A stretch of 63,782 nucleotides of DNA. Origin: Thermococcus sp. (GTDB lineage Archaea > Methanobacteriota_B > Thermococci > Thermococcales > Thermococcaceae). The stretch spans positions 1-63,782 of the forward strand of contig NZ_JALSLB010000025.1 of the NCBI RefSeq assembly GCF_026988555.1, written 5' to 3'. The position numbers and the translations under genes are program-made. The notes below the pieces were generated by a model. The model was given only the letters and a program-made list of their open reading frames with translations. It did not search any database and was not told the origin of the DNA. This document shows, one piece after another, positions 1 to 63,782 of the stretch; positions within the stretch are counted from its first letter, which is position 1, and each line of letters begins with the position of its first letter.

Positions 1-1206
1 GTAAGTGAAGCCGTCAGGAAGGCCGTCAAGCTGGCCAGAGCTGCCTCCCGCGTTAGAAACGAGCCGATGGTTTTCAGCGAGGAGGACTTCCACCGCGTCT
101 CCTACAAGGTCAAGATGAAGAAGGACTTCAGGGATGTCTCCCCGGAGGAAAAGATGGAGCTCCTCAGGAAGGTCGAGGAGGAAGTTAAAGCAACGGGCGT
201 AAACGTGCCAATGCGATATCTTGGCTACTCCGACGGGCTCTGGAAGAAGATCTTCATCAACAGCGAGGGAGCATATGTGAAGAGCAAAATCCCGCGTGTT
301 TCCATAACCTACAACCTCGTGGTTTTTGAAAACGGCCAGATGGAGCAGGCCCCCTTCGTCCAGAGGGCGTTCTCCGGTGGGCTGGAGCTCATCGAGAAGG
401 ACGAGCCGTGGAGCTGGGCGGTTAAGGACGTCCAGGCCCTAAAGAAGCTCATCTATGAGGGACAGAAGCCACCGGAGGGGAAAGTGGATCTGGTCATAAG
501 CCCAGAGGTCGCTGGGATAGCCGTCCACGAGAGCGTCGGCCATCCATACGAGGCCGACAGGATTTTCGGAAGGGAAGCGGCCCAGGCCGGGGAGAGTTTC
601 GTAAAGCCGGACATGCTCGGCGAGAGGATCGGGAGTGAAGCCGTCACCGTCATAGAGGACCCGACGATACCGAACAGCTGGGGGTTCTACCTCTACGATG
701 ACGAGGGCGTCAAGGCGAGACCGCGCTACCTCATCAAGGACGGAATCATCACCGAGTTCCTCACCAACAGAGAATACGCGGCAAAGCTCGGGCAGCGGTC
801 AAACGCTTCAGCCAGAGCCATCAACTACAATCGCGAGCCGATAGTGAGGATGGCCAACACCTACCTCGCGCCCGGTGACTACTCCTTCGAGGAGCTGATT
901 GAGGAGGTCAAGCTCGGCGTCTACATGGTGTCCTTCAACGAGTGGAACATCGACGACAGGCGTTACCAGCAGAGGTACATCGGAAGGGAGGCCTACCTCA
1001 TCGAGAACGGCGAGATAAAGCACCCTGTCAGGAGGCCTATCCTTGAGATAACGACGAGGGCGCTCTGGAGCAGCGTCGATGCCGTCGGCAAAGAGGTCGA
1101 GTTCTTCCCGGGAACCTGCGGCAAAGGCGAGCCCGGGCAGGGAGTGCCCGTCTGGATGGGCGGGGCGCATGCAAGGCTCAGGGACATACCGCTGAGGAGG
1201 CCGTGA
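1..1206 (+). CDS. tldD: TldD-type metalloprotease, 5' end outside the window
   Basis: Large subunit of the TldD/TldE (PmbA) protease, a zinc enzyme that in bacteria matures modified peptides and degrades unfolded ones. The reading frame is already open at base 1, so the N-terminus lies outside the window; the first internal ATG is at 67. The zinc-site motif HESVGH (HExxxH) is encoded at about 525-542, as expected for the catalytic TldD subunit. The C-terminus contains the usual Cys-Gly-Lys-Gly-rich segment. The partner gene follows after 10 bases, so the two are almost certainly cotranscribed. Confidence 0.93.
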   Translation, partial: VSEAVRKAVKLARAASRVRNEPMVFSEEDFHRVSYKVKMKKDFRDVSPEEKMELLRKVEEEVKATGVNVPMRYLGYSDGLWKKIFINSEGAYVKSKIPRVSITYNLVVFENGQMEQAPFVQRAFSGGLELIEKDEPWSWAVKDVQALKKLIYEGQKPPEGKVDLVISPEVAGIAVHESVGHPYEADRIFGREAAQAGESFVKPDMLGERIGSEAVTVIEDPTIPNSWGFYLYDDEGVKARPRYLIKDGIITEFLTNREYAAKLGQRSNASARAINYNREPIVRMANTYLAPGDYSFEELIEEVKLGVYMVSFNEWNIDDRRYQQRYIGREAYLIENGEIKHPVRRPILEITTRALWSSVDAVGKEVEFFPGTCGKGEPGQGVPVWMGGAHARLRDIPLRRP

Positions 1207-1216
1207 GGTGGTGGGG

Positions 1217-2539
1217 ATGTTTGACGTTAACGAGTTCATCCTTAAGAAGGCCAAAGAGCTCGGCTTCGGCGACGTCGTCGTTCTCGGCTACGAGATGAAC
1301 AGGCGCCAGGTCCGCTTCGCCAACAACGAGATAACCGTCGCCAAGAACTGGCACGAGAGGAAGGTCGAGCTCTTCGTGGAGCTGGAGAAGAGGGTAGCTG
1401 GTACAACTATAACCGAGCTGAGCGAGGAGAACATCGAGCGGACCTTGAAAACGCTCCTGAACAACATGAAGGGAATGGCGCCGAAGGAGGACTACTACGG
1501 CATCGCCGAGGGGCCGTTCCAGTATAGGGATATCCCGGAGACCTTCGATAGGGCAATAGTCGAGCTGGACGAGCCGAACGAGTACGTAGAGAGGGCAATC
1601 AACTCTGCACTTGAGGAGGGAGCTAAGAGGGTGGCGGGAGTTCTCTACACCGACCACAACAGGCTTTACTTAACCACGAGCAATGGCGTTGAAGCCTTCG
1701 ACGAGGGGACGGGGATAGAGATAAGCGTTAGGGCATTCATCGGTGACCTTGAGAGCGGGCACGGGACGAACTCGGTTCGCGTTCTCAAGAAGTTCGACCC
1801 TGAAAGTGCCGGAAGAAAGGCCGGTGAGATTGCAAAGCTCGCTCAGAACCCGGAGCAGGGGCCGGAAGGGAAGTTCGACGTCATCTTTGACCCCTTAGCC
1901 TTCGCCAACCTGCTGAGCTACATGAGCTTCATGACATCGGCCTACGCGGCAGAGGCCGGTTTTAGCTTCCTGGTGAACAAGCTCGGGGGGAAGGTTGCCA
2001 ACGAGGTCGTCACGATAAAGGACGTCGGCAACATGCCCAACGGCTACGGAACGAGGAAGTTCGACGACGAAGGAGTTCCAACGAGGGAAACGACGATAAT
2101 CGAGAACGGAACCTTCAAGAGCTTCCTGCTCAACACGAGCATGGCGAAGAAGTACGGGACGGAGACAACGGCCAACGCTGGCTTGACTATGCCCCACGCG
2201 TGGAACATCGTCCTAGAGCCCGGTGAATACTCCAGAGAGGAGCTCTTCAGCGAGGTCAGGAAGGGCATATACATCACCAACGTCTGGTACACGCGCTTCC
2301 AGAACTACGTAACAGGCGACTTCTCGACCATTCCGAGGGATGGAATATTCCTCGTTGAGAATGGCGGGCTGAGGCCTGTAAGGAACATCCGCGTCAGTGA
2401 CAACCTCCAGAGGGTACTCGAGGGGATCAAGGCCCTTGGAAAGGAGGGCCATCACATCCACTGGTGGGAGGTCAACACGCCGGTCTCAACGCCCTACGTG
2501 CTCGTGGGGGACGTCGGAATAACGAGGGCCACCAAGTGA
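1217..2539 (+). CDS. TldE/PmbA-like protease subunit
   Basis: Second subunit of the TldD/TldE protease pair, about 440 residues. It has the general TldD/PmbA fold but no HExxxH motif, which is normal for the non-catalytic partner. I chose the ATG at 1217 because GAGGTGGTGGGG directly precedes it; in-frame GTG codons at 1208 and 1211 lie inside that ribosome binding site. It sits immediately behind tldD, which supports a heterodimeric complex. A poly-T stretch follows its stop. Confidence 0.9.
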   Translation: MFDVNEFILKKAKELGFGDVVVLGYEMNRRQVRFANNEITVAKNWHERKVELFVELEKRVAGTTITELSEENIERTLKTLLNNMKGMAPKEDYYGIAEGPFQYRDIPETFDRAIVELDEPNEYVERAINSALEEGAKRVAGVLYTDHNRLYLTTSNGVEAFDEGTGIEISVRAFIGDLESGHGTNSVRVLKKFDPESAGRKAGEIAKLAQNPEQGPEGKFDVIFDPLAFANLLSYMSFMTSAYAAEAGFSFLVNKLGGKVANEVVTIKDVGNMPNGYGTRKFDDEGVPTRETTIIENGTFKSFLLNTSMAKKYGTETTANAGLTMPHAWNIVLEPGEYSREELFSEVRKGIYITNVWYTRFQNYVTGDFSTIPRDGIFLVENGGLRPVRNIRVSDNLQRVLEGIKALGKEGHHIHWWEVNTPVSTPYVLVGDVGITRATK

Positions 2540-2554
2540 CTTGCCTTCTAAAAA

Positions 2555-2567
2555 TTTTTTAATTTTT
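2555..2567 (+). terminator. Poly-T terminator after tldE
   Basis: Two T runs (six and five T) in an AT-rich stretch 15-28 bases after the tldE stop. Intrinsic termination in Thermococcales uses such T runs without a strong hairpin. Confidence 0.5.
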
Positions 2568-2696
2568 GTCGTGAAAATTCGAGTTAATTTTTAAGCAGTT
2601 GTTGAGTTCTTTGCGAAGATGGCCAAATATCGGGATATTAGTGAATATTTTTCAGCCAGGGTGCAAGAACACGCGTTTTTATCATTGTAACGAAAT

Positions 2697-2709
2697 TCGT
2701 ATATATTAT
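2697..2709 (+). promoter_or_regulatory. Probable TATA promoter of the proton ATPase
   Basis: ATATATT following an A-rich BRE-like stretch, about 30-40 bases before the ATG at 2738. The 198-base gap from tldE is AT-rich and I see no gene in it. Confidence 0.45.
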
Positions 2710-2737
2710 TTGCATATTATTTTCACTGGCGGTGAAC

Positions 2738-5149
2738 ATGGTAACCGAAAAGGATTACAAGCATATGGGTGTTACGGATGTTTTTAAAGAGTTGGGAACA
2801 TCAGGTGAGGGACTCTCAACGGAGGAGGCAGAAAGAAGATTAAGGGAATACGGACCAAACGAAATTCCGGAAAAGAAGGTAAACCCTATAATGAAGTTCC
2901 TCTCCTACTTCTGGGGGCCGATACCGTGGATGATAGAGATAGCAGCTGTCCTCTCCGCGATTGTCCGGCACTGGGCGGACTTCTGGATAATCATGATTCT
3001 CCTCGCGCTCAACGGCGTTGTCGGATTCTGGGAGGAGCACAAGGCCGAGAACGTTATAGAGTTCCTGAAGCAGAAGATGGCCCTCCAGGCCAGGGTTCTC
3101 CGCGACGGCAAATGGAAGGTCGTACCGGCCAGGGAGCTTGTACCCGGCGATATCATCCGTCTCCGGATGGGGGACATCATCCCAGCCGATGTTAAGCTGA
3201 CGGACGGGGAGTACCTCATGGTGGACGAGTCAGCCCTGACCGGTGAGTCCCTGCCCGTGGAGAAGAAGGCAGGGGACATCGCGTTCTCTGGTGCACTCGT
3301 CAAGAAAGGTGAGATGACCGCCGTCGTTACGGGAACCGGCCTGAACACGTACTTCGGCAAGACCGTCCAGCTCGTTGAGAGCGCCAAGACCGTCAGCTCA
3401 TTCCAGAAGATGGTCATACGTGTGGGCGACTACCTCATAATACTCTCCCTTCTCCTCGTCTCGGTCGTCTTCCTTGTTGCGATCCATCGGCACGAGAGCC
3501 TTATCGAGGCACTCCGCTTCAGTCTCGTCCTTATAGTGGCGGCGATCCCGGCGGCGATGCCGGCTGTTCTCTCCATAACAATGGCAATAGGTGCGCTGAA
3601 CCTCGCCAAGAGGCAGGCGGTGGTTACCAAACTGGTTGCCATCGAGGAACTGGCGGGGGTTGACGTCCTCTGCTCAGATAAGACCGGAACCTTAACCAAG
3701 AACGAACTCACCGTTGGCGACACGGTTCCATTCAACGGTTACTCGGAGAGTGATGTCGTCCTGTACGGGGCCCTGGCGAGCAGGGAAGAGGACAACGACC
3801 CCATAGACCTTGCCATTCTCAGGGCACTGGAGGGGTTCGGCCTCAAGGAAGCTATCAGGAAGTTTAGACAGACCCATTTTACCCCATTTGACCCGGTCAT
3901 AAAGAGAACCGAGGCGGAGATAAGCAACGACGAGAGGTTTAAGGTTGCCAAGGGGGCCCCACAGGTTATCCTCGACCTATGTGATGTCCAAGAAGGGCTC
4001 AAAAAGGAGGCAATCAAGAAAGTTGATGAGCTGGCCGAGGAAGGCTACAGGGCACTGGGCGTGGCCAGGACGAAGGGGGGAAGATGGGAGTTTGTCGGGA
4101 TAATTCCTCTCTTTGATCCTCCGAGGGACGATGCACCGAAGGCCATCCGGGCGATAAGAAAGCTCGGCGTCAACGTCAAGATGGTCACGGGTGACCACAT
4201 AGCCATAGCAAGGCACATCGCTAAAATATTGGGTCTCGGGACGAGGATAGTTTCTATGACGGAGCTTCTCAAGGCGAAGAGGGACTCAGAGGTGGAGCAT
4301 CTGGTGGAGAAGGCCGACGGGTTCTCCGAGGTCTTTCCAGAGCATAAGTTCAGGATCGTTGACGCACTTCAGAGAACCGGGCATATGGTGGCCATGACCG
4401 GCGATGGCGTTAACGACGCTCCCGCGCTGAAGAAGGCCAACTGCGGCATAGCGGTTTCGGGGGCGACAGATGCCGCGCGGGCGGCGGCCGATGTCGTCCT
4501 CCTCCAGCCTGGCCTCTCGGTTATAGCCCACGCCGTTGAGGAGGCGAGGAGGATCTTCCAGAGGATGGAGAGCTACGTTGTTTACAGGATAACCGAGACG
4601 ATAAGGGTGCTGTTCTTCGTCACGTTCGCCATACTGGTCTTCAATTTCTATCCTATAACGGCCATCATGATAGTTCTGCTGGCACTCTTCAACGACGCCC
4701 CGATACTGGCCATAGCGTACGACAATGTGGTCACCCCACGCAAACCCGTCCGCTGGGATATGTACAAGGTTCTCGTCCTCTCCACACTCCTCGGCTTCGT
4801 CGGAGTGGTAAGCTCGTTCCTCCTGTTCTACATAGCTGATAGGGTTCTCCTACTGAGCAGACCGGAGATCCAGTCTTTCATCTTCCTCAAGCTGGCCGTC
4901 GCCGGTCATCTCACGATATTCGTCACGAGGGCCAGAGGGCACCTCTGGGAGAGGCCATACCCCAGCGGTCTGCTGTTCTGGTCGGCGGTAATCACCAAAC
5001 TCCTCGCAACCCTGATAGTGGTTTACGGTATATTCGTGACACCGATAGGCTGGAAACTCGCCGGACTCATCTGGGGTTACGCCCTCGTGTGGATGCTGGC
5101 TATAGACGGGGCCAAGGTGGTAGTCCTCAAAAGGATGGAGGGACTGTGA
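2738..5149 (+). CDS. P-type H+-transporting ATPase (plasma-membrane type)
   Basis: About 803 residues, the length of type IIIA P-ATPases (fungal and plant PMA1, archaeal homologues). ATP hydrolysis drives proton export across the cytoplasmic membrane. Visible motifs: the actuator LTGES, the phosphorylation site SDKTGTLTKNE with Asp near residue 314, and the hinge TGDGVNDAP near residue 555. There are hydrophobic segments near residues 60-110 and 235-300, with more at the C-terminus. The ATG at 2738 follows GGCGGTGA; an in-frame GTG at 2732 lies within that site. It stands alone with its own promoter. Ion specificity is inferred from the family. Confidence 0.88.
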   Translation: MVTEKDYKHMGVTDVFKELGTSGEGLSTEEAERRLREYGPNEIPEKKVNPIMKFLSYFWGPIPWMIEIAAVLSAIVRHWADFWIIMILLALNGVVGFWEEHKAENVIEFLKQKMALQARVLRDGKWKVVPARELVPGDIIRLRMGDIIPADVKLTDGEYLMVDESALTGESLPVEKKAGDIAFSGALVKKGEMTAVVTGTGLNTYFGKTVQLVESAKTVSSFQKMVIRVGDYLIILSLLLVSVVFLVAIHRHESLIEALRFSLVLIVAAIPAAMPAVLSITMAIGALNLAKRQAVVTKLVAIEELAGVDVLCSDKTGTLTKNELTVGDTVPFNGYSESDVVLYGALASREEDNDPIDLAILRALEGFGLKEAIRKFRQTHFTPFDPVIKRTEAEISNDERFKVAKGAPQVILDLCDVQEGLKKEAIKKVDELAEEGYRALGVARTKGGRWEFVGIIPLFDPPRDDAPKAIRAIRKLGVNVKMVTGDHIAIARHIAKILGLGTRIVSMTELLKAKRDSEVEHLVEKADGFSEVFPEHKFRIVDALQRTGHMVAMTGDGVNDAPALKKANCGIAVSGATDAARAAADVVLLQPGLSVIAHAVEEARRIFQRMESYVVYRITETIRVLFFVTFAILVFNFYPITAIMIVLLALFNDAPILAIAYDNVVTPRKPVRWDMYKVLVLSTLLGFVGVVSSFLLFYIADRVLLLSRPEIQSFIFLKLAVAGHLTIFVTRARGHLWERPYPSGLLFWSAVITKLLATLIVVYGIFVTPIGWKLAGLIWGYALVWMLAIDGAKVVVLKRMEGL

Positions 5150-5282
5150 TATCTCACCAACACCGGGTTCAGGTGTCCGCCTGGCCATGTTTTTCATGTT
5201 TTCTGTCCAGATACCCACGTGACTATGCCGGGACGGAAACCTTAATATGCCCTAACCTGAACCAAGAACGCGAGGTTGGAAC

Positions 5283-6359
5283 ATGCTGGAGATACTAAAC
5301 GTGATCATGCGGTTTTTCACATGGGGCCTCGCCACTTACAGATGGGGAAAGAGAAACGAGAGGTTTATGCTTTTTATGAGTCTCGGACTCTGGATGGACT
5401 TCTTGGCGGCCCTAGCCCAGAAGCAGGTGATTTCGAAGCTTGGCTGGAGTCCAAACCCGACTGCCTTACTGCCCCTCATGTCCATCATGGCCGTATTCAA
5501 TGGAGTACTCCTGATGGCCGCATCTTTTTCCATCCGGGGACAGCTCGATACCAGGGAAAACCAGTTCCTGATACTCACGTGCGTTATAGCCGGCCCCACT
5601 TACGTCCTCCTCGCCACCCTCCTGGGGGCGTCCTCAGTAGTCTTCATGGCACTCCCGGTTCCGTTCATGGGGCTCTCCCTGATGGTCCTGAGTTATTCAC
5701 TCATCAAAGAGGAAGTTGGTCTGAGGACGGCAGCCACCCTGTTTCCAATAGGGGCGTTTCTGCTCGGGGTGATCAACCTAACGTACCCTCTGACGATCAG
5801 AACCCCTCTGGCCACCTACCTCTACGGACTGGGAGCGTTCTTCAGGGCGATGATGTTCATAGGGATGATCAAGTACGCGTTTCTACAGGTAAAACCCCCG
5901 GAGATGCCCATAACCGAGCTTCCCACCGGTGCCTTCTACTCCACCGGCAAGAGAACCTTTAACGTCCTTCTCAGAAAGATGCAGTCCAGCGGAAACGGAA
6001 TACTCATAACCAGAAACCGTCTTCGGGACATTAAACCACGTTTTCCGGTGTTCTGGGTGACCAGGGCCACCTCCGGCCAGATGGACGAGAACATCATGGC
6101 GGTATCCCCCACAGACATGGGCATTCTCCTCGATCTCGTCAGAAGGTACCTCGAAACTGGTCACTCCCTGGTGGTGCTCGACTGCTTCGAGTACCTCATG
6201 ATAGAGAACGGCTTTGAAAACGCGTTTAAGTTCCTGATCTCCATGAAGGACACCGTAATGAAGTACAACGGAACCTTGGTCACCACCGTTGAGCCCCCAG
6301 CGTACTCCAAAAAGCACATGGCGATGCTACAGAGGGAACTGGAGAAGCTGGAGCTTTGA
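5283..6359 (+). CDS. DUF835 membrane protein
   Basis: 358 residues. The first roughly 190 residues contain several hydrophobic segments, giving a multi-spanning membrane module. The C-terminal part (about 215-350) is a soluble DUF835 domain, a family abundant in Thermococcales with a RecA/KaiC-like core and unknown function. The GTG-rich region before it gives no strong Shine-Dalgarno, but GAGGTTGGAAC precedes the ATG at 5283. It is separated from the ATPase by 133 bases and converges with the minus-strand oxidoreductase. A sensor or signalling role would be a guess. Confidence 0.7.
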   Translation: MLEILNVIMRFFTWGLATYRWGKRNERFMLFMSLGLWMDFLAALAQKQVISKLGWSPNPTALLPLMSIMAVFNGVLLMAASFSIRGQLDTRENQFLILTCVIAGPTYVLLATLLGASSVVFMALPVPFMGLSLMVLSYSLIKEEVGLRTAATLFPIGAFLLGVINLTYPLTIRTPLATYLYGLGAFFRAMMFIGMIKYAFLQVKPPEMPITELPTGAFYSTGKRTFNVLLRKMQSSGNGILITRNRLRDIKPRFPVFWVTRATSGQMDENIMAVSPTDMGILLDLVRRYLETGHSLVVLDCFEYLMIENGFENAFKFLISMKDTVMKYNGTLVTTVEPPAYSKKHMAMLQRELEKLEL

Positions 6360-6368
6360 TGAGAGAGG

Positions 6369-8267
6369 TCATCCATCCAGTCCCCCAACATCGACCCACG
6401 TTGAATGATACGCCGAAGAGTTTCCGTATTTTTCGACGGTTTCGTCGGCCGTCAGAAAGTTAGCGTTCCATCCGAGAATTTTAACCCAGAACGCCTTGTA
6501 GAGCAGAACGACTCCTTGCGGAACGTCCTCGCTAAGCTTAGCCCTCGTCCTTATTCTGCCGTGGTCGTTGAAGACCTCAACGGCGTCACCGTCTTCAATG
6601 TTTCTCTCAGTAGCATCGGCGGGGTTGATGTAGAGGTTCGAGTCGATCATGCCGTGGGTGTTGTGGTACTGGCTCGTTATCGTCATCCTGTGGGTGGGAG
6701 TGAGCAGACGAAGAGGGTATTTCCCTTCGGGCTTCCGATACCGGGGGAACGGGCTTAAGCCCCTCTCCATCGCTCTCCGGGAGTAGAACTCGATCTTCCC
6801 GCTCGGCGTTTTCCATTTTCTCGGTTTTTCTGGAACTTTAACGAAACCCTTAGTCTTCAGCTCCTCCCAGCTTATGCCGTTACGCTCCAGAACCCTTCTG
6901 ATGACCTCCTCGTCGCTCTCGTAGAGATGGGGCTCCTTTATCCCGAGGGCCTTCGCCAGAAGCCTCGTTACCTCGCTGTTGCTCTTCCCGTAAAGCCTAG
7001 CAACAGGCTCGTTAAGTGCAACGTAGCGGTGGTAGTAGGAATCGGCTATGTCCAGCCGCTCGAAGAAGGTGTTCGCCGGCAGGACGACGTCGGAGTAGAG
7101 GGCCGTGTCGGTCAGAAAGATATCATGTGTGACCACGAAAACGTCGTTTTCCACCAGTGCTTTCCTCAGCCGGTTCTGGTTCGGCAGGCTCGCGAGGGGG
7201 TTGGAGTTGTATATGTAGAGGAACTTAATCTCTCCCCTTTCGATGTACTCGGCCAGCTTCATCTGGGGGATCTTCTTGGCGGGTTTGGTCCGCAGAAAGG
7301 CGCCCTCGGCATAGGACTTGTCTATCGTCTTCATGTCGTAGATGAAGCCGAAGCGATGACCGACCAGGGCTGGAAGGACTGCAATCGCTCTCACCGCTTC
7401 ACCGCCTGCCAGGGAGCGCTGGAAGCCGTAGCCTATGTGGATGATGCCCCTTTTCTCGGCGAATTCCCTCGCGAAGATTCCTATCTCGTCAATACCCATC
7501 CCCGTTTCTCTGCTTATATAATCAAGCGATAATGTTTTTACATAGTTCTTGAATTCTTCAAAACCGTAGATGTTCTCGCGGACGAAGTCTTTGTCGTAGA
7601 GTCCCTCTTCGATTATGACCTTAGCAACGCCTAAGGCAAAGAGGACGTCGCTGTCGGGCATTATCTGAAAGAACCTGTCGGAGCGCTTTGCCGTTTCCGT
7701 TCTGACGACGTCAACCGTCCATATTTCGAGGTCGTGTCTCTTGGCCAGGGCAAAGCCGTGAAGGTTCGTCCAGAATGTATTGATGCCCCAGTAAACGATA
7801 AGCCCCTGGTTTTTAAGCTTCTCCGGATCCATACCAATTGCGGTTCCGTAGACATCCTTCAGAGCCTCCTGCCCGGCCCTGTCGCAGATGCCGTAGTCGA
7901 GCATGGCAGTGTTGAGGTAGTGGAAAAGCCTCAGCGGGAAGGCGTAGTTTACAACCCCTCTGTCCCCGGCATATTGATAAACTAGGACGCTCTCGCTCCC
8001 GTGCTCTTCAATGGCCTCTCTCAGCTTTCTGGCAACAAGGCCGATTGCCTTATCCCAGGTGGCTCCCCTGAACTCGCCGCTTCCACGTTTGCCGGTTCTT
8101 ATGAGCGGAGGTTTCAGACGATCTTTTGCGTGGAACCACCTCGGCAGAAGGGCACCCTTGGGGCAGAGGAAACCTTCCGTTATCGGGTGTTCGGGGTTCC
8201 CCCTAACCGAGAGCCGGCCGTCCTTGACTTCGCTCACCATCGAGCATGTGTCGTAGCAGTCGCGCAT
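6369..8267 (-). CDS. Molybdopterin (Mo/W) oxidoreductase of the DMSO reductase superfamily
   Basis: Predicted tungsten or molybdenum bis-MGD enzyme of about 632 residues; the substrate cannot be told. The N-terminus has an Fe-S cysteine pattern of the DmsA type (C-x3-C-x3-C, then GFLCPKG). The C-terminal half has the cofactor-binding domain with a THRMTITSQYHNT segment. The first cysteine (SVC) is encoded upstream of the first canonical start at 8267. The frame is open back to about 8330, but it contains no ATG, GTG or TTG there. A good GGGGGTGAT site sits just before two ATC codons at 8285 and 8282. The real start may therefore be non-canonical, or an ATG has mutated to ATC. Confidence 0.85.
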   Translation of the reverse strand: MRDCYDTCSMVSEVKDGRLSVRGNPEHPITEGFLCPKGALLPRWFHAKDRLKPPLIRTGKRGSGEFRGATWDKAIGLVARKLREAIEEHGSESVLVYQYAGDRGVVNYAFPLRLFHYLNTAMLDYGICDRAGQEALKDVYGTAIGMDPEKLKNQGLIVYWGINTFWTNLHGFALAKRHDLEIWTVDVVRTETAKRSDRFFQIMPDSDVLFALGVAKVIIEEGLYDKDFVRENIYGFEEFKNYVKTLSLDYISRETGMGIDEIGIFAREFAEKRGIIHIGYGFQRSLAGGEAVRAIAVLPALVGHRFGFIYDMKTIDKSYAEGAFLRTKPAKKIPQMKLAEYIERGEIKFLYIYNSNPLASLPNQNRLRKALVENDVFVVTHDIFLTDTALYSDVVLPANTFFERLDIADSYYHRYVALNEPVARLYGKSNSEVTRLLAKALGIKEPHLYESDEEVIRRVLERNGISWEELKTKGFVKVPEKPRKWKTPSGKIEFYSRRAMERGLSPFPRYRKPEGKYPLRLLTPTHRMTITSQYHNTHGMIDSNLYINPADATERNIEDGDAVEVFNDHGRIRTRAKLSEDVPQGVVLLYKAFWVKILGWNANFLTADETVEKYGNSSAYHSTWVDVGGLDG

Positions 8268-8286
8268 GCAGACGCTGAAGATGATA

Positions 8287-8748
8287 TCACCCCCATAGGC
8301 CCAAACTTGGGAGGAGGATTATCAGCATGCTGAGGAGTCCACCGAGAACCAAAGCCGGGATCGTGCGCTTCAGGCCTATTCCCAGAAGGTATGCCGCCAA
8401 AGCCCCGGTCCAGACTCCAGTCCCTGGGAGCGGTATTGCCACAAAAACCGTCAGCCCGATGAAGCCCCACTTCTCAACGTAGGGGTGGGCCTTCTTTCTG
8501 ACCCGCTCGACGTAGTAGAGGTAGAGGTGGGCTATCTTCCTGAGGGAAGTCCCCTCAAGCCAGAGCATCAGCCTGTCTATGTAGGGGAGCAGAACGGGGA
8601 GGAGGAACGAGAGGAGCAGAACTCCGAGGGACGCGCCCAGGAGGGTTCCCCAGAGGGGGTAACCGCGACCTATGCCGTAGACTATGGCGTATCTGCCTTC
8701 AAAGGTCGGGACGAGGGAAAGCAAGAAGATTTCGAGGGGATTATTCAA
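8287..8748 (-). CDS. Small multidrug-export-family membrane protein (COG2426-like)
   Basis: About 153 residues with four or so hydrophobic segments; resembles the Sm_multidrug_ex family (PF06695), whose substrate is not established. The segment VPTFEGRYAIVYG near the N-terminus and the PLPGTGVWTGALAA motif in the C-terminal half are typical. I prefer the TTG at 8748, since GGGGGTG lies seven bases upstream; longer starts would run well into the PAP2 gene. With this start it overlaps the PAP2 stop by 8 bases. Its own stop overlaps the ribosome binding site of the oxidoreductase gene. Confidence 0.72.
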   Translation of the reverse strand: MNNPLEIFLLSLVPTFEGRYAIVYGIGRGYPLWGTLLGASLGVLLLSFLLPVLLPYIDRLMLWLEGTSLRKIAHLYLYYVERVRKKAHPYVEKWGFIGLTVFVAIPLPGTGVWTGALAAYLLGIGLKRTIPALVLGGLLSMLIILLPSLGLWG

Positions 8749-9358
8749 CGTCGAACACCCCCAAGCCAAGCCTTGAGACTATCCTCCTGTAGAGGGAAAG
8801 CCACGAGTCCTGAGTTGCATCGACGATGCTGTAGATCCAGGGCGCAAGGAGCAGACTGAAGAGGACGTCGCCGAACCAGTGAACGTGAAGGAGCAACCTC
8901 GTCATTGCAACACCGATGGCAAAGGTAACGGCTAGGGGCACGAGCCTCCTCCAGCGGTTTGAGGTGTAGACCGCAATAATCGCCCCGCGATACGCATGAC
9001 CTGAGGGAAACGAGAAGCCTCCGTGGTTGCGGGGTCTCGGCTCGTTAATTGCGACCTTGAGGATTCCAACTATCACAAGGCCGATGAAAACTGAGGCGAG
9101 GAAAATCAGTGTTTCCCGAGACAGCTTTCCGAAATTCCTGATGTCGAGGTAGATAACCGCAACCGCAAAGGGGATTAGGAAGAAATCGCTTCCAAATGCC
9201 GTCAGAACGCTCAACAGACTGGAGCTCGGAGAGGGGAGTAATGAGTCGATTCTCGCGTTAATACCCCTCATCAGACATGCAAATTGGAGGAACAATATCA
9301 GTATTAGCAACGCCGTGTTTAGCAGGAATTTTCGGTCTCTCAGGAGTTCGCGGGACAT
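8741..9358 (-). CDS. PAP2-family membrane phosphatase
   Basis: 205 residues with an N-terminal membrane segment and about five more hydrophobic stretches. All three phosphatase signature motifs are visible: KVAINEPRP, the FPSGH motif, and TRLLLHVHWFGD. The family removes phosphate from lipid phosphates or isoprenyl pyrophosphates at the membrane; here recycling of a dolichyl-type carrier or lipid remodelling is plausible. It is first of three overlapping minus-strand genes running to the oxidoreductase. Confidence 0.85.
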   Translation of the reverse strand: MSRELLRDRKFLLNTALLILILFLQFACLMRGINARIDSLLPSPSSSLLSVLTAFGSDFFLIPFAVAVIYLDIRNFGKLSRETLIFLASVFIGLVIVGILKVAINEPRPRNHGGFSFPSGHAYRGAIIAVYTSNRWRRLVPLAVTFAIGVAMTRLLLHVHWFGDVLFSLLLAPWIYSIVDATQDSWLSLYRRIVSRLGLGVFDVE

Positions 9359-9393
9359 GGGTTAGGTAAAGGGGGAGATGTTCAAAAGCTTTT

Positions 9394-9978
9394 CTAAATC
9401 ATTCCCCTGTTGTGGAGGGCGTGGTAACCCTTAAGCAGCGCGTTCTGGACTTTCTTGGGTCCGAAGGTCCTGACGGCCCTTCCAAGGCCCTCGTTGTAGA
9501 TGCGGCGCATTATAAAGTCCATTTCGCGGTTGAGGTTAAGTTTCTCCTGGTTCTCGAGGTAAAGCCTCGCTATCTCCGTCGGCTCACGGTAGTTCAGGCC
9601 CTTCAACCACTTAAAGGGGATTCCCTCGTCAAAGCGCTTGACGACCTCGAAGCCTATTATCGTGACCTCATCGTCGCCGTAAAGCTCGCCGTATATCCTG
9701 TTAAGCTCCCTGAGGAGTTCCTTCACGTCGGAAAAGCCGTCTAGCCTGGCGTCTTCGTTGGTGAGTTCCCTGACCTTCTTCTTCCTAACCCCCGTTATTC
9801 TTATCTTCGCCACTGCGGTATCGCTCGGGGTGATGACCAGATAGATTTCACTTCCTGGCCTCGCCTCGTAGTCCCCGTAGCGTATCGTGGTGACCTTGTC
9901 CCCACGCAGGATTCTCGATTTGTATGCGCTGTCAATCAGCAGGAACTTCCTTATCTGAACGCTCTTCCCTCTCCTCAA
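9394..9978 (-). CDS. ASCH-domain protein
   Basis: 194 residues. The N-terminal half resembles an ASCH domain, a PUA-like fold thought to bind [25 protein letters not shown] with a later RPGSEIYLV strand. The C-terminal part is helical and basic. The only upstream start candidate is a TTG at 9978, which puts the first 47 bases inside the preceding HAD gene, so the start is uncertain. No catalytic function can be assigned. Confidence 0.68.
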
Positions 9979-10663
9979 TGTTCAGCCCCCTCACTATCTC
10001 CGGAAGCTCTTCCAGAGAGCGCACCGTGAAATCAGCGTACTCAAGGTAGTCCAGCTCCCTGTTGGCATGCCTGCCGTACTTGAACCAAACGGTCTGCATA
10101 CCAACCTGCTTAGCCCCGTACACGTCCGAGTAAAGTCTGTCCCCAACCATCAATGCTTCGTCAGCCATCAGGTCAAAGTGCTTTAGGGCCTTCTCAAAGA
10201 TCTTCCTGTGGGGTTTTTTAACGCCCACAAAGTCCGAGATGAACACCACGTCAAAATAGTCATCTATCTCCGCCCGTAGAATTTTTTCCCACTGCTTTAT
10301 GGGATCCCCGTCGGTTATTATCCCAAGCTGGAGGCCCATCTCCTTGAGTCTGAGAAGCGTTTTCTTGACCCCCTTAACCGTCCGCAGGTAAGCAAACTTC
10401 GTGTTGTGATAACCTATGACACCGGCGGCGATCCATTTCGGGTTGTACTGAAGGTCCAAGCGCCGGAGGAGGTAATCAAAGTGTCTGGAGAAGTTGCTTC
10501 CGTATTCGTTTATCAACTCCATGAGCTCATGATATGCTACCCCAAAGTCCATCGGCATTCCGTGCCGTATCATGTTCTCAACGGCGTTCTTTCTCGCCAT
10601 ATCAGCCAATTTAGACGTGTCGATCAGCGTATCGTCCAGGTCAAAGAACACAACTTTGATCAT
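9932..10663 (-). CDS. HAD-superfamily phosphatase (subfamily IA)
   Basis: 243 residues, starting [16 protein letters not shown] with the nucleophile DLDDT at the N-terminus. Motif II (GIITDGD) and the C-terminal acidic motif ([18 protein letters not shown]) are present. It matches the archaeal TIGR02253-like HAD group, Mg-dependent phosphatases of uncertain substrate. The ATG at 10663 is preceded by GGTGAATGCTGG. The gene overlaps the start of the ASCH gene. Confidence 0.82.
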
Positions 10664-10699
10664 CCAGCATTCACCTAAGCCTTTTTCTCCACGCATTAT

Positions 10700-11104
10700 T
10701 TAACCTTTCTTGATATCGAGGAACGGTCCCCCCCTGCCTTTTATCCCCCTCCTGGCGCGCTGATAGGCCCTGAAGTACTCGTCCTCCTCGATCCACTCCT
10801 GTATGAGATCATCCAGTGTCCTCCCCAGAGAAATCGGGGTCGTGGAGACGAAGATTACCCTCCCCAGCCTGAGGCTCCTCACCGCCGAGATAACGCGTTT
10901 GATAAGCTCGTTGTCCCCGTGGGTTATTAAGAACCTCCTTTCGTGCCAGTTACCCCTTCCATCGGGCCTTCTCTCCACTATCTCCCCCAGCCTCCAGGTG
11001 AGGCACTCCTTGGGCACCTCGTGGACACTTACACCCTTCAGGGCACCCTTGATCCGTTGGACCTCTTCCTCTGAGAAACCTATAAGGAAAACACCCTCAT
11101 CCAT
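10700..11104 (-). CDS. DUF3783-type protein
   Basis: 134 residues, no signal or membrane segment. The N-terminal half ([18 protein letters not shown]) looks like the small DUF3783 domain seen in Thermococcales. The C-terminal tail is basic. The ATG at 11104 overlaps the end of sir2, so the two are translationally linked. Function unknown. Confidence 0.6.
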
Positions 11105-11855
11105 CCACAACACCCCGAATCCTTTTTAACAGTCTGTCCATGACGTCCCCTGCCTTCCCCCGGAGGAACACGTCCGCTATAGGGGTTATCCCGCTTTCTG
11201 AGGTATTGACCTCAATTACAGTGCCTCCGTTCTCCTTGACCATGTACGGGATGTAGGCCGCAGGGTACACCACGCCACTCGTTCCGATCACCAAAACCAG
11301 GTCTGCCCTCCTTGCGAGTGAAAAAGCCTCCTCCAGGGGGGCATTTGGGAGGGACTCCCCGAACCACACCACGTCAGGTCTCATTAATGAACCGCACTTC
11401 GGGCACTTTGGAAGGCTTCTCCGGGCCAGGAAGTTACCGAGCCCCCCGCTTTCCGTGAGGTCTTCGCGGTGGTCGCAGGAGGGGCACCTGACGCGGAAGA
11501 TGTTGCCGTGGAGTTCTATGAGTTTTCTGCTTCCCGCCTCGCGGTGGAGGTTGTCGACGTTCTGAGTTATCAGGGCCTTCAGCAGGCCCATTCGCTCCAG
11601 CTCCACAAGGGCATAGTGGGCTCTGTTAGGTTTTACTCCCTCTATCAGCCTCATCCTCCATCTGTAGAATTCCCAGACAAGGTTTGGATCACGTTCAAAG
11701 GCTTCAGGTGTGGCAAGTTCCTCCGCCCGATAATGCTTCCAGAGACCACCGGGACCCCTAAAAGTCGGTACACCACTCTCGGCACTTATTCCCGCACCGG
11801 TAAAGGCTATGGTGAACTTCGAACGGACCAGCAACCGGGCCGCTTCTCCCAGCAT
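11097..11855 (-). CDS. Sir2-family NAD-dependent protein deacylase
   Basis: 252 residues, the usual archaeal length. Hydrolyses NAD+ while removing acyl groups from lysines, for example on Alba or metabolic enzymes. Seen: [18 protein letters not shown] (NAD binding), TQNVDNLH, the catalytic His in ELHGN, and four zinc cysteines in two CxxC pairs (CPSC and CPKC). I chose the ATG at 11855, where Sir2 homology begins; longer in-frame starts extend into the divergent promoter region. It is divergent from the permease gene. Confidence 0.88.
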
Positions 11856-12002
11856 GGTACCACATACTCGGCGTTCCTTAAAAATACTGCCCATCGTTTT
11901 GGGGGACACCTCCGTCCACCGAATAATCTTTGAGTTCAATGTCATCCCCCCGTGCAAGGGTTTAAATTGATTAAATGTATTCATCGGTACGGAGGTGAGA
12001 GA

Positions 12003-13193
12003 ATGCCCGTGAGTGATGGGGTTTCAAAGAAAAAGGTCACCACGTCACATGGAAGATATTACTACGAGAGGCTGGCATCCGAGAGGAGGAAAAAGATAAA
12101 CCTAATACAGCTGGTGCGTAGAAGAAAGGTCACTAGGGGGTTGAGAACCACCCCCATCCGAGTCGAGAAAAGGCATATAACCAAGGGAGAGGCCCTGGCG
12201 ATACTCGTGGGGACCCAGATAGGGGCGGGGGTCCTCGGACTGCCGTATGCGGCCAGCAAGGTTGGTCTGCTGCCGGCGGTTGGAATACTGTTCGGGGTAA
12301 TGCTCCTGATGTTATGGACCGCCTTTATCGTCCTGAGATTCAGCGCCGACATGAGGGGGGCCCAGATGAGCACCATCGCCCAGAGAGTTCTCGGAAGAAC
12401 GGGTGGCTGGTTGATGTACATCAGCATCTTCATCATGAGCTTCGGCGCAATCCTGGCCTACATAGCAGGAATGGGGAGCGTATTCGCGAGCCTCTTCGGG
12501 GTCAGTGAAAACATGGGAGCGTTCATCTTCTGGGTCCTGGCATCGCTCGTAGTTTACAAGGGATTGGAGGCCAGTGGAAAGACCGAGCTAATAATGAGCT
12601 TCGTGATGCTCTTCCTGTTCATCGGAGTCACGGCGATGCTGGCCCCCCGTGCCAGTCCGGGGAAGGCCCTGTACACGAACCCATCGGGAATCCTCGCAAT
12701 AACGGGAGTCGCCATCTTCGCCCTCGGCTGTCACACCGTGATACCCGACGTGTACAAGGGGCTTGGCAGCTACGAGGAGACAAAGAAGGTCGTCGTTTGG
12801 GCCTTCATCATACCAACGGTCATCTACGCCGTCTTTATGATGGCGTTCCTCATGGTCTTCGGGAGGAACACCCCCCAGATAGCCACACAGGGCCTCCAGA
12901 GCCTCTACGGCCACGTTGGAAGGCTGGTGGGCAACCTGATACCCCTCCTGGCGATAACAACGAGCTACATCGGTATAGCCCTCGCCCAGCAGAGCAACAG
13001 CGAGGAGTTCGTGAAGCTTAAGAGGCCGGTTGCCTGGGCCCTTACCGTGGCCCCTCCCGCCCTCGTTTACTTCGCCGGTGTCAAGAACTTCGCGGACGTT
13101 CTGGCCTTCGCCGGGGACACGGGGGACATGATGGCCTTCATAATCCTGCCGGTTCTAATATACGTCGTTCACCGGATGAGGGGGAGGAGCTGA
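12003..13193 (+). CDS. Amino-acid permease (aromatic amino-acid/HAAAP-like)
   Basis: 396 residues with about eleven hydrophobic segments from residue 62 on. The first segment [22 protein letters not shown] is typical of tryptophan/tyrosine-type permeases of the APC superfamily. An unusual basic N-terminal extension of about 58 residues, rich in Arg and Lys, precedes the membrane domain. The ATG at 12003 follows GGAGGTGAGAGA. The substrate is not certain. Confidence 0.78.
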
Positions 13194-13281
13194 TCCTCCC
13201 CAATTTTAGATTTCTACCTCCACTGGAGTACATCGATGACCAATTAGAGTCACATGCACCGATGGATTCTCTCGCGGTAAG

Positions 13282-13289
13282 ATTTATAT
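13282..13289 (+). promoter_or_regulatory. TATA box of glyA
   Basis: ATTTATAT preceded by GGTAAG, 34 bases before the glyA ATG. This spacing puts transcription start just ahead of the GAGGTG ribosome binding site. Confidence 0.6.
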
Positions 13290-13323
13290 CCACAACACTC
13301 AAATCACCACCGAGGTGTTTCCC

Positions 13324-14607
13324 ATGAGTGAAGGGTACAAAGAGTATAGGGACAAGGTTCTGAACTTTATTGAGGAGCACGAGAACTGGAGGAGCCACAC
13401 AATAAACCTCATAGCCAGCGAAAACATAACCTCACCAAGCGTCACCCGCGCCGTCGCGAGCGGGTTCATGCACAAGTATGCTGAGGGATGGCCGAGGGCC
13501 AGGTACTACCAGGGGTGCAAGTACATCGATGAGGTTGAGCTCATCGGCGTTGATCTCTTTTGCAGGCTCTTCAAGAGTGACTTTGCGGACCTAAGGCCCA
13601 TATCCGGAACTAACGCCAACCAGGCGGTGTTCTTTGGCCTAACCCAGCCTGGTGACCACATAATAAGCCTCCACACAAGCCACGGTGGCCACATAAGCCA
13701 TGCAGGTTTCGGAAGCGCCGGAATGCGTGGCCTCAACGTTCACACTTGGCCCTTCGACAACGAGGAGTTTAACATAGACGTCGACAAGGCGGAGAAGCTC
13801 ATAAGGGATGTAGAACCCAAGCTGGTCGTCTTCGGCGGCTCGCTCTACCCATTCCCGCACCCGGTCAAGGAGCTGGCACCTGTGGCCAAGGAAGTCGGCG
13901 CCCATGTGATGTACGACGGTGCCCACGTCCTCGGCCTCATAGCCGGCAGCCAGTTCCAGGACCCGCTTAGGGAGGGGGCAGAGATAATAACCGCCTCCAC
14001 CCACAAGACCTTCCCCGGACCGCAGGGCGGCATTATAATCTATAAGAACATTGGGGACGACACGGCAAAGCTTCAGTGGGCTATCTTCCCCGGTGTTTTG
14101 AGCAACCACCACCTCCACCACATGGCAGGTAAGGTCATCACCGCCGCGGAGATGCTCGAGTACGGCCAGAAGTACGCGGCCCAGGTCGTCAAGAACGCGA
14201 AAGCCCTCGCGGAGGCTATGGCCGAGGAGGGCTTCAAGGTCATCGGTGAGGACAAGGGCTACACCGAGAGTCACCAGGTCATCGTCGATGTCAGCGACCT
14301 CCACGAAGCGGCCGGTGGATGGGCGGCACCTCTCCTCGAGGAGGCCGGCATAATCCTCAACAAGAACCTCCTGCCCTGGGACCCGCTTGAAAAGGTCGAG
14401 AAGCCGAGCGGCCTGCGCATAGGCGTCCAGGAGATGACCCGCGTTGGAATGATGGAGGACGACATGAAAGAAATAGCGAGCTTCATCAAACGCGTCCTCA
14501 TCAACAGGGAAGAGCCTCTCAGCGTCAAGAAGGACGTCTACTATTTCAGGCAGGGATTCCAGAAGGCTTACTACTCTTTCGACTACGGACTCCCGCTCAG
14601 GGAGTGA
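13324..14607 (+). CDS. glyA: Serine hydroxymethyltransferase
   Basis: 427 residues. PLP enzyme that interconverts serine and glycine and supplies one-carbon units to the pterin carrier; in Thermococcales the carrier is a modified folate. The PLP lysine lies in ASTHKTFPGPQGG; also visible are SENITSP near the N-terminus and SGTNANQAVFF. The ATG at 13324 follows GAGGTGTTTCCC; an ATG nine bases upstream lies inside that signal. Monocistronic, with its own TATA box. Confidence 0.95.
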   Translation: MSEGYKEYRDKVLNFIEEHENWRSHTINLIASENITSPSVTRAVASGFMHKYAEGWPRARYYQGCKYIDEVELIGVDLFCRLFKSDFADLRPISGTNANQAVFFGLTQPGDHIISLHTSHGGHISHAGFGSAGMRGLNVHTWPFDNEEFNIDVDKAEKLIRDVEPKLVVFGGSLYPFPHPVKELAPVAKEVGAHVMYDGAHVLGLIAGSQFQDPLREGAEIITASTHKTFPGPQGGIIIYKNIGDDTAKLQWAIFPGVLSNHHLHHMAGKVITAAEMLEYGQKYAAQVVKNAKALAEAMAEEGFKVIGEDKGYTESHQVIVDVSDLHEAAGGWAAPLLEEAGIILNKNLLPWDPLEKVEKPSGLRIGVQEMTRVGMMEDDMKEIASFIKRVLINREEPLSVKKDVYYFRQGFQKAYYSFDYGLPLRE

Positions 14608-14693
14608 CCTTCTCTTTTCCACTTTGTCCCTGCGTTCTCCGAGTCTTGAAACCATCGCAACGTTTAATACCCGCAAGTGCAAAGATTGATACG

Positions 14694-15209
14694 ATGAAGA
14701 TGAAGCGCGTGATCCTCGTGATGTTGCTCCTATTCGGATTTACCTTCGCTTACCAAGTACTCCCAATTCACAGCAGCCTTCAAGGAGAGGGGAATCTAAA
14801 AAAGGGGCATGTCAACCTCAACGAAACCCTCGGCCCCATAGTGTTCTGTGAGAACACATCCACCGTTATCCACCTCGATAAGTGTGTGTACTCACCTGGG
14901 GATACCCTGATTTTAACCATTGTCAACCACCAAAATTCAACCCTCCAGACAGGGTACGGGTTCAGGCTTTACCGCAGGGAAAGCGGAGGCTGGGTTGAAG
15001 TCCAGCTGAACCTGGTCTTTCCAGCTGTGGTGGTAGAGGTGGGGCCCGGTAAAAGCTGGGAGCAGAGGATAGACCTCTCAAAGCTGAACCTAGAAAGTGG
15101 AAGTTACAGAATCGAAAAGCGGATATGCTCGGAGAGGGTCTGCTTCTACGAACACGCCGAGTTCAAGGTGGGTTCAAGGTGGGAGGATGAATCGATGCTG
15201 TGGGAATAA
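14694..15209 (+). CDS. Secreted or membrane-anchored Ig-like protein
   Basis: 171 residues. A hydrophobic N-terminal segment (MKMKRVILVMLLLFGFTFA) is a signal peptide or anchor. The rest looks like a beta-sandwich of the bacterial Ig-like kind: YSPGDTLILTIVNH, then YGFRLYRRE, and a closing SGSYRIEKRI strand. Four cysteines remain in the exported part. The ATG at 14694 was chosen because the signal peptide starts there; the frame is open back to 14604 without good start support. Function unknown. Confidence 0.62.
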   Translation: MKMKRVILVMLLLFGFTFAYQVLPIHSSLQGEGNLKKGHVNLNETLGPIVFCENTSTVIHLDKCVYSPGDTLILTIVNHQNSTLQTGYGFRLYRRESGGWVEVQLNLVFPAVVVEVGPGKSWEQRIDLSKLNLESGSYRIEKRICSERVCFYEHAEFKVGSRWEDESMLWE

Positions 15210-15328
15210 CCAACAGGCATGAAGTCGCCTTGGCGAGGAGGGGGGCACCCTCCGAATGCTAACGGTTCTGGCAAAACTTTTTATCCTCCTTTCACATACT
15301 GAACCCTCGGCTAAAGGGGTGAGAAAAA

Positions 15329-15661
15329 ATGAAGTTCTGTCCAAAATGCGGCAACCTCATGCTTCCGGACAGGAAAAGAAAAGTCTGGGTCTGCCGCTCA
15401 TGCGGTTACGAAGAGCCCTTCGACGAGGAGAAAGACCGAGAGAAGACAAAGATCACCCAGAAGATAGAACATAAACCTGACGAGGGAATCATCGTCGTTG
15501 AGCAGGACGTCACGACACTGCCGACCACCAAGGTAACATGTCCGAAGTGCGGCAACGACACCGCCTACTGGTGGGAGATGCAGACGAGGGCCGGCGATGA
15601 GCCGAGCACGATATTCTACAAGTGCACCAAGTGCGGCTACGTGTGGAGGGCCTACGAGTGA
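15329..15661 (+). CDS. tfs: Transcription factor S (TFIIS-like RNA cleavage factor)
   Basis: 110 residues with two zinc ribbons. The N-terminal ribbon starts KFCPKCGNLM, and the C-terminal TFIIS-type ribbon has CPKCG and CTKCGYVWR. The acidic Asp-Glu pair of the cleavage loop is present in RAGDEPSTIF. It stimulates transcript cleavage by RNA polymerase and rescues backtracked complexes. The ribosome binding site is AGGGGTGAG. Its stop overlaps the start of the 62-aa gene that leads into pcn. Confidence 0.93.
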   Translation: MKFCPKCGNLMLPDRKRKVWVCRSCGYEEPFDEEKDREKTKITQKIEHKPDEGIIVVEQDVTTLPTTKVTCPKCGNDTAYWWEMQTRAGDEPSTIFYKCTKCGYVWRAYE

Positions 15662-15846
15662 ACGGGGCGGAACGTGAGGTCCTGAAAAGGCTTGCGCAGA
15701 AGGCCCTGAAGGAGCTTGATGAGGCCTACCGCAGGGTTCCAGATACGGACAACGGAAAAACTTATCTATGGAGAGGTAAAGAAAGGGTTAAGCTCATGCT
15801 TAAGATGCTGGAAGGTGATAAAGATGCCGTTCGAGATAGTTTTTGA
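15658..15846 (+). CDS. Small conserved-context protein between tfs and pcn
   Basis: 62 residues, GTG start at 15658 overlapping the tfs stop (GTGA), with GGAGGG seven bases upstream. It is helical and charged (EREVLKRLAQKALKELDEAY) and ends inside the pcn gene, overlapping it by 23 bases. No domain is recognised. Overlaps at both ends imply coupled translation with TFS and PCNA, so a role in the same machinery is possible but unproven. Confidence 0.68.
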   Translation: MNGAEREVLKRLAQKALKELDEAYRRVPDTDNGKTYLWRGKERVKLMLKMLEGDKDAVRDSF

Positions 15847-16573
15847 TGGTGCCAAAGATTTTGCAGACCTGATATCCACAGCAAGCAACCTCATAGACGA
15901 GGCCGCGTTCAAGGTTACCGAAGACGGTATCAGCATGCGTGCCATGGACCCAAGCAGGGTCGTTCTCATAGACCTCAACCTTCCGGAGAGCATATTCTCC
16001 AAGTACGAGGTCGAGGAGATCGAGACTATTGGATTGAACATGGATCACTTCAAGAAGATACTCAAGCGCGGCAAGAACAAGGACACGCTCATCCTCAGGA
16101 AGGGCGACGAGAACTTCCTAGAGGTCACCTTCGAGGGAACGGCAAAGAGAACCTTCAAGCTCCCGCTCATCGAGGTTGAGGAACTCGAACTCGACCTTCC
16201 GGAGCTCCCGTTCACGGCCAAGGTCACCGTCCTGGGTGAGGTTCTCAAGGAGGCCGTTAAGGACGCTTCCCTTGTCAGCGACGCGATTAAGTTCATGGCC
16301 ACCGAGAACGAGTTCACCATGAAGGCAGAGGGCGAGACCAACGAGGTTGAAATTAAACTCACCCTTGAGGACGAGGGACTTCTCGACCTAGAGGTTGAGG
16401 AAGATACCAAGAGCGCCTACGGAATCAGCTACCTGGCGGACATGCTTAAGGGCATCGGCAAAGCCGACGAGGTGATAATCCAGTTCGGCAACGAGATGCC
16501 CCTTCAGATGGACTACCCGATAAGGGACGAGGGTAGGCTTACGTTCCTCCTCGCACCGCGCGTGGAGGACTGA
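15824..16573 (+). CDS. pcn: DNA polymerase sliding clamp PCNA
   Basis: 249 residues, exactly the length of Thermococcales PCNA. A homotrimeric ring on DNA that tethers polymerases, ligase, FEN1 and other PIP-box proteins. Starts MPFEIVFDGAKDFADL; the interdomain connecting loop is the acidic VEELELDLPELPF. The ATG at 15824 follows GAAGGTGATAAAG. Many in-frame codons lie upstream, but they belong to the overlapping small gene. GINS51 follows after 31 bases. Confidence 0.97.
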   Translation: MPFEIVFDGAKDFADLISTASNLIDEAAFKVTEDGISMRAMDPSRVVLIDLNLPESIFSKYEVEEIETIGLNMDHFKKILKRGKNKDTLILRKGDENFLEVTFEGTAKRTFKLPLIEVEELELDLPELPFTAKVTVLGEVLKEAVKDASLVSDAIKFMATENEFTMKAEGETNEVEIKLTLEDEGLLDLEVEEDTKSAYGISYLADMLKGIGKADEVIIQFGNEMPLQMDYPIRDEGRLTFLLAPRVED

Positions 16574-16604
16574 TCTCCATTTTTCCCTCCGAGGCGGTGG
16601 TGTA

Positions 16605-17171
16605 ATGGACATCGTCAAGCTCAGGGAGCTCCTTGAGGAGGAGTTCTCATCGGGGGACCTGGTATCCCTCGACGATGATTTTTATTCAGAGTACGACAGC
16701 CTGATAAAGGCGTTGAAGCTGAACGCGGAGAACTCACATGAGCGCGGCGACGACATAGAGGAGCACCTGTACACCGCCCAGCTCAGCATAGCCGAACGCC
16801 TGATGAGGGACATCATAAGGGTCAGGCTGCACAAAATAGTTGACCTCGCCGTTGAGGGCCTACCGTACTCCATGACCGCCGAGGAGAGAAGGATCTTCAC
16901 GGTTCTGAGGGCTTTCATCGAACGTGAGGAGCTCCCCACGGGGCTTCCTGAGGAAAAGGTGGAATCCACCAAGGGGGAGAGGGTTGAGGAACCCACCAAG
17001 GCGGGCGTCCGCGAGGCGTATATCGTTAAAATTGACCTGCCCAAGATTCTGGATCCCGAACTCAAGGAATACGGCCCGTTCAAAGCTGGAGACCTCGCCG
17101 TTTTACCTCGTCAGATAGCCGAGGTTCTGCTGGAGCGGGACGCCGCCGAGAGAGTCAGGATATCCCCGTGA
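16605..17171 (+). CDS. GINS complex subunit GINS51 (Gins15)
   Basis: 188 residues. The N-terminal helical A domain (about 1-105) and the small C-terminal beta B domain (about 140-188, ending LPRQIAEVLLERDAAERV) are in the order typical of the Sld5/Psf1-type archaeal subunit. Part of the CMG-like replicative helicase assembly with MCM and GAN/Cdc45. The ribosome binding site is GAGGCGGTGGTG. Placement directly behind pcn is the known Thermococcales arrangement. Confidence 0.85.
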   Translation: MDIVKLRELLEEEFSSGDLVSLDDDFYSEYDSLIKALKLNAENSHERGDDIEEHLYTAQLSIAERLMRDIIRVRLHKIVDLAVEGLPYSMTAEERRIFTVLRAFIEREELPTGLPEEKVESTKGERVEEPTKAGVREAYIVKIDLPKILDPELKEYGPFKAGDLAVLPRQIAEVLLERDAAERVRISP

Positions 17172-17224
17172 CCGAGAAAGGTATTCTGCACCCATGCTAA
17201 AATTTGAAAAGGATATGCGCATGT

Positions 17225-17656
17225 TCAGAGCTTTTCAACCCTCACCAGAGTCGGGGTCACGTTCGCCAGGTTGTCGCTGACGGGACAGCGTTCCTCAACC
17301 CTCTCAAGCCACTCCCGGAGGGTTTTCTCATCAGCATCGCTCCTGACTTTCACCCTGACCGTGACGTCCTTGTAGCCGGCCCGTTCGGAACCGTTGCCGT
17401 AGAGCTTTCCGGGGTTGAATGTGCCCTCTATCTCAATGTCAATGTCCTCGATGTTTATCTTCATGTCTTTAGCGACAAGGGTCCCCACGATGTTCATACA
17501 GCCGGCTAGGGCTGCGAGGATGTAGTCCAACGGGCTGGGGGCCTCCCCGCCGAGTTTATCAACGGTTATTTCAAAGTCCCCTGCTTTAACCACCATCTTG
17601 GTAGGTCCGATTCTCTTCCCCGACACCGCAATTTTCATATCCTTGTACCTGGCCAT
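17225..17656 (-). CDS. OsmC/Ohr-family protein
   Basis: 143 residues. The two redox cysteines of the family are present in ALAGCMNIVG and EERCPVSDNL, so a peroxidase-like role in organic hydroperoxide or sulfur-stress defence is likely. The ATG at 17656 follows GGTGGTTTCA. A stand-alone minus-strand gene between GINS51 and a membrane protein. Confidence 0.82.
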   Translation of the reverse strand: MARYKDMKIAVSGKRIGPTKMVVKAGDFEITVDKLGGEAPSPLDYILAALAGCMNIVGTLVAKDMKINIEDIDIEIEGTFNPGKLYGNGSERAGYKDVTVRVKVRSDADEKTLREWLERVEERCPVSDNLANVTPTLVRVEKL

Positions 17657-17825
17657 TGAAACCACCGCATCTCTATGGAACTCTTACTTTAAAAGCCTCA
17701 TTAGAACCAGAGGTTGAAAAATAAAGGTTCACGCATGGCGTGCTTGGAGGGCTAACCAACGGCGAAAAAGCGGAAGGTTTTTAGGCATAGCAGCCAATGG
17801 TGTTTGTTGGAATGGAGAGAGGGGT

Positions 17826-18476
17826 ATGTCGGAGTTATACTTTACAATAATGGGTGTGGGTGGTGTGCTAACACTTTTCGGGATATTCCTTCTTTGGATA
17901 CTCTCGAGGGAACTGGAAGTTAGATTCCTGGGGAGGACCAGAATTCCAACGCTAATACTCGTGGGTGGAGTCCTTACGGCCCTTGGATTTGCCGTTGATG
18001 GAGTCAATGAGAGTCCGGCCCTCGGCACTCTTACAACCTCCCTGGTTCTCCTGGGCCCCGTTATAATCGGGTACTCCCTGATGGAGTCCCGGGTAATCAA
18101 GCCGACGTGGGAGCTTGGCCTCCAGTCCACGCTGATAACGCTCAGTCTCCTGATGGCCAGCGGGAATGAGCTAAGCCATGAGGTGGTGAACCTGGGCTCT
18201 CTGTTATCTATAGTGCTCCTGATAAACGGACTCAGGTACTTGGGGGTCACACAGAGGGGGCCAAAACTCCTCCTGAGGACTGCCGCTTGGGGGCTCGTGC
18301 TTTTCTCATGGCTGCGCTACCTGAGGGGCAACGGCAGGGGTATGATGCTCCTCGACCTTACAGTCTATCTACTGACCACGATCCTGTGGGTCTCGGCATC
18401 CATCCTGGTGCTGGTGAATATCAGGGAGCTACCCACCGTGACAGGGGAGAGAAGGGACCAGAAGACCAACCCGTGA
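17826..18476 (+). CDS. Multi-spanning membrane protein, unrecognised
   Basis: 216 residues with six or seven hydrophobic segments covering most of the length and a short charged C-terminal tail (GERRDQKTNP). The ribosome binding site GAGAGGGGT lies directly before the ATG. It resembles the membrane parts of DUF835-type Thermococcales proteins, but no soluble domain follows. Function unknown. Confidence 0.6.
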   Translation: MSELYFTIMGVGGVLTLFGIFLLWILSRELEVRFLGRTRIPTLILVGGVLTALGFAVDGVNESPALGTLTTSLVLLGPVIIGYSLMESRVIKPTWELGLQSTLITLSLLMASGNELSHEVVNLGSLLSIVLLINGLRYLGVTQRGPKLLLRTAAWGLVLFSWLRYLRGNGRGMMLLDLTVYLLTTILWVSASILVLVNIRELPTVTGERRDQKTNP

Positions 18477-18537
18477 CTGGGAAGTTTTTAAAGGCCGAAG
18501 ACGACACAACGCCGAGAGTAATTAACGAGGTGTTATC

Positions 18538-19533
18538 ATGCTCTACATCAGAATACTCGGGAACCTGCCGGAGATGGCAAGGGACGAGGTAAAGGCAATG
18601 CTGGAGCTGGCAGGAGGAAGAATGACCGGTCAGGATTACCTTCTCCTGAAGGCTGAAGGCGACGAGAGAGCATTCCCATATCTGAACAGATTGGGGCTGA
18701 GCCATGAGTACGGTGAGCTCATCGTGGAGGCAGAGTCCACAGGGGAGCTTCTCCAGAAGGCGAGTGAAGTGGCCTGGCCTATCAAGGGGTCATTTAAGGT
18801 CGACACAGAGACAACGGCCAACTGCAAACATGACGTCCTCAACCTCCCCAGAAAGCTCGGCGCTGTTATACACACCCAGGGTTTCCGTGTTAACCTCTCA
18901 AAACCGGATACGGTCATCCGGGTCTACTGCGGCGAGAGACTCTACGCCGGGATACGGCTTAGATTCTTCGACCCCAAGAACTTCGAGGGTAGAAAAGCCC
19001 ACTACAGGCCGTTTTTCAGGCCGATTTCCCTCCACCCGAGGGTTTCACGCGCTCTCGTGAACCTGACCAGGGCAAGGAAAGAACTCCTCGACCCCATGAT
19101 GGGAGCCGGCGGGATACTCATGGAGGCAGGCCTTCTCGGACTGAAGGTCTACGGGGTGGACATAAGGCCGGAGATGATCGAAGGCGCTGAAATGAACCTC
19201 AGGCACTACGGGATAAAAGACTACGAGCTCAAACTCGGCGACGCCACGAAGCTGGAGGAGCTGTTCCAGGGGAAGAAGTTCGAGGCTATGGCAACGGACC
19301 CGCCCTACGGAACCTCGGCGACGCTCGCCGGTAGAGAAAGGGACGAGCTGTACAGGAAGGTGCTGGAGAGCATCTACAATGTCCTAAAACCGGGCGGAAG
19401 GCTGGCGATAGCCTTTCCGGCGAGCTTTGACGGAGAGGTGGAAGCTGTGGAGGTAGGTTTCAGACTCGCTGGAAAGTATTACCAGAGGGTGCACAAAAGC
19501 CTGGACAGGTATTTCTATGTGTTAAAGAAATGA
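18538..19533 (+). CDS. tRNA (guanine10-N2)-dimethyltransferase
   Basis: 331 residues: an N-terminal THUMP-containing region (about 1-150) followed by a Rossmann-fold methyltransferase. SAM-binding [13 protein letters not shown] and the catalytic DPPYG motif of N2-G methylases are visible. Modifies G10 of tRNA using S-adenosylmethionine, as the archaeal Trm-G10/Trm11-like enzymes do. The ATG at 18538 follows CGAGGTGTTATC. Confidence 0.9.
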
Positions 19534-19631
19534 TAAAACCAAAAAGAACCCTCTAAACCGCTTATACTCCGGTTCGAGGTAATAAAAACCTTTTTATTCT
19601 CCCGTTCTGAAGATGTATAGGAGGGGGTATC

Positions 19632-20297
19632 ATGACCGAGGATCAAACCATTCCCTTGGCGGTTTTTCTGAGAGAACTTGATATGGGGGAGGACCTCATA
19701 ATCGAATACTGCTCCGAGAATCCCACACACCTGCTCTTCTACTCCATAGTAACGGGGCTCAAGGAGATCGGGCGAAGCTTCATTATAATCGATGAACTCG
19801 ACCAGCTCCACATCTTCAAAACCCACCTCAGGTTCTCCGGGCTGGACACCTCCATAATAGACGAGACCAAAGTGGTGAAGTTCGGAGGCGTTCTCAACAC
19901 CGGCAACGTCATCGGAAGGGTGGAGCTCACAGAGGAACCACCCGTAAGAAAGAGGAGGTACGAGAAAACGCTCCAAAAACTCGGTGAGGAACGAAGGTTT
20001 CGATTGGTTCTGGGATTTGACAAGGTTATAAGAAGCTACGAAAACGATCCACGCGAGCTGGAGAGGATATTCGGCTACCTGATCAGACCCCACCTGGGGG
20101 ACGAAGAGCGGACGACGGTTTACATGATAAACACAGGACTTGTAGGACTACAAACATTAAAGGAGTTAAGGGAACACGCCAGCAGGGTACTGAGTCTGGA
20201 ATGCCCCGGAAATGACCTCATCTTAACGGTTATAAAATCCCTCCACGTTGGGGAGTACGGAACCAAAGTTTCCGTGGATAACCCGGCTAAAAACTGA
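19632..20297 (+). CDS. DUF257-family protein
   Basis: 221 residues, no membrane segment. Matches the Thermococcales-restricted DUF257 family, a RecA/KaiC-like fold that has lost a clear Walker A motif. Strands such as DLIIEYCSEN and SFIIIDELDQLHIF fit that core. The ATG follows GGAGGGGGTATC. Promoter-like AATAAAAACCTTTTTATTC lies just upstream. Function unknown. Confidence 0.75.
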   Translation: MTEDQTIPLAVFLRELDMGEDLIIEYCSENPTHLLFYSIVTGLKEIGRSFIIIDELDQLHIFKTHLRFSGLDTSIIDETKVVKFGGVLNTGNVIGRVELTEEPPVRKRRYEKTLQKLGEERRFRLVLGFDKVIRSYENDPRELERIFGYLIRPHLGDEERTTVYMINTGLVGLQTLKELREHASRVLSLECPGNDLILTVIKSLHVGEYGTKVSVDNPAKN

Positions 20298-20340
20298 CCT
20301 CCTAACCCCCTAACGGGGCAAGGTTCGGAAAAGAAAAATA

Positions 20341-20982
20341 TCAGTCCTCAAGCCATATCTCCAGCCTCTGCTTCCCCTTTCCGAGACTGGAGCGCTTGAA
20401 CTTCCTCAGGTGCTCTATCTCCTTTATGTCCCTCACGTGAGTCCCGCCGCAGGGTATAACCTCGAAGTCCCTTATCTGCGTGTAGCGGGTCTCCCCTTCC
20501 CACCATATCTTCATCTCACCGCCCTCATCAACGAGCCTGTTGAAGGTCTCAATGATCTGCTCCTTCCACCCGTTCACGTTCTCCGGGTAGGTTATGTCGT
20601 ATCTCCCCTTCTCGGCGCTCATACCGCTGCCGTAGAGTCTCCACTCACCGGGAAGGACTTCATTAAGGACGTGCTCCAGCAGGTGCATCGCACTGTGAAT
20701 CCTCATGAGCCTGTAACGGTAGTCCCAGTCGAGCCTGAGTTCGACCTTGTCACCGGGTTTGAACTTTTCCGGCTCGGCAACGACGTGCCAGACGTTTCCC
20801 CCCTCCTCCTTGTAAACGTCGAGGACCTCCACCCCGCTTATCGTCCCCCTGTCGTGGGGCTGTCCGCCGCCGGTCGGATAGAAAATCGTCCCGTCGAGGA
20901 GGAGAGCGTTCTCCTTTATCTCAAGAACCTTTGCCTTCGCTTCCTTGAGGTATGCATCCTCGTAGTAGAGCTTGCGCGTCAC
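20341..20982 (-). CDS. alaX: Alanyl-tRNA editing protein AlaX (medium type)
   Basis: 213 residues. Stand-alone editing domain that deacylates Ser-tRNA(Ala) (and possibly Gly-tRNA(Ala)) in trans. The four zinc ligands are in HSAMHLLEH (HxxxH) and CGGTH (CxxxH). An N-terminal glycine-rich motif YPTGGGQPHD, shared with AlaRS, marks the medium-length form. I place the start at the GTG at 20982, with GGGGTGAT upstream; another GTG at 20991 lies within that signal. Confidence 0.9.
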   Translation of the reverse strand: MTRKLYYEDAYLKEAKAKVLEIKENALLLDGTIFYPTGGGQPHDRGTISGVEVLDVYKEEGGNVWHVVAEPEKFKPGDKVELRLDWDYRYRLMRIHSAMHLLEHVLNEVLPGEWRLYGSGMSAEKGRYDITYPENVNGWKEQIIETFNRLVDEGGEMKIWWEGETRYTQIRDFEVIPCGGTHVRDIKEIEHLRKFKRSSLGKGKQRLEIWLED

Positions 20983-21052
20983 CTTTATCACCCCAGAGGA
21001 TTGGCATTCATCATTTAAATGAGTATCGAAAAGGAAGAAAAAGGAAAGCCTG

Positions 21053-22456
21053 TCAACGCCGCCTCCTTAGAAGAAGGGGCACTATCACAAGCGCAATAAG
21101 GGCAGCCGGACCGCAAATGCCGCCCCTGGATCCCGACGGAAGTGTGTACTCGATCTTAACCTGAGTCGGAACCTTGGCCATCATGGCGGAGTAGTCCTTC
21201 CGCAGCATACCGTACCTGAGGTAGACATTGCTGTGTATGATTATCTCACGATCACTCTTCTTTTCGATCCTCATAACCACGCGACTGCCGTTTGCGTCTA
21301 TGACTATGTCCTTCGGAACCTGCGTGAACTTCCCGCCACTGGGCAGGGTTATCCTGGTGGTTGTGGTCTGGTTGATGGACGCGTCGAGCCTGTTGAGGAA
21401 GGAGATATTACCCAACTCCAGAGAGGGATCGTACGTGTAGATGTAAACACCGTTGCTGTACTTGGTGTAGTTTGTGAGCTCCCAGTGGTAGAGGACCACC
21501 AGCGGACCGGTGCTGTTGGCGTTGAGTATCGTCACGTTGCCGCTCTTGACGGTCATTCCCTCACTTTCAAACTTCTTGGCGTAGCTCTGCATCAGCCCCT
21601 GCTCGGCTGTTTTCAACCCCTGGTACATGAGCTGAAGTTTCAGATAGGACACGTAGCTCTCGGGCTTCAGATAGCGCTCCTCACGGTTGAGAACCGTGAC
21701 GTCCTTCCCGATGCTTATGTTGTTGTCCACGTTAAGGACCCAGGAGGTGTAGTTCTCAACTCCCTTCTGGCCCCGATACTGGATTATGAAGCTCCGTGGG
21801 TTGCCGTATATCTTGTTGATGTCCTCAGGGGTAGCACCCTTCTCGAAGTGCAGTCTCGAATGGATGTACACGGTGTTGCCCTCCGTTCTGACCTCTATCT
21901 TTATGTAACTACCGTGGGACTCACTCTCGTAGTTCTTCGGGAGCTTTGTCACGTTGACACCGGCTGGAAGCTGGACCACGAAATAGTTGTCAAAATCAAG
22001 CGTCTGATTCATCTTGGTCACGTCTATGTTGGCCAGATCCGCCGCCCTCAGCAGGTCGAGGGAAATCTCCCATACGTTGTCGTACGTGTAGTACTTTGAG
22101 AAATGAGGTATTACCCCCCTGAATATCTCGACAAGGGGGCCCGTGGTGTTGTACCCCCGGATCTCAAGACTGGCGTTCTCCACGGTCAAACCCAGCTTGC
22201 TGAGGATCCGTTCCTCCTGACCAATGAGGAGCTTTGTGGCGTTCTCCAGACTCATGTTCATAATGCTCTCTTTGGTCCTGTTGAGCAGATTCTCCGGACC
22301 GTAAAAGGTCTTTATGAAAGTGACGTTAGCCGAACCATCCTCATGAACGGTGTAGTACTGCTCCTGTTTCTCCGAATAGGGTTCCAGAGCCAGTGCAGGC
22401 CCCAGGATGAGACCAATCCCCAGAAGCAACAGAACACCAAACACCAATCTCTTCAT
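21053..22456 (-). CDS. CGP-CTERM cell-surface protein
   Basis: 467 residues. An N-terminal signal peptide (hydrophobic to about residue 23) is followed by two related halves of about 200 residues, each containing an LExRGYNTTGPLVE-like or NANSTGPLVVLYHW segment. Many Asn-Xaa-Ser/Thr sequons suggest glycosylation. The C-terminus has the short CGP-CTERM signal: GICGPAALIALV followed by a basic RRRR end, a sorting and anchoring signal known in Thermococcales. Start at the ATG after GGAGGTAAACTGA. Function on the surface is unknown. Confidence 0.8.
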   Translation of the reverse strand: MKRLVFGVLLLLGIGLILGPALALEPYSEKQEQYYTVHEDGSANVTFIKTFYGPENLLNRTKESIMNMSLENATKLLIGQEERILSKLGLTVENASLEIRGYNTTGPLVEIFRGVIPHFSKYYTYDNVWEISLDLLRAADLANIDVTKMNQTLDFDNYFVVQLPAGVNVTKLPKNYESESHGSYIKIEVRTEGNTVYIHSRLHFEKGATPEDINKIYGNPRSFIIQYRGQKGVENYTSWVLNVDNNISIGKDVTVLNREERYLKPESYVSYLKLQLMYQGLKTAEQGLMQSYAKKFESEGMTVKSGNVTILNANSTGPLVVLYHWELTNYTKYSNGVYIYTYDPSLELGNISFLNRLDASINQTTTTRITLPSGGKFTQVPKDIVIDANGSRVVMRIEKKSDREIIIHSNVYLRYGMLRKDYSAMMAKVPTQVKIEYTLPSGSRGGICGPAALIALVIVPLLLRRRR

Positions 22457-22533
22457 TCAGTTTACCTCCAAACAGCTACTTGTCTTAAAAAGACGGGGGG
22501 GTATTTAACCTTTCCTACAATGCACGGATACAG

Positions 22534-23241
22534 TCAGAGGGGCCTGAGCGAGACATCTCCATAGACAACCCTGCGGAGCTCACCGTTCACGTCCAGCAGC
22601 AACGAACCATCGTCCAGAACGTCCACGGCCCTTCCGATGAAAGATGATTCATCCAGAGAGACCTCAACGGTTCTCCCGAGGATAAAAGTCCTTTCCCTGA
22701 CCTTCACCATCAAAAGATCCGGTCTTGCTTTGTAGAGGCGATACCAAGCGTTCAGATGGAAGACAAGCCGCTCAAGGACCTTATCCAGCGGAACCTCAAC
22801 ACCGGTCAGGTAAATCATCGAGGTAGCGGTTTCCCTGAGCTCCGCAGGCAGGGAGTTGTTGACGTTGAGTCCAATACCGAGGATCACGTAACGCCCGGCC
22901 TTCCCTTCCGTTAACACGCCCGCTATCTTCTTCCCACCAACCCAGACGTCGTTGGGCCATTTTATCCCCGACCGTATCCCGAACTCATCCAGTACATCGC
23001 CCACCGCGAGGGCACCTGTAAAGACGAGTCTGGGATCAACCTTCTTCGGTTTCAGTATCATACTCATCCAGAGCCCGCCCTCGGGCGAGGCCCACGACCT
23101 GCCCTCCCGGCCCCTTCCTGAGGTCTGCCTCCTGGCGACGACCACCGTCCCCTCGGGTACATCGGGGGCCATTCTCCTGGCGTACTCGTTTGTCGAATCG
23201 ACTTCCTCAAGCCGGAGTATCCTTGGCTTAAGCTCTTCCAC
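22534..23241 (-). CDS. birA: Biotin protein ligase
   Basis: 235 residues, catalytic and C-terminal domains only, without a DNA-binding domain, like the Pyrococcus enzyme. Visible: VDSTNEYA, the biotinyl-AMP loop GRGREGRSW, WPNDVWVGGKKIAGVL, and the C-terminal YGDVSLR. Attaches biotin to the Lys of AMKM motifs; the biotin acceptor encoded at 25781-27571 is an obvious substrate. The GTG at 23241 fits GGGTGGG best; a GTG at 23250 is possible. Confidence 0.9.
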   Translation of the reverse strand: MEELKPRILRLEEVDSTNEYARRMAPDVPEGTVVVARRQTSGRGREGRSWASPEGGLWMSMILKPKKVDPRLVFTGALAVGDVLDEFGIRSGIKWPNDVWVGGKKIAGVLTEGKAGRYVILGIGLNVNNSLPAELRETATSMIYLTGVEVPLDKVLERLVFHLNAWYRLYKARPDLLMVKVRERTFILGRTVEVSLDESSFIGRAVDVLDDGSLLLDVNGELRRVVYGDVSLRPL

Positions 23242-23321
23242 AGAACCCACCCATATGGGACTGGGACTTCCGGCTTAAAACCTTGTTCCAGAACCCACCG
23301 GAATCAAAAATAAAGGGAAGG

Positions 23322-24605
23322 TCACTGCCATTTACTTTTGTCCAGCTCCCCTTCGGTCTTGGCCACTATCGTCGTTCCAGTTAGATCACCGGTTACGTTG
23401 ACCATCGTTCTGCCCATGTCAAGGATGGCATCGATTCCAAGGATCATGGCATAGGCAAGGGCCACAGGGCTTCCCGATGTCAGGTTGAGGCCAACACTCT
23501 GGAGAACCATGGCGAGCATGATGGCCCCCGCACCGGGAACTCCCGCTGTTCCAATTGACGCCAGAACCGCCGTTAGGACGACCACAAGTTGCTGGCTCGG
23601 TGCCAGCGGCTGACCTATGGCGTTGGCCACGAAGAGTACAGTAACCCCTTGGTAGAGGGCAGTTCCATCCATGTTTATCGTTGCCCCCAGCGGCAGTGTA
23701 AAGGAGAATATACCCCTGTCGATGCCCATTTTCTCCTCGGCCACGTTCATCGTAACGGGCAGGGTACCACTGGAGCTCCTCGTCACAAAAGCCGTCACCA
23801 TGGCGTCCTTGGCCTTCTTGATAAACCTGAGCGGGTCGATACCGAACACCTTAAGGAGCACGAAGTAAACCAGTAGAATCTGAAGCGTCAGACCGACGTA
23901 CACCGCGAGCACGACCTTTGCTAGTGGACCGACAACTCTGGCCCCCTGCTCCGCCATGACGTAGGCGATAAGGGCAAAGACACCCACCGGGGCGTACTGC
24001 ATGACCCCTCCGACTATGAGATACATCGCCTCGGCAAGACCATCAAAGACCTTGAGCAACACGCCGGCACTGGTCCTGATGCGCTCCTCCTCTCTGTTCA
24101 TCAGGTAGGTTATGGCTATGCCAAGGACTATGGCGAAAAATATCACCGGCAGAACGGCCCCGTTAGCCAGCGAGCCGAAGGGGTTGGTCGGCACTATGTC
24201 CAACAGGGTTTTAACAAGGGACGGTGACGAAGCCTCTATCGCCTTCCCCTGACCGGTTCCAAGGTTTATACCGGTTCCAACCCTGAACAGGTTGCCCATT
24301 AGCAGACCGAAGAACACTGCAAAGGCAGAGGTCAAGAGGTAGTAGACCACTATCTTAACGCCAACCCTGCCCAGCCGCGCTGGACTGATGCTGGCCGCTC
24401 CCACCACAAGGGACGCGAGGACTATTGGCATGACCAGCATCTTCAGCAGGCGAACGAAGAGGTCACCGAACGGCTTTACGTAAGTCTTGACGACCCCTGC
24501 ATACCCGTAGTGCCCGAGGATAAGTCCCACGACCGCACCCAGAATCAGACCCCAGAGTATCTTCTGCAGAACCGGATAGTCGAGATACCTCCTAAGGAGT
24601 CCCAT
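23322..24605 (-). CDS. Sodium/aspartate symporter, GltPh-type
   Basis: 427 residues, closely similar to the structurally known Pyrococcus horikoshii transporter GltPh. Couples Na+ entry to uptake of aspartate across the cytoplasmic membrane as a trimeric elevator. Hallmarks: the hairpin HP1 serine-rich [11 protein letters not shown], the Na+ motif NMDGT, the HP2 region [10 protein letters not shown], and TM8 [18 protein letters not shown] with the substrate-binding Asp and Arg. The ATG at 24605 follows GAGGTGTCGGCC. It is divergent from the FBP aldolase gene. Confidence 0.95.
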
Positions 24606-24668
24606 GGCCGACACCTCGAACGTCAGGCAATGCACCCAGCAGGCACATGCCGTCTATCTTTAGACGTC

Positions 24669-24681
24669 AATGTATATAAAG
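24669..24681 (-). promoter_or_regulatory. TATA promoter of the aspartate transporter
   Basis: On the minus strand GTAGG (BRE) is followed by CTTTATATAC, about 65-75 bases before the ATG. A classical Thermococcales promoter shape. Confidence 0.6.
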
Positions 24682-24799
24682 CCTACTTAATGCCCCATAG
24701 TCGTATCGTCCAGAAGGGACGCCCAAACAACCCGCGGATTGTCACGCAAACATGAACACGAGGATGACGAGGCAAAAACCTTAAATCCCCCGAAATATA

Positions 24800-24816
24800 T
24801 ATCACCCCGGGTGATT
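24800..24816 (+). promoter_or_regulatory. Thermococcales glycolytic motif (TGM) at the FBP aldolase gene
   Basis: TATCAC-N5-GTGATT, one base off the TATCAC-N5-GTGATA consensus bound by the sugar-responsive TrmB-like regulator (Tgr/TrmBL1). It lies downstream of a CCTTAAAT TATA-like box at about 24779-24786, and its right half doubles as the ribosome binding site GGGTGAT of the gene. Confidence 0.75.
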
Positions 24817-24819
24817 AAT

Positions 24820-25665
24820 GTGGACGCATACCAGAGCGTCGGGATAAGAAGAAGGATGAGGAGGTTCTTCCGCAGAAACGGGAGGGCGCTTATATTCGCG
24901 ATGGACCATGGTTTTGAGCACGGTCCGACCGATTTCGAGCCGGTCTGGGAGCACGTCAACCCGAAGGTCATCATAAAGAAGGTCACGAGGGCCGGTGTGG
25001 ACGGCGTCATGATGCTCCCCGGGATCGCTAGGGTGGCCGCCGATGAGGTTAGAGGGCAGAGGGGGCTCATGGTGAAACTGACCAGCAAGACCGCCCTTCG
25101 ACCCGGAGATGGCCAGCTTCTCCAGAGCCAGCTCGCATTTGTTGAAGACGCAATAAAGCTCGGCGCAGATGCGATAGCAGCCACCGTCTACTGGGGCAGT
25201 CCCGCCGAGGACGTCATGATGCGTCAGTTTGCGGAGGTGGCGAACTACGCCCACGACCTCGGCTTCCCCGTCGTTCAGTTCGCCTACCCGCGCGGGCCGT
25301 ACATAACGGAGAAGTACGGCAGGAAGGAGGACTACCGCGTCGTCATGTACGGTGCAAGGGCGGCCGCCGAGACCGGTGCCGACATGATAAAGACCTACTG
25401 GACCGGTTCAAAGGAGACCTTCTCCAAGGTGGTTGATGCCGCCGCCGGCGTTCCGGTTCTCCTCAGCGGGGGCGCAAAGGCGGAGAACCCCCTTGACTTC
25501 CTCAGGGTGGTCAGTGGGGTGATTGAGGCAGGAGGAGCTGGAGCCGTCGTAGGCAGGAATATCTTCCAGCGCGAGAACCCCGAACCAATGATAAAGGCCC
25601 TCTTAAGGGTGATACACCGCAACGAGGAGCCGGAAGAAGCCGCCAAGGCAGAAGGGCTCCTCTAA
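24820..25665 (+). CDS. fba: Archaeal class I fructose-1,6-bisphosphate aldolase
   Basis: 281 residues of the DhnA/archaeal class I family; Schiff-base enzyme splitting FBP into DHAP and GAP in the modified Embden-Meyerhof pathway. Seen: [12 protein letters not shown] at the N-terminus, the Schiff-base Lys in [10 protein letters not shown], and the phosphate-binding [13 protein letters not shown]. The start is the GTG at 24820, after GGGTGATTAAT and at the point where homology begins. The glycolytic operator overlapping its leader supports sugar-dependent control. Confidence 0.92.
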
Positions 25666-25668
25666 ACC

Positions 25669-25675
25669 TTTTTTT
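25669..25675 (+). terminator. Poly-T terminator of fba
   Basis: Seven consecutive T a few bases after the stop codon, the usual Thermococcales termination signal. Confidence 0.55.
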
Positions 25676-25780
25676 ACGTTCATCGCCGAAATAAGGTTCA
25701 ACCTCCGTCGGAACTTTTTTAAACACATGGACATTTAGGGGGCTTATAAATTAGTGACGGCACGGAAGCAGGTGATATCT

Positions 25781-27571
25781 ATGGTGGAGATAATAGACAC
25801 GACGTTTAGGGACGCCCATCAGTCCCTCCTGGCCACGAGGCTTCAGACCCAGGATATGCTCCGTATAGCGGAATCGATGGACAGGATAGGGTTTTACTCG
25901 ATGGAGGTTTGGGGAGGGGCAACGTTCGACGTCTGCATCCGGTACCTTCAGGAGGACCCCTGGGAGAGGCTGAGGCTCCTGAGGGAGAGGATCAGAAAGA
26001 CGAAACTCCAAATGCTCATACGGGGGCAGAACCTCGTTGGCTACCGCCACTACCCCGACGATGTTGCGGAGAAGTTTGTAGAGCTGGCCCATAGGAACGG
26101 AGTAGACATCTTCCGAGTCTTCGATGCCCTCAACGACGTCAGGAACATGGAGACTGTGATAAAAAAGGCCAAAGAGGTCGGTGCCGAGGTTCAGGGGGCC
26201 ATAGCGTACACGACGGGGCCGGTCTTCACCCTGGAGTACTACCTCAAGAAGGTCGAGGAGCTCCTCGCGCTGGACGTTGACGTCATCACCGTAAAGGACA
26301 TGGCAGGTTTGCTGACGCCCTGGAAGGCTTATGAACTCGTAAGCGAGATAAAAAAGACCTATGGGGTCCCAGTAAACGTCCACACCCATGCAACCACCGG
26401 GATGGCAGTGGCCACTTACCTCAAGGCAATAGAAGGTGGAGCGGACTTTGTGGATACCGCGATAAGCCCCCTAGCATTCGGAACCGCCCAGCCAGGGATA
26501 CAGACGATATGGCACGCGATCCCCGAGACCCTTGGCCACCTAAACCGCGAACTGATTCATGAGGTATCACGCTATCTCAAGAAACTCCTGGAGGAGAAGT
26601 ACGGCGGACTGCTCCACAAAGAGACACTCATGGTGAACCCCTACGTTCTCAAGTACCAGGTTCCCGGAGGTATGTACTCGAACCTGCTGATCCAGCTGAG
26701 GGAGATGAAGGCCATAGCCAAGCTGGACGAAGTGCTGCATGAAATACCCCATGTAAGAGAAGACCTAGGCTGGCCGCCGCTCGTGACCCCAACCAGTCAG
26801 ATAGTGGGCACGCAGGCCGTTCTGAACGTCCTGTTCGGCAGGTACGAACGCACAACGCAGGAGGTAAAGGACTACGTGAAGGGCCTCTACGGACGGCCAC
26901 CGGCCCCCATAAAAGAGGATATCAAAAGAAGAATCATCGGGAAGGCGGAACCCACCACTGAAAAACCGGCAAACCTGCTCGGTCCCAGGGTTGAGGAGTG
27001 CAGGAAAGAGCTTGAGGAACTCGGCTACCTTGGGAAAGAGGAGGACGTTCTAACCTACTGCCTGTTCCCGGAGGTGGCGGTCGGGTTCTTCAGGACAAGG
27101 CAGGAGGGAAGAAAAGGGTCGGAAATCCCACAGAAGGCCCAGAAATTCAAGATATACGTGAACGGTGTTGAGTTTGAGGTGGGGGTTGAGGGAGTAGACC
27201 TGAGCGCACTCAAATACCTGCCCCGGATAGGGGGGGCTCCATCTTCCCCCAGCACCCCAGCTACCACCTCACAGACTCCTGCAGTTCCAGCTTCGGCACC
27301 CGTACAGACCTCTACGGTCCCCGCTGTTCCAGCGGTTCGGGCTTCGGCTTTGGCGGGTGGGGGTGTGGTTACTGCACCAATGCCGGGTAAAATTCTGAGG
27401 ATTCTCGTGAAGGAGGGTGAGGAGGTTAAAGCGGGCCAAGGACTCCTCACACTCGAAGCAATGAAAATGGAGAACGAAATACCAGCACCAAAAAACGGCG
27501 TGATAAAAAAAATCCTCATAAAAGAAAACGACACCGTCAACACAGGCGACCCACTAATAGAAATCGGGTAG
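25781..27571 (+). CDS. Biotin-dependent carboxyltransferase (OadA/PycB-like)
   Basis: 596 residues. The N-terminal carboxyltransferase TIM barrel (about 1-290) begins MVEIIDTTFRDAHQSLLATR and has the metal-site HTHATTGM. A PYC/OadA conserved middle region follows. After a Pro/Ala/Thr-rich linker (about 490-520) comes a C-terminal biotinyl domain with EAMKMENE. It could be the alpha subunit of an oxaloacetate decarboxylase or the B subunit of pyruvate carboxylase; no partner gene is adjacent. The ATG at 25781 follows CAGGTGATATCT. The last 30 codons are strikingly A-ending compared with the rest. Confidence 0.86.
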   Translation: MVEIIDTTFRDAHQSLLATRLQTQDMLRIAESMDRIGFYSMEVWGGATFDVCIRYLQEDPWERLRLLRERIRKTKLQMLIRGQNLVGYRHYPDDVAEKFVELAHRNGVDIFRVFDALNDVRNMETVIKKAKEVGAEVQGAIAYTTGPVFTLEYYLKKVEELLALDVDVITVKDMAGLLTPWKAYELVSEIKKTYGVPVNVHTHATTGMAVATYLKAIEGGADFVDTAISPLAFGTAQPGIQTIWHAIPETLGHLNRELIHEVSRYLKKLLEEKYGGLLHKETLMVNPYVLKYQVPGGMYSNLLIQLREMKAIAKLDEVLHEIPHVREDLGWPPLVTPTSQIVGTQAVLNVLFGRYERTTQEVKDYVKGLYGRPPAPIKEDIKRRIIGKAEPTTEKPANLLGPRVEECRKELEELGYLGKEEDVLTYCLFPEVAVGFFRTRQEGRKGSEIPQKAQKFKIYVNGVEFEVGVEGVDLSALKYLPRIGGAPSSPSTPATTSQTPAVPASAPVQTSTVPAVPAVRASALAGGGVVTAPMPGKILRILVKEGEEVKAGQGLLTLEAMKMENEIPAPKNGVIKKILIKENDTVNTGDPLIEIG

Positions 27572-27673
27572 CCCGCGAATCTCTCCTCTACCCATTTTCA
27601 TTTCAGCGACATGAAAGTGTTTTAACCGATGGATCAACGCTGAACTTTCCATCATAAGTTAAAAGACGAGATA

Positions 27674-27698
27674 TTTTCGGACTTTTTTTTACCGAAAA
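27674..27698. repeat. Inverted repeat around a poly-T run ahead of cstA
   Basis: TTTTCGG and CCGAAAA flank an 11-base spacer containing eight T. It may be an operator just upstream of the cstA TATA box, or part of the terminator of the upstream carboxyltransferase gene. Confidence 0.4.
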
Positions 27699-27699
27699 A

Positions 27700-27709
27700 C
27701 ATTTATATT
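27700..27709 (+). promoter_or_regulatory. TATA promoter of cstA
   Basis: CCGAAAAAC (BRE-like) followed by ATTTATATT, about 45-55 bases before the ATG of cstA. Confidence 0.6.
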
Positions 27710-27753
27710 CCGGACGTGTACGTTAATGTGCAAAATCTATCGGAGGTGCAAAT

Positions 27754-29484
27754 ATGGACTCTGCTGTAATTGTATTGATAGCGGCAGCCCTATACGTTGG
27801 TCTGTACTTCAGCTATGGTAAGAGCCTTCAAAACAAGGTCGTCAGGGCCGACCCGGACAGGCCGACCCCGGCACACAAGCTATACGACGGTGTTGACTAC
27901 GTCCCGGCAAACCCCGTTGTCCTCTACGGACATCACTTCGCATCTATAGCGGGTGCGGGACCCATCGTCGGTCCGGCCGTGGCAATGGCATGGGGATGGA
28001 TCCCCGGACTGATGTGGGTCTGGTTCGGGAACGTATTCATAGGCGCCGTACACGACTACCTGTCACTGATGTCGTCGGTTCGCTACGACGGTAAGTCGGT
28101 TCAGTGGATCGCAGGGAAGCTCATGAGCAGGAGAACAGGAATAGCCTTCGAGCTCTACGTCTGGTTCTCGCTGGTTCTTGTGATTGCAGCATTTGGAGCG
28201 GTTATCAGCGGCATCTTCGTCAGCACACCAGGAGCGGCGACTGCTTCATGGTTATTCATGCTCGTCGCAGTGATCCTCGGCCTGCTCCTCTACAGGTGGC
28301 AGGTAGACTTCAAGCTCGGAACTATAATCGGCATTCTAATGCTCATCGCCGTGATATACATCGGATTCAAGTATCCAATAGCGGCCAGCAAACATGTGTG
28401 GCTCATCGCCCTCGGACTTTACGTCATAATAGCATCTGCGTTGCCCGTGTGGATTCTCCTCCAGCCAAGGGACTACCTCAACGCTTACATACTGTGGTTC
28501 GGTCTCATCCTCGGAGGCCTAGCCTTCATCATAGTGGGCATCAAGGGCGTCGGCGGTTTCTCAGTACCGGGCTTTACAACGTGGAGCGCCAAGGTCATAG
28601 GTAACGCCAAGCTCGGTCTGGCGGGTATAAAGCCATCCCCGTTCTGGCCAACGATACCGCTGGTAATCGCATGTGGTGCCCTCAGCGGGTTCCATTCTAT
28701 CGTCGGTTCCGGAACCACCTCGAAACAGCTTGACAACGAGCTCCACGGCCTTATGGTTGGTTACGGCGGAATGTTCACGGAGGGATTCCTCTCAACCATA
28801 GTCATCTCCTCGATAGCGGTCTTTGGTCTTCAAGTCTTCAAGGACCTCAACATACCGGTAAACTACGGTAACTGGGGGCAGCAGTACGCCTACCAGGTTG
28901 TCTCCCATGGGCTCAAGGTTAAGATATTCGCCCTCAGCTATGCTTACGGCGTCAACCATGCATTTGGAATCTCCGTCCACGCGGCCGCGCTCTTCGCGAG
29001 CCTTTGGGTTGCGGCCTTCGCCTTAACCACCCTCGATACAGCCACGAGACTCGGTCGTTTCGCCTGGCAGGAGATCATGGACATGGTCAACGGACCGAGC
29101 ATACTCAAGAACAAGTGGATCGCCTCGATTATCCTAGTGGCCTTTGGTATCTACATGGCATGGGGAGGAAGCTTCCTCATCCTGTGGCCCGCCTTCAGCG
29201 GCATGAACCAGATGCTGGCAAGCATCGCCCTCATGACGGCATCGCTCTGGGTCGCCAAGGTGCAGAACCCGCACGGCTCCTGGAAGTGGGCGGTCATTAT
29301 ACCAGCGCTGTTCCTGTGGATCACGGTCACGGCGGCCCTCCTATGGTTCCTAGTGGTTGTCAAGCCGGGAATCTGGGTCAGTGTGATAACCATCGTCGGC
29401 CTGCTGCTGAACATAATGCTCGTCATCGACTGGTACGCCGCGTGGAAGAAACCCTCCGAGGAGTACGCCGCGATGGCCACATAA
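27754..29484 (+). CDS. cstA: CstA-family transporter (carbon starvation protein)
   Basis: 576 residues with about 15 hydrophobic segments. Conserved CstA features: YVPANPVVLYGHHFASIAG, the AGPIVGPAVAM stretch, CGALSGFHSIVGSGTTSKQL, and a C-terminal ALTTLDTATRLGR. Bacterial relatives take up peptides or pyruvate; the archaeal substrate is not known. The ribosome binding site CGGAGGTG is well placed. A small cytosolic gene and an ArsA/Get3-like ATPase follow closely. Confidence 0.9.
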   Translation: MDSAVIVLIAAALYVGLYFSYGKSLQNKVVRADPDRPTPAHKLYDGVDYVPANPVVLYGHHFASIAGAGPIVGPAVAMAWGWIPGLMWVWFGNVFIGAVHDYLSLMSSVRYDGKSVQWIAGKLMSRRTGIAFELYVWFSLVLVIAAFGAVISGIFVSTPGAATASWLFMLVAVILGLLLYRWQVDFKLGTIIGILMLIAVIYIGFKYPIAASKHVWLIALGLYVIIASALPVWILLQPRDYLNAYILWFGLILGGLAFIIVGIKGVGGFSVPGFTTWSAKVIGNAKLGLAGIKPSPFWPTIPLVIACGALSGFHSIVGSGTTSKQLDNELHGLMVGYGGMFTEGFLSTIVISSIAVFGLQVFKDLNIPVNYGNWGQQYAYQVVSHGLKVKIFALSYAYGVNHAFGISVHAAALFASLWVAAFALTTLDTATRLGRFAWQEIMDMVNGPSILKNKWIASIILVAFGIYMAWGGSFLILWPAFSGMNQMLASIALMTASLWVAKVQNPHGSWKWAVIIPALFLWITVTAALLWFLVVVKPGIWVSVITIVGLLLNIMLVIDWYAAWKKPSEEYAAMAT

Positions 29485-29520
29485 ACCTTTTGTTTTTCTT
29501 TCAATTTTGGGGGTGATCAC

Positions 29521-29787
29521 GTGCAGAAGATAAGGGACTTCTTAAAGGGCTTTGGAGAGGCCTTCAGAGACCAGTCAACGGAGTACATAGAGTTCGAACT
29601 GAAGGAGCTTGAGAACGTCTTCGCCCTCGTTCTAATGGGCTCCTTTGTGGGCATACCCTCTCCTCCGACCACCCTTGTCCTCAGGCTGATGCCGTATATG
29701 GCGGACGAGATACGTGTCATGGAGAGCCGTGCGGTGAACCTCGACGACGTCTTCGCCCAGGTGGCGGGAATGTTCGACATAGATTGA
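29521..29787 (+). CDS. Small protein between cstA and an ArsA/Get3-like ATPase
   Basis: 88 residues, GTG start after GGGGGTGATCAC. A short hydrophobic stretch (FALVLMGSFVGIP) is followed by PPTTLVLRLMPYMADE. The N-terminus is charged (QKIRDFLKGFGEAFRDQ). No family recognised. It begins 36 bases after cstA and ends 16 bases before the ATPase gene, so an operon is likely; it could be an adaptor for either neighbour. Confidence 0.68.
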   Translation: MQKIRDFLKGFGEAFRDQSTEYIEFELKELENVFALVLMGSFVGIPSPPTTLVLRLMPYMADEIRVMESRAVNLDDVFAQVAGMFDID

Positions 29788-29803
29788 ACGAAGGGGTGGT
29801 ACA

Positions 29804-30814
29804 ATGCGCGACTATCTGCTCCCGAAGAGGGGCTTCAGGGTTATCTTTGTCATCGGAAAAGGGGGGGTTGGAAAAACGACGACGAGCGCCTCGATATCCA
29901 TCGCTCTCGCAGAGAGGGGTTACAAAACGCTCGTCGTCTCCCTGGATCCCGCTCACAACCTTGGTGACGTCTTTATGGAAAAACTCAGGGACAAACCGAA
30001 GAAGCTGTCTGAAAACCTCTACGCGAGCGAACTCGACATGGAGAAACTTATAGAGGGCTATCTCAAGCACCTTGAAAAGAACCTCAAAAACATGTACCGC
30101 TACTTAACCGTCATAAACCTAGAGAAGTACTTTGAGGTCCTCAGCTACTCCCCGGGCATAGAGGAGTACGCCACGCTCGAAGCGGTAAGGGAGATACTCA
30201 ACGAAAATAGCCAGTGGGACATCATAGTCTTCGACACGCCGCCAACTGGCCTTACTCTCCGCGTTCTGGCCCTGCCGAGGATTTCACTCATCTGGACGGA
30301 CAAGCTCATCGAGATAAGAAGGAAGATACTCCAGAGAAGGAACGCCGTCGTCAAGATAAAGGGTGAACAGACGTACAACATCGATGGCAGGGAGTACCGG
30401 CTACCAAAAGAGGAGGGAGAAGACCCGGTCATGAAGGAGCTCCTCTCATACCGCTCGGACGTGGAGCTAGTAGAGAGAATCATCACAGACCCAGAGAAGA
30501 CGAGCGTCGTGGCTGTCATGAACCCAGAGATGCTCCCGCTCTACGAGACTGAGAGGGCCGCTGAAAGTCTGCGCAAGTTCAAGATTCCGCTCAACCTCGT
30601 AGTCGTGAACAAGGTCATCACCCTGAGGGAGGAGATACCTGAGCTCAGGGTCAAGATGGACGCCCAGAAGGCAGTCCTCAGTGAAATAGATAGGAAGTTT
30701 AAGGGTATTGAGGTAATGAAGATACCGATGTTCGCCGAGGAACCGCGCGGGTTGGAATGGCTCAGACGCCTCGGGAGAATGGTCTTTGAAGGGGAGGGCA
30801 CAGAAGCCGCTTGA
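29804..30814 (+). CDS. ArsA/Get3-family ATPase
   Basis: 336 residues, one ATPase module. Deviant Walker A GKGGVGKTT, switch I SLDPAHNLGDVF and switch II-like FDTPPTGLTLR are visible. Archaeal relatives are thought to handle tail-anchored membrane proteins (Get3) or act as ion-pump motors (ArsA); no ArsB gene is nearby, so a targeting or chaperone role is more likely. The ribosome binding site is GGGGTGGT. Confidence 0.85.
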   Translation: MRDYLLPKRGFRVIFVIGKGGVGKTTTSASISIALAERGYKTLVVSLDPAHNLGDVFMEKLRDKPKKLSENLYASELDMEKLIEGYLKHLEKNLKNMYRYLTVINLEKYFEVLSYSPGIEEYATLEAVREILNENSQWDIIVFDTPPTGLTLRVLALPRISLIWTDKLIEIRRKILQRRNAVVKIKGEQTYNIDGREYRLPKEEGEDPVMKELLSYRSDVELVERIITDPEKTSVVAVMNPEMLPLYETERAAESLRKFKIPLNLVVVNKVITLREEIPELRVKMDAQKAVLSEIDRKFKGIEVMKIPMFAEEPRGLEWLRRLGRMVFEGEGTEAA

Positions 30815-30967
30815 AAAGATTGACTACTAGGGAGTACACGTGGGGCCAGTTGAAACACTCCAGAGTCGATTTTCACGCAGGCGGAAAGAACGTGCCCGAC
30901 GGACCCAGCATGGGAAAGTTTGAAATACAGGACACAAATATAAGGTATTACCGGAATGGTGGTGATC

Positions 30968-31624
30968 ATGGAAATAAGTTCGACCCTGCTGTTCGCCCTT
31001 ATGGTTGTTGCGGCACTCACATCGATACAGTTCTACAAAGGCAGGAAGCTTAACCTTCAGATCATGCAGCACTACCTCAGAACCATTGAAGAGGTGGTCA
31101 AACCCGATGACAAGGAATACGTGTGGCTCGGTGGCTACATAGGATTCCGTGCGAACTACCGGGTGAACAGGGACAACGTGAGAAAGTTCGAGTACACACT
31201 CACCCTGCTCCCGAGGCAGAGCCTGCTCTACTTCCCGATAGCGTTGATAACGAGCCGGCATGATAAGATATACTTCGTTGTAAGGCCGTTCTCTCAGATA
31301 AAACATGAGATTCACCTGATTCAGAAGGGATACTACAGGATGCGCCCCAACATAGAGAACGAGGACCTTCTCCAGAGGGATACGGTGGTGATCGAGGGTA
31401 AGGAGTACGAGGTCCTCTTTGAAAAGAGACGTGATGTGGAAAGCCTCAGGGGACTCATAGCATCGATGTCAAAGCCGGAGAACGTCAAACACGTTTCCCT
31501 GACCCCCAAAACCAATGTCCTCTACGTCCTGATGAAGCCGGAGCCAGATACCATAGACCAAGACGTCAGAAAGATACTCGACTTCACCAACCGGAAGCTG
31601 AACGAAAGTTCTTTCTCTTCTTAA
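30968..31624 (+). CDS. Membrane-anchored protein, unrecognised
   Basis: 218 residues. A single N-terminal membrane segment (SSTLLFALMVVAALTSI) is followed by a soluble domain with strands such as EYTLTLLPRQSLLYFPIALI. The ATG at 30968 follows GGTGGTGATC. No domain identified; likely exposed to the cytoplasm, since the anchor is followed by basic residues (KGRK). Confidence 0.6.
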   Translation: MEISSTLLFALMVVAALTSIQFYKGRKLNLQIMQHYLRTIEEVVKPDDKEYVWLGGYIGFRANYRVNRDNVRKFEYTLTLLPRQSLLYFPIALITSRHDKIYFVVRPFSQIKHEIHLIQKGYYRMRPNIENEDLLQRDTVVIEGKEYEVLFEKRRDVESLRGLIASMSKPENVKHVSLTPKTNVLYVLMKPEPDTIDQDVRKILDFTNRKLNESSFSS

Positions 31625-31690
31625 CCCTGGTTCCCACAATCCTTTTATTGCCGGGACCCTTAGAAAATGCCCAGAGCACTATAGTGGGGG

Positions 31691-32485
31691 ATGAAGGTGG
31701 ACTTTTATAAACTGAAGTCGGGAACACCCGACAGGGGCTGGGTCATCCTAGTTCACGGCCTTGGCGAGCACAGTGGAAGGTACGGTAGGCTCATCTCGAT
31801 GCTCAACGATGCCGGCTTCGCGGTCTACACATTTGACTGGCCAGGTCACGGGAGGAGCCCGGGCAAGAGGGGACACGCAACTATAGAGGATACCATGGAA
31901 ATAATCGACTCCATGATCGCTGAAATCGGCGAGAGACCTTTCCTGTTTGGCCACAGTCTCGGCGGCTTAACCGTCATAAGATACGCTGAGACGAGACCGG
32001 AAAGGGTAAGGGGTGTCATCGCCTCATCACCTGCCCTAGCCAAGAGCCCAGAAACTCCGGGCTTCATGGTGACCCTCGCGAAGTTCCTCGGGAAAATCGC
32101 CCCGGGGATGGTTCTCTCCAACGGGTTGAAGCCGGAACTCCTATCGAGGAACAGAGAGGCGGTGAAGCGCTACATTGAAGACCCACTCGTCCACGACAGG
32201 ATATCCGCAGCTCTGGGAAGGAGCACCTTCAAGAACATGGAGCTGGCACACAGAGACGCAGGAAGGATAAAGGTTCCAGTGCTGCTAATCGTCGGCACCG
32301 GTGATGTCATAACACCGCCCGAGGGCTCGAGGAGGCTTCTGGAGGAGCTCACCGTTGAGGACAAAATGCTCAGGGAGTTCGAAGGAGCTTACCACGAGAT
32401 ATTCGAGGACCCCGAATGGGGCGAGGGGTTCCACGAAACAATTGTTAAGTGGCTGGTTGAAAAATCGTACTTTATGGACCGATAA
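31691..32485 (+). CDS. Alpha/beta hydrolase, lysophospholipase/monoacylglycerol-lipase type
   Basis: 264 residues. The oxyanion-hole VHGLGEHSGRY is typical of the hydrolase_4 group. The catalytic triad is Ser in GHSLGG, Asp in GTGDVITPP and His in AYHEIFED. It probably cleaves glycerol or other lipid esters. GGGGG lies immediately before the ATG at 31691. It ends 61 bases before a tandem-repeat protein gene. Confidence 0.85.
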   Translation: MKVDFYKLKSGTPDRGWVILVHGLGEHSGRYGRLISMLNDAGFAVYTFDWPGHGRSPGKRGHATIEDTMEIIDSMIAEIGERPFLFGHSLGGLTVIRYAETRPERVRGVIASSPALAKSPETPGFMVTLAKFLGKIAPGMVLSNGLKPELLSRNREAVKRYIEDPLVHDRISAALGRSTFKNMELAHRDAGRIKVPVLLIVGTGDVITPPEGSRRLLEELTVEDKMLREFEGAYHEIFEDPEWGEGFHETIVKWLVEKSYFMDR

Positions 32486-32546
32486 AAGAGTTCTACTTCC
32501 AGCAAACTATTTATCCGGGGCTTTTTTCTTTAACACAGGTGGTACT

Positions 32547-34604
32547 GTGAAGTGGGAACCGTCGATAATCCTTCTGGCATCTGACGATTTTCTGGTAGAG
32601 GGTCTGGCGGAACTGCTCAGGAAGGCCGGATACGCGGAAGCCGGTAGGGAGTACAAGAAGAAGGGAGATGCCAGGCTCATCACGGTCATCGGAGAGAGGG
32701 AAAACCCGTTCCACGGGCGGGAAAGGCTCTTGGTTTCTCTTCTCAGGGGAAGGGCCAGGAGCGAGTGGCTCAAGTCAGTATTAAAGAAGCACTATCCGGT
32801 GGTTCTCATAGTACTCGACGGAAATCTGTCAGAGCTGGAACTGAAGGGGGTAAAGGTGTTGGGCCCCAAGTGGCTGGCAGAGGCCTTCAACAGGTACTCC
32901 ATAGAACCCCCGCGGACGCTCCTCGAAAAGCTAATCGGAGAGAGAAGCAAGGAAGAAGTCGAGTTCAAGGAGTTCATCTTAGACGGGCCGCTCGTGAAGC
33001 CCCTAAACACCAAGAGGCTCGTGGAAGAGGCCAGGAGGGTGGCAGCGTACAAGTACAGCTTTTCCCATGAGGCCGCGAAGGTTAAGGCGCTGAGGCTGGA
33101 GCTCAGGCCCGTTTACATCGTCTCATGGAGCAGGGAAAGCGATAGCGGAAAGGCCCTCGTGGACGGCGACAGTGTGGTAATGAAAGCGGAGGGGGAGCTG
33201 AAGGGTCTAGCTATGAAGGTCCTCCTGGAGGACGTCGCGACGGTCCAGGCTACTGAGGTAGAGATCAAAGAAGCGCCCGGCCCGGAGAGGTTCGTCATCG
33301 AGGAGGCGGTCCGGAAGGAGTGGCTCGACCTGAAGGTTATCCAGACGAGGAAGGCCTACGTCCCTGAGGGCGCGGAGCTGGTTCTTGGGGCGGGCAGGAA
33401 CGAGGTCAGGGTTCATTTCGACTTCAACGAGGGGCGCGTCTGGGCCGAGGCGGAGCTTCTTCCCGATGAGGTTCTCCTGGAGCTTGCCAGAAGGGCCGTC
33501 TTTGATGCCACAGGGGAATATCCAGAAGTCATTGAGGCAACGAAGAAGGGCCGCTTCGCAGTTTTCAGAGGGAAAACGAGGCGGTATCTATTTGAGGTGG
33601 AGATCAACTCCTACAGCGGCGAGGTTAAGGGAGTCTCTTCCGCCCTGAGCGAGGATGCTATACTGGAAACCCTGCTCGGCAGGTACTCAGACGGCAGGGT
33701 AATAGGAATCGAGAGGAAGCCTGAGAGGATCGTGGTGGACCTGATAACTGAGGGAACCGTTAAAGTCCTCTCCCTTGAACCCAGGACCGGAGAGGTTCTG
33801 GAGGAGAAAAGCCTAAGCCCGCCGGTGAAGGCTCTTCGGAAGGCCCTCGGAAGCGTTCCAGAATTGGGTCGCCTTGAGCTCAAGTCCTGCAGGGTGACGA
33901 ACCACGAGACTGTCAGGGCGGAGTTCGAGGGGAGAGGAATAAAGGCGAGCATAACGTACGACGGGTCCAGCGGCGAGATCATCGAGAAGAACGTCGCCAT
34001 AGAGCGGGACCTGGCAGTGGAGCTGACCCTGGAGCGCTATCCAGGATTCAGGGCTGTCTTCGTTGAGGAATCCGATAAAGGGTTCAGCGTAACCCTTGAG
34101 GACGAGAGACAGGTAGTAAAGCTATTCGTGTCAAGGGAAGGCAATCTGGAAGAGACGGACAGGTTCATAAAGGGAAGCGTCATCGAGGAGATAGCCCTTG
34201 AAAGAATAGCCGAGGTCGAGCCCAACCCATCGGTGGAGGGGCTGAGGCTCTCGGACCACTGGGAGGTCGAGTTCACCGGTTCGAAGACCTTCGGAAAGCT
34301 GGTGATCCACAGGGAAACGGGGGAGGTTCTTTCCTTTGACTACCAGTACATAGAGAGCGCCATAGCGAAGGCATTCGAGAGGTTCGTGGGGGAGAACTAC
34401 AGGGACAGCGTCTCAATAGAATGGGTCGCCCACAACATCGAGGAGGGCTACGCGAGCATAAAAGGAGTCGGAAGAAAGGGAACGTACTTCGCCAAGTTCA
34501 ACACCCTGACCGGCGAGCTGCTGGAGCACGACTTCGTCCCTGCTGGAGGGCTGACGTCAAAGCTCAGGCTGGCGCAGGTGGAGGGCAAGTACACGGTTAA
34601 ATGA
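32547..34604 (+). CDS. Large tandem-repeat protein with PepSY-like units
   Basis: 685 residues, starting at the GTG at 32547 after GGTGGTACT. There is no signal peptide. Residues 1-90 form an alpha/beta domain that vaguely resembles a restriction-endonuclease-like fold ([18 protein letters not shown]). From about residue 300 on, roughly six units of 57-60 residues repeat: a helix, a basic strand, a strand, then a TGEVLxxxx-type turn (examples [37 protein letters not shown]). This looks like a PepSY-type repeat found here in a predicted cytosolic protein. Function unknown. It ends 8 bases into convergent purA. Confidence 0.7.
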
Positions 34605-35616
34605 CTTCCCTCCTGTCTATTATGTGCTCCAGCTCGGGACCCGTCTTTATGAGTCCAACCGGAACACCGACCCTCTCCTCTATCTCCTCAACGAACTCCC
34701 TGGCCCTCCTGGGCAGTTCCTCGTAGTCGGTGACACCAAAGGCATCCTTATCGTACTTGTCGAGCATCGTCAGTGCGAGCATTGTCGCACCGTTAATTCT
34801 GGCCGAGTAGCGGGCGAACTCAAAGTCGAACCAGCCCACTCTTCTCCTCCTACCTGTGACGGTTCCGTACTCGACAAGACCCAGCCTCTCAGCCTCATCC
34901 TGGCTCATCTCGGTCGGGAACGGTCCAGCTCCCACCCTCGTCGGGAAGCTCTTGAAGACCATTATGACGTCATCAACCCTCGTTGGACCTATTCCGACGT
35001 CGCTCGCTATGGCGGAAGCGGTGGTGTCCTTCGATGTGACATAGGGATAGGTGCCGTAGTAGAGGCTCAGTCCAAAGCCCTGCGTTCCCTCGACGAGTAC
35101 GAGCTTCCCTTCGTCCAGAGCATCGTTAATTTCCTGAGCCACATCCGTTAGGTATGGCTCAAGCTCCGGAATATCTTTGGCAAGCCTCGCCCGCCTCATG
35201 ACCCTGTCGGCGTTTGCCGGTCCGCAACCGCTCCCGGTGGTTCCTATATCCTCGTGGAGGTAGGAATTTGAGCGGTCGAACCTCTTGTGTTCGTCCTCGA
35301 TGATTGCACAGCGGTTGTCAACCCCAACCCTCTCGGCGATGTTGAAGTCCCTGAGGTGATGGAGCTCGTGGAAGAAAACCTCTGGATCCACCAAAACGCC
35401 GGCCCCGACGAGTAGCCTGGCCTTCGTCTGCATGAAACCCGTCGGAAGTTGCCTGACCGCGTACTTCTTACCGTTAATAAAAACGCTGTGGCCCGCGTTC
35501 GTCCCGACGCCGCCGCGTGCTATGATCTCGGGCTCATCCTCCAGGGCAAGGTGCGCTATAACAGAGCCCTTGCCCTCGTCTCCCCACTGACCGCCAACAA
35601 CGATGTAGCTCGGCAT
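34597..35616 (-). CDS. purA: Adenylosuccinate synthetase (short archaeal form)
   Basis: 339 residues, about 90 shorter than the bacterial enzyme, as usual in Thermococcales. Converts IMP, GTP and aspartate to adenylosuccinate. Visible: the P-loop [11 protein letters not shown], the GGVGTNAGH loop and TTGSGCGPA. The aspartate donor could come through the GltPh-type transporter elsewhere in the window. Convergent with, and overlapping by 8 bases, the repeat-protein gene. Confidence 0.95.
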
Positions 35617-35750
35617 GGCTCCTTACCCATATTTAAGTTAAGAAGAGCCTTATAACAATTTCGAAATCAACATATAAACAGCAAACCTTTCACGGGGACG
35701 TTCCAAAAGGTTAAAACTCCTGACAAAAACCAAAGGTGGAGGTAGTGAAC

Positions 35751-36677
35751 ATGAGAAACAAGCTGGTGGTCGTTACCGGAGGAGCGGGATTCATCGGCTC
35801 CCACATCGCCTGGGAGCTTGTCAAGGACAACGATGTCGTGATAATAGACAACCTCTACACCGGAAAGGAGGAGAACGTACCCCCTGGTGCGAAGCTGGTT
35901 AAAGTGGACATAAGAAACCACAGTGCGGTAGCCGAGCTGATAAGTAGCGCGGACTACGTCTTCCACGAGGCGGCCCAGGTCAGCGTCGTGGAGAGCATTC
36001 GAGACCCGGTCTTCACGGAGGAGGTCAACGTCCTTGGAACGCTTAACATTCTGAAAGCCATTCTTGATGGCAACGGGAAACTGGTCTTTGCGTCATCAGC
36101 GGCAGTTTACGGCGACAACCCGAACCTCCCGCTGAAAGAAAGTGAAAGACCGAAACCGCTTTCACCGTATGGCGTTACCAAGGCAACAGCCGAAGAGTAC
36201 CTGAGGGTTTATCATGAACTCTACGGCCTTCCCATCGTTGCGCTCCGTTACTTCAACGTCTTTGGGCCGAGGCAGGGGTCTAACCAATACGCGGGAGTGA
36301 TAAGCATTTTCATCAACCGCGCCCTGAAGAACGAGCCGCTCTTCATCTACGGGGACGGCAAGCAGACACGGGATTTCATCTACGTAAAGGACGTCGTTAG
36401 GGCGAACCTCCTCGTTGCAGAGAGCAGGCGCGCCAACGGGAGGGTCTTCAACGTTGCAACCGGGAGACAGACAACGGTGCTGGAGCTGGCCAGGAGAGTT
36501 ATTGAAATCACGGGCGCGAACTCGCAGATAGTCTTCGACAAGCCGAGACCCGGCGATATAAGGCACAGCCTCGCGGATATAAGCGGGATCAGAGGGCTTG
36601 GCTTTGAACCGGAGTGGAGCCTTGAGGAGGGGCTGAAGAAAACGGTGGAGTGGCATCAGGGTTTGGATAGCCCGTAA
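35751..36677 (+). CDS. NAD-dependent sugar-nucleotide epimerase (GalE-like)
   Basis: 308 residues of the extended short-chain dehydrogenase family. NAD-binding GGAGFIGSH, catalytic YGVTK (Tyr-x3-Lys) with the Ser triplet FASSAAVYG, and RYFNVFGPRQ are present. It probably epimerises UDP-glucose or UDP-GlcNAc for glycosylation of surface proteins. The ATG at 35751 follows GGAGGTAGTGAAC. It ends 22 bases inside the convergent DUF2341 gene. Confidence 0.87.
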   Translation: MRNKLVVVTGGAGFIGSHIAWELVKDNDVVIIDNLYTGKEENVPPGAKLVKVDIRNHSAVAELISSADYVFHEAAQVSVVESIRDPVFTEEVNVLGTLNILKAILDGNGKLVFASSAAVYGDNPNLPLKESERPKPLSPYGVTKATAEEYLRVYHELYGLPIVALRYFNVFGPRQGSNQYAGVISIFINRALKNEPLFIYGDGKQTRDFIYVKDVVRANLLVAESRRANGRVFNVATGRQTTVLELARRVIEITGANSQIVFDKPRPGDIRHSLADISGIRGLGFEPEWSLEEGLKKTVEWHQGLDSP

Positions 36678-39001
36678 GGGATCCCCAAACTCTGAACGCT
36701 AAGAACCCGCCCGGATGAACTGGTCCCCAAAGCAGAAGCGGGCTGAATCGTTCCAACCACTACCTTCGGGGAGGGATACAGATACGGCCTGAGGCCGAGC
36801 CAGTGGTAGGTACTGCTACCCACCCCTTGACCCATTGTGGGGGATGGCATAATCCCTGTAATAACGTTCCGCAATGAAGAATCGCTATCAACCAACTGGT
36901 TGTTCTCATACACTGACACGGTGTAGGGACTTTCTGTCATGATGCTCACGCTATAGAGCTCTGGAATTCCAGAGGGCAGAGATTGGGTGCTGAACCAAGT
37001 GAGGTACCCCCAGCTATCACTAACCCAATCTATTTCCTGCGAATTGACCCCAAGCCCCACGTTTCCCCAGTTAGATGTTGTGTAGGTTAAAAAGTACGGG
37101 CCATAATTCCCCGATGATGGAATCCCAAGAGTTGCGTTGGTGTCAAAAACGTATCCTTGATAGCCATTGTTAATGAAGTTGCTTATAGTGTATGGAACGG
37201 TGTACGAATTCCCTGCGTTCAAAACGCGACTTGAGCCTTCAAAGTACCAGAAGACCTTTAATGAATTGAAGTAAGATGGATCGTAGTTATCCCCATCCAG
37301 GTGAACGTAGATCACCCGCGACACGTCGGTTCTGATGGTTGAAACGTTCACCCAGAAGTAAGTCTTTCCGCTTTCGGAATCGTACACGTACCAGTAATAG
37401 AGGGGGTCCCCGCTGGAATCCGTCACGTAGACGTTGGAGTAACCAGATGGGTTGAGAGGATAGGTGAAGTTAACAACGTAGTTTGGATAGGAGTTCCCGT
37501 TTCCAGGGGATGTGGTGTTGTATATCGTAACGGGAATTATGTACCCACCACCTGATCCAGAACCTCCCCCAGAGGTACCCTGGAGAGCGATGCATCCGGG
37601 GTTGAAAGCAACGAACCTGTACCACTCATCAACATGAGCCTCCGGCTCAGGGTCTATATAGTACCTAACCCTAATGTCATCCACGTGATAGGTCTGACCC
37701 CCAAATATATACACCCTCGTGAAATCAGTGTATGATGTGTCAGTATACGAAGTCTCCTTCACAAGATTGCCCGAAGTGTCGTAAACGTTGAGAATCAAGG
37801 AACCATCTGAGAGTATCTCAAACCTGACGAAGTACCAGGTGTTGGTGTTTAGATTGGCGTTAACCCGTGCCTTTGTGAATCCCCGATAGCTACTACGTAC
37901 ATCAATCCTGATGTTCCCGTTAATGGCGTTCAGCACGGCCCCATAACCGTTGCCGTTGTCGTCTATCAACCCCACCCTGTCAAGGTTTCCACCGGTATCT
38001 CGAACCCGGTTGTCCCAGTACTCCAAAATGAGTCCACCATACTCTGCTCTCCTGAAAACTCTACCCAGGCTTTTGTACGCGCCGTTTGGGTCGTTGTTTG
38101 AGGTCTTTTCAGCAGCATGTGAACCTCCGTACTCGAAGTTGTCATTCACTTGTTTCACTACACCACTTCCGTACTGCACCCAGCCATTCCATGTTTCAAA
38201 ATCATTAAAGAAAGGAAAAACCCTGTGACCATCGTTATAGCTGGAGTAGTCCCCGTTTCCATAAACCATCCAGATGATGGTCCCTCCAGGAGGTATATCA
38301 GTAACGTTCACCCAGATGACGGCGTAATGGTTGGTGGTGTCTAAAATTTCTATCAAGTAGTAGAGGAGATGTCCATTGGAGTCATAAAACCTGATGCCCC
38401 GGGGGTTGTTCCCAAGGTACGTCCAGTCGATATAGTAATTCCCCCATCCGTAATGGTTTTCCGGGTTATCATCCGAAAGAACGATTCTAACGGGCCAGTT
38501 GTGAAGCTCCTGGGTGCCTGAATAGGTTATGTTTATGGGCTGGGCCAAATCACCGCTCCAGTTCCCGGCCCCGATTTTTTGAACTGAGACGTCAATGCTT
38601 CCTTCGAACAACACATTTCCAAAGCCATCTGTTACGACCACGTGCGTTTTTGAGATGTCCGCATTAGAAAGCTCGGTAGAGGAGAACGTGACGAGGATTG
38701 GAGTGTTGGGGTTGAGACCACCAGTGAGGGTTTTTGAGTTAGATGCCACAAAGTTTCCCCCCGAATCGTAGAGAACCACGTATACCTTAGAGTCAGGAGG
38801 AAGATACGAGGGAAATTGGAGTCTAATCCCCCCGCTATCCTTATAGTACCCACCATAACAGACTGGTGAGAAAACTTTCTCACTCCCGGTCCCTATTCCC
38901 TGCACGTTGACGCTTATGCTGGGTACTGCTAACCCGAAACTTAGAAGGAGTAATATTAAAACTACAGTTAGCAAACCAAGACTGAATCTCCCCGACATCA
39001 C
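36656..39001 (-). CDS. Large secreted protein with DUF2341 domains
   Basis: 781 residues with an N-terminal signal peptide (to about residue 26). A DUF2341 unit lies near residues 150-250 (RGIRFYDSNGHLLYYLIE ... GGTIIWMVYGN), then a concanavalin-like beta region (about 250-450). A Gly/Ser linker precedes a second DUF2341-like unit near 480-600. Codon use is more AT-ending than in the neighbours, with many Asn, Tyr, Ser and sequons. No C-terminal membrane anchor is visible. Possibly a carbohydrate-binding or adhesive secreted protein gained by transfer; its function is not known. Confidence 0.78.
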   Translation of the reverse strand: MMSGRFSLGLLTVVLILLLLSFGLAVPSISVNVQGIGTGSEKVFSPVCYGGYYKDSGGIRLQFPSYLPPDSKVYVVLYDSGGNFVASNSKTLTGGLNPNTPILVTFSSTELSNADISKTHVVVTDGFGNVLFEGSIDVSVQKIGAGNWSGDLAQPINITYSGTQELHNWPVRIVLSDDNPENHYGWGNYYIDWTYLGNNPRGIRFYDSNGHLLYYLIEILDTTNHYAVIWVNVTDIPPGGTIIWMVYGNGDYSSYNDGHRVFPFFNDFETWNGWVQYGSGVVKQVNDNFEYGGSHAAEKTSNNDPNGAYKSLGRVFRRAEYGGLILEYWDNRVRDTGGNLDRVGLIDDNGNGYGAVLNAINGNIRIDVRSSYRGFTKARVNANLNTNTWYFVRFEILSDGSLILNVYDTSGNLVKETSYTDTSYTDFTRVYIFGGQTYHVDDIRVRYYIDPEPEAHVDEWYRFVAFNPGCIALQGTSGGGSGSGGGYIIPVTIYNTTSPGNGNSYPNYVVNFTYPLNPSGYSNVYVTDSSGDPLYYWYVYDSESGKTYFWVNVSTIRTDVSRVIYVHLDGDNYDPSYFNSLKVFWYFEGSSRVLNAGNSYTVPYTISNFINNGYQGYVFDTNATLGIPSSGNYGPYFLTYTTSNWGNVGLGVNSQEIDWVSDSWGYLTWFSTQSLPSGIPELYSVSIMTESPYTVSVYENNQLVDSDSSLRNVITGIMPSPTMGQGVGSSTYHWLGLRPYLYPSPKVVVGTIQPASALGTSSSGRVLSVQSLGIPYGLSKP

Positions 39002-39075
39002 AAAATAGGGTTGAGATAAAGTTTAAAACGTTATCTCCAAAATTTTGAGGAATTCCCAATAAAATTTGAGGACTC

Positions 39076-39519
39076 TCATTTCTTCACACTGAAGCCCATC
39101 GCCTGCCTCTGTTGAAGCTCCTGAGCCTTCTGGGCGAGCTCTCCCAGCTGTCCTTCGAGCTTTCTGAGTGCCTCCTGGGTCTTGGCTATTGCTTCATCGT
39201 ATTCCTTTATGCGCGCGTCCAGATACGTTACCGCATCGTCGAGGTTCTTCTCGATGGCGTAGCCGGCGCCAACGCTGACTATCGCGTTGTTCTTGTCTAT
39301 CAAGACCCCCCGCAGGAATGAACCGGCGCCTATGGGGACGAGGACCTCTGGTCGTTCATCCTCGGTCTTTTTGAGTCCCTCAAGGGTCTCCTTCACAGCC
39401 TGGAACTCGTTTCTGCCCATCGTGAGCAGGTCAAGGTTCTGGGCCAGGAGCTGCGTCTGGGCCCGGAGGAGCTGGTACTCGTAAGCGAGCCTCTCAAGCT
39501 GTTCATTTCTCTCGGCCAT
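39076..39519 (-). CDS. pfdA: Prefoldin alpha subunit
   Basis: 147 residues. Long coiled-coil helices at both ends with a central beta-hairpin ([16 protein letters not shown]), the standard prefoldin alpha layout. Forms the alpha2-beta4 chaperone that delivers unfolded proteins to the thermosome. The ATG at 39519 follows GGTGGTG; an upstream GTG lies within that signal. Confidence 0.93.
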
Positions 39520-39596
39520 TTTCACACCACCGGCATAGGTTGGAGGGGAGGCTTTTAAGGTTTGGGTTTAGAAAAAAGGAGATGATGGCGGAGAAA

Positions 39597-40487
39597 CTAC
39601 CCAAGGATCTCCCCTTTTATCCTCTCAGCGATTTTTTTGAGCGCTTTCGATGCGCTGGACTCCGGGAAAGCCTCAACGATCGGCTTAAGCAGGCTCATGC
39701 TCCTCGGAATGGCCCCGTCATAGGGTATCTCGCCGAGTATCGGAATTCCCTCGGCTTCAGCCCAGTCCCTCAGGGCGGTGAAGCCCGGATTGATGTCCGC
39801 CTTGTTAACGATAAGGTAAGCCGGCTCCCTAAAGTGCTGGACGACCCTGTAGGCCCTCTGAACATCAGAGAGTGACGCCGGTGTGGGTTCAGCTATTAAT
39901 ATTGCCGCGTCAGCGCCCCCGAGGCTGGCTATAACCTGGCAGCCTATCCCTGCAGCACTGTCAACGATCATATGTTCCAGATTCATCTCTTCCATAATCC
40001 TCTTCGCCCACTCCTTCTCCTCGGTGACGAGCTTGCCGCTCTCCGGCCTTCCGACGTCCAGCTGTGCGGAGATTATCGGAAAGCCGTACCTGGTCGTGGC
40101 CTTCCGCACAACACCGGAGCGAACTTCCTCTAGAGTTATCGTGCCGGAGACGGGACAGACGAGACCGCAGACGTTGCAGCCCTCGCAGGTGAGCTCGTTT
40201 ACAACATAGTTGCCTTCATCATCGATGTAGATGCAGCCGTAGGGACACCTCTCCATGCAGATGCCACACTTTATGCAGCTCCCGGTCTCTATCCTCGCGA
40301 CTTTGGCACCTATGTGATCCCTCTCCTCCTCCCAGAGCTCCACACCGAGGAGAAGGCCAAGGTTCGGAGCCTCAGCATCGGCATCGACGGCTATCAACCC
40401 ATACTCGTCCTTCAAGAAGTAGAGAAGTGAGGCAGTTATCGTGCTCTTTCCGACGCCGCCCTTGCCGCTCGCAATCGCCAGTTGCAT
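39597..40487 (-). CDS. MinD/ParA-type ATPase with ferredoxin insert, second of a pair
   Basis: 296 residues. Deviant Walker A SGKGGVGKST at the N-terminus. Two 4Fe-4S cysteine motifs are inserted at about 65-115: CIKCGICMERCPYGC and CEGCNVCGLVCP. Related to the ATPase pair of the Desulfovibrio orange-protein (ORP) system and to Mrp/NBP35-like Fe-S or metal-cluster assembly ATPases. Its ATG shares one base with the TGA of the preceding paralogue, so translation is coupled. Likely joins it as a heterodimer in metal-cluster work; this is inference. Confidence 0.85.
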   Translation of the reverse strand: MQLAIASGKGGVGKSTITASLLYFLKDEYGLIAVDADAEAPNLGLLLGVELWEEERDHIGAKVARIETGSCIKCGICMERCPYGCIYIDDEGNYVVNELTCEGCNVCGLVCPVSGTITLEEVRSGVVRKATTRYGFPIISAQLDVGRPESGKLVTEEKEWAKRIMEEMNLEHMIVDSAAGIGCQVIASLGGADAAILIAEPTPASLSDVQRAYRVVQHFREPAYLIVNKADINPGFTALRDWAEAEGIPILGEIPYDGAIPRSMSLLKPIVEAFPESSASKALKKIAERIKGEILG

Positions 40488-41359
40488 CACTCATCACCCC
40501 CAAGGAACTCGAGTACCTTCCTGGCGAGTCCCCCAAATATTTGGGCTTCAGGGTACTCCGTCAGAACCACCGGCTTCCCCTCCACGTAGCTCCTCACGAT
40601 GTTCTCGCTGTAGGGGATCTCCGCGACAACCTCCGCCCTGTATTTATCTGCAAGCTCATAGACCCTCTCCTTCTCACCGAGGTCCGAGCGGTTGACGACC
40701 ACCCAGGTGGGCATCTCCATAAGGTTCCCGAGTTCAAGGATGAGCTCCGTGTCGTGGAGTCCAAGGGGTGTGGGTTCGGTAACGGCTATGAGAAGATCCG
40801 AGAATTCCACTGCCTTAGAAACCGTGTTCCCTGTTCCAGCAGCCGTATCTACAAGCAGAATCCCCTTCCGAAGCTCCTGTGCCTTTCTCTTGGCCGCAAC
40901 GACGAGCGGCATCGATCTCTCTTCGCCCTCCTTGAGCTTCCCGGTGACGAGGGTAAATCCGTAGGGCGTCTCCGTCACGTATGTATGACCTATGACTCGG
41001 AATGCTTCCTGAATAGCTCCTGGAACGGGGCACACTATCTCACAGGCCCTGCAACCCGAACAGAGGTTCGGCATGAGAAAGGGCGTCCCGTCCTTCAGTG
41101 TTATTATGGCGTGCTCCTCGCAGACCTCGGCGCACTTGCGGCATTTCGTACACTCAGAGTAGTCAAAGCGGGGCATGAACTGATCCACCGGCTCTTCATT
41201 GACAAGCTCGACGCCGAGCAAAAGGTGGTCGTTCGGTGCCTCAACGTCCAGATCAGCGAACGTCAGGTCGATTCCAAGGTTCTTGAGAGCTACTGCAAGG
41301 TTGATCGCAACGGTTGATTTCCCGGTCCCTCCCTTTCCACCGCTCACCGCTATCTGCAA
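40487..41359 (-). CDS. MinD/ParA-type ATPase with ferredoxin insert, first of a pair
   Basis: 290 residues, TTG start at 41359 preceded by CGGAGGTGAGAG. Deviant Walker A SGGKGGTGKST, and a two-cluster ferredoxin insert at about 70-115 (CTKCRKCAEVCEEHA, CSGCRACEIVCP). Paralogue of the gene that overlaps its end. A perfect TTAGG-N4-CCTAA operator lies 17-30 bases upstream, between a TATA box and the start, so repression by the same factor that controls nearby NifX genes is probable. Confidence 0.86.
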   Translation of the reverse strand: MQIAVSGGKGGTGKSTVAINLAVALKNLGIDLTFADLDVEAPNDHLLLGVELVNEEPVDQFMPRFDYSECTKCRKCAEVCEEHAIITLKDGTPFLMPNLCSGCRACEIVCPVPGAIQEAFRVIGHTYVTETPYGFTLVTGKLKEGEERSMPLVVAAKRKAQELRKGILLVDTAAGTGNTVSKAVEFSDLLIAVTEPTPLGLHDTELILELGNLMEMPTWVVVNRSDLGEKERVYELADKYRAEVVAEIPYSENIVRSYVEGKPVVLTEYPEAQIFGGLARKVLEFLGGDE

Positions 41360-41375
41360 ACTCTCACCTCCGGGG

Positions 41376-41389
41376 TTAGGGCAACCTAA
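41376..41389 (-). promoter_or_regulatory. Operator TTAGG-N4-CCTAA at the ATPase pair
   Basis: Perfect palindrome (spacer GCAA on the plus strand). In minus orientation a TATA-like AATTTAAAAG at about 41394-41403 is immediately upstream, so the operator covers the region from TATA to the expected transcription start. Confidence 0.75.
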
Positions 41390-41418
41390 TTCCTTTTAAA
41401 TTTTGTGCATAATCCCGT

Positions 41419-42366
41419 TCATTCCCTGCTCCTCAACTTCCTCATGTAAAACCTTCTGCCATTGTACTCGAGTTCTATGAGCCTGTCCTCAGCCAGAAGC
41501 CCCTCAACTACACTCCAGTCCGCGTTCGCCTTCCGCAGGAACTCCCTAACTGCTTCCTCACGCATCGGGTGAACGGCCGTGATGCTGAGCAGGTCTTCCT
41601 CGACGTTCCCGGTGAATGCAAAGGCGTTGCCCTCGTAGCCTATCAGGTACTCAACGTGCTCCTCACCCAGGGACTCTGCAAAGATCTGAAAGGCATGGTT
41701 TACGACCTCCTCCCCGGCAGGTTTCACCCAAGGCTCAGCCGGTGGCCTCGTGGGAACGGCTATGTAGACTTTATCCGGCTTCAGCTCCTTTAAAAATTCA
41801 GCTATCCGCTCAAACTCATCACCGTAGTCCACATCACCGATGAGCATCGTCTCCGTGACGAGCTTTCCATTGAACTCCCTACCAAAGTCGAGCATCCCAT
41901 CGAGGGCCTTTTCAAGGTTTAAACTCCTGTGCGGCCTGTCGATTCTCCTCCACAGCGTCTCGCTGACGGCATCCAACTTTAGTGAGACGAGGTCCAGCTT
42001 GAGGAGATCCTCCCTCACATCCTCACGCCAGATTAAAGAAGCGTTCGTGAGAGTGGCGAGCTTTATTCCAAGCTGTCCGATGAGGTCTATCTCCCTTCCG
42101 AGGTTGATGTCGAGGGTTGGCTCGCCGTCCGGTACAAAGGTTATGTAGTCTATCCTCTCGCCGCGCCCGATTGCCTCCTCGACTTTCTCAGAAACTTCCC
42201 TAAAAATCAGCTCTGGCTCGTAGAACGGTCTCCTTTCAATCTCCATCTTCAGGGTCTTCCCAATCTGGCAGTAGACGCAGGCGTAGGTGCAGATTTTGTC
42301 GGGGATGTTGTTCACCCCGAGACTGCGGCCAAGCCGCCTCGAAGGTACGGGTCCGAACGCTATCAT
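41419..42366 (-). CDS. Radical SAM protein (COG0731-like)
   Basis: 315 residues. The radical SAM cluster motif CTYACVYC (CxxxCxxC) is near the N-terminus, after FGPVPSRRLGRSLGVN, an N-terminal signature of this family. A winged-helix-like C-terminus follows (HPMREEAVREFL). The substrate is unknown. ATG at 42366 after GGTGGTGGT. Its promoter carries a perfect TTAGG-N4-CCTAA site shared with the divergent DUF364 gene, which ties it to the metal-cluster regulon. Confidence 0.82.
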   Translation of the reverse strand: MIAFGPVPSRRLGRSLGVNNIPDKICTYACVYCQIGKTLKMEIERRPFYEPELIFREVSEKVEEAIGRGERIDYITFVPDGEPTLDINLGREIDLIGQLGIKLATLTNASLIWREDVREDLLKLDLVSLKLDAVSETLWRRIDRPHRSLNLEKALDGMLDFGREFNGKLVTETMLIGDVDYGDEFERIAEFLKELKPDKVYIAVPTRPPAEPWVKPAGEEVVNHAFQIFAESLGEEHVEYLIGYEGNAFAFTGNVEEDLLSITAVHPMREEAVREFLRKANADWSVVEGLLAEDRLIELEYNGRRFYMRKLRSRE

Positions 42367-42379
42367 ACCACCACCAGAA

Positions 42380-42393
42380 TTAGGTAAACCTAA
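42380..42393. promoter_or_regulatory. Operator TTAGG-N4-CCTAA between radical SAM and DUF364 genes
   Basis: Perfect palindrome with spacer TAAA in a 65-base divergent intergenic region. On the minus side CTTATACG is a likely TATA box just upstream; on the plus side the site overlaps a TAAATACG TATA candidate. Confidence 0.75.
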
Positions 42394-42431
42394 ATACGTA
42401 TAAGCATTTTGAGGCAACCTTCATATACCGA

Positions 42432-43199
42432 ATGGTGGAATGTAGAACGGTGGTGGGTTTGTTCCTAAGCCGTATCAAAGGGAAAGCTCTGAAGCTTGCC
42501 GATGGTATTGAACTCGTGGATTTCGGCTTCGCCCTTCCGTACACGTGGGTTCTGGTGAGCGGACCTAAATGTAAAGCGCTGGGGGTTGCGATGACCCTAC
42601 CGGAGGAAGTCCAGCGCTACAGGAATCCGATAAGCGAGCCGTCAATTGATGCTTTCATAGAAAAGGCCGACAGTCTGAACGTGATAGAGAGAACCCTTGG
42701 CCTGGCTGCCATAAACGCGGTCTCTCAGTACCACATAGACCTGAACAACGCCCGGTGGGTTGATGTCCTTGAGCTCCTGCACGAGAACACTGAAAAAGTC
42801 GCATTAATAGGCAACATGCCGCCGCTGGCCGAGGCCCTGCGCGAGAGGGGCTTCAACGTTTTCGTCTTCGAGCGGAACGCCAGACTCTGGGACAGGGAAA
42901 CCTTTAGCGATGCCCTGGAGTATCATCTTCTACCGGAGATGGATGCAGTGATAGCGAGCGCGAGCTGCCTAGTCAATGGAACGATTAACATGCTCATCGA
43001 TAGGGCGAGGAAGGCAGAGCTCTTCATCCTTACGGGACCAACGGGCCAGCTTCTCCCGGAGTTTCTAAGGGGAACGCGCGTTACACACCTAGCCGCGATG
43101 AAGGTTGTCGATATGGAGAGGGCCCTTCTCGGTCTCAAGCTCGGTTCTTTCAAGGGCTTTGAAGACGGGAACAGGAAGTACGTGGTGGAGGTGCCGTGA
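42432..43199 (+). CDS. DUF364/DUF4213-type putative metal-chelation protein
   Basis: 255 residues. The N-terminal domain resembles the enolase-N-like DUF4213 and the C-terminal part (about 115-250) the Rossmann-like DUF364 (VALIGNMPPLAEALRERG, SASCLVNGTI, LTGPTGQLLPE). The family is linked to heavy-metal chelation and often sits near molybdate or other metal transport genes. The ATG at 42432 is close to the expected transcription start and lacks a clear upstream ribosome binding site, so the start is uncertain. Confidence 0.68.
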   Translation: MVECRTVVGLFLSRIKGKALKLADGIELVDFGFALPYTWVLVSGPKCKALGVAMTLPEEVQRYRNPISEPSIDAFIEKADSLNVIERTLGLAAINAVSQYHIDLNNARWVDVLELLHENTEKVALIGNMPPLAEALRERGFNVFVFERNARLWDRETFSDALEYHLLPEMDAVIASASCLVNGTINMLIDRARKAELFILTGPTGQLLPEFLRGTRVTHLAAMKVVDMERALLGLKLGSFKGFEDGNRKYVVEVP

Positions 43200-43228
43200 T
43201 CGACGAGTACAGCCATGGCACCGGCTTT

Positions 43229-43666
43229 TCAGTCGTATTTCCTTCTGGTGGCCTCGTCACAGATGACGTACTTCAGTTTTTCCTCCCAGTCGGGTGAGTC
43301 CCACGTGCCCAAAGCTCTGTGGGTCGTGTAGTATTTCTGAGGTATTGGATGGGTTCCAAGGACGACCTTGAGGCCGTATTTCTCCTCGATGAACCTCTTA
43401 AAATAGTCTATCCAGGGACAGGGTGGATAGCCCACCAGAAAGCCCGTCGCAAGGTGTATCACCTCGGCACCGTTCTTCTTCATCTCCGCTGGGGCATACT
43501 CGATGTTCCCTCCAGGGCAGCCCCCGCAGGTGGTGTACCCGACAACCTCAACATCCTGCCCCTTGTAAATGCTGAAGGCCCCCTCGCGTTCCCTCAGCGC
43601 CCTAAAACACTTGCCGCCCGCACAGGTGCGGTAGCGGTCACAAATTATAATCCCAATCTTCACCAT
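43229..43666 (-). CDS. CGGC-domain protein
   Basis: 145 residues. The CGGC motif is in YTTCGGCPGG, with further cysteines in IICDRYRTCAGGKCF and YPPCPW, suggesting metal or Fe-S binding. The CGGC family (PF08821) is small and uncharacterised. ATG at 43666 after GGGAGATG. It sits between the DUF364 gene and the molybdate-type transporter, in the metal cluster. Confidence 0.75.
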   Translation of the reverse strand: MVKIGIIICDRYRTCAGGKCFRALREREGAFSIYKGQDVEVVGYTTCGGCPGGNIEYAPAEMKKNGAEVIHLATGFLVGYPPCPWIDYFKRFIEEKYGLKVVLGTHPIPQKYYTTHRALGTWDSPDWEEKLKYVICDEATRRKYD

Positions 43667-43790
43667 TTTCGGCATCTCCCTAAATGCCCAGACAGACATC
43701 TTAATAAAAAAGTTGGCTTAAAGTTTTTGCCTGGATATCCTTTTGCTCATCCGCGAATTTGAAGATAAAAACAACCACACCTTCACGAAC

Positions 43791-43950
43791 CTACCGTAAT
43801 CCTACCCTCGGAAGCTTGTGAACGTTTCGCTCCAGCCACCCTAGGGGCCTAATGCCAAACTCCGGCACGTATAGCTTTATGTCGAGAAGAGGAGTCCCAT
43901 CAACGAGGTGGAAGCGGTAAACTAATCCAGAAGTACGCACGTTGGTTAAG
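43791..43950 (-). pseudogene. Remnant of a TrmO/TsaA-like tRNA methyltransferase gene (C-terminal end)
   Basis: In the 350-base gap before the transporter operon the minus strand reads, without stops for about 50 codons: VYRFHLVDGTPLLDIKLYVP, then EFGIRPLGWLERN, ending at a TAG at 43791. The DGTPLLDIKxYxPE pattern is the hallmark of the TsaA/TrmO family. Only the C-terminal portion remains and no start or ribosome binding site precedes it. Coordinates at the 5' end are approximate. Confidence 0.6.
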
Positions 43951-43980
43951 CTATTTTGTTTTACTTTAAGCCATTTTATT
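43946..43980. repeat. Two 15-base direct repeats upstream of the transporter operon
   Basis: TTAAGCTATTTTGTT (43946-43960) and TTAAGCCATTTTATT (43966-43980) match at 13 of 15 bases with a period of exactly 20 bases. They lie just upstream of a TATA-like GTTTAAATT at about 43988-43996, an arrangement that fits an activator or metal-sensing regulator binding on one DNA face. Confidence 0.5.
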
Positions 43981-44028
43981 TACGCAAACGTTTAAATTCG
44001 AACTTCAGACTTCTTCTTGGGTGGTCTA

Positions 44029-44841
44029 ATGAAGAACGTTAAAGCCCCCTTCCTCGTTCTGGTTCTTATCGGCGCCGTCATCGGCGCCGGCTGTATAAGC
44101 TCCGCACACGCCTCAACGAAGGGGAAACCCTTTGAAGGTCAGACCCTCACCGTCTGCTCCGGAGCGGGTCTAATGAAGCCGATGAACGGGCTGATAAGCC
44201 TCTTCGAGAACGAGACTGGCGCGAAGGTCGAAGTGCACTACGGCGGGAGCAGCGAAGTCTTTGGCGTCCTGCAGACGACCTGCGGCTGCGATGTCTTCAT
44301 CCCAGGGGCCTGGTACTACACGGAGGGGGCGATGAAGAAGGGCTACATCCTCAACAGCACAGTTAGAAACGTCACGGAGCACGTTCCGGTCATAGCGGTT
44401 CCGAAGGGCAATCCAAAGGGGATTCACTCCCTTGAAGACCTCGCGAAGCCGGGGGTTAGAGTCGTCCTCGGCGACCCGAAGGCCTGCGCCATCGGCAAGG
44501 TCGCCAAGAAGATACTCGAGAAGAACGGCCTCTGGGATGAAGTGAAGCCTAACGTCGTGGTTTTCACACCGACTGTTAATCAGATTCTCATCTACATATC
44601 CACTGGACAGGCCGATGCTGCGATAATCTGGGAGGACATGGTTACGTGGGCCCAAGCAAAGGGCAAAATCGAAGTTATCCAAATACCTGGAGAACAGAAC
44701 TCGATTAAGACAATTCCAACCGCGGTAACAACCTGTGCAAAGAAGGACGGCCACGTTGAGGTGGCGAAGGCCTTCAACGAGTTCGTAGCGAACCATACAG
44801 AAATCTGGGAGAAGTGGGGGTTCAGGCCGTGGAAAGGCTGA
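44029..44841 (+). CDS. Molybdate/tungstate-type substrate-binding lipoprotein (ModA-like)
   Basis: 270 residues. An N-terminal signal ends in a lipobox (IGAGCISS), then a ModA-type domain starts at FEGQTLTVCSGAGL. The mature protein has several cysteines (TVCSG, TTCGCD, KACAIG, TTCAKK) that are not typical of ModA. The Tyr common near the ligand in ModA is replaced in AAIIWEDMV. The ligand could be molybdate, tungstate or a thio-form; the neighbouring ModD gene supports Mo/W. ATG at 44029 after GGGTGGTCT. Confidence 0.78.
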   Translation: MKNVKAPFLVLVLIGAVIGAGCISSAHASTKGKPFEGQTLTVCSGAGLMKPMNGLISLFENETGAKVEVHYGGSSEVFGVLQTTCGCDVFIPGAWYYTEGAMKKGYILNSTVRNVTEHVPVIAVPKGNPKGIHSLEDLAKPGVRVVLGDPKACAIGKVAKKILEKNGLWDEVKPNVVVFTPTVNQILIYISTGQADAAIIWEDMVTWAQAKGKIEVIQIPGEQNSIKTIPTAVTTCAKKDGHVEVAKAFNEFVANHTEIWEKWGFRPWKG

Positions 44842-45626
44842 GCTTCAGGGCTTTGACCGTTTTCATAGCCTTCCTCTTCACGTTTTTTCTCTTCATGGCG
44901 ATAGCAACCCTCTTCTTCGTGCCCGGACCGGGAGAAATCCTTGAGGCGCTAAAATCGGAGGAGATGGTTTACTCACTCAAGCTCTCGCTCATAACGGCAT
45001 CGATCTCAACCCTCCTCGTCATCCTCATCGGAATCCCCATTGGCTATGCCCTCTCTCGCTTTGAGTTCCGGGGGAAGAGCGCCGTTAAATCAATCATTGA
45101 CCTTCCGATGGCATTTCCGGAGCTCGTCCTTGGCTTGGCACTGCTCCTCCTCTTCGGCAGGACTGCCATCGGAGAAACCCTCAGCGACCTTGGGGTGAAG
45201 ATAGTCTTCACAAAGCTTGGCATTGTTGTGGCCCAGTTCTTCACTGCCCTGCCCTACGCAGTCAGGGTGATCTACACAGCCTTCGAGGGGGTAAGCCCGC
45301 GCTACGAGCTCGTCGCGAGGAGCCTCGGCTACTCCGAGTTCGAGACCTTTAAAAGGGTTACCCTACCTATGGCCAAGGAGGGCCTTTTTGCCTCGACAAT
45401 AATCTCGTTCGCGCGCTCGATGGGCGCCTTCGGGGCCGTGCTCATCTTGGCTGGTGGGAGCTACATGAACACCGAGATACTGCCGGTGACGCTTTACCTG
45501 AACCTCTCCTACGGCAACATTGGTATGGCAATAACAAGCGGAATAGTCCTCGTCATGGTCTCGTTCCTCGCGATACTCCTCTTCGAGAGGCTGGAGGGTG
45601 GCAAGCATGGCTCTGTTAGAGGTTGA
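44829..45626 (+). CDS. Molybdate/tungstate-type ABC permease (ModB-like)
   Basis: 265 residues with about six membrane segments; the permease motif EAA-like loop is around YELVARSLGYSEFETFKRVTLP. GTG start at 44829 overlaps the end of the binding-protein gene. It overlaps the ATPase gene by 20 bases. Part of a four-gene transport operon. Confidence 0.82.
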   Translation: MERLSFRALTVFIAFLFTFFLFMAIATLFFVPGPGEILEALKSEEMVYSLKLSLITASISTLLVILIGIPIGYALSRFEFRGKSAVKSIIDLPMAFPELVLGLALLLLFGRTAIGETLSDLGVKIVFTKLGIVVAQFFTALPYAVRVIYTAFEGVSPRYELVARSLGYSEFETFKRVTLPMAKEGLFASTIISFARSMGAFGAVLILAGGSYMNTEILPVTLYLNLSYGNIGMAITSGIVLVMVSFLAILLFERLEGGKHGSVRG

Positions 45627-46659
45627 AAGCCTGGGCATAGACCTTGGAGACTTCCACCTCAGGGACATCTCGCTCTCGGTTGAGGAGGGGGATTACCTGA
45701 CGGTCATCGGGCCAACTGGGGCAGGAAAATCCATCCTCCTTGAGGCCATTGCTGGCTTTTATCCCCTCCTATCCGGCAGGGTGATCCTCGACGGCCGGGA
45801 CGTGACGAAAGAACCGCCGGAACAGAGAGGGATAAGCATAGTCTATCAGGACTACATGCTCTTCCCCCACCTGAGTGTTTTCGACAACATTGCCTTCGGC
45901 CTTAGAAAGAGACTCTTCAAGGGAGAACTCGAGAGAGAGGTGCGAACCATAGCTGGGGAGCTCCACATTGAGCATATTCTCCACCGGAAGCCCGGAACGC
46001 TGAGCGGTGGAGAGCAGCAACGTGTTGCCCTCGCGAGGGCCCTCGTCGTCAGGCCTAAGGTCCTCCTCATGGACGAGCCCTTCTCCGCTCTGGACGCAAA
46101 AACGAGGGAGAGGCTCCGCTCGCTGGTGAAGGGGGTCATAGCTGAATACGGCACGACGGTGATCCACGTCACCCACGACTTCGAGGACGTTTTTGCCCTG
46201 GCAAAGCACGTCGCGGTGATGAGGGAAGGGAGAATCATTCAGTTTGGAACACCTGAGGAGGTCTTCTCAAGACCCGGAGATGAGTTCATAGCCGGCTTCG
46301 TCGGGACGAACCTGCTCTGGGGGAATGTCACCGGGAGGAAGGGCGGACTCACCGTGGTTAAGGTCGGCGACGTAATCCTATATACCTCGGACGGATCGGA
46401 TGGGGAGGTTATCCTCTCCCTACGGCCGGAGGAGATTATAGTCGCGAGGGAGCCCGGTGAGTGCTCGGCCCAGAACGTGGTTCCAGTAATGGTTGAGTCC
46501 ATGGAAAGGCGGGGCCAGCTTGTCTGGCTGAGCCTTTCGCTGGACGGTCTCTCCCTCCGCGCCGTTGTAACCCCGAACGCGGTGGAGCTCATGGGGATAA
46601 AGCCTGGGAGGAGGTTCTACGCCCTCTTCAAAGCGAGCGCCCTGAGGGTGATAAAATGA
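45607..46659 (+). CDS. Molybdate/tungstate-type ABC ATPase (ModC-like)
   Basis: 350 residues. Walker A GPTGAGKSI, signature LSGGEQQRVALARAL, Walker B VLLMDEPFSAL, and H-loop VTHD are intact. The C-terminal third (about 235-350) is a TOBE-like oxyanion-binding regulatory region. ATG at 45607 after GGAGGGTGGCAAGC. Its stop overlaps the ATG of modD (ATGA). Confidence 0.86.
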   Translation: MALLEVESLGIDLGDFHLRDISLSVEEGDYLTVIGPTGAGKSILLEAIAGFYPLLSGRVILDGRDVTKEPPEQRGISIVYQDYMLFPHLSVFDNIAFGLRKRLFKGELEREVRTIAGELHIEHILHRKPGTLSGGEQQRVALARALVVRPKVLLMDEPFSALDAKTRERLRSLVKGVIAEYGTTVIHVTHDFEDVFALAKHVAVMREGRIIQFGTPEEVFSRPGDEFIAGFVGTNLLWGNVTGRKGGLTVVKVGDVILYTSDGSDGEVILSLRPEEIIVAREPGECSAQNVVPVMVESMERRGQLVWLSLSLDGLSLRAVVTPNAVELMGIKPGRRFYALFKASALRVIK

Positions 46660-47453
46660 ACCTGGTGAGGCTCTTTGAGCTGTACCTAGATGAGGACTGC
46701 CCCTACTTCGACGAGACGACCGAGCTCCTTGGGGTTAAGGGAGCGGGAGTAATGAGGATAATCTCCAGGGAAGGTGGAGTCTCGGCCTGCACCGAGGAGC
46801 TTTCCTGTTTTCTTTCCTCCCTCGGTCTGAACGTCGAGTCACTCCCGAGCGGGGGTGAATTTGAACCCGGTTCAACGATCCTGCGCGCCGAAGGCGACCT
46901 GAGAACGCTCTTCAGGGTCTGGCGCGTCTCTCAGACGTTCCTCTCGATAACCTGCGCGATAGCGACGGAGACGAAGAGACTCGTAGAGCTCGCGAGGAAG
47001 ACCAACCCGAACGTCATCGTTGCGACGACGCGCAAGACCCACCCCGGGATGAGGTACTTCGAGATTAAAGCCGTTAGGGCTGGAGGGGGTGAGGTTCACA
47101 GGAACTCCCTCAGCGACTCGATACTCGTGACGCAGAACCACCTCCGCGTCGCCCGCCGGCTCGGAAAGCTAAAGGCACTCAAGAAGGTCGAACTAGAGCC
47201 GAGGACTGCTGGGGAGACCGTGGAGTATGCCAAGACCGTTGACGTTATACTCCTCGACCATTTCTCACTTGAAGAGCTCAGGGAACTCGTCCCGACGCTG
47301 AGGAAGCTGAACCCATCACTTGAGATAGCCGTCGCCGGCGACATCAACGCCCGGAACATAGTGGAGTACGCAGAGATTGCAGACGTAATCATCACGAGCG
47401 CGCCTTACTACGCCAGACCCCTCGACCTGACGATGAGGATTGAGAGGGAGTGA
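46656..47453 (+). CDS. modD: ModD-like protein (NadC paralogue)
   Basis: 265 residues of the quinolinate phosphoribosyltransferase fold. VATTRKTHPGMRYFEIKAV and the barrel end VDVILLDHFSLEEL are typical. Located as the last gene of the transporter operon with a 4-base overlap, which is the context of ModD, a protein tied to molybdenum use but of uncertain reaction. A true NadC is less likely because no nadA or nadB is nearby. Confidence 0.78.
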   Translation: MNLVRLFELYLDEDCPYFDETTELLGVKGAGVMRIISREGGVSACTEELSCFLSSLGLNVESLPSGGEFEPGSTILRAEGDLRTLFRVWRVSQTFLSITCAIATETKRLVELARKTNPNVIVATTRKTHPGMRYFEIKAVRAGGGEVHRNSLSDSILVTQNHLRVARRLGKLKALKKVELEPRTAGETVEYAKTVDVILLDHFSLEELRELVPTLRKLNPSLEIAVAGDINARNIVEYAEIADVIITSAPYYARPLDLTMRIERE

Positions 47454-47527
47454 AAGCTTACGATTCTAGCAGGGTTTAAACCTCCGGAGAAGTCTTTGGG
47501 GATAGGAACAAGAAGCGTCTTGAACCT

Positions 47528-48061
47528 TTAGAATCCAAGGAACCGGGAAAGTGCCTTGAAGAACTCTGTCTTCCTGCCCTGCTCCGTTACGAAGTGGAGA
47601 ACCCTCAGCTCTTCGAGGGTCTCGCCGTCAATGCTTACCTTTCTGCCCGCTTCCTCCACGTTCCTGCTTTCGGCAAGTGCTCTAACGACTTTCCAGCCTT
47701 CTGGAAAGAGGCCGTTGAAGTATTGCTTAAGCCACTTCCCACCAATCGAACGGGTGAAGAGCTCCCCCTCTCGCGAGAGTTTGTAATAGGTGTGGTGCTT
47801 GTGAACCTCAAAGGCCTTCTTGAAGCGTGCTTTGCTCCGCTTTATCGCGCTTCCAGAATCGCGTTCAACGAGCCCGAGCTCGATTAAATCGTCTATCGCG
47901 TCGTTTATTAGTTCGACCGAAAGGCCGCTCATCTTCCCCATCATCCTGGCGTAATCGACTCCAGCTTTCCTGAGGTGAAACAGAACGTAGAGGTGAACCG
48001 GGGGGAGCTCAAATCCTCGGGAGGAACCTGCCCGTTCTTTTGACGTAGCTTCTCCACTCAT
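47528..48061 (-). CDS. Winged-helix regulator-like protein (DUF2250 type)
   Basis: 177 residues. About residues 20-80 look like a winged HTH (FELPPVHLYVLFHLRKAG ... LSVELINDAIDDLIELGLVER). A basic middle part and a C-terminal helical domain follow. The ATG at 48061 lies 53 bases inside the preceding methyltransferase gene, so the two are coupled. A candidate regulator of the surrounding metal genes; no direct evidence. Confidence 0.62.
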   Translation of the reverse strand: MSGEATSKERAGSSRGFELPPVHLYVLFHLRKAGVDYARMMGKMSGLSVELINDAIDDLIELGLVERDSGSAIKRSKARFKKAFEVHKHHTYYKLSREGELFTRSIGGKWLKQYFNGLFPEGWKVVRALAESRNVEEAGRKVSIDGETLEELRVLHFVTEQGRKTEFFKALSRFLGF

Positions 48062-48440
48062 CGCTGAGCCTCTCCTCAAGGGCCCTCTCCTCCTCGCTTA
48101 TAAACCCCACCACCGCGAGCCAGTAGACAAAAGGTAGAGCGAGCATGAAGCCTCCAACGACGAGAGAGAAGCCCGGGATTATCATGAGGCCCCAGATAGA
48201 GTAAATTGGGTGCCTGACTCTGAAGTAACAGCCGGTTGTGAGCAGTTTTCCCTTGGAGTAAGCCCCCAAAACCTGGAGATAACAGAGGAGCCACATGGCC
48301 ACCCCCACGGTAACCAGAGCCGCTCCAGACCTGGATAACCTCGGAATCCAGATTCCAAAGGTGGAATTAAGATAGAAGGCAAGGAGCGCGTAGGGAACTG
48401 CGAAAAACGAGACTTTTGGCTCTATTCCCCAGAACCTCAT
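48009..48440 (-). CDS. Isoprenylcysteine-methyltransferase-like membrane protein
   Basis: 143 residues, about four membrane segments. SAM-site residues of the ICMT/PEMT family are in YFRVRHPIYSIWG, and a C-terminal acidic pair in GFISEEERALEERL. It methylates an unknown membrane or lipid target. It overlaps the HTH gene and follows a NifX-like gene after 3 bases. Confidence 0.78.
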   Translation of the reverse strand: MRFWGIEPKVSFFAVPYALLAFYLNSTFGIWIPRLSRSGAALVTVGVAMWLLCYLQVLGAYSKGKLLTTGCYFRVRHPIYSIWGLMIIPGFSLVVGGFMLALPFVYWLAVVGFISEEERALEERLSDEWRSYVKRTGRFLPRI

Positions 48441-48443
48441 CGC

Positions 48444-48863
48444 TCACTCCTCTATCAGCGGCTTTTCAGCTTTCTTTACCTGTACCTGCTCCCAGAGGTC
48501 GTCGAAGTTCTCAACGACGCGCTGGAGAGCAGTCTTAAGGTCCCTCGTTCTCGTGAAGAATGCCACCTTGTTGGTCTTGTCCCATATTCTCAAAAAGTTC
48601 GGCCCCATTCTGAAGGCGGCTAAAACGTCAACGTCGAGGAGCTGGCCCATAACTGCCTTGAACTTCCGGGGATCACCGTGCCCCCCACTCTCATCCTCCT
48701 CAAAGCCCCTGGCCCTGTTAAGTCTCTTCCCAATGAGCCTGACGGTTCCGTTCTCACAGACCTCGTATATCCCAAAGAACTCCGAGTCGCCGTAGTGGGC
48801 ATCCACGAGCTTCTCGTCATTCTCCATTCCGAACGCAACCTTAAGGCATCTCACCTCGCTCAT
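48444..48863 (-). CDS. NifX/NifB-type cofactor-binding protein, tailless
   Basis: 139 residues of the dinitrogenase iron-molybdenum cofactor family: CLKVAFGMEND start, VDAHYGDSEFFGIYEV, and LLDVDVLAAFRMGPN, the last being the usual turn that binds the cluster. Carries no Gly/Arg tail, unlike the next two paralogues. ATG at 48863 after GGTGGTGATGCTC. Divergent from the Gly/Arg-tailed paralogue with which it shares a regulatory region. Confidence 0.8.
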   Translation of the reverse strand: MSEVRCLKVAFGMENDEKLVDAHYGDSEFFGIYEVCENGTVRLIGKRLNRARGFEEDESGGHGDPRKFKAVMGQLLDVDVLAAFRMGPNFLRIWDKTNKVAFFTRTRDLKTALQRVVENFDDLWEQVQVKKAEKPLIEE

Positions 48864-48905
48864 GAGCATCACCACCGCAGCCTTCGGGATTTGGATTTAT
48901 AAGAG

Positions 48906-48919
48906 TTAGGGCCACCGAA
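48906..48919. promoter_or_regulatory. Degenerate TTAGG-N4-CCTAA site between two NifX genes
   Basis: TTAGG-GCCA-CCGAA, eight or nine of ten consensus bases, in the 111-base divergent gap. It sits upstream of the plus-strand TATA at 48922-48929 and upstream of the minus-strand TATA-like CTTATAAAT. Confidence 0.45.
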
Positions 48920-48921
48920 AA

Positions 48922-48929
48922 ATTTAAAT
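48922..48929 (+). promoter_or_regulatory. TATA box of the Gly/Arg-tailed NifX gene
   Basis: TTTAAATA preceded by CCGAAAAA, about 45-53 bases before the ATG at 48975. Confidence 0.55.
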
Positions 48930-48931
48930 AC

Positions 48932-48945
48932 TGTGCATATGCACA
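48932..48945. promoter_or_regulatory. Perfect 14-base palindrome TGTGCATATGCACA
   Basis: Fourteen-base perfect dyad starting three bases after the TATA box, where a repressor would block transcription start. It is unrelated to the TTAGG-N4-CCTAA operators, so a second regulator may act here. Confidence 0.6.
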
Positions 48946-48974
48946 TAATAATGAAGAGATGGAGGTGGTAGATT

Positions 48975-49604
48975 ATGAAGGTTGCAGTACCAACAAACGG
49001 TGGAGGGCTCAACGACACGGTTGCCCCCGTGTTCGCACGTGCCCCCGCATTCCTCATAGCAGACGTTGATGAAAACGGCAACATACTCAACGAGAAAACC
49101 ATCCAGAACGGTGCAGCAATGGCAGGAGGCGGAGCCGGCCCAATGGCCGTCCAGACCCTCATCAACGAGGGCGTCGAAGCGGTGATAGCCCCGCAGGTTG
49201 GCCCAAACGCCCTCGGTGCCCTACAGGCAGCAGGGGTAAGGCTCTACCAGGTCGCACCGGGAACCCCAGTCGAGGAAGCCGTAAAGATTGCAGCGAGCGG
49301 AAGCGCTCAGACGTTCAACGTGCCGGCCCCACCTGTTGGGGGCCCCGTCAACCAACCGACGTACGCTCCGTATCCAATGACCACAGCTGGCCCAGGCACC
49401 CCGGCCTACCCAGCATACCCTGCATACGGTTATGGCTTCGGCCCCGGCAGGGGTAGAGGCTGGGGCCGCGGAGGAGGCTGGGGAAGAGGTAGAGGATTCG
49501 GACGCGGAGGGGGTAGGGGCTGGGGCGCCCAGCTCGGTTACTGCCCGTGGACCGGTCAGCCAAGCAGGAGAACCTGGCTCGCAAGGTTCTTTGGCTGGTG
49601 GTGA
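48975..49604 (+). CDS. NifX/NifB-type protein with Gly/Arg-rich tail
   Basis: 209 residues. The first about 110 residues are a NifX-like domain (MKVAVPTNGGGLNDTVAPVF, FLIADVDENGN, AVIAPQVGPNALGALQAAG). Then a Pro/Tyr/Ala linker and a tail of GRGRGWGRGGGWGRGRGF-type repeats from about 153 to 184, ending in an aromatic RFFGWW. The domain fits Fe-Mo or Mo-Cu cluster binding; the RG repeats resemble RNA- or membrane-contacting low-complexity regions. The ribosome binding site is GGAGGTGGTAG. Confidence 0.82.
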   Translation: MKVAVPTNGGGLNDTVAPVFARAPAFLIADVDENGNILNEKTIQNGAAMAGGGAGPMAVQTLINEGVEAVIAPQVGPNALGALQAAGVRLYQVAPGTPVEEAVKIAASGSAQTFNVPAPPVGGPVNQPTYAPYPMTTAGPGTPAYPAYPAYGYGFGPGRGRGWGRGGGWGRGRGFGRGGGRGWGAQLGYCPWTGQPSRRTWLARFFGWW

Positions 49605-49638
49605 ACCCCTTTCTTTTTAATCTCCAGGAGGGTCGTTG

Positions 49639-49863
49639 ATGCCACGCGGAATGGGAAGACAGCGGGGAAGGGGGTACTGGGGGTTTCCCTCTGGTCTCTA
49701 TGGGATACTTGATCTCATGTTCCTGGTGATCCTGGTATACCTGCTCTTCAAACTGTTCATAGTGGCCGCGGTTTACCTCGTAGCCCTTATTGTACTCGTG
49801 CTCGTTTGGAGGGCAATAAGGGGGTACGGCAGGGCGGCTTGGCCCGGAGGTTACCGGTGGTGA
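49639..49863 (+). CDS. Small membrane protein with GMGRQRGRG start
   Basis: 74 residues. A short Gly/Arg-rich N-terminus (MPRGMGRQRGRGYWG) leads into two closely spaced hydrophobic segments (LMFLVILVYLLFKLFIVAAVY, LVALIVLVLVW) and a short RAIRGYGRAAW tail. ATG at 49639 after GGAGGGTC. The shared Gly/Arg segment with both neighbours suggests they meet, perhaps at the membrane. Confidence 0.7.
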   Translation: MPRGMGRQRGRGYWGFPSGLYGILDLMFLVILVYLLFKLFIVAAVYLVALIVLVLVWRAIRGYGRAAWPGGYRW

Positions 49864-49890
49864 CCTCCCTTTCAACACAAGGCTTTTAAC

Positions 49891-49904
49891 TTAGGCCAAC
49901 CTAA
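49891..49904 (+). promoter_or_regulatory. Operator TTAGG-N4-CCTAA upstream of the third NifX gene
   Basis: Perfect palindrome with spacer CCAA, directly behind a TATA-like CTTTTAAC at about 49883-49890 and 21 bases before the GTG start. Confidence 0.75.
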
Positions 49905-49924
49905 TGCCCGTGGAGGTGATAGGA

Positions 49925-50389
49925 GTGAGGATACTTTTCCCGACAGTTAGGGGAGGACTTGACGATCAGGTGGCTGGCATGTTCGCGAGGGCACCAACGT
50001 TTACACTTGTTGATGTCGACGAAACTGGAAACGTGACCAACGTTCAGGTGGTGGCAAACCCCGCCGCACAGTCGGCTAGAGGAGCGGGCGTTACTGCGGC
50101 CCAGTTCTGCATAGACTCTGGAGTCGATACAGTTGTGGCCCCTCAGTTTGGGCCCAATGCATCCAGTGTCCTTCAGGCCGCAGGCATCAGGGTATTCTCC
50201 GTTCCAGGCCCTATGACCGTGAAAGAGGCCGTTGAAGCCCTCCTGCATGGGGGGCTTAGCCCGGCTGTGTTTGGACCTGAGGGCGGTGGAGCCGGTGGGG
50301 GAATGGGAAGAGGAATGGGGCGCGGCATGGGGCGAGGTAGAGGAATGGGACGTGGAATGGGCGGTGGCCGAGGCAGAGGCGGCTGGTAA
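49925..50389 (+). CDS. NifX/NifB-type protein with GMGRG tail
   Basis: 154 residues. NifX-like domain to about 115 (RILFPTVRGGLDDQVAGMF, TVVAPQFGPNASSVLQAAG), followed by a tail of GMGRG repeats (about 124-154). GTG start at 49925 with GGAGGTGAT just upstream. The tail-coding DNA contains four G3-5 runs within about 40 bases (about 50294-50330), a possible G-quadruplex. Confidence 0.82.
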   Translation: MRILFPTVRGGLDDQVAGMFARAPTFTLVDVDETGNVTNVQVVANPAAQSARGAGVTAAQFCIDSGVDTVVAPQFGPNASSVLQAAGIRVFSVPGPMTVKEAVEALLHGGLSPAVFGPEGGGAGGGMGRGMGRGMGRGRGMGRGMGGGRGRGGW

Positions 50390-50690
50390 GCCGCTTTCAA
50401 AATATTTAAATTTCGCGGCGGGTAGTGCTCTTCTGCATCCGCTATCTCCCCCATAGCCCCCTCGGCATCGGGAAGCCCTGACCTCGGGAAAATGGTGCTC
50501 TAGGTTCTCGTGTTTAAACACCCTATCTTACTGAACCTCTTGAATCCCGGATGAAATTTAAGACACTGATGGTTCTGGGCCACGGCTGGGAGTTGCCCTT
50601 ACCATGATCCCTGAGCCCCTGCGAGCGTTGTTGCCGTTATGAGCCTTGTAAAGAGCGCTGGGTGGAAACTAACGCCATGAAGCTCCTTTG
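50390..50690 (-). other. Gap with decayed-looking minus-strand reading
   Basis: No intact gene in this gap. The minus strand, read across one in-frame stop and a frameshift, gives protein-like stretches such as FHPALFTRLITATTLAGAQG, QNHQCLKFHPGFKRFSKIG and DAEGAMGEIADAEEHYPP. I could not name a family. It may be a gene remnant, or coincidence. Confidence 0.3.
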
Positions 50691-50694
50691 GACA

Positions 50695-50705
50695 GCTTTT
50701 TATAC
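50695..50705 (+). promoter_or_regulatory. TATA promoter of the ABM-type gene
   Basis: CTTTTTATACG, 32-42 bases before the ATG at 50737. Confidence 0.5.
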
Positions 50706-50736
50706 GGTACCCTAATAATAACATTGAGGTGATTCA

Positions 50737-51045
50737 ATGCCCGTTATGAGGCTCTGGCACGGAAGGGTGCCAATCGAAAAGGCGGACGAATACGAAAAGT
50801 TCCTTATCGAGAGGGCGGTTCCGGACTACGGCTCCGTCGATGGACTTCTAAAGCTCTACTTCACGAGGAAGGATGAAGGAGACGTTGCCCACTTCCTTCT
50901 CGTCACGATATGGGACTCAATGGAGTCCATCAAAAAGTTCGCCGGGGAAAACCCGGAGATAGCGAAGTACTATCCGGAGGACGACGACTTCCTGCTGGAG
51001 AAGGAGAAGTACGTTCAGCACTACAGGATCTTCTACGAAGGGTGA
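50737..51045 (+). CDS. ABM-like dimeric alpha-beta barrel protein
   Basis: 102 residues. MPVMRLWHGRVPIEKADEYE and a later WDSMESIKKFAG match the antibiotic-biosynthesis-monooxygenase-like ferredoxin fold, a broad family with haem, quinone or unknown ligands. The ribosome binding site is GAGGTGATTC. A DUF998 gene follows after 6 bases. Confidence 0.7.
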   Translation: MPVMRLWHGRVPIEKADEYEKFLIERAVPDYGSVDGLLKLYFTRKDEGDVAHFLLVTIWDSMESIKKFAGENPEIAKYYPEDDDFLLEKEKYVQHYRIFYEG

Positions 51046-51051
51046 GAAGGG

Positions 51052-51621
51052 ATGAAGAGGAGCCAACTCTGGGCAGGTATTCTCTCACCCCCGATTGCCC
51101 TAGGCGGAATAGGCGTAGCGATCCTGATAAACCGCCCTTGGTGGAGGCTCACGGACAACGCGATAAGCGACCTGGGAAAGGTCGGCCTCCCGTACAATTG
51201 GGTGATGAACGTTCCGCTGTTCATCTCAGCGATTCTGGCAATCTACTACGCGGCCGGTCTGTTTGGTGAAGTTAAAAACAGGGTTTTCAGGCTTGGAATT
51301 GCCCTCTTCATGATCGGACTGGCCTTCTTGGCCGGGGTGGCGCTCTTCCCGGAGGGGACTGAGCCCCACTACCACGTCAGCTGGGGGTTCTTTCTGGCCG
51401 GAAGCGTCGGATATCTGATAGCAGGAGCCGGCCTATGGCCCGAAGGCCTGCGGAAGTTCGGAGCCTTCACGACCCTGCTTTTCACCGCCGAGGTCCTCCT
51501 CGCAAGATGGGCTTTCGAAATCTTCACGGGCGTTGCAATCGCCGAATTCATCGGGATCTTCGCCATGATAATCTGGCACTACGCGCTGCTGTGGGAGAAA
51601 TTCTTCGCCGAAAAGAGTTAG
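51052..51621 (+). CDS. DUF998 membrane protein
   Basis: 189 residues with six membrane segments. TDNAISDLGKVG near residues 34-45 is the DUF998 signature. Start at ATG 51052 after GGGTGAGAAGGG. Function unknown; cotranscribed with the ABM-like gene. Confidence 0.75.
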   Translation: MKRSQLWAGILSPPIALGGIGVAILINRPWWRLTDNAISDLGKVGLPYNWVMNVPLFISAILAIYYAAGLFGEVKNRVFRLGIALFMIGLAFLAGVALFPEGTEPHYHVSWGFFLAGSVGYLIAGAGLWPEGLRKFGAFTTLLFTAEVLLARWAFEIFTGVAIAEFIGIFAMIIWHYALLWEKFFAEKS

Positions 51622-51625
51622 AGGG

Positions 51626-52048
51626 TTAAAGGCTGGCTTCATCCCACAGCGCCAGCCCGTTCTCCTTCAGTTTCCTCTCAAGGAGTTCTCCGAGGAGCTC
51701 CTGTATAAAGATCTCGGCCACAAAAACCTCTCCTTCAACGAGATGGCCTCCATAGATCATGCCGTCGGAGTCTCCTAAAGCAACGTGGATGTGAGCAAAG
51801 GGTTCCCCATCCTTGAGGCTTATGTTACCAGCGAGAGAGACTAGCTCATAGGCACCCGTCAGCTCGATGACCTTGTACTCCCCGGCTTCCTCATCGAAGT
51901 AACCTATTCTCGGGTTTTTCAGACTCCCAATGGCGCTGACGGTTCCAATTAAGACGTTGTTTTTCTTTGCAAACTCATTTATGAACTTCAGGAGCTCCTC
52001 CCCCTCCGGAACCCTGAACAGGAAGTTCCTCCCCCTCGAGAACCTCAC
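51626..52048 (-). CDS. PPC/DUF296-domain protein
   Basis: 140 residues. Whole length matches the PPC (DUF296) fold: SRGRNFLFRVPEGEEL, GTVSAIGSLKNPRIGYF, and the conserved FAHIHVALGDSDG with its His-x-His. In plants the domain is found in AT-hook DNA-binding proteins; in prokaryotes it forms trimers of unknown role. GTG start at 52048 after GAGGTGAGTACC. Confidence 0.78.
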   Translation of the reverse strand: MRFSRGRNFLFRVPEGEELLKFINEFAKKNNVLIGTVSAIGSLKNPRIGYFDEEAGEYKVIELTGAYELVSLAGNISLKDGEPFAHIHVALGDSDGMIYGGHLVEGEVFVAEIFIQELLGELLERKLKENGLALWDEASL

Positions 52049-52104
52049 GGTACTCACCTCAAAGCTAATAAGCCTCCCCCGATTTAACCGTTTGGGTGAA
52101 AAGA

Positions 52105-52677
52105 ATGAACATCAAAGGGGCGATAATGAGGGTCTTTCCAGAGATTCCGGAATTCGGCGAGGTTGACTTCTCCCAGTACTCAACACCCTACGCGGCAGTG
52201 CTAATGGCCTTCTTCGAGAGCGGGAAAAGCGGCTTAAGGGAATTCGAGGAGTTCGTTGAGAAAAACGGCGGAACGAAGGCCGACGTTGGAAGGTTTCTCA
52301 TCTCAATCTTCCAGTACCTTCTCATCCGGTACCGCCGCTACGGGGATGAAAAGGTCGAAGTGCCGGCGTTTAAGGTCTTCCTGACCCTCAAGGGCTGGCT
52401 CAGCGAAAACGGCTTCGAGAACGATTACAGGCGGCTCTTATATTCATTCGTCGGCTACCTCGTGGATATAGCGGAGAAAATTGCGGAAAGGTTCGACTGC
52501 GAGCTGGGTTTGACATACATGAAAACCGCCTACCTGCTAACGATCGAAGCAGAGGAAACCTTCGAGGATGAGTATTTCAGCGAGCTCAAAAAGAAGGCTA
52601 GAGAAATGCTTGCAAATGTCTACAGGGCCTGTGGAACCGAGGAGGCACTCCCCGAAAAAAGGGAGAAGGGCTGTTAA
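52105..52677 (+). CDS. Helical cytosolic protein, unrecognised
   Basis: 190 residues, predominantly helical, with no membrane segment or clear motif (MNIKGAIMRVFPEIPEFGEV; later FIS-rich helices). It ends in Cys and has cysteines near the middle and end. ATG at 52105 after GGGTGAAAAGA. Convergent 4-base overlap with the ChrB-like gene. Function unknown. Confidence 0.58.
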   Translation: MNIKGAIMRVFPEIPEFGEVDFSQYSTPYAAVLMAFFESGKSGLREFEEFVEKNGGTKADVGRFLISIFQYLLIRYRRYGDEKVEVPAFKVFLTLKGWLSENGFENDYRRLLYSFVGYLVDIAEKIAERFDCELGLTYMKTAYLLTIEAEETFEDEYFSELKKKAREMLANVYRACGTEEALPEKREKGC

Positions 52678-53105
52678 GCCTTTCCTTCCTCAATTTGCTT
52701 CTTAAAGTAGGCGTACAGGGCGTCGTAGAGGTAAAACTCCTTCTCAAGGGTTTCATAGTCATCCTTGCATATCATCCTGTATCCTCTTGCGAGTATATCG
52801 AGGGCAACCGCCAGGGGCCGGGGATTCTCAACGTGAGTGTCGGCCTCCCGAACTATCTCGGCAATCTTCAAAACGGCGGGGTCTGTTATGTTGTACTTCT
52901 CAACGAAGGCATCAAAGGAGCATTTTCCATCGTGATGACCGAGCTCAACCCCCTTAAAATCAAAGGGTATTCCCCCGGTGATTGTTGCGGGGTCTGTATC
53001 GCGGGGCACGAAGATAAACTCCGCCTCGGGGTCAATAAAACGCTTTATAAGCCAGGGACACGCCACACGGTCAACGTGGACGTGTTCACGGGTCACCCAC
53101 TTCAT
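52674..53105 (-). CDS. Chromate-resistance ChrB-type domain protein
   Basis: 143 residues. The conserved start WVTREHVHVDRVACPWLIKRFIDPEA and central LGHHDGKCSFDAF match the ChrB C-terminal domain (PF09828). His and Cys residues suggest metal or oxyanion contact. No chromate exporter ChrA is nearby. ATG at 53105 after GAGGCGATCTT. Confidence 0.8.
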   Translation of the reverse strand: MKWVTREHVHVDRVACPWLIKRFIDPEAEFIFVPRDTDPATITGGIPFDFKGVELGHHDGKCSFDAFVEKYNITDPAVLKIAEIVREADTHVENPRPLAVALDILARGYRMICKDDYETLEKEFYLYDALYAYFKKQIEEGKA

Positions 53106-53183
53106 AAGATCGCCTCGAAGAAGAGTCGACGTCTTTCTATTTACAGGTTGCGAAAATAGAGAAGACCAAGAACGGCCCAACAG

Positions 53184-53642
53184 TCACTTCTCAAGGGTTA
53201 CCTCGGCGTAGCTCCGGGGGTCTTCCCAGATTTTTACACGGATTTTCTCCACGTTGTCTTCCGCCTTCTCCGCTATTCTCTCCGCGAACCACTCCGCTAT
53301 GAACTCTGCCGTAACGTTGGGCTTATCTAGAATAACTGCCTCATCGGCGGGCAGTTCTATATGTTTTCCATTCTTTTCTATGACAATAATGTCCTCCTTC
53401 CTCTCCACCACCCAGCTCTCGCTCACGATGATCCTGTGGTCGAGGAGCTTGATAAGCCTGCTGAGGTGGTTGAAGTCAAATACCATGCCATTCTCGTTGA
53501 GGTCGCCCCATATCTCGACGTCCACGTTGTAGGTGTGCCCGTGTATCCTGAGGCATTTGCTCTCGTAGGGCAGGGCGAGGAAATGCGAGCTGTCAAAGTC
53601 CTTGTGCCATCTTATCTTTCTCTCAGAAAGTTTAAACGTCAT
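53184..53642 (-). CDS. 6-pyruvoyltetrahydropterin/6-carboxytetrahydropterin synthase family
   Basis: 152 residues. Zinc histidines are in FDSSHFLAL and RIHGHTYNV; a DHRIIV and a closing WEDPRSYAEV are conserved. Makes a pterin intermediate, either for archaeosine/queuosine-type tRNA modification (QueD) or for a pterin cofactor. ATG at 53642 after GGTGAGAAAG. Confidence 0.8.
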   Translation of the reverse strand: MTFKLSERKIRWHKDFDSSHFLALPYESKCLRIHGHTYNVDVEIWGDLNENGMVFDFNHLSRLIKLLDHRIIVSESWVVERKEDIIVIEKNGKHIELPADEAVILDKPNVTAEFIAEWFAERIAEKAEDNVEKIRVKIWEDPRSYAEVTLEK

Positions 53643-53719
53643 CTTTCTCACCAGGTTAATCTAAGATTGAAGTATTATAACCGTTACTGGAGGCGGAAAG
53701 CCTATAAAGTGGACCGTCG

Positions 53720-53733
53720 TTAGGATATCCGAT
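53720..53733 (+). promoter_or_regulatory. Degenerate operator just before the DUF134 gene
   Basis: TTAGG-ATAT-CCGAT: left half perfect, right half weak, between the TATA box CCTATAAAG (53701-53709) and the near-leaderless ATG at 53739. Fits autoregulation. Confidence 0.45.
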
Positions 53734-53738
53734 AAACT

Positions 53739-54095
53739 ATGCCGATGGGAATGGGACCTGGCAGGGGCCGTGGGAGGGGAAGGAGAAGGAAGCTGAGGAT
53801 GATAGGATTCGTCCCAGAGGTTAGACATTTCTATCCTGCGTTACCCCCGATGGGCCAGCCCAAGCCTCCGATTTTCATGACCTATGAGGAATTCGAAGCG
53901 CTCAGACTGGTCGACCATGAAGGCTTGACGCAGGAGGAGGCGGGAAAGAGGATGGGTGTCTCCAGAGGTACGGTGTGGAGGGCGCTGAGCTCAGCCAGAA
54001 AGAAGGTCGCCCAGATGCTGGTTGAGGGGAGGGAACTCATAATTTTACCCCAGGGAAACGAGGTCCCAAAAACCCCCGGCGAGGAAGAATTATAG
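53739..54095 (+). CDS. DUF134-family helix-turn-helix protein with Gly/Arg-rich start
   Basis: 118 residues. The first about 20 residues are PMGMGPGRGRGRGRRRK, then DUF134: FYPALPPMGQPKPPIFMTYE, VDHEGLTQEEAGKRMGVSRG and TVWRALSSARKKVAQML, a sigma-70-region-4-like HTH. The family is commonly linked with NifX-like genes. It lacks a ribosome binding site because transcription probably starts close to the ATG. Best candidate for the factor that reads TTAGG-N4-CCTAA sites. Confidence 0.85.
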   Translation: MPMGMGPGRGRGRGRRRKLRMIGFVPEVRHFYPALPPMGQPKPPIFMTYEEFEALRLVDHEGLTQEEAGKRMGVSRGTVWRALSSARKKVAQMLVEGRELIILPQGNEVPKTPGEEEL

Positions 54096-54170
54096 TTGGT
54101 TATTCCCTTAAAAGCCGTTCTTATTGTCGAATATTTGCCAATCCGGGTGTTCTCCTGCCGATTTATAGAT

Positions 54171-54184
54171 TTAGATTAACCTAA
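54171..54184 (+). promoter_or_regulatory. Orphan TATA plus operator (TTAGA-N4-CCTAA)
   Basis: One base off the palindrome. A TATA-like TTTATAGA lies just upstream (54162-54169), the same order as at the other operators, but no gene follows for 1.4 kb on the plus strand. Confidence 0.55.
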
Positions 54185-54420
54185 TTCACAACCCCATTTT
54201 ATCCCTCAAAGTTTCTAGTGGGTTTTAACTTTAATAGAAAGTTAACATAAAAAGTTTAGATTTTTTATTAAAATTACTAAAATATAAGTTTAAAAATTTT
54301 TAAATATTAATTCACTAATAAATAACATTAAATAAAAGTTTTAAATAATAAACTTATAATAGTAAAAAATCCAAAAAATTTACAATATCTGTTCGGAAAA
54401 AGTAGTAAAATGAACAGCTC
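54185..54420. other. Very AT-rich block, no gene seen
   Basis: About 230 bases composed mostly of A and T homopolymer-like runs, far below the window GC average. No ORF, RNA gene or clear repeat was found. Confidence 0.6.
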
Positions 54421-54445
54421 TGACGTGACAAGTGCAGTGAACCAG

Positions 54446-55320
54446 TTAAAAAAGAAAAAGAAGGGGGAGTCTATAATAACCATAATGATGAGAAAGTTCT
54501 GCTACAGCTAGTACGAACACCTGCGGGAGTGTTATTTTCTCGCCAGCTTCGAGCGTTATTGCTGTTATTGGACAAGCTTGAGAGACGTCCGAGAGAGACC
54601 AGCGTTCTCCACTAGATTCTCCCAGACATCCTTGCTGATACGTCATTGCAACTGGAGTTTCTATCTGCTGTCCATTCGTTTAAGGCAATTGCTCACCTCA
54701 TTATGGGATACACCGGTTTAAGACCTTAACAGCTGCAACGAATTACATAACGGATCTTTTGTTTGAGCGGGCACAGAAATGAGAGATTGGAGCAAACGCG
54801 GCGCTATATCAAGCTCATACTCGCTTGATAATGTATCTTAATGTACGTCGGTTTTGGATATAATGTACCTTATATCCAAAATTAAGGTACAACCATGTCC
54901 ATAGAAAGGACAGCTGGTACAGACATTCCGCCAGGTTCCCAGCGCTTGGGGTCTACCCCTCCGTACATTCCTAAATCGACACTAACCAGCGGATAGAGGT
55001 TTCCACCGTGATGGGAGTAACTCAAGACTCAAAACTATAAGGTTCCGCTGTCATTGGGCCCACTACTGCTTTATGAAGGACTTGATAAACCCGGGTCATG
55101 ATGCCAGGACTTCAGGGTTACATATATACCACCTTTAATTGTAACCGAATTTTGTTCCATGAAAGCCCGATCTCAGAATAAACTTTTAGCACTCTAAGAA
55201 GCTTAGATGATAACTCTCCCCTAAGGGTTCATGGGAGAGAAGGTACTGCCGTATAGGCAGAGTAGCACTTTTCTACGGGAAGGCGCCATCTCACCAGCAT
55301 GAACACTCCTGCACATCCGT
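54446..55320 (-). pseudogene. Decayed protein gene, probably a secreted protein
   Basis: The minus strand carries protein-like pieces in shifting frames separated by stops: IKGGIYVTLKSWHHDPG, then HHGGNLYPLVSVDLGMYGG and EPGGMSVPAVLSMDMVV, then YELDIAPRLLQSLISVPAQ, then GERWSLSDVSQACP and ITLEAGEKITLPQVFV near 54500-54570. None is an intact gene. Likely one inactivated gene of about 290 codons; the family is not recognised. Confidence 0.5.
54852..54881. repeat. Perfect 12-base inverted repeat
   Basis: Arms TTTTGGATATAA and TTATATCCAAAA around a 6-base loop TGTACC. A strong palindrome inside the decayed region. It may be an operator, or an insertion scar. Confidence 0.6.
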
Positions 55321-55339
55321 TCCCATTTATACTATGCCA

Positions 55340-55560
55340 AGTGGTCAAAAATCATCAAAATTTAATTTTTTAAATTGTAATTTATAACTAATAAATTTTA
55401 ATAACAAAAAGCAAATATTTAAAATATTAAAAATTGAACTGTGAATACAACGTGTTATTATAACTAAATTAAAAAGTAAAAATTTAGTAAAAAATTCGAG
55501 AGTCATTTGACATCATCAGGCCAAAAATTCAAAAAAGAGTATTGTGGCGTTAAATCAAAG
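55340..55560. other. Second AT-rich block, no gene seen
   Basis: About 220 bases of A/T-rich sequence mirroring the block at 54185-54420 on the other side of the decayed gene. No feature found within it. Confidence 0.6.
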
Positions 55561-55569
55561 AAAAAGGGA

Positions 55570-56925
55570 TTAAAACCCTTCTTTTCGTTCTTTTTCCTCT
55601 ATCCAGGCTATTATGTTTTCGACTATCCGAGGTGCCATGCCTATGTAGTTCTCCAGCTTCAGGCTTTCAAAGTCTTCCTCAGTTAAAAACTTTCTCACAT
55701 CTTTGTTTCCTATGGCAACGTCTATCAGGTCCCTGTTCTCTCTGAACGCCCTCATTGCCAGTCCTCTCACCAATTCATGCGCTTCCTGCCTTCCCATCCC
55801 TTTCTCCGTCAGCTTCAGCATCAGCGGTTCTGCCATGATGAGGTTGTGAGTCATGTAGAGGTTCCTCTTAATGTTTTCCGGGAAGAACTCCAGGCCTGAG
55901 AGAACCTTCTTCATGCTCTTGAGCATCTCGTCAAGCAGGACAAAGCTCTCAGGAAGGATAACGCGCTCGACAGAGGAGTTCGTCAGATCCCTCTCGTGCC
56001 AGAGGGGATTGTTGAGCAGTGCAGGAATGACGTTGGAGTAGAGAACCCTCGCTAAGCCGCTCACCTTTTCGCTCAGTATGGGGTTCCTCTTGTGGGGCAT
56101 TGTTGAAGAGCCCACCTGCCTCTTCCCAAAGGGCTCGCTGATTTCAAGTATCTCCGTCCTCTGGAGGTTCCTTATCTCCAGGGCAATCTTGTCAAGGGTC
56201 GAGGCGATGAGAGCCAAAACCATCATAAGCTCCGCATAGACATCGCGCTGGATTATCTGGTTGCTTATCCTGGCGGGTTTTAAGCCGAGGTCCTCCATGA
56301 CGAGGCGCTGTATCTCAAGCCCCTTACTCCCAAAGCTCGCCATAGTGCCGACGGCGCCGCTCATCTGGCCAACTAAGACTCTTTCCTTCAGCTCATCTAT
56401 TCTGTCCAAGTGCCTCTGTATCTCATCCAGCCATATCGCGAACTTCATGCCGTAGGTCGTTGGGACCGCGTGCTGACCATGGGTTCTTCCTATGCAGACG
56501 GTGTACTTGTGCTTCCCGGCGAGGTTCTTGAGGATCGAACGTATCTCCCTGAGGTCTTTCTTCACTATCTCCAGGCTCTCCTTTATGAGGAGGGCGTTGG
56601 CAGTGTCTATTATGTCATTGGAGGTGGCGCCGAGGTGGACGTATTTGCCGTGCTCGCCGCAGACCTCGCTAAGGGCCTTGACGACGGCCATTATGTCGTG
56701 GTGTATCTCGGCCTCTATCTCCTTGACACGCTCCACTTTGACCCACTTCGTGTTTGCTCTCTCGGAGATTACCCTTGCACTTTCCTCGGGAATGTTGCCC
56801 ACCTTCGCATGGGCCCTCGCGAGTGCAGCCTCAACGTCGAGGAGCTTCTGGAGCTTGTTCTCCTCATCCCAGATGCGCCTCATTTCCTCGCTCCCGTAGC
56901 GGTAGTCAATCGGATGAACGGCCAT
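55570..56925 (-). CDS. purB: Adenylosuccinate lyase
   Basis: 451 residues. Fumarase/aspartase-superfamily enzyme that cleaves adenylosuccinate and SAICAR in purine synthesis. The signature loop GSSTMPHKRNP, catalytic His in TSNDIIDTANAL/GRTHGQHA and the VHLGATSND motif are present. ATG at 56925 after GGTTGGTGATAAT. It acts in the step after PurA (34597-35616), but the two are not linked. Confidence 0.95.
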   Translation of the reverse strand: MAVHPIDYRYGSEEMRRIWDEENKLQKLLDVEAALARAHAKVGNIPEESARVISERANTKWVKVERVKEIEAEIHHDIMAVVKALSEVCGEHGKYVHLGATSNDIIDTANALLIKESLEIVKKDLREIRSILKNLAGKHKYTVCIGRTHGQHAVPTTYGMKFAIWLDEIQRHLDRIDELKERVLVGQMSGAVGTMASFGSKGLEIQRLVMEDLGLKPARISNQIIQRDVYAELMMVLALIASTLDKIALEIRNLQRTEILEISEPFGKRQVGSSTMPHKRNPILSEKVSGLARVLYSNVIPALLNNPLWHERDLTNSSVERVILPESFVLLDEMLKSMKKVLSGLEFFPENIKRNLYMTHNLIMAEPLMLKLTEKGMGRQEAHELVRGLAMRAFRENRDLIDVAIGNKDVRKFLTEEDFESLKLENYIGMAPRIVENIIAWIEEKERKEGF

Positions 56926-57054
56926 ATTATCACCAACCATATGGCAATTTCAGGACCTTAAAACCTTTCGCTTAACATGAATCTGTAGGACCAGGCGGCT
57001 GCATCGATTCCGTCATCGGAGCCACAAAGTGCTCAGAGAAAGCACGAAAGCGAC

Positions 57055-57069
57055 CGAAAAGTATTTAAC
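57055..57069 (+). promoter_or_regulatory. TATA promoter of alba
   Basis: CCGAAAAG (BRE) followed by TATTTAAC, about 45-55 bases before the alba ATG. Confidence 0.6.
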
Positions 57070-57114
57070 CAACATCCGTGAGATGCTAACGACAAAATTC
57101 CGGAGGTGCCAGAG

Positions 57115-57390
57115 ATGGCTGAGGAGCACGTTGTCTACATAGGAAAGAAGCCGGTTATGAACTACGTCCTGGCCGTTATCACCCAGTTCAACGAGGGTGC
57201 TAAGGAGGTCAGCGTCAAGGCTCGTGGTAGGGCCATCAGCAGGGCCGTTGATGTCGCCGAGATCGTCAGGAACAGGTTCCTTCCAGAGGTCAGGGTCAAG
57301 GAGATTAGGATCGGCACCGAGGAGCTTCCGACTGCCGACGGCAGAACCGCGAACACCTCGACAATCGAGATCGTTATGGAGAAGCCATGA
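57115..57390 (+). CDS. albA: Chromatin protein Alba
   Basis: 91 residues. Small dimeric DNA- and RNA-binding protein of archaeal chromatin. The Lys pair in [13 protein letters not shown] is the site acetylated in some archaea and a target of Sir2-type deacylases. ATG at 57115 after GGAGGTGCCAGAG. Confidence 0.95.
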
Positions 57391-57487
57391 AATGTTGAAT
57401 CCCCTTTCCTTTTACTCTCATGTTTCTCTTAACTTCAGTCCACGTTGTAGTGATGGAAACCCTTAATACTTATCGGGCGTATTCTCC

Positions 57488-58096
57488 ATGGTGGCGCTTT
57501 TGAGTGGTAAAACGATAGGGGTTCATGATGAGAGGGCAAAGGAGCTCGCTCAGATACTGACCAGCGATAAGGCGCTCGCGATTCTCCACCTTATAGAGGA
57601 TCAGGCACTCTCAATAAGTGAGATCGCAAGGGAGCTTGATATTCCCATCTCGACGGTATCGTACCACATGGAGAGGATGCTGAGGGTTGGCCTCGTTGAG
57701 GTGGCTGGGCGGAAGTACGGGAAAAGACTGCAGGAGGTAAAGCTTTACCGCGCGTCAAACAAACCCATCCTTCTGCTCCCCCGCAAGAGCGCCGCCAACG
57801 TAAAAAAGACGCTATTTCCCGGATTTGAGGGACTCCATGTCATCAGTCTGGCTCTGGCGGGACTCGTATCCGTGGCGGTGTACACTGTTTCTAAACGGCT
57901 CCTGGCAGTCCACCCAGAAAGCGGCGCCGGCAACATCCCAAGCTCCCCCCAGAAGATGGCACCACTAGTTGAAACCGCATCCCATCAGGGCACGAGTACG
58001 GTGTCTACATCTTCCACCGTTCCACTTCTCTTGGCACTCATTACGTTTATCTTGACGTTTAGCCTGTTTTTATACATCCTGCACAGACGGACCTGA
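57488..58096 (+). CDS. Membrane-bound ArsR-type HTH protein
   Basis: About 202 residues. Residues 15-90 form a winged HTH of the ArsR type (ILTSDKALAILHLIEDQALSISEIA, STVSYHMERMLRVGLVEV). Two C-terminal membrane segments flank a Ser/Thr/Pro-rich, probably external loop of about 50 residues. Starts: ATG 57488, or TTG 57500 with GGTGG in front. A one-component sensor tied to the membrane is plausible. Confidence 0.75.
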   Translation: MVALLSGKTIGVHDERAKELAQILTSDKALAILHLIEDQALSISEIARELDIPISTVSYHMERMLRVGLVEVAGRKYGKRLQEVKLYRASNKPILLLPRKSAANVKKTLFPGFEGLHVISLALAGLVSVAVYTVSKRLLAVHPESGAGNIPSSPQKMAPLVETASHQGTSTVSTSSTVPLLLALITFILTFSLFLYILHRRT

Positions 58097-58099
58097 AGA

Positions 58100-58112
58100 A
58101 AGGTTTTTAAGT
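58100..58112 (+). promoter_or_regulatory. TATA promoter of the CBS gene
   Basis: AAAGGTTTTTAAG, 33-45 bases before the ATG at 58146. Confidence 0.55.
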
Positions 58113-58145
58113 TTCCTTCCCAACCCCCGCTAGAGAGGTGATGAA

Positions 58146-58679
58146 ATGGCACCGAGAATCTCCGTAGGCCAAGTGGTTAAAAGGAAGGCAGTAGTTGTCA
58201 AACCCAGCGATACAGTTCACAGGGTGGCTAGGATTCTCTCCAAAAATAAGGTGGGAAGTGCGGTTGTTGTAAAAGATGACGAGGTAGTTGGGATAATCAC
58301 GGACAGAGATATTCTGGATAAAGTCGTGGCGAAGGGCCTAAACCCCAAGGAGGTCAAGGTCAGGGAAGTCATGACGGAGAACCCGGTGACTATAGAGGAC
58401 GACTACGATGTTCAGGACGCTATAGACAGGATGATGGACAGGGGAATACGGCGCCTTCTCGTCACCAGACTCGGAAGGCCGATAGGATTCGTAACCGCCG
58501 CGGACCTTCTCGTGGCCCTTAACACTTACAACAGCGAAAACGAAGAAGAGGTTCCCGAAGAAACCGAGGTCTACGGGATATGCGAGCTCTGCGGACAGTA
58601 CGGCCCACTGTACAAGGTCAACATCGAGGGCGGCGAGAAGTGGATATGCGAGAGCTGCAAGGATAGTCTCAACCTCTAA
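58146..58679 (+). CDS. CBS-domain pair with C-terminal zinc ribbon
   Basis: 177 residues. Two CBS domains (about 5-65 and 75-130), each with VGxxVVxD and GxxTxxDI/L-type motifs, followed by a zinc ribbon (CELCGQYG, CESCKDSL). CBS pairs bind adenine nucleotides and work as energy sensors. Ribosome binding site GAGAGGTGATGAA. Convergent 4-base overlap with THEP1. Confidence 0.85.
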   Translation: MAPRISVGQVVKRKAVVVKPSDTVHRVARILSKNKVGSAVVVKDDEVVGIITDRDILDKVVAKGLNPKEVKVREVMTENPVTIEDDYDVQDAIDRMMDRGIRRLLVTRLGRPIGFVTAADLLVALNTYNSENEEEVPEETEVYGICELCGQYGPLYKVNIEGGEKWICESCKDSLNL

Positions 58680-59212
58680 ACTCCTTTCAGCTCTTTCATA
58701 ACCTCGTCAAGGATTGTTCCGAACTCTCGGTTCCTGTTCTCAACGCTCAGCGTATGGAGTCGTCCCAACGGCCGGAACCTGTCGAGCATCTTCCTGTGAA
58801 CGACGGCCAAGAGGGGCTTTTCTAACTTCAGAACCTCGCCAACGATGTGGATAAACTCGTCGCTCTTGTACTCCATGGGGCCGATTTCGTCTATGACTAT
58901 CAAGTCTGCCTCAACCAGGGCACGCCTTATAGCTGAAACGCCGACCTGGTCAAGTTCGTCAACGTGGACGATGTACTTTCCAAAGGGGACGCCAGGAAGA
59001 TGCGACGTCCCGCGGAGGCTCGCAAGCGTTCCCTCCTCTCCGGTATCAAGAGCGATAATCCTGAACCCAACCCGCCTTCCGTTTCGCCTGACCTCCCTCG
59101 TTATGATCCCACCGACGATGTAACCCCAGCGGTCGACTTCCCTCGCAACCCTCTCCACGAGCGTTGTCTTCCCGACTCCCGCCGGGCCCGTCACGAATAC
59201 TCTCAGCGTCAT
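58676..59212 (-). CDS. Nucleoside-triphosphatase THEP1 family
   Basis: 178 residues. P-loop VTGPAGVGKTTLVE and the Walker B DLIVIDEIGPMEY are typical of the THEP1/NTPase family (PF03266). Hydrolyses NTPs with unclear biological role. ATG at 59212 after GGTGGTTGGA. Confidence 0.86.
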   Translation of the reverse strand: MTLRVFVTGPAGVGKTTLVERVAREVDRWGYIVGGIITREVRRNGRRVGFRIIALDTGEEGTLASLRGTSHLPGVPFGKYIVHVDELDQVGVSAIRRALVEADLIVIDEIGPMEYKSDEFIHIVGEVLKLEKPLLAVVHRKMLDRFRPLGRLHTLSVENRNREFGTILDEVMKELKGV

Positions 59213-59267
59213 TCCAACCACCGAAGGAGATTTAAGTTCCTCCCTTAAACCCTTTGGGGTGGTGGTT

Positions 59268-60338
59268 GTGGAGGTAAGGTACAGGCCAGAGGAGCTGACA
59301 AGACTTCCGAGAAGCGTGCGCTATGAGAGTGGAAAGGTCGTCATGATCGACCAGACCCTGCTCCCAACGGAATTCAAAACGATTGAGTTGATAACCGTTG
59401 AAGAAGTCGCTGAAGCGATCGTAACCATGAAGATTCGCGGGGCGCCGGCGATAGGTGCAGCGGCGGCTTTCGGTCTGGCACTCTACGCGGACACGACGAA
59501 GGCAAAAACCCGGGACGAGTTCATGGACGGCTTTTACAATGCATACGATAGGCTGAAGAACACCCGGCCGACGGCGGTTAACCTCTTCTGGGCGCTCAAC
59601 AGGATCAGGAGGTTCGTTGAGGAGAACGCCGAGAGTTCACTGGAGGAGATTAAGCGCATGATTGTTGCCGAGGCGCAGAAGATAGCGGACGAGGACGTTG
59701 AAGCAAACCTCAGAATGGGTCACTACGGTGCCGAGGCCCTGCCCGAGGGGAACGTTCTCACCCACTGCAACGCTGGCAGCCTCGCAACGGTCCAGCTCGG
59801 AACCGTTGGCGCTGTCCTCAGGGTCATGCACCGCGACGGGAACCTCAAGCTCCTCTGGGTGGACGAGACGAGGCCCGTCCTTCAGGGCGCGAGGCTTTCA
59901 GCATGGGAGTACCACTACGACGGCATCCCGCTGAAGCTGATAGCCGACAACATGGCCGGCTTCGTAATGGCCCAAGGCAAAGTCGATGCGATAATAGTCG
60001 GTGCCGACAGGATTGTGGCCAACGGGGACTTCGCCAACAAGATAGGCACCTACACTTTGGCTGTCCTTGCAAAGGAGCACGGGATACCTTTCTTCACGGT
60101 CGCGCCGCTTTCGACCATTGACATGAGCCTAAAGAGCGGGAAGGAGATACCCATCGAGGAGAGAAAGCCTGAGGAAGTTCTCACCTGCGGCGGCTGTAAG
60201 ATTGCCCCGGATGTGGGCGTCTACAACCCGGCCTTTGATGTCACGCCGCACAAGTACCTGACGGGCATAATAACCGACAGGGGCGTCGTTTACCCACCCT
60301 TCAGAAGGAACTTGAAGAGACTTTTTGAGAGGGAATGA
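59268..60338 (+). CDS. mtnA: S-methyl-5-thioribose-1-phosphate isomerase
   Basis: 356 residues. Aldose-ketose isomerase of the methionine salvage route, eIF2B-alpha-like fold. Catalytic Cys in VLTHCNAGSLAT and Asp in IVGADRIVANGD are present, with the N-terminal KIRGAPAIGAAAAF. The GTG at 59268 follows GGGGTGGTGGTT. The related ribose-1,5-bisphosphate isomerase is possible but shorter. Confidence 0.88.
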   Translation: MEVRYRPEELTRLPRSVRYESGKVVMIDQTLLPTEFKTIELITVEEVAEAIVTMKIRGAPAIGAAAAFGLALYADTTKAKTRDEFMDGFYNAYDRLKNTRPTAVNLFWALNRIRRFVEENAESSLEEIKRMIVAEAQKIADEDVEANLRMGHYGAEALPEGNVLTHCNAGSLATVQLGTVGAVLRVMHRDGNLKLLWVDETRPVLQGARLSAWEYHYDGIPLKLIADNMAGFVMAQGKVDAIIVGADRIVANGDFANKIGTYTLAVLAKEHGIPFFTVAPLSTIDMSLKSGKEIPIEERKPEEVLTCGGCKIAPDVGVYNPAFDVTPHKYLTGIITDRGVVYPPFRRNLKRLFERE

Positions 60339-60399
60339 GAGAGTTCATTTTTTGCTTCCCAGCAATTTTCTAATCTTTCCGAAAAGAGATTTCTCATCC

Positions 60400-60492
60400 T
60401 TAATTTCCTCCACGAAAAGCCCCCGATTCTCCGGCTAAAGATTCTGTTTTTTTCTTATACTCCCCTGTTAGGGTCGCTTTAACGGCTTCCAT
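60400..60492 (-). CDS. Very small protein, possibly frameshifted
   Basis: 30 residues (MEAVKATLTGEYKKKTESL start) with an excellent ribosome binding site GGAGGAATATAACC and its own TATA promoter. A second frame, ending at 60345, continues ENRGLFVEEIKDEKSLFG then KIRKLLGSKK, which also looks protein-like. Either the gene ends early, or a frameshift separates a longer protein of about 50 residues. No family recognised. Confidence 0.4.
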   Translation of the reverse strand: MEAVKATLTGEYKKKTESLAGESGAFRGGN

Positions 60493-60543
60493 GGTTATAT
60501 TCCTCCGAAATCTATGGGGAAGCACCATTGGGTTGGGTAAGGG

Positions 60544-60557
60544 CATATAAACCTTTC
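60544..60557 (-). promoter_or_regulatory. TATA promoter of the small minus-strand gene
   Basis: On the minus strand AAAGG (BRE) and TTTATATG, about 55 bases before the ATG at 60492. Confidence 0.6.
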
Positions 60558-60646
60558 TCCCAGGTAAGGATGTTATCTCCGCCTAATATTTGTCTCAGAG
60601 CCTAAGATCTTTAGAAAACTTAATTATAGCCGCTGATCATGTCAAA

Positions 60647-60659
60647 AAAGTTTTTAAAC
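60647..60659 (+). promoter_or_regulatory. TATA promoter of the acidic small protein
   Basis: AAAGTTTTTAAAC, about 50 bases before the ATG at 60707. Confidence 0.6.
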
Positions 60660-60706
60660 CCTTCGTACTCTGAACAAACGCCCCTCAAACGGGGGAGGTG
60701 GTCCAT

Positions 60707-60877
60707 ATGTATCCGCCTAAGAAGAAGGTCCGGCCCAAGGTTGAGGTCGAAGAGGAGGAAGAAGATTTCGAACCCCTTGATGAGGTTGAGGAAGCCTACG
60801 AAGACATGGATGAGGAGGAATGGGAAGACGAGGAGTGGGACGAGGACGACTACGACGATTGGGACGACGAGGAATGA
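60707..60877 (+). CDS. Extremely acidic small protein
   Basis: 56 residues. A short basic start (MYPPKKKVRPK) is followed by about 45 residues that are mostly Asp and Glu with Trp and Tyr spaced among them (EEEWEDEEWDEDDYDDWDD). Strong GGGGGAGGTGG ribosome binding site, clear TATA box. It may mimic nucleic acid or bind cations or a basic partner. Not found by length-based gene finding. Confidence 0.72.
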   Translation: MYPPKKKVRPKVEVEEEEEDFEPLDEVEEAYEDMDEEEWEDEEWDEDDYDDWDDEE

Positions 60878-61017
60878 ATGCCCCCTCCTTCTCTTTTGTC
60901 CTTCTTCGGGTTTTTGAAGGGCCACCAGATGCATCCATTGAAGTGATTCCTTTCTGACAGACCGTGTGAAAAGGGAAGGTTATTAAACCCACCGATTCCT
61001 CTTTCTTGGGTGGGATT

Positions 61018-62319
61018 GTGGTACCAACGGCTAAAAGGCCCGTGAAGCGCAAGCGCACCGTCCTAAAAGGACTTGAAAAAGGAAGGCAGATGCATCATAG
61101 ACCAAACCCCGGTAGATGGTTCTATTCGTTCATTCCGTTCAAGATCTCAACGGGTGGGGCCGCACCGTTAATCCCCCTGCTGACGATGGACGTCGGCGGA
61201 GGCCCGGCAGAGGTGGGAGTTGTAAACGCAATAGGCAGCACCGCCTCGATGCTCGGCGGCCTCTTCTGGGGAAAGCTGAGCGACAGACTCAACAGGAGAA
61301 AGGTCTTTCTTGTAGCTGGTTTTCTTGGAACAGCACTTTCAACTATTCTATTCTCCATTGCAAAGAGCGTTCACCAAATAATGATGATCAATGCGCTTTA
61401 CACGTTCTTCATAGCCGCCACCATCCCGGTCCCGATCCTCATCATAACCAAGGCATTCCGCCTAGAAGATTGGGACTACGCGATAGGGAGGTTCAATGAG
61501 ATCGGAGGCTGGGCCTGGGTTGCTGGGATGGGGGTTGGTCTGCTTCTCGCCCAGTTCCTAGGTCTGAGAGGGATCTTCATCGCGCTCGGGATGATCGGGC
61601 TCCTATCCGTTCCGTGGGGCGTTCGAACCATCAGGGAGGTTCCGCTTCATCTGCGCAGAGAAACACTGGGTGTCTACGCCGGCTACGTGATCGAAAAGTT
61701 CAGATACATCCCCAACGTTATCACACACCTCCCCAGGATCTCCACAAGGGGATTTGGAAAGCTCTATGGCGCCTCCCTGCTCTTCTGGATCGGCGCGATG
61801 CTGTACTTCACCCAGTTTCCAGTTCTCCTGAGGGAGAGGGGATTCAGCCCTTCGGTGCTCTACTTGATGGGCATAGGTAACTCGGCGGTCTCTGCTTTCA
61901 TGTACATGCGGGTCGGGAGACGGCTGGGGCGTGAGGGAGGTTACAGTGCCCTCATACGAGGACTGCTTCTACGTGCAGGTGCCTTCACGCTCATTGTACT
62001 CGCGATGCAACTAAACGGGCCTCAGTTCCTCGTTCTCTCCTTCGTATCGTACTTCATGGCGGGCTATACCTGGGCCTTTATCGGGATATCAACCACTTCA
62101 ATAATCTCACGCGGGGCAAGTGCCAGGAATCGTGGGGCCCTTATAGGGGCGTACAACATGATCAGCTCCATTGGCGCCATAGCGGGGAACTTCATCAGTG
62201 GTTTCATCACGGAGAGCCTTGGATTTACCTCCGATTTTGGCCTAGCATCTCTTCTGATATTGCTATCCGTCGTTCCCCTCATCGGTGGGAAGGTTAAAAG
62301 CTCCGGAGCCACATTATAA
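61018..62319 (+). CDS. Major facilitator superfamily transporter
   Basis: 433 residues with about 12 membrane segments. The MFS loop motif GKLSDRLNRRKVFL is present between TM2 and TM3. A basic N-terminal tail of about 30 residues precedes TM1. GTG start at 61018 after GGGTGGG. Substrate unknown. Confidence 0.82.
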   Translation: MVPTAKRPVKRKRTVLKGLEKGRQMHHRPNPGRWFYSFIPFKISTGGAAPLIPLLTMDVGGGPAEVGVVNAIGSTASMLGGLFWGKLSDRLNRRKVFLVAGFLGTALSTILFSIAKSVHQIMMINALYTFFIAATIPVPILIITKAFRLEDWDYAIGRFNEIGGWAWVAGMGVGLLLAQFLGLRGIFIALGMIGLLSVPWGVRTIREVPLHLRRETLGVYAGYVIEKFRYIPNVITHLPRISTRGFGKLYGASLLFWIGAMLYFTQFPVLLRERGFSPSVLYLMGIGNSAVSAFMYMRVGRRLGREGGYSALIRGLLLRAGAFTLIVLAMQLNGPQFLVLSFVSYFMAGYTWAFIGISTTSIISRGASARNRGALIGAYNMISSIGAIAGNFISGFITESLGFTSDFGLASLLILLSVVPLIGGKVKSSGATL

Positions 62320-62333
62320 TTAGGGTGAGGGAC

Positions 62334-62672
62334 ATGTTCCAGTTGAAAACCAAGATTGTGGGAGGAGAGGGCTCCCTTGAATGGCTCTCCAAGGAAATAA
62401 AGGGGCACGAACGCGTTCTTATCCTCACGAGCGGTTCGATGAAGAGGCACGGCTTCCTGAGCGAGGCAGAGGGCTATGTGAAAGAGGTCGGTGCGGAGGT
62501 CTTCTCGATAGTCGGCCTTCCAGCGGAACCGAGCATCGAGGTCATAGAGGAGTTCCTGCCAGAGGTGAGGGAGTTCGAGCCCGACCTTCTGGTTGCCCTC
62601 GGTGGAGGAAGCGTCATCGACACAACGAAAGCCCTGAAGGTCTTCTACGATGCCCCTCAATCCTCGGCCTGA
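62334..62672 (+). pseudogene. Truncated iron-containing alcohol dehydrogenase
   Basis: 112 residues, against about 370 for the family. The N-terminal Rossmann part is normal (KIVGGEGSLEWLSKEI, LLVALGGGSVIDTTKALKVFY), but the protein stops directly after, before any metal-binding His region. The sequence after the stop does not continue the family. It looks like a deletion junction. Confidence 0.8.
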
Positions 62673-62753
62673 TGATTTGAACATAGGCCCTCTGCCTAAG
62701 TAATACCCCTTCTTGCTCCATTATTCCATCACCCAACCCGTGTTATGTATTAC

Positions 62754-63062
62754 TCATTTCCTCTTGGACTTCAAGTCCATGAGGTAAATTGTTACCTTAA
62801 ATTTGTCATACTTATATATTACCTCAATGACTCCTTTAACCTTTATCTTCGCCTTGAACAGCGCCTTCCGAACATTCCAAGGCAGTTCAACGTTCACAGG
62901 AATGAGCTGGTAATCCGGAGTATAAATCCCAGCCAAGTGTTCTCCTCGGAATAGAAAGCCCTTGATGTTAAACTCTTCCTGATATTTGTATAAGTCGTTA
63001 AATGGACTAACAAACTTCGTATCGCTAACATCGGGAGATACAACCGTTTCCACGTGAACCAC
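62754..63062 (-). CDS. AT-rich hypothetical protein
   Basis: 102 residues, GTG start. Charged, beta-rich, with no membrane segment (HVETVVSPDVSDTKFVSP; later AGIYTPDYQLIPVNVELP). Codon use is clearly AT-richer than the neighbours, as in recently acquired genes. No family recognised. Confidence 0.5.
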   Translation of the reverse strand: MVHVETVVSPDVSDTKFVSPFNDLYKYQEEFNIKGFLFRGEHLAGIYTPDYQLIPVNVELPWNVRKALFKAKIKVKGVIEVIYKYDKFKVTIYLMDLKSKRK

Positions 63063-63170
63063 TGAATAATGTAAGTGTTTAAAGTTTTAAAACATTTCTA
63101 AATGACACCTCGAACGCAAAGCCAAAATGGAGGCTAAAAAGAGGTTGTAATATGGAAAAAACACAAATTC

Positions 63171-63782
63171 TCACTTTTTCATTGGATTTGGCATGGCCTC
63201 CATGTGTTTGAGCTTTAGGACGTCTTTGAGTGGGCCTAAGAGTTCTCCGGCCTTCAATGAGACTCCAGCACCGAGGAGGATTAGGGCGAAGAGTAATCTC
63301 GCCTCAGCCAGTCCCAGCCAGTCCACGACGAAACCGTAGATGAAGTAGAAAACGCCCATTGTTAAAGCGGAGACCATTGAGTAGATTGACATTATTGTGG
63401 CCCTCTTTTCGCTCGGAATTCTGTGCTGGAGTTCTATTCCGAGGTTGAAGCCAAAAGCTGTGTGGACTATCGTAACGAGGATTCCCAAGGCGATTATCCA
63501 GAGGGGGTTCTGGTAAATCACGGAGAGGGCCGTCATTATTGGGACGATTACTGGGGCGAGGGAATAAGCCTTAACGCTCCATTTGTCCCTGAGCCGGATT
63601 CCTATGAGTTTTGGTAGGACTTTGACGAGGGCTTCTATGACTGCGAGGATTCCGAGTGTTCCTACGAGTGTGGTTTTGAGGATTTTGGCGAGTATGTCGC
63701 CTAAGTAGGGTTCAAAGAATTGGCGGAATTGGTTGGTGGCCATGACGACGGTTATTGAGAGGATTATGAGCCAGGGGAGTTC
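63171..63782 (-). CDS. MFS transporter, N-terminal part outside the window
   Basis: The frame is open to the window end, giving about 203 C-terminal residues with about six membrane segments. The sequence IELQHRIPSEKRATIMSIYSMV resembles the loop of drug-exporter-type MFS proteins. The upstream residues (ELPWLIILSITVVMATNQF) are continuous with it, so the true start lies beyond 63782. Confidence 0.8.
   Translation of the reverse strand, partial: ELPWLIILSITVVMATNQFRQFFEPYLGDILAKILKTTLVGTLGILAVIEALVKVLPKLIGIRLRDKWSVKAYSLAPVIVPIMTALSVIYQNPLWIIALGILVTIVHTAFGFNLGIELQHRIPSEKRATIMSIYSMVSALTMGVFYFIYGFVVDWLGLAEARLLFALILLGAGVSLKAGELLGPLKDVLKLKHMEAMPNPMKK

Follow-up and report, generated by a model that had tools for sequence, protein, structure and literature searches.

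A conserved composite dif locus with facing border motifs and AT-rich belts as a candidate chromosome-domain boundary in Thermococcus

What occupies the 1.47 kb between two convergent Thermococcus genes in which no intact gene is found? The interval lies in a stretch of 63,782 nucleotides (below, the window), which is part of a 1.97-Mb Thermococcus-like draft genome of 68 contigs (G000). The original prediction for positions 54171-55560 was that a TATA box and an operator lead into an island that carries a decayed reverse-strand gene between two AT-rich blocks. The interval itself, the AT-rich blocks and the operator stood up to our analysis; the TATA box and the decayed gene did not. The central dif palindrome, the inward-facing border motifs and the conservation across the genus described below were absent from that prediction. 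As predicted, no intact gene is present between the stop codons of the two flanking genes (54095 and 55570):

53739 to 54095, plus strand: gene for what we take to be a DUF134-type HTH protein, pointing into the island and adjoining it in most loci of g1 (Thermococcus)
55570 to 56940, minus strand: presumably purB (adenylosuccinate lyase), pointing into the island and adjoining it in most g1 loci and in g5, a sister genus

When the interval was used as a query against relatives, the sharpest of the short blocks common to most Thermococcus genomes was TTTGGATATAATGTACCTTATATCCAAA at positions 54853-54880, a palindrome of two 11-bp arms around a 6-bp spacer. This block and its surroundings comprise the following features:

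54853 to 54880, no strand: dif site of the form 11 + 6 + 11, TTTGGATATAA TGTACC TTATATCCAAA, located by pattern searches and a weight matrix
54829 to 54852, no strand: left inner flank of dif, an imperfect inverted repeat with 54881 to 54904
54881 to 54904, no strand: right inner flank of dif, an imperfect inverted repeat with 54829 to 54852

The weight matrix gave a score of 47.7 at this position, and the runner-up in the window scored -10.9. The block has the inverted 11-bp arms, the 6-bp spacer and the conserved ATATAA/TTATAT core of Thermococcales dif sites, and a pattern search of the 68-contig draft allowing up to 3 mismatches found a single copy. The two inner flanks agree as an inverted repeat at 12 of 24 positions in the window, and relatives are laid out similarly. 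G000 encodes a single tyrosine recombinase (PF00589), an intact protein of 281 amino acids whose gene lies on contig C35 and is not adjacent to dif. By similarity, we assign with high confidence the block at 54853-54880 as the dif site and the 281-residue protein as XerA. No clear switch of the TGGT/GTTG skew, examined as a sign of the replication terminus in which dif sites of Thermococcales lie, was seen along the window, the stretch of the 68-contig draft to which this analysis was confined. The accessible parts of Cortez et al. 2010 describe sites of the 11-6-11 form in Thermococcales, recombination of the P. abyssi dif site by P. abyssi XerA in vitro, and conserved AT-rich flanks of ~23 bp at dif (PMC2958812). 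As far as that text goes, the island resembles this Xer/dif system in its 28-bp site, present once per chromosome, in a XerA gene located elsewhere and perhaps in its imperfect inner flanks (PMC2958812).

The island extends well beyond dif and is two-fold symmetric about it. The AT-rich blocks noted earlier are real:

54155 to 54444, no strand: left AT-rich belt, GC about 0.16
55309 to 55547, no strand: right AT-rich belt, with 150-bp GC of at most 0.22

They are the only 150-bp stretches with a GC content of ≤0.22 in the 63.8-kb window. The window was compared with dif neighbourhoods of about 5 kb each, taken from 60 other genomes. When all of them are averaged together with the window, the mean GC profile is symmetric about dif: GC is about 0.45 in the largely non-coding interior and dips near 650 bp from dif on either side. 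Belts with GC ≤0.22 occur on both sides of dif in 42 of the 47 Thermococcus (g1) loci, compared to 3 of 92 control flanks. Between G000 and its nearest relative, G025, the belts diverge by 15 to 20% and the island interior by 4 to 14%; the belts conserve composition rather than sequence. In the left interior (54420-54866), most 40-bp bins are 92 to 100% identical to G025 (locus L130), the DUF134 gene being 89% identical, and seven one-base indels are found despite this high identity, which would reflect either a recent exchange of this half or constraint.

Reading outward from dif, the island ends on both sides in a 32-bp motif with the consensus ATCTCTCAAATTTTTnGGTGAATTnTTACTTTT, and a belt of ~190 bp lies between dif and each of these border motifs. 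The pair of the window, with midpoints 650 bp to the left and 622 bp to the right of the dif centre, consists of weak matches of 16 to 17 bits to R2, a sequence-only model of the motif:

54201 to 54232, plus strand: left border motif, ATCCCTCAAAGTTTCTAGTGGGTTTTAACTTT, facing dif (R2, 16.8 bits, E = 5e-4 in the window)
55473 to 55502, minus strand: right border motif, facing dif (R2, 16.5 bits, E = 6e-4 in the window)

The mean over 83 borders shows a GC content of 0.16 to 0.19 just inside the border, which recovers after about 190 bp, the edge being sharp at the motif. With an iterated profile, the motif faced dif in all 78 matches across 72 loci. A search of 94 whole Thermococcaceae genomes with R2 (E ≤ 1e-3) gave 81 matches: 75 within 2.3 kb of dif, every one of them facing it, 1 at 2.7 kb, and 5 in drafts without a located dif. 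R2 and the element model R1 (below) were both trained on copies near dif, and the genomes scored are related, so that these matches are not independent of one another. In the genomes of genus g3, dif is present and both belts and border motifs are absent; the island is therefore not needed for dif as such. This genus is probably Pyrococcus, because its dif matches the P. abyssi type.

Between dif and one of the belts lies a further conserved block:

55128 to 55185, plus strand: dif-side element of ~58 bp with the core ACYACCTTTAATYGTAAYC (model R1, 45 bits, E = 5e-13 in the window)

There is one copy in the window and there are one or two in relatives; most point outward, and in some purB-side half types the element points inward. 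Across the 94 genomes, R1 found 63 matches at E ≤ 1e-3, 62 of them within 1.3 kb of dif and the remaining one in a draft genome without a located dif. For G030, G057, G087, G088, G090, and G092, neither exact dif patterns nor the matches listed had placed dif; in these six genomes the element guided us to a nearby dif or a variant of it, for example TTGTCATATAAGGTACATTATATGACAA. No base pairs were predicted in the alignment of the element. Position, symmetry and motif statistics together strongly support the view that the island is a composite locus under selection. A copy of the element was also seen in L170 (G054, contig C51, position 4374), on a fragment with no recognisable dif; this could be due to the incomplete draft or to a moved copy.

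We consider it probable that positions 54171-55570 form a composite dif locus whose borders and AT-rich belts insulate it as a boundary between chromosome domains. XerA would recombine dif and thereby resolve chromosome dimers, the border motifs would be putative sites of a sequence-specific protein, and the belts would nucleate a stiff chromatin filament, for which TrmBL2 is a candidate. Borders and belts would then bar transcription and moving SMC complexes from the dif core, and the island would serve as a domain boundary that lets the dif sites of sister chromosomes come together. G000 encodes both SMC and TrmB-family proteins. A study by Yamaura, Takemata and colleagues (Nature Communications, 2025) reportedly found that dif of T. 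kodakarensis is a domain boundary, that TrmBL2 stalls the SMC complex there and that DNA structure matters; if so, this boundary fits the AT belts of the island. To our knowledge, that study describes neither a sequence-specific inward border motif nor a genus-wide architecture. TrmBL2 is reported to form stiff filaments (PMC4877046), and how it is recruited is described as poorly understood (PMC11894787); these reports fit the reading of the island as an insulating boundary. Its binding is also described as largely non-sequence-specific (PMC4877046, PMC11894787), which counts against this reading, as do the weak border matches in the window and the lack of belts and borders in g3.

In archaea, chromosome dimers are resolved by XerA and FtsK is absent, and the control that acts in its place is an open question (PMC8371274). 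A conserved, directional structure on both sides of dif is a direct candidate for such control, and the island is likewise a candidate for the cis-acting code behind a boundary between chromosome domains. Since dif itself was already known, it is the surrounding architecture that appears to be new and mostly undescribed. Among the papers accessible to it, our literature search found no description of a border motif or of belts at dif. The border pair, the ~190-bp belts, the 58-bp element and the exchange of halves reported below are features of the island that the accessible parts of Cortez et al. 2010 do not contain (PMC2958812). Border motif and element are short, and each could be mutated separately in T. 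kodakarensis, a species open to genetic work; the motif also offers a bait with which to fish for the protein.

More tentatively, and with a lower probability than the insulated boundary has, a protein bound to the border on each side of dif might act together with the chromatin of the AT belts as a polar barrier to SMC complexes, transcription or replication forks, while XerA would swap half-islands, some of them with the A-B gene pair described below.

The border motifs could also be no more than terminators of two convergent genes that end beside a plain dif, the rest being unconstrained spacer. They are T-rich, most of them lie 58 to 119 bp after a stop codon and read in the same sense as the gene, and 73 of 81 motifs come after the stop codon of a gene that points inward. 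The other 8 precede a gene that points outward and still face dif; the polarity of the motif therefore follows dif and not the neighbouring gene. Strong matches to the motif were moreover found nowhere else in the genomes, and the belts and the element are conserved as well, which makes the terminator reading improbable.

A directional pair that flanks dif and always faces it, whatever gene adjoins, could alternatively trap replication forks: the motifs would be polar fork barriers, and the forks would meet inside the island beside dif. Directional inward sites also flank the dif region in Tus/Ter of E. coli and RTP/terminator of B. subtilis. In Tus/Ter-type systems the forks are arrested with polarity by a bound protein, and the inward motifs of the island would be putative sites of such arrest. 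In a 2026 study of T. kodakarensis, the strand switch by which site-specific termination would show itself was not seen opposite oriC, and archaea are stated there to be without Tus/Ter (PMC13136892). As the trap would in addition span only about 1.3 kb, we regard it as unlikely.

To return to the composite dif locus, each side of dif was also compared separately, and the half-islands sort into types. For the DUF134-side types T7 and T2 and the purB-side types T5 and T3, all four combinations exist: T7-T5 in the window, G025, G019, and G051, T7-T3 in G033, T2-T5 in G058 and G059, and T2-T3 in G026. Between G026 and G027, identity is 95% both in purB and in the half on its side, 83% in the DUF134 gene and 42% in the DUF134-side half, which is thus unrelated. 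Sequence identity between species changes at dif, and the outer dif arm tends to match the half type, as in the case of TTATAGGAAAA, which was found in 5 of 5 T8 halves. These comparisons indicate that half-islands are swapped between species with a breakpoint at dif. The swapped halves are best read as the products of XerA crossovers at dif with foreign DNA, completed by a homologous exchange within the flanking genes. Just this pattern of half types would be expected if XerA made one crossover at dif and the other, a homologous one, fell in the flank. Homologous recombination alone, with a breakpoint inside dif, is a viable alternative. The locus also shows dif as a site at which DNA passes between related species one half at a time.

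Some relatives carry genes close to dif. A gene pair, A-B, begins there in about 6 of the 94 genomes (G027, G030, G031, G073, G087, and G088), at the following loci:

L132 (2538 to 3702), L135, L161, L168, L172, and L189 (2280 to 3381): A-B gene pair

In some relatives the cassette starts about 24 bp from dif, in some it is decayed, and further relatives have B alone or fragments of the pair. In several A-B loci, the ~58-bp element is located at or near the stop codon of B. A profile search with the dif-linked proteins found neither A nor B in the window. Protein A has about 240 to 270 residues with an invariant D-x10-E-x-K, and protein B about 104 to 145. No Pfam family scored above threshold for either, A giving only sub-threshold matches to DpnII-MboI and Gemini_AL3. 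A search for PDB sequence matches to protein A found none, and its single-sequence fold was uninformative, with a pLDDT of 35. The invariant D-x10-E-x-K by itself suggests that A might be a PD-(D/E)XK nuclease. Variants of dif in which one or both arms end in TTATATGACAA were found in G030 (L168), G057 (L169), G027 (L132), G077 (L164), and G080 (L165) and at L191 and L192, and this ending is usually on the side of dif that has, or once had, gene A or B.

Such genes raise the possibility that the island is what is left of a mostly decayed mobile element that carried dif, A, and B, the border motifs being its terminal inverted repeats. The border pair does have the inverted ends of a transposon or MITE, A-B cassettes lie near dif in relatives, some of them decayed, and half-islands are swapped between species. 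However, strong border matches occur at one place per genome, around dif, and neither in multiple copies nor at varying addresses; the address between DUF134 and purB is the same in most of g1; and the borders persist where A and B are absent. Protein A has no relatives in plasmids or phages, neither A nor B has any in viral contigs, and no second high-scoring dif was found in the scanned loci. Like IMEX, the island can have foreign genes beside dif, and its dif arms differ according to the DNA joined to them. IMEX are bounded by two dif/att sites, whereas nearly all genomes analysed here have one dif, and the island differs from them further in its fixed chromosomal address and in a gene A that lacks phage or plasmid relatives. 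We therefore give a mobile remnant only a small chance.

Just outside the left border of the composite dif locus lies the operator that had drawn attention to the region:

54171 to 54184, no strand: palindromic operator, exact TTAGATTAACCTAA, outside the left border of the island

This part of the original prediction proved correct, the palindrome being both enriched and conserved. With up to 3 mismatches, TTAGATTAACCTAA has 11 matches in the window against 2.9 expected; of the strict form TTAGGN4CCTAA there are 10 copies in the genome, whereas the reversed control has 1. In 34 loci, TTAGGN4CCTAA is located on the DUF134 side, 14 to 18 bp beyond the border. The distance from the DUF134 stop codon to the operator is mostly 74 to 77 bp in more than 30 loci, with an intervening sequence that cannot be aligned between distant species. 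Of about 35 loci that were aligned, the window and G025 alone showed the putative TATA box just before the operator, TTTATAGA.

The decayed reverse-strand gene could not be upheld: the longest open reading frame has 66 amino acids, and the comparison of 54400-54850 with G025 revealed no coding pattern. In this comparison there are 7 one-base indels, and changes are distributed over the three codon positions as 7/5/8; in the DUF134 gene, 36 of 40 changes between the same two genomes are in third positions. A six-frame reading gave no support to such a gene either, and no similarity to the dif-linked genes of relatives was found. No Rfam match was obtained at E ≤ 1 over 53700-56000.

It is true that no regulon gene follows the operator, and the same lack is seen in more than 30 Thermococcus genomes. 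A check of sister genomes for an intact gene, which had been proposed, thus found none after the operator in these genomes, although some relatives do have intact or decaying genes at this spot. The suggestion that the island replaced the regulon gene is wrong, because the island is an old, conserved dif locus. It is very improbable that a promoter under this operator directs transcription into an island with a decayed gene or yields an untranslated RNA, for although the operator is real and conserved, there is no conserved TATA box, no coding pattern, no Rfam match and no base pairing in the element, and a related operator in g5 serves a gene that reads the other way.

In g5, the palindrome is located 40 to 41 bp outside the border, before a gene for what we take to be a MinD-like ATPase, which reads away from dif. 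That the operator was left behind by a regulon gene is therefore plausible, but this gene would have been on the other side than assumed; the operator at 54171 may be a leftover of a g5-like MinD arrangement. Its retention throughout the genus suggests that it is still working. In G000, the palindrome is also found before a gene for a MinD-like ATPase, near the start of a radical-SAM gene and before a NifX-like gene, these product names being our own assumption. Sites were seen at 41376, 42380, 49891, and 54171 in the window, with more in the rest of G000 (loci L193 to L202). They may define a TTAGGN4CCTAA regulon of MinD-like ATPases, a radical-SAM gene and NifX-like genes, with the DUF134 protein as its candidate regulator.
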